A stretch of DNA of 33,550 nt, from positions 1-33,550 of the forward strand of contig JAHDDD010000001.1 in NCBI GenBank assembly GCA_020629535.1, given 5' to 3'. This document shows, piece after piece, positions 1 to 33,550 of the stretch. The translations under genes were made by a program, and so were the position numbers. Source of the stretch: Saprospiraceae bacterium. Lineage in GTDB: Bacteria > Bacteroidota > Bacteroidia > Chitinophagales > Saprospiraceae. How positions within the stretch are numbered: position 1 is the first letter of the stretch; each line of letters starts with the position of its first letter. The notes beneath the pieces are model-generated. The model searched no databases and was not told the origin of the DNA. It was given only the letters and a program-made list of their open reading frames with translations.

Positions 1-94
1 TGCACAAAGCTCTAAATGGTGGATCACTCACATCCTCCATAGGTGCAAGCAAAAGTGGGAATTCACCCAATTCGATATCTGCGATTTTAACCAT
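1..94 (-). CDS. dus: tRNA-dihydrouridine synthase, N-terminal fragment (runs off the left edge)
   Basis: Reverse complement of 1-94 reads MVKIADIELGEFPLLLAPMEDVSDPPFRALC, with the Dus-family N-terminal motif LAPMxxVSDxPFR; truncated by the window edge. Confidence 0.85.
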   Translation of the reverse strand, partial: MVKIADIELGEFPLLLAPMEDVSDPPFRALC

Positions 95-338
95 TGCACG
101 CAAAATTAATCATTTTCCATCGAGACGGGAGTGGAATTAATGAGAATGCTTTCATGGGACAATTCTTTCATGATGGTTTATAAATGATAAGAATGAAGGG
201 AATTGTTGAAAATGGAGCAACCAGTTTTATTCAATGGTGCGAACAATTGTTTTGGATACTCTTTTATCAACTGCTTTATATATCCAATGCTTTTACAAAA
301 AGCCTTACCTTTACTTCCATAACTTAAAAATTAAAATC

Positions 339-1517
339 TTGAAAAAAGTATATATCGTATCAGCTGTAAGAACTCCAATTGGTAGTTGGGGAGGAAAATT
401 AGCCGGTTTTTCTGCGGTGCAACTAGGGACAGCAGCCATCCAAGGAGCAATGCAAAAAGCAGGAGTAAAACCTGAACAAATCAATGAGGTATTGATGGGA
501 AATGTTGTCCAAGCAAACCTCGGCCAAGCTCCTGCGAGACAAGCCGCACTTGGCGCCGGAATTCCTAACACGGTACCATGCACCACTGTAAACAAAGTAT
601 GCTCATCAGGAATGAAAACCATCATGTTTGGCGCTCAATCAATCATGTTGGGCCAAGCCGATATTATAGTTGCAGGTGGAATGGAAAGTATGACCAACAT
701 ACCTTTCTATGTACCAAAAGCAAGATGGGGAAATAAATACGGTCATACCCAAATGATCGATGGATTGATCAGAGACGGACTTGAAGATGTATATGAGAAA
801 AACGCTATGGGTGTATTCGCTGATGCTACAGCGGATAAGTACAGTATTTCAAGAGAAGAACAAGACGCATTCGCCATTCAATCATATAAACGAGCAGAGG
901 CAGCCACGGAAGCCGGAAACTTTAAGGAAGAAATCATTCCAATCAGTATCCCACAGAGAAAAGGTGATCCTATCATTATGAATGAAGACGAAGAATTCAG
1001 AAATGTGAAGTTTGAGAAAATTCCAAACCTAAGGCCAGCCTTCTCAAAGGAAGGAACGGTCACCGCAGCCAATGCATCAACCATCAATGACGGAGCTTCT
1101 GCTTTGATCCTTGCCAGTGAAAAAGCAGTTGAATCATTTGGTTTAACTCCGATTGCTGAAATACTATCTTTTGCAGATGCTGCACATGAGCCGCAGTGGT
1201 TTACCACAGCTCCAACCAAAGCAGCCCCATTGGCCTTGGAAAGAGCAGGATTAGCGAAATCGGATATTGATCTATACGAAGTCAACGAAGCTTTCTCAGT
1301 AGTAACCTTGGCATTCGCAAAAGAGCTAGGCATTTCTGATGATAAGATCAATGTCAACGGGGGTGCTGTTTCATTGGGTCACCCACTCGGTGCTTCAGGC
1401 GCAAGAATTGTAACAACACTCAACCATGCATTGAAAACAAAAGGTGGAGACATAGGTTGTGCAACGCTCTGTAACGGTGGTGGAGGTGCATCAGCAATCG
1501 TTATCAAAAAGGTATAA
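339..1517 (+). CDS. Acetyl-CoA C-acyltransferase (thiolase)
   Basis: KKVYIVSAVRTPIGSWGG, active-site NKVCSSGMK, NEAFSVV, GGAVSLGHPLGASGAR and CNGGGGASA are thiolase motifs. The ORF track starts at 234, but homology begins at about 339 (TTG); the 35-aa extension does not look like thiolase. Confidence 0.93.
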   Translation: MKKVYIVSAVRTPIGSWGGKLAGFSAVQLGTAAIQGAMQKAGVKPEQINEVLMGNVVQANLGQAPARQAALGAGIPNTVPCTTVNKVCSSGMKTIMFGAQSIMLGQADIIVAGGMESMTNIPFYVPKARWGNKYGHTQMIDGLIRDGLEDVYEKNAMGVFADATADKYSISREEQDAFAIQSYKRAEAATEAGNFKEEIIPISIPQRKGDPIIMNEDEEFRNVKFEKIPNLRPAFSKEGTVTAANASTINDGASALILASEKAVESFGLTPIAEILSFADAAHEPQWFTTAPTKAAPLALERAGLAKSDIDLYEVNEAFSVVTLAFAKELGISDDKINVNGGAVSLGHPLGASGARIVTTLNHALKTKGGDIGCATLCNGGGGASAIVIKKV

Positions 1518-1708
1518 ACTTTTGAGTTTTCTTCCGCAATCAGAGAGTCAGTGATCAATTAGTGGCCTTACTCTCATGTCCTTTTATTCCTTATTATGGT
1601 GAAATCCCATAATCAAGAAACTGAATTCTCCTGACAGATTGTCATACTAGGTCAATTTTGCTTATTTTTACACTCTATTTGAATTCAGTATTGAAGTTGA
1701 AATAAAAG

Positions 1709-3133
1709 ATGTACGACCAAAATCCCACATTAGAACAAGAAGATAAGACCATTCTGCACGATCGCCAAGGTGAAGTGATGCAACATGGAGGAGAATCTTA
1801 CAGCAAGCATTTTTACATTGAAAGCTATGGCTGCGCCATGAACTTCAGTGATTCTGAGATCGTAGCTTCCATTTTATCAAAAGAGGGATATGGTCCAACA
1901 AAGGAAATGAGTGAGGCCGACCTCATTCTAGTCAATACATGCTCTATCAGAGAAAAGGCTGAACAAACCGTTCGTCAACGTCTTACTATTTTCAATAAAA
2001 TAAAGAAACAAAAAAAGGGTGCCTTGGTCGGAGTACTTGGGTGCATGGCCGAAAGACTTAAAAGCAAATTACTTGAAGAAGAAAAACTCGTTGACATAGT
2101 CGTTGGACCGGATGCCTATAGAGATCTTCCCAATTTAATTGCCAGTGCATCTGAAGGAAATCGAGCCATCAATGTTTTATTATCACGTGAAGAAACATAT
2201 GCTGATATTTCTCCTGTGCGGCTTGATGCAAACGGTGTTACAGCCTTCATTTCGATAATGCGAGGATGTGATAACATGTGTTCATTTTGCGTGGTCCCAT
2301 TTACCAGAGGGAGAGAAAGAAGTCGAAACGCATACACCATTATTTCTGAGGCCCAGGATCTTTATGATAAAGGATATCGTGAAGTAACTTTACTAGGACA
2401 AAACGTAGATTCCTACAAATGGGAAAATCCTGAAACGAATGAAAACGTAAGCTTCGCAAGTCTACTCAAAATGGTCGCTGAAGTTCATCCTGATTTGAGA
2501 GTTCGATTCAGCACTTCACATCCGAAAGATATTACTGACGATGTGATGTATGCGATCAGAGATTATGAAAACATCTGTAACTATATTCACCTCCCGGCTC
2601 AATCTGGAAATAGCAGGGTTCTGAACCTCATGAATCGTACATATGATTTGCCATGGTACAAGAATAAAGTAAACAGAATCTACGAAGTCATACCAGATTG
2701 TGCCATCAGCTCAGATTTTATTGCTGGTTTTTGTAGTGAAACCGAAGAAGAACATCAAGATACATTGGCATTGATAGAATATGCAAAATATACAATGTCG
2801 TACATGTTTTACTATTCTGAAAGGCCAGGAACTTTGGCCCACAGAAAGTATGAAGATGACATTCCTTTAAAAGTTAAGAAAAGAAGATTGAGCGAAATCG
2901 TTCACCTCCAAAACGAGATTGCCCTGAAATCAAATCAAGATGATATTGGTAAGAAATACAAGGTTCTTATCGAAGGAAATTCAAAAAAATCAGACCAACA
3001 ATTTAAAGGAAGAACGAGTCAGAACAAGGTGGTCATCTTCGACAAACTGGAAAGCTTGAAACCTGGAGATTATATAGACGTTATTATTGAGAAGGCGAAT
3101 TCCGCCACTTTGTTCGGAAGTATCAGTTCTTAA
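1709..3133 (+). CDS. miaB: tRNA-2-methylthio-N6-dimethylallyladenosine synthase MiaB
   Basis: [15 protein letters not shown], radical SAM motif [23 protein letters not shown]-terminal TRAM-like region. Confidence 0.95.
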
Positions 3134-3142
3134 AAAACAAAC

Positions 3143-4402
3143 ATGGATATCCAATCAGTAAAAAGGCGATTTGGAATAGTAGGTGGTTCTCCCCTTTTAG
3201 ATCGGGCGATTGACACGGCCATTCGTGTTGCCGCAACTGAACTAACTGTTCTCATCCGTGGTGAAAGTGGTGTAGGAAAAGAAGCGATTAGTAAAATAAT
3301 TCATGAGTTAAGTAAAAGAAAGCACGAACAAATGATCGCCATCAATTGTGGCGCAATTCCGGAAGGCACCATTAATTCAGAATTGTTTGGTCATGAAAAA
3401 GGTGCTTTCACAGGAGCCACAAGTGACAGAAAAGGTTATTTTGAAACCGTAAATGGAGGAACTATTTTTCTTGATGAAATTGGAGAAATGCCTTTGGATA
3501 CCCAGGCCTATCTTCTTCGCATACTCGAATCCGGTGAATACATAAAGGTGGGTTCATCAAAGGTCCAAAGAACTGATGTGAGAGTGGTTGCTGCCACCAA
3601 TGTCGATCTCATGGACCGGATCAAAAAAAGCAAATTCAGAGAAGACCTCTATTATCGGTTAAATACAGTCCCAATCATTGTGCCTGCATTGCATGAACGT
3701 CGAGAAGACATACACATTCTTTTCAGAAAATTTGCTTCAGATTTTGCAGCCAAGTATCGTACCGATCCAGTCCGATTGACCGAAAATGCAAGAGCATTGA
3801 TTGAAAATTATCGATGGCCTGGAAACATAAGAGAACTTCGCAATTTGGTGGAACAAATGTCTGTTCTCTCTGAAGAAAAACTCATGGACATACAAGATCT
3901 CCTTCAACAAGCTCCACAGCTTGCTAAACGAAATCTTCCAAGCATAAAAGATACCAACGGCGGTTCTCAATCGTTTGAAGAAAGAGAAATACTTTATAAA
4001 TTTCTTTTCGAGATGAAAAACGATCTGAACGACCTAAAAGGATTGGTCTATAATTTAATCAAAGACAACAATCTTGACATCCAAGATAGTCAGTCACTAA
4101 AGCCTTTGGTTGCAACGTATACGGAGCCCGTTAGATTTGCACCAGACCGTCCCATTGAACAACCAATGAACGCCATTCCGATTCATGAAAATCCTCCTGT
4201 CATTATTGACAATTATACCAATGGCGGATTCAACCAAATCCAAGAAGTAGAAGAGAATCTTTCTCTCGAAGAAAAGACCATCGAACTCATAGAAAAAGCA
4301 CTCAAAAAACACAAAGGTCGTAGGAAAGAAGCGGCCGAGGAATTAGGCATTTCTGAAAGAACCTTATACCGCAAAATCAAAGAACACAATATTCAGGAAT
4401 GA
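3143..4402 (+). CDS. Sigma-54-dependent transcriptional activator (AAA+ plus Fis-type HTH, no receiver domain)
   Basis: Walker A GESGVGKE, GAFTGA loop, GGTIFLDEIGEMP, RWPGNIRELRNLVEQ, C-terminal HTH KEAAEELGISERTLYRKIKEH. Confidence 0.95.
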   Translation: MDIQSVKRRFGIVGGSPLLDRAIDTAIRVAATELTVLIRGESGVGKEAISKIIHELSKRKHEQMIAINCGAIPEGTINSELFGHEKGAFTGATSDRKGYFETVNGGTIFLDEIGEMPLDTQAYLLRILESGEYIKVGSSKVQRTDVRVVAATNVDLMDRIKKSKFREDLYYRLNTVPIIVPALHERREDIHILFRKFASDFAAKYRTDPVRLTENARALIENYRWPGNIRELRNLVEQMSVLSEEKLMDIQDLLQQAPQLAKRNLPSIKDTNGGSQSFEEREILYKFLFEMKNDLNDLKGLVYNLIKDNNLDIQDSQSLKPLVATYTEPVRFAPDRPIEQPMNAIPIHENPPVIIDNYTNGGFNQIQEVEENLSLEEKTIELIEKALKKHKGRRKEAAEELGISERTLYRKIKEHNIQE

Positions 4403-4884
4403 AGAAGTTTTTGATTTTTGCTTGTCTTTACTTCACTGCCTGTTTTTCATTCAAAGGAATAACCATTCCAACTGATGTTGACACCTTTTATGTTGAAACG
4501 GTAGAGGTACGCGAAGTAAATGCACCTCCTGAACTTGCTCAGGTTTTTCAAGAAACCCTCCGTCAAAAGATAAGACAGCAATCCCGACTTGTCTACAATG
4601 ACAATGATCCAGATGTGGTTTTCAGTCCTGTGATAACAAAGTTTAGAGTCAACGCCGTGGCTCCTCAAGAAGGAGACTTAGTCGCCTTCACAAGACTGGA
4701 AATTTCGGTTAGCATTGATTATGAAAACACAAAAAACGAAGAAGATAATTTCAAAAAAAGCTGGTCTGCATTTGAAGACTTCGAGTCAACCCAAAATTTA
4801 TACGATGTTCAAGATGGTCTGATCGCATTGATTTTTGAAGACATCACGGAAAGGGTTTTTAATGATACCTATTCCGATTGGTAA
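4399..4884 (+). CDS. lptE: LptE-like lipoprotein (LPS assembly)
   Basis: Lipobox-like N-terminus (LYFTAC), LptE-like VxxxEVREVNAPPELAQVFQETLRQKI..., overlaps the sigma54 activator stop, conserved neighbourhood. Confidence 0.8.
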   Translation: MKKFLIFACLYFTACFSFKGITIPTDVDTFYVETVEVREVNAPPELAQVFQETLRQKIRQQSRLVYNDNDPDVVFSPVITKFRVNAVAPQEGDLVAFTRLEISVSIDYENTKNEEDNFKKSWSAFEDFESTQNLYDVQDGLIALIFEDITERVFNDTYSDW

Positions 4885-5073
4885 TTGTTTCGACCTTCAA
4901 AGCAAATCCAAGATGATACGAATTTCGAATAGAGAGGAGCATTTACTAGAGGGACCATTCGATTTTACCATCGATACTGTCCAAATATTGCTATGATTCC
5001 TCGATTTACCAATGCATGAAGACATCTCTAATTCCATACTTCCTATCAACTAAATTGATTAAATTTGCCCTTG

Positions 5074-6744
5074 ATGGAAAATCTGACACTAAGCAAAATT
5101 CTTCTCAATCCCGATTTGAAATCTAAGATTACAAAGGATTGGTTGGAGGAGCAAATTCACAAATATCCCTACAATAAGACCCTGAAACGCCTTCAAAGGG
5201 AAAGATTTCCAAAAAATTACTTCTCAAGCTCATCTAACAAAATCGAAGTAAATCCTGTCTTAGCGGGAATCTTAGAGGCAGGTGCAGTGAATAATACTGC
5301 AATTAAAGAAGTTGAACTGGGTTCAGTTGTCACAAATGTTGAATTAGACCACAAAGAACAAGAAAGCGAAAAAACGATTATCCAGACCGAGAAACATGAC
5401 TTAGTAGAGGCTGAAGAAAAATTCAAAGAAGAGGAAGTAAAAGTCGAAGAAATATCTCCAGCAGTTGATGTCAAAGAGAAACTTGAAGAAGCAGCAATTG
5501 ACATTGAATCAAATGAAGAGAATGTGGACGTGAAAGATGATTCATTGCTGGGCGAAGCTGCACTTGGAGCCGGAGCCGTCACGGCAGGACTAGCTGGTAT
5601 GGTAAAAGGCACCAATGACGAAAAAGAAATCAATGTTGTCCAGAGAGTTGTTTCTGATGAAAGATTGGATATTAATGAAGATGTAAAGGACGCTACAGAA
5701 GAAATCATAGAACCTGTCGAAGTAGCAAAAGAGATTTCATTAGAAGAATCCACATTGGAAGCAAGTGAAAAGTATGACGACCTGTTTGAAGAGACAATAA
5801 AAAAAGAAAAAGACGTTCCAATAACTGAACCCCATGTTGAAAGAACCGGCATAGTTGGATTTCTTGATAGATTCGAAAGAACTATGTCAGGCGAGGAAGA
5901 GGTTGAACAGCAAGAAGCTGGACAGCAAGAGATTGAAGAAAATGAGCTAGAGCAAGAAATGGCAGGGTCAGAGCAACACATTGAAGAACAGCAACAAGAG
6001 GTTGAACATCGAGTGATTGAAGAGCAAGAGGTGGTTCAACTAGAGACAGAAAAACACCTGCAAGAGCTTTCAGATCCAGAAGAAGAGATAGAACAGCAAG
6101 AGATCGGGGAGTCACAACAAGAGATAGAACAACAAGAGATTGCGCAGCATGAACAAGTGATTGAACAGCAAGATCAGGAGATGGAATTGCAAAAGGACAA
6201 GGAAGTTATGCGTTCGGCTGTAGATCCAATGTACGGTTCATATGAGACAGATGAAAGTTCAGATACTGCAGAATTTGGTGATGAGGTAGCTACTGATGAA
6301 GTCGTTAAGGTTTTTGAAGAGGATAACGTTTCATCAACTGTTGAAGAAATGCCTATTGCGAAAGAAAAGAAAGCAGGTAAAAAGAAGAAGAAAAAGAAGA
6401 AAAAGAAATTCAAACATGAATTTAGGTGGTTGAGCTTCACATCTGAAGATTATAATTTCTCCGATTTGGATCCATTTACACAATGGGTAAACTCAATTGA
6501 TGACCCTACCCCGCAAATGGATGTGACCAAAAAGAAGAAAAAGAAAAAGAAGAAAAAGAAATCCAAACATTCAGATAGTTTAAAATCAAAACCGGGGGTC
6601 ATTTCTGAACCTTTAGCAGAACTGTTGGCATCACAGGGCCATATTGGCGAGTCCATTGAAATGTACCAGCAACTATCTTTGAAATATCCAGAAAAAAGTG
6701 GTTTCTTTGCAGCCAAAATTGAAAATCTTAAAGCAAAAATATAG
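5074..6744 (+). CDS. Low-complexity (Glu/Gln/Lys-rich) protein with C-terminal TPR-like motif
   Basis: C-terminus EPLAELLASQGHIGESIEMYQQLSLKYPEKSGFFAAKIENLK is TPR-like; acidic/Gln-rich middle; two polylysine tracts. The ATG at 5074 (MENLTLSK) is likelier than the track start at 5065. Confidence 0.8.
   Translation: MENLTLSKILLNPDLKSKITKDWLEEQIHKYPYNKTLKRLQRERFPKNYFSSSSNKIEVNPVLAGILEAGAVNNTAIKEVELGSVVTNVELDHKEQESEKTIIQTEKHDLVEAEEKFKEEEVKVEEISPAVDVKEKLEEAAIDIESNEENVDVKDDSLLGEAALGAGAVTAGLAGMVKGTNDEKEINVVQRVVSDERLDINEDVKDATEEIIEPVEVAKEISLEESTLEASEKYDDLFEETIKKEKDVPITEPHVERTGIVGFLDRFERTMSGEEEVEQQEAGQQEIEENELEQEMAGSEQHIEEQQQEVEHRVIEEQEVVQLETEKHLQELSDPEEEIEQQEIGESQQEIEQQEIAQHEQVIEQQDQEMELQKDKEVMRSAVDPMYGSYETDESSDTAEFGDEVATDEVVKVFEEDNVSSTVEEMPIAKEKKAGKKKKKKKKKKFKHEFRWLSFTSEDYNFSDLDPFTQWVNSIDDPTPQMDVTKKKKKKKKKKKSKHSDSLKSKPGVISEPLAELLASQGHIGESIEMYQQLSLKYPEKSGFFAAKIENLKAKI
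6379..6408 (+). repeat. Polylysine tract 1 (10 consecutive Lys codons)
   Basis: Direct reading: aaa aag aag aag aaa aag aag aaa aag aaa between Gly and Phe codons. Confidence 0.95.
6529..6561 (+). repeat. Polylysine tract 2 (11 consecutive Lys codons)
   Basis: Direct reading: aaa aag aag aaa aag aaa aag aag aaa aag aaa between Thr and Ser codons. Confidence 0.95.
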
Positions 6745-6747
6745 CAA

Positions 6748-7008
6748 ATGGTAACAGGCCTCACTATTCTGATAGCTTTGAATTGCCTTCTACTTATGGC
6801 AGTTGTGTTGATTCAAAATCCTAAAGGTGGAGGAATTGACTCTACATTTGGTGGGCAAGGTGCCAATCAAATGTTTGGTGCTGCAAGATCAACAGATTTC
6901 ATTGAGAAATTGACCTGGGGACTTGCAATCGCTTTGTTTGTGCTTTGCATCATCACCGCAATTATCGTGACAAACGCAGGTGGTGGAACGCTTCAGTCTC
7001 AAGGCTAG
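6748..7008 (+). CDS. secG: Preprotein translocase subunit SecG
   Basis: Two hydrophobic helices with VLIQNPKGGGIDSTFGGQGANQMFGAARSTDFIEKLTW, a SecG signature. Confidence 0.92.
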   Translation: MVTGLTILIALNCLLLMAVVLIQNPKGGGIDSTFGGQGANQMFGAARSTDFIEKLTWGLAIALFVLCIITAIIVTNAGGGTLQSQG

Positions 7009-7202
7009 TCGGCCTTACTTATTTAGTTCTTTTACAAGTTTGTCTTGTCAATTTGACCGGAATTAAACGAGCATACTTGCTTGTATTGGCTTTTTGACAT
7101 GCCATATGCTAAAATGTCATTCATTTTACAATTGGCACATTGTATGATGAGCATAGTACGTGAATATAAATTGTTTGTTAAATCATAAAATTACAATACG
7201 AT

Positions 7203-7475
7203 ATGAAGATGAAACCCATCAATGATCGAGTCGTGGTTCAACCTGGCAAAGCAGATGAAAAAACCAGCGGCGGAATCATTATCCCAGACACAGCGAAAGA
7301 AAAGCCACAAAGAGGTAAAGTGGTGGCTGTAGGTCCGGGAAAAGACGGAAACAAATTGACTGTTAAAAAAGGAGATACTGTTCTCTACGGTAAGTACTCT
7401 GGTCAGGAAATCAACTACGAAGGAAAAGATTACCTCATTATGAGAGAAGATGATATCCTAGTCATCCTCGGTTAA
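7203..7475 (+). CDS. groES: Co-chaperonin GroES
   Basis: [46 protein letters not shown]... Confidence 0.98.
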
Positions 7476-7504
7476 TAATTTTCAAAACATTTTAATAGAC
7501 TTAA

Positions 7505-9148
<1,644 letters not shown>

Positions 9149-9172
9149 GATTATTTATTTCCCATAAGTGAA

Positions 9173-9205
9173 AAATAGCTCCGACTTGTCGGGGCTATTT
9201 TTTTT
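9173..9205 (+). terminator. Rho-independent terminator downstream of groEL
   Basis: aaatagctccga-cttg-tcggggctattttttttt: ~10-bp stem (one G-U) followed by a T-tract. Confidence 0.88.
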
Positions 9206-9339
9206 GATCTTTCTCCATGATATATTTTTATGGCAATATCAATAGCATCCTTGCGAACTAAAAGAATCCATTCAATGATGAAAGATTCTTAATTTCATTG
9301 CAGAAATCGCGAAACTTGCATTGTCGAATTCCAAGCCAA

Positions 9340-9630
9340 ATGAAATTCAAAGCCACTCACAAAAATGACATACTTGCTCTCACCAAACGCTATGGCATTG
9401 AAGATCACCAAATCTCTTTCAGAAAAAAGAAAGGGAGAATTTACATATTGAGAGACGAAGAAATCATCTTCAGCTACTTTCAAAAATTAGAATTCAAAAT
9501 AGATCTCGAAACCAAGAAGAGAATAGATTTATCATATTTTGAAATCAAATCGTCCACAAATAACGAGATCCACATTGTCAAAGATTGGAACGCAGTGATC
9601 AACGCACTTGAACAGACATTGAGATCCTAA
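9340..9630 (+). CDS. Hypothetical small protein
   Basis: ORF 9298-9630; MKFKATHKNDILALTKRYGIEDHQISF... at the ATG (9340) looks like a natural start. No family recognised. Confidence 0.55.
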   Translation: MKFKATHKNDILALTKRYGIEDHQISFRKKKGRIYILRDEEIIFSYFQKLEFKIDLETKKRIDLSYFEIKSSTNNEIHIVKDWNAVINALEQTLRS

Positions 9631-9674
9631 AAGAAAAATTCTAAATTTCACAATCTCAAAATTTCCTTTTCAAA

Positions 9675-10493
9675 TCAATAATCTGTTGGTATTGTCTTAT
9701 CCCAAGGTAAAGTAAATTGATACATGATATCATTCTCGTCCCTACCCTCCATTGTATCCAGTCCATATTGAATTTTGTTTGGATCATCGTACACAAAAGT
9801 TCCGAAAATGCGATCCCAAATCGAAAGTATTCCTCCAAAATTTTTGTCGGTCCAAGGCCTTTCGAAGTGATGGTGAAATTTATGCACCACGGGTGTGATG
9901 AAAATTAAACTTAGTGCCTTGTCCACACTTCTTGGTAAAGCAAAATTGCCATGGCTCCAATATGTAAAAAAGATCGAAATGATTCTGTAGAAAATATAAA
10001 ATGATACCGGTACTCCAACCAAGAAAATGGTAACCAAAGCAAATACTTCTCGTGTCAAATAATCACCTGGATGAAGTCGAGTTCCTGTCGTTGCATCTAC
10101 AGTTGTGTCCATATGATGGACAATATGTAACTTCCACATCCATTTGACTTTGTGTAAAACATAGTGTGCAAAATATTGAGCCGTCAGATCCAGAAACATG
10201 ATTGCAATAACCAGTTCAGCCCAAACTGGCAAATGAATCACATTGAGTAAGCCGAAGTTATTTTGATCGATCCAAAAGAAGATACCAACGGTGAGAATTC
10301 CAAAAACAACATTGATCAAAATGGAAGTCAACAAGAAAACCAAGTTCACCCCAGCATGCCTCCATTTCTCATATTTCATCTCCATCAATGGGTGGATAAA
10401 TTCAAGGACCCAAGTGAAAGTGAGACAAATGAATATCCACAACAGCTTTTCAACCGAACTTAATTCCTCAAAAAACAAAAGAAATGCTTCCAT
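9675..10493 (-). CDS. Sterol desaturase / fatty acid hydroxylase superfamily membrane protein
   Basis: Histidine boxes HYVLH, HIVHHMD and HKFHHH in a multi-TM protein; the start at 10493/10496 (MMEAFLLFF) is likelier than 10607. Confidence 0.9.
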   Translation of the reverse strand: MEAFLLFFEELSSVEKLLWIFICLTFTWVLEFIHPLMEMKYEKWRHAGVNLVFLLTSILINVVFGILTVGIFFWIDQNNFGLLNVIHLPVWAELVIAIMFLDLTAQYFAHYVLHKVKWMWKLHIVHHMDTTVDATTGTRLHPGDYLTREVFALVTIFLVGVPVSFYIFYRIISIFFTYWSHGNFALPRSVDKALSLIFITPVVHKFHHHFERPWTDKNFGGILSIWDRIFGTFVYDDPNKIQYGLDTMEGRDENDIMYQFTLPWDKTIPTDY

Positions 10494-10729
10494 CATGTAA
10501 GAGATTATTATTATCGAATTTAATCTTTCTAATAGAAATACACGAAAATTTTGAAGGTATAATATCTGAAGCATGTAGCTTAGAATGTCTTCTGTGGACC
10601 TTGACATTTGAAATCTTTCATCTCATGCACTTTTTGTAATCTTCTTGTCATTCCAGTCCATGTGAATGTATTAAATCAAAGATTTTCAATAATATGAACA
10701 AAGGAATTGCGTTCTAAAGACAGTTTATT

Positions 10730-11347
10730 ATGCGAAAATCCTTCTTTACATTACTATGCCTGATCATTTTTCAGTCTGTTTCTTCAGGCCAGTGGTCCTT
10801 TGCTGTCGGGGCAGGAATTCAAACCAACGCTACCAATATCAATCAAGTTAAAGACTATTTTATCAATAGTCATCCGCAACCTTTTGTGAGTGTAAACCCT
10901 TCCTACAATTTCAAACAACTTGGTCATAAATCTCATACCATTTTGAAACTAAGAGATCCTGAAACAGACCTCATGATGAGAGACTTCATGTCCGTGAAAG
11001 CTCTGTATGCAAGCTTCCATCCTACGGTGGAATATGAAGTATTGTATAGATTCAGTCTAATGGCTGGGTTACATACTAGCTTCAGACTCGCAGAGCAGAA
11101 GCGCTACTCAGCTGAAGATTGGATGCCAAATGATAAGAATCCCGCGAGCAATCCGATGGATGTTGCATTGAGCTTTGGCTTCAAGGGCAATGTCAATCAT
11201 TATTTTCTTAGCGTCTCTTACCTTTATGGATTATTGGATATATATCAGGTCAAAAGCTTCAATCTCGATGGAACAATAGTGGCTTTACCACCAATCAATT
11301 ATCGAAACATACAAGTCTCTATAGGTTACCGCTTTGGTGAATCTTAA
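10730..11347 (+). CDS. Secreted/outer-membrane beta-barrel-like protein
   Basis: Signal peptide MRKSFFTLLCLIIFQSVSSGQ, alternating beta pattern, C-terminal IQVSIGYRF. Confidence 0.65.
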   Translation: MRKSFFTLLCLIIFQSVSSGQWSFAVGAGIQTNATNINQVKDYFINSHPQPFVSVNPSYNFKQLGHKSHTILKLRDPETDLMMRDFMSVKALYASFHPTVEYEVLYRFSLMAGLHTSFRLAEQKRYSAEDWMPNDKNPASNPMDVALSFGFKGNVNHYFLSVSYLYGLLDIYQVKSFNLDGTIVALPPINYRNIQVSIGYRFGES

Positions 11348-11437
11348 GAGAAAGTTTTAACGAAATGCTAAACCACACTTCATGTCTCTGATTGACTTGG
11401 AGTATTCATATATTTGATTTCAAATCGCATCTGAATC

Positions 11438-12298
11438 GTGTCAATTCAATACCAGGAAACATTCCATTCTGTGGAACCAGAGTGTGAAATTATTCGTAAA
11501 CACATTTCATACTATTATTTCCATTCCTCTTTTGAGAAAGGCTTTACGAAACAACTTCAATTTTTCCCTCACTATAAAAATGGGCTTACGGCTTATTTAG
11601 GTGCCAAAGGATCATATACCGAACGGGGAGCAAAAGTTGAACCCGGAGAACCAGATGACTTAGTGGTCATGTTTACAAGAATGCAACATTCAAGCGCCTC
11701 TTCTGTAATCAATGCTCCATTCAATAAACTAGGAGTCGTATTTGATGTTCTTGGGATGAATTATTTCCTGCAAGATGATTTTTGCAATGTTTCGCATGCG
11801 CCTACCGTTAGTTTCAATTATTACGGAGAAGAATTCAATGTTCTTCTAAAAAAAGTTTTTCGTGAAACAGACTTAAAAGAGAAAGCTAGATTATTAGATA
11901 AATACTTTCTCTCCAAATACAATCCCATTTTAGACGAGCGAATTGAAGAAGCAGTTCGTTTACTTTTTGATATTGAAAAAGATTATTCAGTCACTGAACT
12001 TGCTGAAAAATTATACATAAATAGACGCACCCTACTCCGTCTCTTCAAAAAGCATCTTTGTACCACGGTCGAACAATTCAAAATTGTTCTCAAGTTCAGA
12101 AAAGCGCTAAACTACTATCAACAGATCGATGACAAGTCTAAAATGGTAGACCTAAGCTACATTGGCAACTTCTATGATCAATCGGATTTCATCGCCAAAG
12201 TAAAAGCCAAAACTGGTCTTGGTCCAAAAGCCTTCTTCAATAAAATTCAAAAGTATGGCGAAAAAGATACTTATTGGATCATGGAAAGAGTTGAATAA
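11438..12298 (+). CDS. AraC-family transcriptional regulator
   Basis: C-terminal tandem HTH: YSVTELAEKLYINRRTLLRLFKKHLCTTVEQFKIVLKFRKAL...LSYIGNFYDQSDFIAKVKAKTGLGPKAFF. GTG start. Confidence 0.88.
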   Translation: MSIQYQETFHSVEPECEIIRKHISYYYFHSSFEKGFTKQLQFFPHYKNGLTAYLGAKGSYTERGAKVEPGEPDDLVVMFTRMQHSSASSVINAPFNKLGVVFDVLGMNYFLQDDFCNVSHAPTVSFNYYGEEFNVLLKKVFRETDLKEKARLLDKYFLSKYNPILDERIEEAVRLLFDIEKDYSVTELAEKLYINRRTLLRLFKKHLCTTVEQFKIVLKFRKALNYYQQIDDKSKMVDLSYIGNFYDQSDFIAKVKAKTGLGPKAFFNKIQKYGEKDTYWIMERVE

Positions 12299-12352
12299 GT
12301 AAGGCTTCTATTTCACAAGCCCTTTGACTTTCCAGAAATCGGACTCTACAAG

Positions 12353-12957
12353 GTGAAACTTATAATTAAATACTAAGGCTTGCTTTTTCTCTTGGTTGCA
12401 TTCTTGAATGCATTCATCATAAATGATTATTTAAAATCAAACGAACCAATGTTGGATGATTATTTCAAGAATAAACATGCTCATCTTGAAATTCATCAAT
12501 CCCGTGTTAAGGACAAGTCAAAGATGAGTGCCAGTATCAGCAAACAACTTGAACCAGTCCTTCACACCATAAATAAAATGCAAAATACAAGTCCCTTCGA
12601 TAAGCAAATAAGAGCTGAGTTGCTAGATCTATGCAATCAAGATCAAGAACCTTTTTCTTACTTCCAGTCTAATTATAATCTTTTGGACCACTTGATCGGA
12701 GAGCACTTTAATCCAAAGGAAAAACCAATGGAACACAAACTGTGTATAAAAAAATCAAACCACTCCGAAAGGATTCTTTAATCATTGAATTTGGCCTTAT
12801 GCACGATATAAAGGATTGGGAACCTGTTGAGTACTGCTTACTTGGTTCAAACATTGACAAAAAACATTTAATTAACTTCCCACATGAACTCAGTGAATTA
12901 TCTGCAGAGATTCCAACTGATTGGTCGTATACGTACTGGATAATTAAAGGATTCTGA
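12353..12957 (+). pseudogene. Hypothetical membrane-anchored protein, disrupted (in-frame TAA and frame change) or programmed-frameshift gene
   Basis: GTG AAA CTT ATA ATT AAA TAC TAA GGC TTG... gives VKLIIKY*GLLFLLVAFLNAFIINDYL; ORF 12380-12781 then continues in the -1 frame as ORF 12742-12957 (...IKPLRKDSLIIEFGLMHD...). Confidence 0.5.
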
Positions 12958-12958
12958 A

Positions 12959-13585
12959 ATGCTGAATTTTATCAATAAGTTGAGTGTTTTAGTTGGTCTA
13001 TTCATTTTGGCCTATATGGTTTCTATGCTTTACATTCAAAACCAAAGATTGGATCAGATCTATTTGAATTTGGAAGATGAATTAATGGGTCATGTTTCAA
13101 TTTTTGACAATTGTCTCAAGCTTTCAACCGAAAATGAAAAGAAGAGATTTCTTTCTGCACCTCTTATAGAATTGGACTATGAATCTTCGCTACCAGCCAG
13201 ATACCAAAATTTAAAACATGACATTCATTGTACTCAATATAACTATAGTAAATTCTTTTCTTCAGATTGCTTTCCTCCACCAAAGTATGGGCTGTCAAAA
13301 GACTTGATTACAAGCGAGGTTTTTCTTTGGCACAACTTCAGCAGCAACAGAATAAATAAAACCAAAATAAAGATTAACAACGATTACTTGATTGGAGAAA
13401 TGTGCGGCAAGGACATTCGCAGCTATAACAATAATTTTACAATTCAAATACCTAAGCCCAAAGATGGTTTGATTGAAATCGAATTGAGTAAATCTTGTCT
13501 CGGACAGGATCCGCGAAAAATAGAATTTATAAATGTAAGCAGAAAAATTGACCTTAATTATCTTCTAGCTGGCCTGACTGAATGA
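12959..13585 (+). CDS. Hypothetical protein with N-terminal membrane anchor
   Basis: 208-aa ORF, N-terminal TM helix (LSVLVGLFILAYMVSMLYI), starts 1 nt after the preceding stop. Confidence 0.6.
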   Translation: MLNFINKLSVLVGLFILAYMVSMLYIQNQRLDQIYLNLEDELMGHVSIFDNCLKLSTENEKKRFLSAPLIELDYESSLPARYQNLKHDIHCTQYNYSKFFSSDCFPPPKYGLSKDLITSEVFLWHNFSSNRINKTKIKINNDYLIGEMCGKDIRSYNNNFTIQIPKPKDGLIEIELSKSCLGQDPRKIEFINVSRKIDLNYLLAGLTE

Positions 13586-14503
13586 TTGATTCTTAAGCAT
13601 CAGTTTTGATTCCAATTGATTCGCAATGGTAAAATGGAAAGTCGATCCTTTCCCATATTCAGATTCTACCCAAATCTGCCCATCATGTAATTCCACCAAT
13701 TTTTGACAGGTCGTTAGGCCAATACCTGTTCCTTCGATTTCTGACTTTGTGTGTAATCTCGATAGTAATTTAAATATCCTTTCCTGATATATTTTCTTTA
13801 TACCAATGCCATTATCTTGAACTGAAAATGTATGGTATTTCGCATCAGTGTTACACTGTATTTTGATAATCAATGGTTCGTCTTGCTTCCTGAATTTAAT
13901 TGCATTTGATATCAAATTTTGGAAAATCAAACGCATAGATGACGGATCAGCGTATACGTCCGAAAGACCAGAACAGTGAATTTCAGCTTGAGATTCTGAA
14001 ATCATGGTGGACAGATCATTTTGTAATTCCATAATTATGAAATTAGGATCAATTTTAGTCATTGACAATGACATTCCAGCCACAGAATAATTCAATAGTC
14101 CCTCTATCAGATTATGCATTCTCATACTTGCGTCAGAAATAACCTTAAGATGTTCTTGAATTTTATCTTCAGGTAAAATACCTAATCTCAATTGTAGAAG
14201 TTCTGAAAACGTTTTGATATTCCTTAGAGGTTCCTTCAAATCATGTGAAGCCATGTAATTGAACTGCTCCAATTCATGGTTCTTTTTTTGAAGTATTTTC
14301 AATGCATATTCTGATTCCAGATTTTTACGATATTCGTCTTTGTATAGTTCTAGGTCCTCGTAGAGCATTCTCAAGCCAGCAAGAATATTTCTTTTCTCTT
14401 CTTGTTCTTCAAGACTAAAAAGATCTTCATCTGAAATGGTACATTCACCTTTTGAAATGAGTAAAATATGGCTAAAGACGTTTTGTAGAAAATTGAGCTC
14501 CAT
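13565..14503 (-). CDS. Histidine kinase (cytosolic)
   Basis: H-box MASHDLKEPLRNIKTF, N-box NLISNAIKF, DNGIGIKK, GTGIGLTTCQKLVELHDGQIWVESEYGKGSTF. Confidence 0.95.
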   Translation of the reverse strand: MELNFLQNVFSHILLISKGECTISDEDLFSLEEQEEKRNILAGLRMLYEDLELYKDEYRKNLESEYALKILQKKNHELEQFNYMASHDLKEPLRNIKTFSELLQLRLGILPEDKIQEHLKVISDASMRMHNLIEGLLNYSVAGMSLSMTKIDPNFIIMELQNDLSTMISESQAEIHCSGLSDVYADPSSMRLIFQNLISNAIKFRKQDEPLIIKIQCNTDAKYHTFSVQDNGIGIKKIYQERIFKLLSRLHTKSEIEGTGIGLTTCQKLVELHDGQIWVESEYGKGSTFHFTIANQLESKLMLKNQSFSQAS

Positions 14504-14518
14504 CTATATATTTTACTT

Positions 14519-14959
14519 TCAGTTCAATACATTTCTAATTTCGCGAAGCCCGTCTTCTCTTGTCTTTACAATACTGAATGATTCCAAATTCGTTTGATAC
14601 ATAACAAAGCGTGCTGCTGTGTTAATGATAAAATTCTTGCCCGTAACAAATGATACGTGTTTTACATTTGATAAGGTCGTCTTAAACAAATCATTAATAT
14701 GTCGTCTTGTTGCTGCATTTGGCACATCAGTTCCGCTGATGTCAATAAGGTAAGCACATTCTTTGTTGCAAGTAGATGCCAATTCTGTCATTCTCGCAAA
14801 TACCAAATCAAGACTGAATTTACTTACGACTGGAATTTCCCACAACAGAATCACCCTAGGTTCTATAAAGCTAACCCGATTTTTAATAGCCTCAATTACC
14901 TCTGGTGAGGATGTTTCATCGTATGATTTCTTTTCAATTTCTATCAAAATATCATTCAT
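14519..14959 (-). CDS. STAS-like domain protein (possible anti-sigma antagonist/RsbR-like partner)
   Basis: 146 aa with a STAS-like pattern (AYLIDISGTDVPNAATRRHINDLFKTTLSNVKHVSFV); 15 nt upstream of the histidine kinase on the same strand. Confidence 0.5.
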   Translation of the reverse strand: MNDILIEIEKKSYDETSSPEVIEAIKNRVSFIEPRVILLWEIPVVSKFSLDLVFARMTELASTCNKECAYLIDISGTDVPNAATRRHINDLFKTTLSNVKHVSFVTGKNFIINTAARFVMYQTNLESFSIVKTREDGLREIRNVLN

Positions 14960-15376
14960 ATCAATAATTTAAGAATATGTAATGCATTGAAGGACAAATT
15001 TAAATAGAAATTTTTGAGCTTGGTATCGATGTAGTCTATTGGTAGAGCTCAAGGGCTTGAAATGTATGTTCCATTTGTCCCAATTATCCAATTTCTAAAA
15101 ATAAAACATCAATAATTTAGCCAATATTTCTTCGCATTATGAAAAATTTCGACTCCTATTCTTTTCAGGAGTCAAGATCAATTTGATTCGATTCAGAAGT
15201 GAGGGAGGATGGATTTGTAAAAAAGGAGTAAAAGTATTCCGATAGTTTCAATTTTTAAGTTGGTTTTGAACATAAATTGAAATGGATTCATTGCATTTGA
15301 AGAACTTGAATTCATAAACTTCATCCTCCCCATTTTCTCGAGTTAAATTGATAACTTCCCTTCTAAATTTGAATAT

Positions 15377-16450
15377 ATGAAAGGAAGCCCTACCCTCATT
15401 CTTAACGAACAGAAGGCTAAATCGAATATCAAAAAAATGGCAACCAAGGCCAGAATGAATAATATCGATTTCAGACCTCATTTTAAAACCCATCAATCCT
15501 CAGAAATTTCCAATTGGTTCAAAGACGAAGGCGTTGATAGGATCACTTGCTCCTCTGTAAAGATGGCCAAATATTTTGCAGATCAAGGATGGAATGATAT
15601 AACCATTGCCTTCCCAGCAAATGCTCTAGAGTTTGAAACCATTCAAGAACTTGCATCAAAAATTAATCTACATCTCATCTTTGAAGATCAAGATGTGTGT
15701 AGTCTTTTCAACCAAAAATTAAAAGCAAAAATTGGGGCTTTTATTACTATTGACAATGACTATGGCAGAACCGGAATCCACATTCTCAATAAAAAAAGAA
15801 TCGTGAAACTTGTCAATCATATCGAGTCATGCGAGAACATTGAATTGAAAGGATTTCTGACACATACAGGTCATAGTTACAAATGCAGAGGAAAAGATGA
15901 AATCATGTCCCTTCATCATTCGTCTTTAAAAAATTTACAATGGTTAAAAGATGAATATCCAAATCTGACATTGTCTATTGGTGATACTCCAACATGCAGC
16001 GTTGCTGATTCTTTTGGACCAGCAGATGAAATCCGTCCAGGCAATTTTATATTCTATGATCTGATGCAATGGCAAATTGGTTCTTGCGACATCAACGAAA
16101 TTGCGGTAATAATGCGATGCCCCATTGTCTCAAAACATCCAAGTCGAAATGAATTGGTTATTTATGGTGGAGCCGTTCATTTTTCAAAAGATTCAATACT
16201 AGATGCTTCCAATAAAAAAATCTTTGGACAATTAATCAATCAAAATTCTGGAGAATTAATTGAAGGAGCTACCATAACAAGATTAAGCCAGGAACATGGA
16301 GTCATTCACCTCCCTACTCACCAATTTGAAAATTTTAATGTTGGAGACTTAGTAAACATTATACCTATCCATTCCTGCCTCACCGCAAACTTAATGAAGG
16401 AATATGAAACTTCAGACGGTCGAATTATAAAGATGATGCCTTACATCTAA
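15377..16450 (+). CDS. PLP-dependent D-threonine aldolase / alanine racemase N-terminal family protein
   Basis: TPTLILNEQKAKSNIKKMATKARMNNIDFRPHFKTHQSSEI (PLP-Lys region), fold-III PLP pattern, C-terminal HSCLTANLM. Confidence 0.88.
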   Translation: MKGSPTLILNEQKAKSNIKKMATKARMNNIDFRPHFKTHQSSEISNWFKDEGVDRITCSSVKMAKYFADQGWNDITIAFPANALEFETIQELASKINLHLIFEDQDVCSLFNQKLKAKIGAFITIDNDYGRTGIHILNKKRIVKLVNHIESCENIELKGFLTHTGHSYKCRGKDEIMSLHHSSLKNLQWLKDEYPNLTLSIGDTPTCSVADSFGPADEIRPGNFIFYDLMQWQIGSCDINEIAVIMRCPIVSKHPSRNELVIYGGAVHFSKDSILDASNKKIFGQLINQNSGELIEGATITRLSQEHGVIHLPTHQFENFNVGDLVNIIPIHSCLTANLMKEYETSDGRIIKMMPYI

Positions 16451-16451
16451 A

Positions 16452-17162
16452 TTATCTGCCAAAACCGGCAGATGCGTCAATGATTTTCTTTTTCATGGTT
16501 TCAAACTCCTCGTCTGTAAGCAAGCCATCATCTCTCATTTGTGCTATGGTCGCCAATTGCTCCATTGGGGATTTTACTTTGGACTTGTCAACGATCTCAG
16601 CATCTTGAACATTATTGTCCGTATCACGCATATCTTCAACCGTATCCTCAAATTTATCTTGAATGTCTTCTACAGTTTCTTCAAATTTATTCTGCATTTC
16701 ATCCATCTTCTCGTCCATCTTTCCATCCATATCTTTGGCCATTTTCTTTCCCTCTTCGAATTTCTCTTTAAAGAATCGCTTTGCCTTATCAAGATCAACA
16801 TTACTAAGATCGCCTCCAGCTTTAAAGTGCTCTTTAAATACATTGCCAATGGCATAAGTACTTGCACCTGAAAGGGCGGACATTGTCACTCCTCCGAGTA
16901 AACTTCCGATGACCGGAATGGCCTTGACTGTACTCGCCCCCATTCTGGCCAAAACTGATCCTCCAATTGAAAGAATCCAACTTTTACCTGATTGTTCATC
17001 AAAATCAATGTTATAATGTTTGGCCAATTGTTTTAACATATCAACCTGAACAGCAGTAACTGCCACAACATCTACCATTGGGATAGGCACTAAGCCTGCA
17101 CCCATAGCAAACATCATATGCGTTTGAATAATTTTATCGGCTTTATCTTTTGTATTTAGCAT
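16452..17162 (-). CDS. DUF697-like membrane-associated protein with coiled-coil linker and C-terminal SHOCT-like motif
   Basis: N-terminal AGLVPIPMVDVVAVTAVQVDMLKQLAKHYNI (DUF697-like), repetitive amphipathic MDGKMDEKMDEMQNKFEETVEDIQDKFEDTVEDM, C-terminus PMEQLATIAQMRDDGLLTDEEFETMKKKII (SHOCT). Confidence 0.8.
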   Translation of the reverse strand: MLNTKDKADKIIQTHMMFAMGAGLVPIPMVDVVAVTAVQVDMLKQLAKHYNIDFDEQSGKSWILSIGGSVLARMGASTVKAIPVIGSLLGGVTMSALSGASTYAIGNVFKEHFKAGGDLSNVDLDKAKRFFKEKFEEGKKMAKDMDGKMDEKMDEMQNKFEETVEDIQDKFEDTVEDMRDTDNNVQDAEIVDKSKVKSPMEQLATIAQMRDDGLLTDEEFETMKKKIIDASAGFGR

Positions 17163-17298
17163 AAGTTCTTTTTTTACATTAATGATTCAGGCTCAAAATT
17201 AATTCCATTATCTTTCATAAATTGAGAATTGAGATGAATATCCAAATTTTAACGATCAACACATCGGGCTTTAACATATTACCGCAATTTTTAGATTT

Positions 17299-18585
17299 AT
17301 GTTGAAATTCTTTAAAAATAAAAAGCCTTCTCCAGCTGAACCTTTCGTGAAGAAAGCAAAGCAATTCATGGAAAAAAACAATATTCAGAAATGCTTCAGC
17401 ACCTTGGATCAAGCATTCAATGCTGACATTTACCATATGCCAGCTTACGAATTCGCGGTGCAAGCTCTGACCTCTGTGAATGCAAAAAAAGAGGCATCAC
17501 TGTTTCATAATGTAATTCATTCTAAAGACAAAACACAGGCTTTCAAAATTCTTGGAAATCACTTTCTAGAGGCAGAAAATTACAGATTGGCAAAGACCTT
17601 TCTCGGTGAAGCTTTCAAAAAAAAGAAAGATTTAGCTGTGGGTCATGATTTAGCCATTGCTTATGCAAGAAAGTTTGACACAAAAACTGCACAGGAAATA
17701 TTAGAACAAATTAGCGATGAATTTGATTATTGGACATTCTGGTACTATACCAAATTAAAGATTTTAAACAACGATCGAAGGGAAATAGAAAATCATATCA
17801 ATGAATTGGAAGATGTAACAAGAGTCGAAGCCAAAAATGAAAATCATCAGGTTGCCATTGATAAAGCACAGGAGGTTGTTGCATCATACTTGGCACTCCT
17901 GAGTATTGATAATCCGGCCCGTGAAATTAAGCATTGGCATTTTATTCAGTATGGCGCCATCATTCTTGACTTGTTCGACACTGAGGTTGCTGGAGGTCGA
18001 CATGTTGCAAGTTGGGGCAATTTTGAACAAATCAACGGTATATTACATGCGTTTAAAAAAGTAGCAGAACAACTTTCTGTAAACATCAAGAAGATCGTTA
18101 CTACCAAAGATAGAGATTCATTGATTATTGGTAAAGCACTTTCATTATTGCTTGAAGTACCTTTCGCCAATCTTGATGCAAATGCAAGTTATGAGGACAC
18201 CCTGTTTGTTAGTGCATATGCATCTTCACTTCATGAGATTCCATTTATAGAAAACATTGCTGACAACAACAAAATCTTTAGTCTGGTGCAACAATGGATG
18301 GTTCCAACTTTTGTAGCAGCAGATGTCGTTGGGCTTATTGCTCAGATGTACACATTGCCATGGGCAGAAAACAACATAAACAACAAAGAAGGAATAGATT
18401 ACCAAGCCATGTCGATGAACGAAGTCGCAGAAAAAATTCTCAAAGCAAAACCAACGCCAACTTCCAATTTCGATCTTGATTTTTACACCAGTCGAAAGGT
18501 ATTTTTGAAATTTACTTCAGAAACTGGCAAAAGGTCTAATTACACCTTGGAGAGTCCAGTTCCAGGTTCATATTTTGGTGGATAA
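17299..18585 (+). CDS. TPR-like protein of unknown function
   Basis: 428-aa ORF, helical repeats in the N-terminal half (FKILGNHFLEAENYRLAKTFLGEAFKKKKDLAVGHDLAIAYARKFDTKTAQEILEQI). Confidence 0.7.
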   Translation: MLKFFKNKKPSPAEPFVKKAKQFMEKNNIQKCFSTLDQAFNADIYHMPAYEFAVQALTSVNAKKEASLFHNVIHSKDKTQAFKILGNHFLEAENYRLAKTFLGEAFKKKKDLAVGHDLAIAYARKFDTKTAQEILEQISDEFDYWTFWYYTKLKILNNDRREIENHINELEDVTRVEAKNENHQVAIDKAQEVVASYLALLSIDNPAREIKHWHFIQYGAIILDLFDTEVAGGRHVASWGNFEQINGILHAFKKVAEQLSVNIKKIVTTKDRDSLIIGKALSLLLEVPFANLDANASYEDTLFVSAYASSLHEIPFIENIADNNKIFSLVQQWMVPTFVAADVVGLIAQMYTLPWAENNINNKEGIDYQAMSMNEVAEKILKAKPTPTSNFDLDFYTSRKVFLKFTSETGKRSNYTLESPVPGSYFGG

Positions 18586-19532
18586 TGGATAAGAAACAAA
18601 TCAATGAGAATATAGCCCAATTGGTTGAACAAAGAACCAGAAAGGAATTGATCGAAAGACGATTAAAAGAATTAGATGAAGAAATGAATCGTCAATTTGC
18701 CATCATTGATGGGATGGAAAAACGCGTCGATAATGAAGCGAAGGAAGTGGAAGATCTTCAATTGTCAAATATTAGAAATTTGATTTCAAAAACTTTGGGT
18801 GAAGATGAAGATCGCCTTGAAATGGAAAAAGAAGATCTTCTTTGGGCCGTGATTAATCTCAAAGAAGCCCAACAAATGATGGAATTATTGAAATATGAAA
18901 GACAAATTTTAAAAACCTCATTAGACGAATTGTTCAGTATAGATGAAAGATTGGAAACGTTGTTACTTGTCAAGGAACAAAATCTGAAGGAAGGAAGCTA
19001 TGTGAGCGACACCCTTGAGGCATTGAACACGCTTCATTTAAAATTAGAAAATGAAAAACAAGAAATACAGGAAGCCTTGGAGGTCGCGTCAATTTTAAAA
19101 GATCTATTGAAAAAATTGGAAACGGAACTAAAGCAACTCAACGATCCAAAGAAGCAGATTGACTTTCATGGTCAGGATCGTTACTCCTCTTATGCCAAGA
19201 AAGCATACGTCAAAAAAGGCAGCGATTTGGTTACCAATATCAATCATTTGATGAAAAAACTTGAGAATGAGCTCAATGATCTCAGAACAAAACATGACAT
19301 CAATCTTACACAAAACGTGGACCAATTATCAAAGTTCTTTGTGATCTTATTTGAAAATCTAATCAACTCTTTTCTAGTGAGGAGATCATTCAAAGATGCC
19401 ATTCATTCTATTGAGTCCGCAGAAATGAAAATAGAAAAGTTGATCTTAAAATTGAACCATGAATATGAAAAATCAAACAAAAGAATCCTCAAAATTGGAT
19501 CTGATCGTGAAGAACTTTTGATAAATAGTTAA
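18585..19532 (+). CDS. Coiled-coil protein of unknown function
   Basis: 315-aa highly charged helical ORF; its ATG overlaps the upstream stop (TAATG), so translational coupling is likely. Confidence 0.7.
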   Translation: MDKKQINENIAQLVEQRTRKELIERRLKELDEEMNRQFAIIDGMEKRVDNEAKEVEDLQLSNIRNLISKTLGEDEDRLEMEKEDLLWAVINLKEAQQMMELLKYERQILKTSLDELFSIDERLETLLLVKEQNLKEGSYVSDTLEALNTLHLKLENEKQEIQEALEVASILKDLLKKLETELKQLNDPKKQIDFHGQDRYSSYAKKAYVKKGSDLVTNINHLMKKLENELNDLRTKHDINLTQNVDQLSKFFVILFENLINSFLVRRSFKDAIHSIESAEMKIEKLILKLNHEYEKSNKRILKIGSDREELLINS

Positions 19533-19536
19533 GCTC

Positions 19537-20640
19537 TTACGCCTTTCCCAAGACGATTTTCATTCCTTCAATCATGGCGGCATTGGCTTCGGCCGTGCCG
19601 ATGGTAATTCTAACATGATCAGGAGCCCCAAATCCCTTCGCGGGTCTGATCATAATACCTTCAGCTTGCATCAATTGAGTAAATTGAATCGGGTCCATCG
19701 CAGGCTTCATGAAGAAAAAATTCGATTGAGATTGTACGTAATCTACACCCAAGGCGTTAAGTTCTGGATAAAGAAATGCCTTCCCCCTATCAACAAGATC
19801 GACAGTTCGGCTGATAAAATCTTCATCATTTAATGCCGCAATCGCAGCAGTTTGAGACAATGTATTGACATGAAATGGTCGCCTCAACTTAGAGACATAT
19901 TTGGCAATCTCCTCAGTGGAATAGGCATAACCCACCCTTAGACCTGCCAATCCATATGCTTTTGAAAAGCTATTGAGCCCAATCACCCTTTTGCCGTCCA
20001 TGACAAATGGTATTGCCCTTTTGTAATCTTGGGCAGTAACGTATTGGTAGTATACTTCATCATAAATTACAACAACATGATCTGGCACATTATTTACAAT
20101 GGTTTCAAAATCTCCACCAGAAACATAGGTCCCCGTAGGATTATTTGGAGAACAGATCCATATCAATCTTGTTTTGTCGTTGATGGCATCCAATATGCCT
20201 TTTACATTGATTTTGAAATCTGAAAGCAATGGCACATCAACGCCCTTTCCTCCAACAAGATGAGGGAAACTTCTATAGGGACTGAAGGTAGGACTGCTAT
20301 AAATGCATTCCAGATCTTCCTTGATAAATGCATTGACAATCAGTTGAATCAGAGCTACTCCACTGTTACCTGTGATAAATTGATCCGGTGTTAAATGACC
20401 ATAGTAATCAGAAAGAGCCTCTCTAAATTTCTGATCTGTAGGAGATGGATATTCATTGAGACTACCCATCATTTTGGTCATTGCTTCAATGGCTTTCGGA
20501 GAGGAGCCAAGCATGTTTTCGTTGGAAGAAAGCTTATAGACTGGTTTATCTGAAACCACATCGTCTTTTGAAATACCTCCTTTGTATCTACCCTTTATAT
20601 CTAGGATATACTTTTTAAATAACGCTGGATTTTCACTCAT
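19537..20640 (-). CDS. HisC-like class I/II aminotransferase (histidinol-phosphate / aromatic aminotransferase)
   Basis: YKLSSNENMLGSSPKAIEAM, SPNNPTG, YDEVYYQYV, NSFSKAYGLAGLRVGYA (PLP-Lys), RITIGTAEAN. Confidence 0.93.
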   Translation of the reverse strand: MSENPALFKKYILDIKGRYKGGISKDDVVSDKPVYKLSSNENMLGSSPKAIEAMTKMMGSLNEYPSPTDQKFREALSDYYGHLTPDQFITGNSGVALIQLIVNAFIKEDLECIYSSPTFSPYRSFPHLVGGKGVDVPLLSDFKINVKGILDAINDKTRLIWICSPNNPTGTYVSGGDFETIVNNVPDHVVVIYDEVYYQYVTAQDYKRAIPFVMDGKRVIGLNSFSKAYGLAGLRVGYAYSTEEIAKYVSKLRRPFHVNTLSQTAAIAALNDEDFISRTVDLVDRGKAFLYPELNALGVDYVQSQSNFFFMKPAMDPIQFTQLMQAEGIMIRPAKGFGAPDHVRITIGTAEANAAMIEGMKIVLGKA

Positions 20641-21773
20641 TATAATGTTCCTCTCAATTCTTGTTCTCTTTCAATGGCTTCAAAAAGTGCTTTAAAATTT
20701 CCTTTACCAAATGACTGTGCTCCTTTTCTTTGTATGATTTCAAAAAACATGGTAGGTCTTGCCTGCACCGTTTTTGTGAAAATTTGCAACAAATAACCTT
20801 CATCATCTCGGTCTACGAGTATGCCAAGATCTTTTAACGGTTGGACGTCTTCGTCGATTGGTCCTACCCTTTCTTCAAGAACATCGTAATAAGTCGATGG
20901 TATATTTAAAAACTCCACCCCTCGATTTTTAAGGGCAGTTACTGTTTCAATGATGTTGTCAGTGGCCATGGCAATGTGCTGTACACCTGCGCCTTCGTAA
21001 AAATCAAGGTATTCGTCTACTTGAGATTTTTTCAATCCTTCTGCAGGTTCATTTATAGGAAATTTGATTCGGCCATTGCCATTGCTCATCACCTTACTCA
21101 TCAATGCCGTGTATTCAGTAGAAATATCGTTGTCATCAAAAGAAAGTATTTGCGCAAAGCCCAGGACCTCTTCATAGAATTTAACCCACTTATTCATCGC
21201 TCCCAATTCCACATTTCCAACCATATGATCTACGTACTTTAATCCAATTGGATCGGCTTTATAATGGGTGTCCCACTTTCTAAACCCTGGAAGAAAAACT
21301 CCATTGTATTCATTTCTTTCTACAAAAATATGGACCACTTCACCGTAGGTGTATATGCCTGATCTCACGACCTTGCCGTTTTCATCACTTTCTTCACGCG
21401 GCTCCATGAATGATCTTGCTCCTTTTTCTATGGCTGTATTGTAAGCGTATGTTGCATCCGGCACCCACAATGCTGTCACCTTCACACCATCTCCGTGTTT
21501 ATCAATGTGCCTACCGATTTCTGTTCCACTCTTTAATGGAGATGTGAAAACGAATTTGATTTTATCTTGAGATACCACATAAGACTCAGATTCACGATTG
21601 CCAGTCTCTAGGCCAGCATATGCCAATGAATTAAATCCCATGGCTGACTTATAAAAATGTGCTGCCTGCTTTGAGTTACTCACATAAAACTCAATATAAT
21701 CTGTGCCAAGTATAGGCATGAAGTCTGATGCTTCATCATAGATTTTAGGAAGTTCAAGTGTATTCTGTTCCAT
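20640..21773 (-). CDS. hppD: 4-hydroxyphenylpyruvate dioxygenase
   Basis: Two-domain VOC protein; DHMVGNVE...W, GVQHIAMATDNI, LLQIFTKTVQARPTMFFEIIQRKGAQSFGKGNFKALFEAIEREQ. Confidence 0.95.
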   Translation of the reverse strand: MEQNTLELPKIYDEASDFMPILGTDYIEFYVSNSKQAAHFYKSAMGFNSLAYAGLETGNRESESYVVSQDKIKFVFTSPLKSGTEIGRHIDKHGDGVKVTALWVPDATYAYNTAIEKGARSFMEPREESDENGKVVRSGIYTYGEVVHIFVERNEYNGVFLPGFRKWDTHYKADPIGLKYVDHMVGNVELGAMNKWVKFYEEVLGFAQILSFDDNDISTEYTALMSKVMSNGNGRIKFPINEPAEGLKKSQVDEYLDFYEGAGVQHIAMATDNIIETVTALKNRGVEFLNIPSTYYDVLEERVGPIDEDVQPLKDLGILVDRDDEGYLLQIFTKTVQARPTMFFEIIQRKGAQSFGKGNFKALFEAIEREQELRGTL

Positions 21774-21938
21774 ATTGTTGGATCTTTGGTTAGTGAAATA
21801 TTATTTGTAATGTAATCTTTTTATTCGAATATTCTAAATCATAAGTATATTATAGGATATTTTTCTTTCCTTTATCTCAGGAAATAATTTTATTCTGTAA
21901 ACTGTATTTACATCAAGTCTATTTTAGAAAAATATTCT

Positions 21939-22415
21939 ATGATCAAATTAGACACCACCGATATTCGGATCTTGGAAATGCTGCAACTTGATTCTCAGAA
22001 GACCATCAAGGAGATGGCCAATCAATTGAATCTTTCTACAACTCCGGTTTTTGAACGAATCAAAAAGCTTGAGCAGAATCAAATCATCAAAAAGTATGTA
22101 GCCATTCTGGACGCAGTAAAACTTGGGATCAAACTCAGCGCCTTCGTCAACATCTCCATCAAAGATCACTCAACAAAAGCTGTCGAAGATTTCGTTGGTC
22201 AAATCATTTCCTACGAAGAAGTGATGGAATGCCACCATGTCACTGGAGACTCTGATTTTTTATTGAAGATAATGGTCTCAGATATTGAAGAATACAACCA
22301 ATTTATACTGCAAAAACTATCTACAGTTCCCAATGTGGGGAAAGTAACTTCAAGTTTTAGCTTATCTATTAGAAAGGATACAAATAGGTTGGCGTTGAAT
22401 AAATGCGAAGTTTAA
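21939..22415 (+). CDS. Lrp/AsnC-family transcriptional regulator
   Basis: LDTTDIRILEMLQLDSQKTIKEMANQLNLSTTPVFERIKKLEQNQIIKKYVAILD; divergent from hppD. Confidence 0.95.
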   Translation: MIKLDTTDIRILEMLQLDSQKTIKEMANQLNLSTTPVFERIKKLEQNQIIKKYVAILDAVKLGIKLSAFVNISIKDHSTKAVEDFVGQIISYEEVMECHHVTGDSDFLLKIMVSDIEEYNQFILQKLSTVPNVGKVTSSFSLSIRKDTNRLALNKCEV

Positions 22416-22442
22416 TAGCGAAAAAAGTAGAAATGAAGCATA

Positions 22443-23693
22443 CTAACCACTGACCAATCGACCTGGCATTTGAGGCTTGCCGATCAATTTTGAGTATGCG
22501 TTTTTGATACGATGCGCATTCTTCAAATAATCATATTTCTCTTCTATCAAAAATCTTCCTTTGGTTCTAAATTCATCCATAATCTGTGGATGTTCAATAC
22601 AATATTGAATAGCAGAAAGGAACTGTTGTTTATTGTCTGCCAGAAGTAGATGTTCTCCGTTCTCTGCGGATATTCCTTCAGCGCCTATGGTGGTAGAAAT
22701 AACAGTCTTACCCAAGGCGAGTCCTTCCAATATTTTCACCCTGATACCTGACCCAGAAAACAAAGGTACTATCAATATATTGTGCTGATTCATGAACTGC
22801 ACCGCATTGTCGACTTCCCCTTCAAGGTGGACATTTTGCTTGTCCATTGATTTTAAAGAAGCATCGCTGTTTCTCCCAGCGATATGAAATTGCAGATCAG
22901 GGTTTTTCCCAGATAATTCGGGCCAAACTTCGTCAACAAACCATTTTAAACCATTGAGATTCGGCATCCAATCCAAGGATCCTATAAAGCCAATCGATTG
23001 TTTCTTTTGAAGTTTTTTGATTGGGTAATTATTGATATCAAGACCAGCAGGTGATGAGAGACTTAATCTCTTTAAGCCCAATTCTTGGTACTTTTGAAGA
23101 TCTTTATCTGTGATGCTTATGAGCATATCACATTTGTTCATGGTCTTCAATTCAAAAGCCTTCAACCTATCAGAACAATTGGACAAATACCAACTTTTTG
23201 GCCCGGTTGACGTATTGGCCGCAATTCTATTCCAAATTTCGTACTCGAGATTGTGAGAACGGATCACAATTTTGGCATTCGAATATTCTCGGATTGTGTC
23301 AATATACATGGACATAAAACTGGTCTCCAATTGGATAATGTCGAATGTATTTTTTTGAAGAATTTCAATAAGTTTTGATCTGAACGGCTTTGAGTCTATT
23401 CTTGAAAGATGGTAAGATTTACCCGAAATCAAATCCATGAAAGCATCAATAGGATTGATTCGATTATCTACATATACAGAGTCAATGCTTTTGTAATGAG
23501 ACAATTCTGGGCAATTCGAAGGGATTTCACTGAAATGTTTGCGGGTATTCATCGCAAGCAAGCTTATTTCGCAATCTAATTTGCTTAAGGCCCTGCTCAA
23601 ACTATTGACAGCAATGGATTCGCCATCTTTAAGCGGAAACGGAAATTTCTTGCACAATTGCAATACCCTCATATTCAAGTTAATTTGTTTCAA
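22443..23693 (-). CDS. Glycosyltransferase (GT4/GT1-like)
   Basis: KKFPFPLKDGESIAVNSLSRAL, IGFIGSLDWMPNLNGLKWFVDEVWP, PLFSGSGIRVKILEGLALGKTVISTTIGAEGI. Start possibly at the internal Met (23672). Confidence 0.92.
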   Translation of the reverse strand: MKQINLNMRVLQLCKKFPFPLKDGESIAVNSLSRALSKLDCEISLLAMNTRKHFSEIPSNCPELSHYKSIDSVYVDNRINPIDAFMDLISGKSYHLSRIDSKPFRSKLIEILQKNTFDIIQLETSFMSMYIDTIREYSNAKIVIRSHNLEYEIWNRIAANTSTGPKSWYLSNCSDRLKAFELKTMNKCDMLISITDKDLQKYQELGLKRLSLSSPAGLDINNYPIKKLQKKQSIGFIGSLDWMPNLNGLKWFVDEVWPELSGKNPDLQFHIAGRNSDASLKSMDKQNVHLEGEVDNAVQFMNQHNILIVPLFSGSGIRVKILEGLALGKTVISTTIGAEGISAENGEHLLLADNKQQFLSAIQYCIEHPQIMDEFRTKGRFLIEEKYDYLKNAHRIKNAYSKLIGKPQMPGRLVSG

Positions 23694-23748
23694 AAATAGT
23701 TAAATACCATTAATGTCCTAAATTGTGATGCAAAGAATGCAAACATAG

Positions 23749-23782
23749 TTTTCCACGCGGAAAAAGTGGAAAAATTTTCTTT
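23749..23782. promoter_or_regulatory. Inverted repeat TTTTCCAC-N9-GTGGAAAA in a divergent intergenic region
   Basis: Direct reading: 8-bp perfect arms at 23749-23756 and 23766-23773, followed by a T-rich run; lies between divergent glycosyltransferase and ABC ATPase genes. Confidence 0.5.
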
Positions 23783-23814
23783 TTTTACACAATAAATCAG
23801 GCATTGCCCAAAGG

Positions 23815-24474
23815 ATGATTCGAGTTGAAAATGTGCACAAATCTTACGATGATGTAAAAGTTCTGCGTGGTATAAATTTGGAGATCCCCGAAGGTAAAAC
23901 CGTGGCCATTGTTGGTAAGTCAGGAGCAGGAAAAAGCACCCTACTCCACATTATGGGAACCCTCGACAGTCCTGATGAAGGCAAGGTTTTTATTGAAGAT
24001 TCTGACATTTTCTCTCTTAAAAACAAGGCGTTGTCAAAGCTCAGAAATAACCATCTTGGTTTCGTTTTTCAATTTCATCATCTGCTCAATGAATTCACTG
24101 CATTAGAAAATGTGGCCTTACCGGCAATGATCAGTAGCACAAAAAAGCAGGAGTGCTTTGACAAGGCAAAACGATTGCTGGATTTTCTCGAACTTTCTCA
24201 TCGACTGGACCATAAACCCAATGAAATGAGTGGAGGAGAACAACAAAGGGTTGCTTTCGCCAGAGCTTTGGTCAATGATCCGAAAATTGTCTTCGCCGAT
24301 GAGCCTACTGGCAACCTTGATCAAGGCACTTCAGAAGAAGTACACAACTTGATCGATAGACTTAAATCAGAACTTAACCAGACCTTTGTCATAGTCACTC
24401 ATGATCCTTATCTGGCAAAAATCTGCGATATTACCTTTGAAATAGATCAAGGGAAAATTGTGAATGGCAATTAG
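23815..24474 (+). CDS. lolD: LolD/MacB-type ABC transporter ATP-binding protein
   Basis: Walker [12 protein letters not shown], signature [15 protein letters not shown], Walker [14 protein letters not shown]-loop VTHD. Confidence 0.9.
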
Positions 24475-24476
24475 CT

Positions 24477-25874
24477 ATGGAACAGGCGGGAAACAAAAAT
24501 AGCAACACGAATTTTCAGGATATAAGAAATTACTTTTCTCAATTTCTTGACGACCTCATTGACCTTCGAAAAGGCGTCGATAAAAAGGGCACCATCCAAG
24601 AAATAAAGGAGAAAAAATCCATGAACGGAGCCAATGCCTGGATGCTGCTATGTTCGATCGTTATTGCTTCTATTGGTCTTGATGTCGATTCCCCAGCAGT
24701 CATTATTGGAGCTATGTTGATTTCTCCATTGATGTCTCCCATTTTGGGAATGGGCTTGGCTGTTGGTATCAATGATATGGAAACGCTCAAGAAAGCGGGT
24801 ACACATTTCGCGGCAGCGATGTTCATTGCCATCTTAACAGCAACCATATATTTTTGGCTTTCACCATTCGATGAAATTACCTCAGAATTGAACGCCAGAA
24901 CCACTCCGACTTTTTTGGATGTGTTTATAGCCTTCTTTGGTGGAATGGCAGGTATTATCTCAATTGCCCGTAAGGACATAAGTACGACCTTGCCAGGTGT
25001 GGCCATTGCCACTGCGTTGATGCCTCCATTGTGCACAGTCGGTTATGGTATAGCCAATGCAAATTGGGGAGTTGCTTCTTCAGCATTTTATTTGTTTTTT
25101 CTCAACACCTTTTTTGTTTCTATGGCAACATTTGTCATTGTGAGGTATCTAAGATTTCCTTACCGTCAATTTTTAAACAAAAAAGAAAAGAGAAGAAATG
25201 GAATTATCATGTTTTGCTTTGCAGTCATGGTTACAATCCCGAGTTTGTTTATTTTCAAAACGGTTTACGAAGATTATAGAAACAAAGGCATTCTAAAAGA
25301 TTATTTAGAATATAAATTGGGCGAAGATTATGATTATGTTGATGACAAAGTGTTGACCCGATTAGACGATGGTCGTTTGAAGTTAATGCTGAAGGTATAC
25401 AACAATGACATCATCAATCCAGATCTCACAGCTCAATGCGAAGAAGAATTAGAAGAGAGAGGCTTGAAAAATCTCGATCTGGTCATTCTGACTACATCCG
25501 AAATCAAGTTGGAAGACATGGACCAAATGAGGGCCAAAGTCGGAAGCATTGAAAAGATCGCACAAGAACTTGAAGCAACCAAAATCGAATCTGCCGTGAG
25601 AAGTAAAGAAATTGATTCTTTGCGGAGTTTGAAAACGAAAGGACTCTCTGACACGCTCAACTTCGCGGCCTTTTCAGAGGACCTTAAAATATTTTACCCG
25701 GAGATTAAAAATGTAAGCTATTCGACAGGATACATACAAAACTTCTCTCAATTGAAACCAATTCACCATTTAGTTATTGATTGGTATAAGAAACCGGGAG
25801 CAGAATCGAAACAAAAAATCAACGACTATTTCAATTCTAAAATATCTGGTGAAGGAACGATCATCCATCAATAA
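24477..25874 (+). CDS. DUF389 family membrane protein
   Basis: NAWMLLCSIVIASIGLDVDSPAVIIGAMLISPLMSPILGMGLAVGIND, GVAIATALMPPLCTVGYG are characteristic DUF389 segments. Confidence 0.92.
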   Translation: MEQAGNKNSNTNFQDIRNYFSQFLDDLIDLRKGVDKKGTIQEIKEKKSMNGANAWMLLCSIVIASIGLDVDSPAVIIGAMLISPLMSPILGMGLAVGINDMETLKKAGTHFAAAMFIAILTATIYFWLSPFDEITSELNARTTPTFLDVFIAFFGGMAGIISIARKDISTTLPGVAIATALMPPLCTVGYGIANANWGVASSAFYLFFLNTFFVSMATFVIVRYLRFPYRQFLNKKEKRRNGIIMFCFAVMVTIPSLFIFKTVYEDYRNKGILKDYLEYKLGEDYDYVDDKVLTRLDDGRLKLMLKVYNNDIINPDLTAQCEEELEERGLKNLDLVILTTSEIKLEDMDQMRAKVGSIEKIAQELEATKIESAVRSKEIDSLRSLKTKGLSDTLNFAAFSEDLKIFYPEIKNVSYSTGYIQNFSQLKPIHHLVIDWYKKPGAESKQKINDYFNSKISGEGTIIHQ

Positions 25875-25890
25875 TGTAAATTAATTTACA
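25875..25890. promoter_or_regulatory. 16-bp perfect palindrome TGTAAATTAATTTACA
   Basis: Direct reading, immediately after the DUF389 stop and ~115 bp upstream of the GTPase cassette. Confidence 0.5.
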
Positions 25891-26004
25891 ATATTGAAAG
25901 TTTCTCCAGAAATTGAATGGAATGGTCCTTAATTTGATCTCTTAATTGAAGTCACACCCTTTTCAAGTTAGCACCTAGCTTATTTAATCATTCAAACTTA
26001 AAAT

Positions 26005-26280
26005 ATGAAAACCGTGAAAGGTCAGAAGCCTGGCATTGACGCAGTGCGTGATTTGATTTTTGGAGAACACATGAAGGATTACGAAATCCGGTTTGCCAAC
26101 TTGGAAAACGAATTCAAAGCTAAGATCCATAATATGGAAAAAAAGCTGAAGGATCTCGAAAAAGCCTATAAACAAGTAAACAATAAGTTATCCATCAGTC
26201 AAGATGGCAAAATGGACAAATCTCATTTGGCATTACTCTTCAAAGAACTTTCAGAAAGTGTAAGCGAGAAGGTCAAGTAA
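26005..26280 (+). CDS. Small coiled-coil protein, first gene of GTPase cassette
   Basis: 91 aa; FANLENEFKAKIHNMEKKLKDLEKAYKQVNNKL heptad-like; next ATG is at 26282, so coupled. Confidence 0.7.
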   Translation: MKTVKGQKPGIDAVRDLIFGEHMKDYEIRFANLENEFKAKIHNMEKKLKDLEKAYKQVNNKLSISQDGKMDKSHLALLFKELSESVSEKVK

Positions 26281-26281
26281 G

Positions 26282-27058
26282 ATGCGCGGAATTACACCTA
26301 TTGACGAATTAAAATCATTGTTGCTTCAAGACTATAGGCAACAAACAGAACGTGACTTTGAAAAATTGCGGGTCAAGGTTCTTGCTTCCATTGAAAAACT
26401 GGAGAAAGAAATCTATGAACCTGAAAGACTTGCGGTTCACATCAGTAAAAGCAAATCACAACTTTTAGATATTCTGGCTCCTGAAATCGGAAAGCTGATT
26501 AAGAATTATCTGGCTTTAGAGATTGAAAAGATTCAGAAAAGGATCAGCGACACAACAGACAAATTTTCATATAACAATGTAAAATCAAGATTCAAAGCAT
26601 TGTTTGGTCTTGAAAGTAAAGAACGCATTGATTTGCTTGGATTCCCTGAGATAATAGATATACTCATGATTGACAAAGACAGTGGATTACTACTGGGCAA
26701 ATTTAGTACAGAAGAAAAAATCGATACAGACATTGTAGCAGGTATGTTCAATGCCATTAAATCATTTGCTGATACAGCTTTTGAAAATGAAGGCAATGAG
26801 TTGGATCTCATTCACTACAACGACTACAAGATCAAACTCCATGTTTTTGGCAGTATTTACTATGCCACCATCTTCACTGGAAGATACTCTCCTGAATTTC
26901 AAGATATTCTCAATACTGACATCAACAACTTCACTGACAAAATCTCAAAAGAATTGATCAATCAACAAAATAAAGAGCAGATCACTTCAAAGATGAGTCA
27001 ATTAATGAACAAAGAATTTACACACACATGCACGAGGTTAGAAAGAAGATTATTTTAA
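26282..27058 (+). CDS. Protein with N-terminal helical region and longin/roadblock-like domain
   Basis: IIDILMIDKDSGLLLGKFSTEEKIDTDIVAGMFNAIKSFADTAFENEGNELDLIHYNDYKIKLHVFGSIYYATIFTGRY follows the beta-beta-alpha-beta-beta pattern of longin/roadblock domains associated with small GTPases. Confidence 0.7.
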   Translation: MRGITPIDELKSLLLQDYRQQTERDFEKLRVKVLASIEKLEKEIYEPERLAVHISKSKSQLLDILAPEIGKLIKNYLALEIEKIQKRISDTTDKFSYNNVKSRFKALFGLESKERIDLLGFPEIIDILMIDKDSGLLLGKFSTEEKIDTDIVAGMFNAIKSFADTAFENEGNELDLIHYNDYKIKLHVFGSIYYATIFTGRYSPEFQDILNTDINNFTDKISKELINQQNKEQITSKMSQLMNKEFTHTCTRLERRLF

Positions 27059-27525
27059 TTGGTTCCGTTGGAGTAGGAAAAACTTCTTTGATTAGAAGGT
27101 TTGTCCATCAGGAATTTACTGATGAGTATCACAGTACAATTGGGGTTAGAGTGGATAAGAAAACCATCACTCTTGATGACACCAAAGTACATTTGATGAT
27201 CTGGGATTTGGCAGGAGAGATATTGCAAAACAAAGCATATCAGGCATACCTCAAAGGCTCTTCTGGAATCATTGGAATTTTTGATGTAACTCGACCAGCA
27301 TCGTACCAGTTAATCAATGAAAGTTTACAAAATGTAAAAGGTAGTCAAGAATTATTGTCGATCATGGTCGGTAATAAAATTGATCTGTTAGATGAAACGA
27401 CAGACATTCATGGCTATGATTGCGAATATTTTACCAGTGCGAAAACAGGTGAAAATGTTGAAGAAATGTTTAATCTGATCGCTCAAAAACTTGTCAAGAA
27501 AGATGAAAAGTTCAAACGCATTTAG
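27028..27525 (+). CDS. Rab/Ras-like small GTPase
   Basis: G1 GSVGVGKTSLIRRF, switch I STIGVRVDKK, G3 WDLAGE, G4 GNKIDL, G5 TSAKTGENVEEMF. Confidence 0.93.
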   Translation: MHEVRKKIILIGSVGVGKTSLIRRFVHQEFTDEYHSTIGVRVDKKTITLDDTKVHLMIWDLAGEILQNKAYQAYLKGSSGIIGIFDVTRPASYQLINESLQNVKGSQELLSIMVGNKIDLLDETTDIHGYDCEYFTSAKTGENVEEMFNLIAQKLVKKDEKFKRI

Positions 27526-28549
27526 ATTCATATTTGACAATGATGGGATCATCTATTTTGCAGAAGCTCCATTTTACAATCCGGCTTCTGAAAAGAAGAT
27601 TGATGAATACTTCCCGATTTTTTCTGATCAAACGACGTATGACACGTGGGTGAATAAACCCATACATCCATATGAGTTTGAAATAAATGACAGGAATTAT
27701 TTTGTAGACATAAACCTGGACCACATAAAGAAAAATGGACAAAGATATTATGATCTTGTGCTAGTGGATAAGTCAAATCATTACCTGAAGTTTCAAGCTG
27801 AAAGAACAGAAAAAAACAACTATAAGATTTCCAATGAGAGGATGTTGGAAATGAATCATAGACTAAAATCTAAGATTGAACAGCTTGATGAAATATTGCA
27901 ATATGTGGTTGGCAATGAGGTAAAGTCCCCTATTGGAAGTATACGAAGCACACTTCAAGTACTTGACGATTCAAAAAATCTGAATGCAAGTCAGACCCAA
28001 CTTATAAAAATATCAATCGAAGAGCTCTCAAGAATCGAGAATATTATCAGTGCTGTTTACGAATTGCAAATGTTTTCAAACTCAAAATCATTTGAGCAGA
28101 CGTACTATTGTTCATTTAATGAAATTCTCGAAGACACAAAAGAGACTTTGATTTCATCCGTTGACTTTGAAATTGCCTTTGACATTAATGATCAAAATCA
28201 ATATTTCGTCAACAAATTCCACTTCACGAAGATCTTACAAAGTTTAATAAAATACCTCGCATCATTTCCCCTGAAATACGTTCATGAAGTAATCATAAAG
28301 AACCTAAAGACTGAGGATCGAACTTGCGGACTATTGATTGAATCCAAAGCGGATTACTTAAGCAGCAACCTCAACACTTCCGACAGTATTAAAAGTTTGA
28401 AAAGTAAAGAACAAGATTTCAATCTGATGATTGCGAAAAAATTATCAAAATTATACGGCGGTACCGTTAGTGTAAATGATGATAATCCTCTTGCAACTTC
28501 TATTAAATTGGACTTCAAAAATTTACTTGTCAAAAAGTCAATCAGTTAA
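27503..28549 (+). CDS. Degenerate histidine-kinase-like protein (PAS-like N-terminus, HisKA-like region without His)
   Basis: QYVVGNEVKSPIGSIRSTLQVLDDSKNLNASQTQLIKISIEELSRIENII aligns with HisKA (HExxxPL) but has Asn at the His position. ATG at 27503 preferred over TTG at 27491. Confidence 0.75.
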   Translation: MKSSNAFRFIFDNDGIIYFAEAPFYNPASEKKIDEYFPIFSDQTTYDTWVNKPIHPYEFEINDRNYFVDINLDHIKKNGQRYYDLVLVDKSNHYLKFQAERTEKNNYKISNERMLEMNHRLKSKIEQLDEILQYVVGNEVKSPIGSIRSTLQVLDDSKNLNASQTQLIKISIEELSRIENIISAVYELQMFSNSKSFEQTYYCSFNEILEDTKETLISSVDFEIAFDINDQNQYFVNKFHFTKILQSLIKYLASFPLKYVHEVIIKNLKTEDRTCGLLIESKADYLSSNLNTSDSIKSLKSKEQDFNLMIAKKLSKLYGGTVSVNDDNPLATSIKLDFKNLLVKKSIS

Positions 28550-28675
28550 TGAAAATCACATTCACAATCTGACCATTCTTTTGAATGGAAAGAGCTGATA
28601 CCCTCTTTTTCTCATTACCTGGACTGGAAGGAAGCCACAAATCCTTATCTTCTATCTGCAGCTGTCCATTGGCTG

Positions 28676-29383
28676 TTAAGTTGTCGCATCCAAATCTAGA
28701 AAATCTTCGCTTTCATATATGGCTGGTTCGCGTTTTGATTGCTTAAAAACAATTCTGAGATTCCAGACGAAGAGAATAAGAGCTACAACCAACCAGATAT
28801 ACATCCACACATCTGCTGGGAGCACCTTCATTATTTCAGCATATTTCGCAAGATCGGAACTTGGACCCACATTGAAATCTTGAATGATGTAAAGGATACA
28901 TGCCAAACCGAGAAACATCAAAACTTCTCTTCCAAAATTCGTCCTTAAAGCAATAAAAAGTAGGAAAAGAGAAAAAGCTATAAGGAAGCCAGAAGAGAAC
29001 ATGGAGCTAAACCAAAACACTGATGAGAACATCATTGATACTGCAAGAATGAGCAACATGGGATTCACCATTCTCTTAAATCGAGCCCCAATGAGAAAGA
29101 GGAGATTTCCAAAAATCGCACTACCGAGATAGCCTCCCATTAGAATAATTGGTGCATTTCCACCAATGGTTCTTGTGAGACCACTTCCATCAGAGTTAAT
29201 CATAATATCTTCCACATGTCCACCTGTGATCAATGCCCCGAAAGCATGACCAAATTCATGGAGATAGGTTACCAATAAAATGACGGGATACAAAATCTTA
29301 TATCCCCATTCTCCACCAAAATATCTTAGGCCAAAATAAATAGCCAAAATCAGGATCATCCTGATGAGGATGTTAGAGCGCAT
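28676..29383 (-). CDS. M50B-like membrane peptidase
   Basis: HEFGHAFGALITGG (HExxH) in a multi-TM protein. Confidence 0.85.
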   Translation of the reverse strand: MRSNILIRMILILAIYFGLRYFGGEWGYKILYPVILLVTYLHEFGHAFGALITGGHVEDIMINSDGSGLTRTIGGNAPIILMGGYLGSAIFGNLLFLIGARFKRMVNPMLLILAVSMMFSSVFWFSSMFSSGFLIAFSLFLLFIALRTNFGREVLMFLGLACILYIIQDFNVGPSSDLAKYAEIMKVLPADVWMYIWLVVALILFVWNLRIVFKQSKREPAIYESEDFLDLDATT

Positions 29384-29912
29384 ATTTGAAGTTTTTCAGG
29401 TGTAAGATATATTCAAAAAGATCTTCTTCTAATTTTTCATGCTTTTCAAAACCAGCTTTTTTGATGATCTTCAATGAAGCCTCATTTCCATTTTGTACAA
29501 CTGCTCGTAAGGAGTCTAATTGTATTTGGGTTTTGCAATATTCAATTACCTTGTAAACAGCTTCACTAGTAAAACCGTTCCCCCAGAATTCAGGTTTCAT
29601 CTCAAACCCAATTTCAGCGGAATTATTCTCTTGTTGATATTGAAACATCACAACGGATCCGATCATTACATCGTCAATTGGTTTCGTCATGATCCAAAGT
29701 GCAATTTCGTTATTTTGAAATCCTTTTTGTAGCGTTCGAATATGTTCCTTGGTGTCTTCTATAGATAGAGAGCGGTCTCTGCCTAAGTATTCGTTGACTT
29801 TTGGATTGGATCGCAGTTCGAAGATAGGCTGCAAATCTTGATCCTTCAGTTGTCTAAGAATCAACCTTTCTGTGTGCAAGGTTGGTACTGGATCGCAATT
29901 AAAACCATTCAT
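29373..29912 (-). CDS. GNAT N-acetyltransferase (RimJ/RimL type)
   Basis: TLHTERLILRQLKDQDLQPIFELRSNPKVNEYLG, GFEMKPEFWGNGFTSEAVYKVIEY, NEASLKIIKKAGFEKHEKL. Confidence 0.92.
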   Translation of the reverse strand: MNGFNCDPVPTLHTERLILRQLKDQDLQPIFELRSNPKVNEYLGRDRSLSIEDTKEHIRTLQKGFQNNEIALWIMTKPIDDVMIGSVVMFQYQQENNSAEIGFEMKPEFWGNGFTSEAVYKVIEYCKTQIQLDSLRAVVQNGNEASLKIIKKAGFEKHEKLEEDLFEYILHLKNFKYAL

Positions 29913-29981
29913 CCGTTTAAATTAGATGTCAAATGTCTGAAATTTTTAATAATTTACTTTTACAATAATCACTGGTGAGTC

Positions 29982-32273
29982 ATGAAAAGGGAAAAAGTTC
30001 AAGCGATAGCACCCGAAGAGTTCGAAGAAATAAAATTGAAAAAGCCAGCCAATTATGCGGCAGGACCTACTGCGATTAAAGTTGCCATGGATCATGCTAT
30101 TGAAGAAATGGGACTTTCACGCGCTATGCAGACATTGGCAAGAATGAATAAAAAAAACGGATTTGATTGTCCTGGATGTGCGTGGCCAGACCCTGATGAC
30201 AAAAGATCGGTATTGGGTGAATATTGTGAGAATGGTGTCAAAGCATTAGCAGAAGAGGCTACATTAAAAAGAGTTGATCCAGCTTTTTTTGAAAAACATT
30301 CAATTGCTGGAATATCTTCATGGAGTGATTATAAGATCGGCAAAAGTGGAAGACTCACCCACCCTATGGTTTTGAAGCCAGGAGAAAATCATTATAAACC
30401 CATCTCTTGGGATGAAGCTTTTGAATTGATAGGGAAGAAACTTAAAAAACTAAAATCTCCAAACGAAGCGATCTTTTATACATCAGGACGATCAAGCAAT
30501 GAAGCGGCTTTTTTATACGGCCTATTTTGCAGAGCCTATGGCACCAATAATATGCCTGACTGCTCTAACATGTGTCACGAATCGAGTGGTGTCGCATTAA
30601 AGCAAACCGTTGGTATTGGAAAAGGATCAGTCGTCTTGGATGATTTACACAAAGCTGATGTGGTTATAGTAATTGGTCAAAACCCTGGAACCAATCACCC
30701 ACGTATGCTTTCCGCGCTAGAAAAATGCAAAGAAAAAGGAGGTAAAATCATTAGCATCAATCCACTTAATGAGGCAGGATTGAAAAGATTTAAAAATCCA
30801 CAGAGAGTTGGAGGAATCATTGGTGGAGGCACATATCTGACTGATGTATTTCTACAAGTAAAAATCAATCAAGATGTACCATTGCTTAAAGCAATACAAA
30901 AGGAGTTGTTGTCACTGAACAAAGTTGATCAAGCTTTCATAGATCATACTTTCATTGAAGAAAAGACAAGTGGCTTTGATGGTTTGGTCGAAGATCTTGA
31001 AAATTACAAGACCGAGGATCTACTTGACCAATCCGGTATATCCACAGATTCATTTGATGAGGCATTAAAATTATTAGCTCCTGCCCGAAAAATTATCATC
31101 TGTTGGGCAATGGGACTAACGCAACACAAAAATGGGGTGGAGAATATCAAGGAATGTGTCAATCTTTTATTGATGAAAGGTAGCATCGGGAAAGATGGCG
31201 CTGGTACATGTCCGGTCCGAGGACATAGCAATGTACAAGGAGACAGAACTGTCGGAATCGTAAGTAAAGTAAATCCTAAAATCAATAAAGCGCTCAAAGA
31301 AAAATTTGGCTTTAATGCACCTGACAAAGCTGGCTATGATACTGTGGCATGCATTCAAGCGATGTACGATAAAAAGGCTACAGTTTTTGTTTCATTGGGA
31401 GGTAATTTTCTGTCGGCTGCTTCTGATACTAACTTCACAGCAGAAGCTTTACAAAATTGTGATCTGACCGTTTCGATAAGTACAAAGTTGAACAGAACAC
31501 ACGTAATACCCGGCAAGACTTCTCTTATCCTTCCTACCCTTGGTCGATCAGAGAAGGATGAAAAAAACGGAAAAGAGAGAAAGCTTTCTGTTGAAAACAG
31601 TATGGGGAAAGTTCACAGTACAGCAGGTAAGTTAGAACCTGCCTCAGAACATTTGATCAGCGAAGTTGAAATTGTTTGTCGCATGGCCAAAGCTGTAATA
31701 GGAAATGAAAGCATTGATTGGGACAAATATATGCTAGATTATTCACTGGTCAGACAAACCATTTCTGAAATCATTGATGGTTTTGAAGAATATGAAAAAC
31801 GAATTTCAGATGGAAATGAATTTTACCTTCCAAATAATGCCAGAAAAGCAGACTTCAGTAAAATGAAAGGAGGGAAAGCAAAATTTTCCATTTGCGAACT
31901 CCCCGACCATCACTTGGACGAAGATGAATTTTTAATGATGACCATCCGGTCCCACGATCAGTTCAACACCACCATCTATGGACTGGACGACAGATACAGA
32001 GGCATTTATAATGAAAGAAGGGTCGTCTTGATGAACCAACAAGACATGAAAGACCTCGGGTTACAAAAATTAGATGTCGTTAACCTGATCAGTGTATACG
32101 ACAAAATTGAAAGATCAGCAAACAACTTCAAAGTTGTTCCGTATAATATTCCGAGAGAAAATATTGCTACTTATTTTCCTGAGGCAAATTCATTGGTACC
32201 CATCAATCATTTTGCTGATCAGAGCAGAACGCCAATATCAAAATCAGTGCGAGTCAAAATATTAATAAAATGA
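29982..32273 (+). CDS. YdeP/FdhF-like molybdopterin oxidoreductase
   Basis: NGFDCPGCAWPDP, SGRSSNEAAFLYGLFCRAYGTNNMPDCSNMCHESSG, GQNPGTNHPRML, GTCPVRGHSNVQGDRTVGI, RSHDQFNTTIYGLDDRYRGI: hallmarks of the YdeP/formate dehydrogenase-H alpha-like family. Confidence 0.93.
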   Translation: MKREKVQAIAPEEFEEIKLKKPANYAAGPTAIKVAMDHAIEEMGLSRAMQTLARMNKKNGFDCPGCAWPDPDDKRSVLGEYCENGVKALAEEATLKRVDPAFFEKHSIAGISSWSDYKIGKSGRLTHPMVLKPGENHYKPISWDEAFELIGKKLKKLKSPNEAIFYTSGRSSNEAAFLYGLFCRAYGTNNMPDCSNMCHESSGVALKQTVGIGKGSVVLDDLHKADVVIVIGQNPGTNHPRMLSALEKCKEKGGKIISINPLNEAGLKRFKNPQRVGGIIGGGTYLTDVFLQVKINQDVPLLKAIQKELLSLNKVDQAFIDHTFIEEKTSGFDGLVEDLENYKTEDLLDQSGISTDSFDEALKLLAPARKIIICWAMGLTQHKNGVENIKECVNLLLMKGSIGKDGAGTCPVRGHSNVQGDRTVGIVSKVNPKINKALKEKFGFNAPDKAGYDTVACIQAMYDKKATVFVSLGGNFLSAASDTNFTAEALQNCDLTVSISTKLNRTHVIPGKTSLILPTLGRSEKDEKNGKERKLSVENSMGKVHSTAGKLEPASEHLISEVEIVCRMAKAVIGNESIDWDKYMLDYSLVRQTISEIIDGFEEYEKRISDGNEFYLPNNARKADFSKMKGGKAKFSICELPDHHLDEDEFLMMTIRSHDQFNTTIYGLDDRYRGIYNERRVVLMNQQDMKDLGLQKLDVVNLISVYDKIERSANNFKVVPYNIPRENIATYFPEANSLVPINHFADQSRTPISKSVRVKILIK

Positions 32274-32395
32274 ATTTTTGGATCATTTTGAAGGTGTAAA
32301 ACTAAATTGCGTCGCGCCTTTTCGAATCAAAGGCACATAGTTCAGAGACCTAGGATTAGAATATTATTATTCTTATATTTATATAAACGCATAAC

Positions 32396-32893
32396 ATGAA
32401 AATTCAATTATTCCTTTTAACATTTATTCTTTCGGTGGCTTCTGGCTATGCTCAGGAGAATAATGGTAGCAAAGCAGTTACTAGTGTGTACCACAATCTT
32501 AACAATATCACATTGGTCAACTTTGATGGTACACGATCTACAATCATGAAGAACGGAAATTCAGCGACACTCATAAACGCTGATGGTTCTCATTCCACCA
32601 TTAACTGCTTTGGTGATTCTTCCTCAAACATTGTCGCCATTGATGATACTCATTCCTCTGTTCGCCATAACGGCAACTCTTCAACAGTCATGAATGCAGA
32701 TGGCACACAATTCATCGTGCATCATAAAAGAACTTCGTCTTCTTGTTCAAAGGAAGGCGACATACATGTTATCACACATTTTTTTGGCAATAAAAAAGAG
32801 AGACATCTCATTGATCAAATTGATGTTTTGATTCATCAGAATTGGCTCACCAAAATGAAAATGGAAAAAGCACTAGTTCAGTTGGGTAAGTAG
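32396..32893 (+). CDS. Secreted protein with ~19-20-aa tandem repeats
   Basis: Signal peptide MKIQLFLLTFILSVASGYAQ, then repeats LVNFDGTRSTIMKNGNSAT / LINADGSHSTINCFGDSSSN / IVAIDDTHSSVRHNGNSST / VMNADGTQFIVHHKRTSSS. Confidence 0.75.
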   Translation: MKIQLFLLTFILSVASGYAQENNGSKAVTSVYHNLNNITLVNFDGTRSTIMKNGNSATLINADGSHSTINCFGDSSSNIVAIDDTHSSVRHNGNSSTVMNADGTQFIVHHKRTSSSCSKEGDIHVITHFFGNKKERHLIDQIDVLIHQNWLTKMKMEKALVQLGK

Positions 32894-32929
32894 GAGGAAA
32901 GAATCTTGCTGATTTCCACCCATCCCCGG

Positions 32930-32951
32930 CCCTTCCTTTAAAATGGAAGGG
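32930..32951. terminator. Candidate hairpin CCCTTCC-N8-GGAAGGG between convergent genes
   Basis: Direct reading of 7-bp perfect arms; no clear T-tract. Confidence 0.35.
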
Positions 32952-32971
32952 AGAATTATGGAATTATATGG

Positions 32972-33135
32972 AACCATTCACCACTCACCGCTAACTAAAC
33001 ACCTTTGAAAGGGAGTGATTTATTGACATGAGGTTGTCATGGATTATGTTTGCAAAAACACCACACATCAACATTGACAATTCTGGTATCCTAGCTAAAA
33101 ACCATTCACAACTCACCATTCACCTCTAACTAAAC
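32972..33135. repeat. Intergenic direct repeat pair AACCATTCACnACTCACC...CTAACTAAAC
   Basis: Copies at 32972-33000 and 33100-33135 (second copy carries an extra ATTCACC-like unit). Confidence 0.6.
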
Positions 33136-33550
33136 CTATCCTTCGGCATCTCTTCTTCTGAAGACTTCTTCCATTACATCACCGAGTTGTTCTCCTCCAA
33201 TGTTCTTGATGATGATTTCTCTGTCTGAATTCAGGATGTAGATCTTTGGCGTGGTCTTGACATTGTATTTCATTTTGAACCTAGACTTGTGGTATGTATC
33301 AGCGACATTGATGAAATCTTCCATTCCTTTTTCTTCGATGGCGGGCCAACAGGTTTTGGTCTTTTCACCGTGTTTGGTGCATACGCTGAGTAACTTTACT
33401 CCTTTGTCCTTGTATTCTTTGTAGAAGTCGACAACATGGGGCATGGCTTTTTTACAATGTCCACAATCTGGAGCCCAAAATAGAATGACAAGGTATTCGT
33501 ATTCGATGTCATCGATGGATATTTCTGAACCGTCTTCCTTGTAAAGTGTG
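33136..33550 (-). CDS. Thioredoxin-like (TlpA/AhpC-TSA type) protein, partial at right edge
   Basis: The frame continues upstream of the track Met: YLVILFWAPDCGHCKKAMPHVVDFYKEYKDKGVKLLSVCT..., with the CxxC motif CGHC. Confidence 0.88.
   Translation of the reverse strand, partial: TLYKEDGSEISIDDIEYEYLVILFWAPDCGHCKKAMPHVVDFYKEYKDKGVKLLSVCTKHGEKTKTCWPAIEEKGMEDFINVADTYHKSRFKMKYNVKTTPKIYILNSDREIIIKNIGGEQLGDVMEEVFRRRDAEG

Follow-up and report, generated by a model that had tools for sequence, protein, structure and literature searches.

Which regulatory system is encoded by four closely packed genes in a Saprospiraceae bacterium, and how could the small GTPase among them be switched and read out? 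A preliminary description of the stretch analysed here (33,550 nt, hereafter the window, from an assembly of 4.09 Mb that is 78% complete) had proposed a cassette of a coiled-coil protein, a longin/roadblock-type protein, a GTPase and a pseudo-histidine kinase, arranged on the logic of the actinobacterial conservons and possibly acting as a membrane- or polarity-associated switch. We find no new kind of cassette here: this operon type was already described in 2014, and by its gene content and motifs the cassette fits a variant of the Group 1 Rup system, not a typical member.

Gene order and distribution of the cassette

The four open reading frames, all on the + strand at 26005-28549, encode proteins of 91, 258, 165 and 348 aa (Table 1). 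They are as tightly packed as first described: ORF1 and ORF2 are separated by 1 nt, ORF2 and ORF3 overlap by 31 nt and ORF3 and ORF4 by 23 nt, and these two overlaps suggest translational coupling of ORF2 with ORF3 and of ORF3 with ORF4. The start of ORF4 was taken as the ATG at 27503, and an alternative TTG at 27491 is possible.

Table 1. Positions of the cassette genes, their predicted domains and selected residues in the window.
Feature	Position	Strand	Basis or remark
Gene 1: small helical coiled-coil-like protein, 91 aa	26005..26280	+	Homologue just 5' of gene 2 in 103/107 loci
Gene 2: longin-domain protein, 258 aa	26282..27058	+	AlphaFold2, Foldseek; no family model above curated cut-off
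Gene 2 N-terminal helical region, residues 1-119	26282..26638	+	AlphaFold2 block pLDDT 52-75, low to medium confidence
Gene 2 longin/roadblock domain, residues 121-257	26642..27052	+	AlphaFold2 block pLDDT 70-95
Gene 3: Rab/Ras-type small GTPase (Rup type), 165 aa, P0003	27028..27525	+	Pfam Ras 5.3e-32
G1/P-loop GSVGVGKT	27061..27084	+	Val14 at Ras Gly12 position
Glu64 codon, Ras Gln61 position in G3 (WDLAGE)	27217..27219	+	Glu in 115/122 relatives
Gene 4: PAS-like domain, long helix and pseudo-histidine-kinase, 348 aa, P0004	27503..28549	+	Weak HisKA match, AlphaFold2
Gene 4 PAS-like domain, residues 1-89	27503..27769	+	AlphaFold2; kept in most cassettes
Gene 4 signalling helix, residues 91-135 (45 residues)	27773..27907	+	Arg101-Thr102 where family has Gln-Gln
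Asn138 codon, H-box phospho-acceptor position (GNEVKSPI)	27914..27916	+	Asn replaces His
Degenerate DHp/HATPase fold, about residues 143-340	27929..28522	+	N and G boxes not recognisable

The cassette put forward in the preliminary description recurs as a unit across genomes. Among 107 distinct loci found via gene 2, genes 1-2-3 are contiguous and in the same order in 100, and 77 have the complete set of four genes, counts that are conditional on gene 2, since it served as the search query, and in which several of the loci without the full order are contig ends. The median intergenic gaps in these 107 cassettes are 21, 9 and 6.5 nt. A gene 2 search of 100 relatives led to 28 genomes, nearly all of which have the four genes in fixed order, and when the gene 2 alignment was run against 84,980 species genomes, 512 encoding loci were retrieved, the best 80 of which keep the same order. 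The four-gene arrangement is thus far beyond chance. When genome contigs were searched for relatives with the GTPase alone, no confirmed matches were obtained; gene 2 and its alignment worked. Within the family, the cassette occurs in 107 of 398 genomes and is represented in 44 of 112 genera; across the phylum, it occurs in 14 of 396 genomes. Its distribution is patchy, because only two of the six genomes of the window's own genus have it.

Additional fixed neighbours of the cassette were considered and rejected. Some of the loci share an outer-membrane-type protein and a lipoyl synthase encoded downstream, along with divergently oriented genes upstream. These are absent from the window and are therefore read as what looks like shared chromosomal context. 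Directly upstream of the cassette in the window, 24477-25874 (+) encodes a membrane protein of the DUF389 type (Pfam 1.4e-43) that is extended by a long additional C-terminal region and has homologues in three of the five other genomes of the genus, two of these three being genomes without the cassette. Convergent with the cassette, 28676-29383 (-) encodes a membrane protein with an HEFGHA motif that looks like an M50-type peptidase. A predicted secreted protein of 165 aa, encoded at 32396-32893 (+), carries imperfect repeats of the type NGNSSTVMNADGT and is possibly a small beta-repeat surface protein.

The GTPase and its proposed longin-type partner

Gene 3 carries the complete small-GTPase motif set that had been read from the sequence at the outset: G1 to G5 are GSVGVGKTS, TIGV, WDLAGE, GNKIDL and TSAK, and its best-matching sequences in the PDB are those of Rabs (e.g. 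Ypt6, 2.6e-24). It is the sole GTPase of its kind detected in its own, 78%-complete genome. At the position of Ras Gly12 (window 27067-27069), occupied here by Val14, 103 of 122 relatives have Phe, a residue that would be expected to hinder the arginine finger of a classical RasGAP. At the position of Ras Gln61, Gln was seen in none of the relatives, and the preceding G3 Asp (D60) is kept in 121 of 122, the remaining one being a gap. Because an increase in intrinsic GTPase activity has been reported for Ras Q61E (PMC2987813, PMC10515638), the conserved Glu may be catalytic, and hydrolysis would probably proceed via this residue. Five of the 11 GTPase positions that set the clade of the window apart lie, as checked by eye, in the P-loop or switches, a clustering that is not clearly above the expectation from conservation alone and that we discarded.

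For gene 2, an AlphaFold2 model built with 53 homologues (mean confidence 75, moderate) gives residues 121-257 the topology strand-strand-helix-strand-strand-strand-helix-helix, which is the longin order. In a Foldseek comparison with the PDB, the top matches were all longin/roadblock proteins (probability 1.00, with modest E values of 3e-4 to 1.5e-3), the matches comprising AP-2 sigma, LAMTOR, MglB, TRAPP Bet5/Trs23, Mon1-Ccz1, BLOC-3, Fuzzy-Inturned, VAMP7 and Sec22b. Independently of this, the Pfam models Fuz_longin_1 and Intu_longin_1 gave sub-threshold matches at the longin region in several gene 2 homologues, the best Fuz_longin_1 score being 19.5 bits against a cut-off of 26.1. Searches of gene 2 itself in Pfam/NCBIfam and among PDB sequences returned nothing above cut-off, longin models included, and Robl_LC7 found no match in ORF2 or elsewhere in the 78% of the genome that is represented. 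Since no family model exceeds its cut-off, we limit the claim to the fold: on the model, gene 2 looks like a longin-fold protein, which is not membership in a named longin family. To this extent the longin/roadblock assignment of ORF2 in the preliminary description is borne out.

What this domain could do for the GTPase is constrained by its alignment, in which no Arg, Asn or Gln is invariant. It is therefore unlikely that gene 2 supplies a catalytic finger directly, and an allosteric role of the longin domain as a GAP or a GEF is more plausible. Homologues of gene 2 in other classes of the phylum are of about 600 aa and carry an OmpA domain at the C-terminus, which a membrane helix joins to the longin domain, a combination that suggests an envelope input in those relatives. 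Gene 2 of the window has neither part, and none of the four proteins of the window showed a transmembrane segment, so that the suggested membrane-associated switch finds its counterpart in the OmpA-bearing relatives only. A distant gene 2-like ORF of 373 aa (L058, G016:C215; E 2e-5) has no adjoining GTPase. Gene 1 has a conserved N-terminal motif with a family pattern of roughly [IV]-[RK]-x-[IL]-[IL]-[FM]-G, and its coiled coil was assigned from composition and weak coiled-coil Pfam matches; the protein may serve as a helical adaptor of the longin platform or of the GTPase.

Relation to known GTPase systems

Group 1 Rup cassettes, reported from several phyla, join a Ras-type GTPase without the G3 Gln to a cytoplasmic coiled-coil protein, a third component whose conserved domain had no Pfam model and often, not always, occurs with OmpA, and a signalling protein (a kinase or a cyclic-di-GMP enzyme) whose conserved N-terminal domain holds an invariant Gln (Wuichet & Sogaard-Andersen 2014, PMC4316618). 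The window has the same four neighbouring genes, with G1-G5 including the G3 Asp and lacking the G3 Gln, an adjoining coiled-coil gene (gene 1), a conserved domain in gene 2 and the N-terminal domain of gene 4. By contrast, its gene 2 is without a membrane helix or OmpA, its kinase is without the His and both Gln of gene 4 are changed, and it is on account of these three departures that we call the cassette a variant. The coiled-coil protein, which had been taken for an addition, is a standard part of such cassettes.

As of 2014, Rup GTPases were without experimental study and were said not to pair with MglB-like proteins (PMC4316618). The longin assignment is absent from that paper, and neither the longin fold of the gene 2 partner nor the loss of catalytic residues from the kinase seems to have been remarked on before. 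The literature we searched contained no later study of the Rup system or of longin domains in Rup cassettes; as subscription papers were mostly outside this search, the absence is no proof of novelty.

With the MglA/MglB system the window shares a small GTPase beside a longin/roadblock-fold partner. However, the GTPase is Rab-like with both Asp and Glu in G3 whereas MglA lacks the G3 Asp, and gene 2 has the longin order of elements and extra N-terminal helices; WDLAGE in G3 and the lack of a Robl_LC7 partner led us to reject membership. Like the Streptomyces conservon (CvnA-D), the window encodes a kinase-like protein, a roadblock-type protein and a GTPase in one operon, but the GTPase is of the Rab type here and of the MglA type there, and gene 4 differs from the conservon kinase in being soluble, with a PAS-like N-terminus and no catalytic His. 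Conservon membership was rejected because no gene matches DUF742 (CvnC) and the C-terminus of P0004 reads LLVKKSIS, not LPxR. The earlier proposal of a conservon-like cassette of the Bacteroidota gives way to the match with a published cassette from several phyla. Finally, the eukaryotic and Asgard platforms TRAPP, Mon1-Ccz1, BLOC-3 and Ragulator likewise combine a longin/roadblock fold with a Rab/Rag-type GTPase and appear among the fold matches. The window differs from these in being a bacterial operon with a single longin gene, a helical N-terminus and a GTPase that has no prenylation signal and is linked to a two-component-type protein, and the modelled likeness would be one of fold, not demonstrated common descent.

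Gene 4 and the proposed read-out of the switch

AlphaFold2 gives gene 4 a PAS-like domain, then a 45-residue helix and then a kinase fold, for which the HisKA match is weak. The features of an active histidine kinase are all absent, with Asn138 at the place of the H-box His and neither an N box nor a G box, and the label pseudo-histidine kinase was well chosen. Across 122 cassettes, gene 4 is kinase-like without the H-box His in 43, consists of the PAS-like part alone in 39 and has the H-box His in 8; another 6 cassettes stop at a contig end at gene 4, and the remaining 26, a group that includes other-class sigma-54 activators, other kinases and apparent absences, have no recognised PAS-type fourth gene. 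An HMM of the gene 4 N-terminus detects the PAS-like part in both long and short versions. Mapped onto a tree built from genes 2 and 3, the output class of gene 4 (defined by regular expressions and a length cut-off) requires at least 23 changes of state. Within the window clade, in which L204-L207 were placed by sequence likeness outside the tree, the H-box His is present in L032, L037 and L207 and absent in the window, L031, L033, L204, L205 and L206; on the basis of this mixed occurrence, kinase chemistry was probably lost repeatedly in the clade.

Because the PAS-like part persists while the output module changes, the PAS-like domain and helix of gene 4 are most likely the effector. This role cannot be universal, since some cassettes lack a recognisable gene 4. 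At ten loci (L069, L074, L079, L089, L105, L107, L108, L110, L127 and L134) the GTPase is followed by no recognised fourth gene, and the next gene encodes an outer-membrane-type protein of ~270 aa that also follows the cassette elsewhere (31 loci in total). At three loci of another class (L157, L158 and L159), the gene 3' of the GTPase encodes a protein of 584-594 aa, which in L157 is a PAS-domain-containing sigma-54 activator; its N-terminal part has a similar pattern (DVSER...QQSNE) that lies below HMM significance.

The persistence of the PAS-like part bears on a reading in which the longin domain of gene 2 is an MglB-style GAP, a dimer reshaping the switches, with gene 4 as a signalling protein that lies downstream but has nothing to do with the switch. 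Structures of MglB rank among the best fold matches of gene 2, roadblock/longin dimers function as GEFs or GAPs (PMC10933270), and although the longin alignment offers no directly acting invariant residue, MglB-type action needs none. However, the retention of the PAS-like part beside the GTPase despite the changes in output argues that gene 4 belongs to the machine, and we consider the reading as a whole rather unlikely.

The 2014 study proposed that an N-terminal Gln of the signalling protein substitutes in trans for the missing G3 Gln (PMC4316618), in which case the N-terminal domain of gene 4 would be the GAP. Outside the window clade, two positions of gene 4 are indeed near-invariant Gln: the first strand has it in 74 of 81 cases and the helix in 78 of 81, and the paper's Gln may be either. 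In the window clade, by contrast, the helix Gln is replaced by Thr or Ser in 9/9 members, and the eight that can be aligned at the strand position have all lost the Gln there (T102 and F7, respectively, in the window), while the GTPase keeps its Glu. Judged by these residues, the trans-Gln idea in its simple form cannot apply to the window cassette, unless the role of the Gln has passed to Arg101 or to some other residue; an Arg directly precedes the Thr/Ser in five of the nine clade members. We therefore regard a GAP supplying Gln in trans as an unlikely account. That the cassette is a decaying remnant whose GTPase is no longer a switch, as the dead kinase with its lost H, N and G boxes, the missing membrane part and the occurrence in only two of six genomes of the genus might indicate, is highly improbable: each of the four genes has an open frame, the overlaps between stops and starts have been retained, the GTPase has all its motifs, and cassettes with a dead kinase or with none occur widely in the family.

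The reading that we prefer, and hold to be likely, is that of a soluble, kinase-dead member of Group 1 Rup: a Rab-like switch under the control of a longin platform, with a PAS-helix effector for the switch to engage. Gene content and order, the folds, the residue losses and the turnover of the output are computed results, whereas we infer the protein contacts, the GEF or GAP direction, dimerisation and output. Gene 2 would form the platform, probably as a dimer held by its N-terminal helices, bind the GTPase and control its nucleotide cycle as MglB, TRAPP or Mon1-Ccz1 do. In the GTP-bound state, gene 3 would engage the PAS-like domain and the long helix of gene 4, which would relay the signal to an output that in relatives may be a histidine kinase, a kinase-receiver hybrid or, in another class, a sigma-54 activator. 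In the window, where the kinase module is without chemistry, this module most likely acts by binding, as a scaffold or as a partner of another kinase. More tentatively, and as less likely than not, Rab-like GTPases of bacteria would have a dedicated longin regulator from the same operon, a parallel to the longin-based regulators of eukaryotic Rabs, and the switch of this clade would combine a catalytic Glu in cis with a kinase-dead PAS-helix effector and operate without phosphorylation.

The loss of both candidate Gln in one clade makes catalysis by a Gln in trans directly testable, and the PAS-helix part is indicated as the real effector surface by the repeated disappearance of kinase chemistry alongside a GTPase-longin core that stays constant. 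If gene 2 is a longin platform, then the bacterial GTPases closest to Rab, Ras, Rho and Ran also have a regulator of the longin/roadblock fold, which, if true, bears on the age of the GTPase-longin partnership and for which this operon offers a place for testing.
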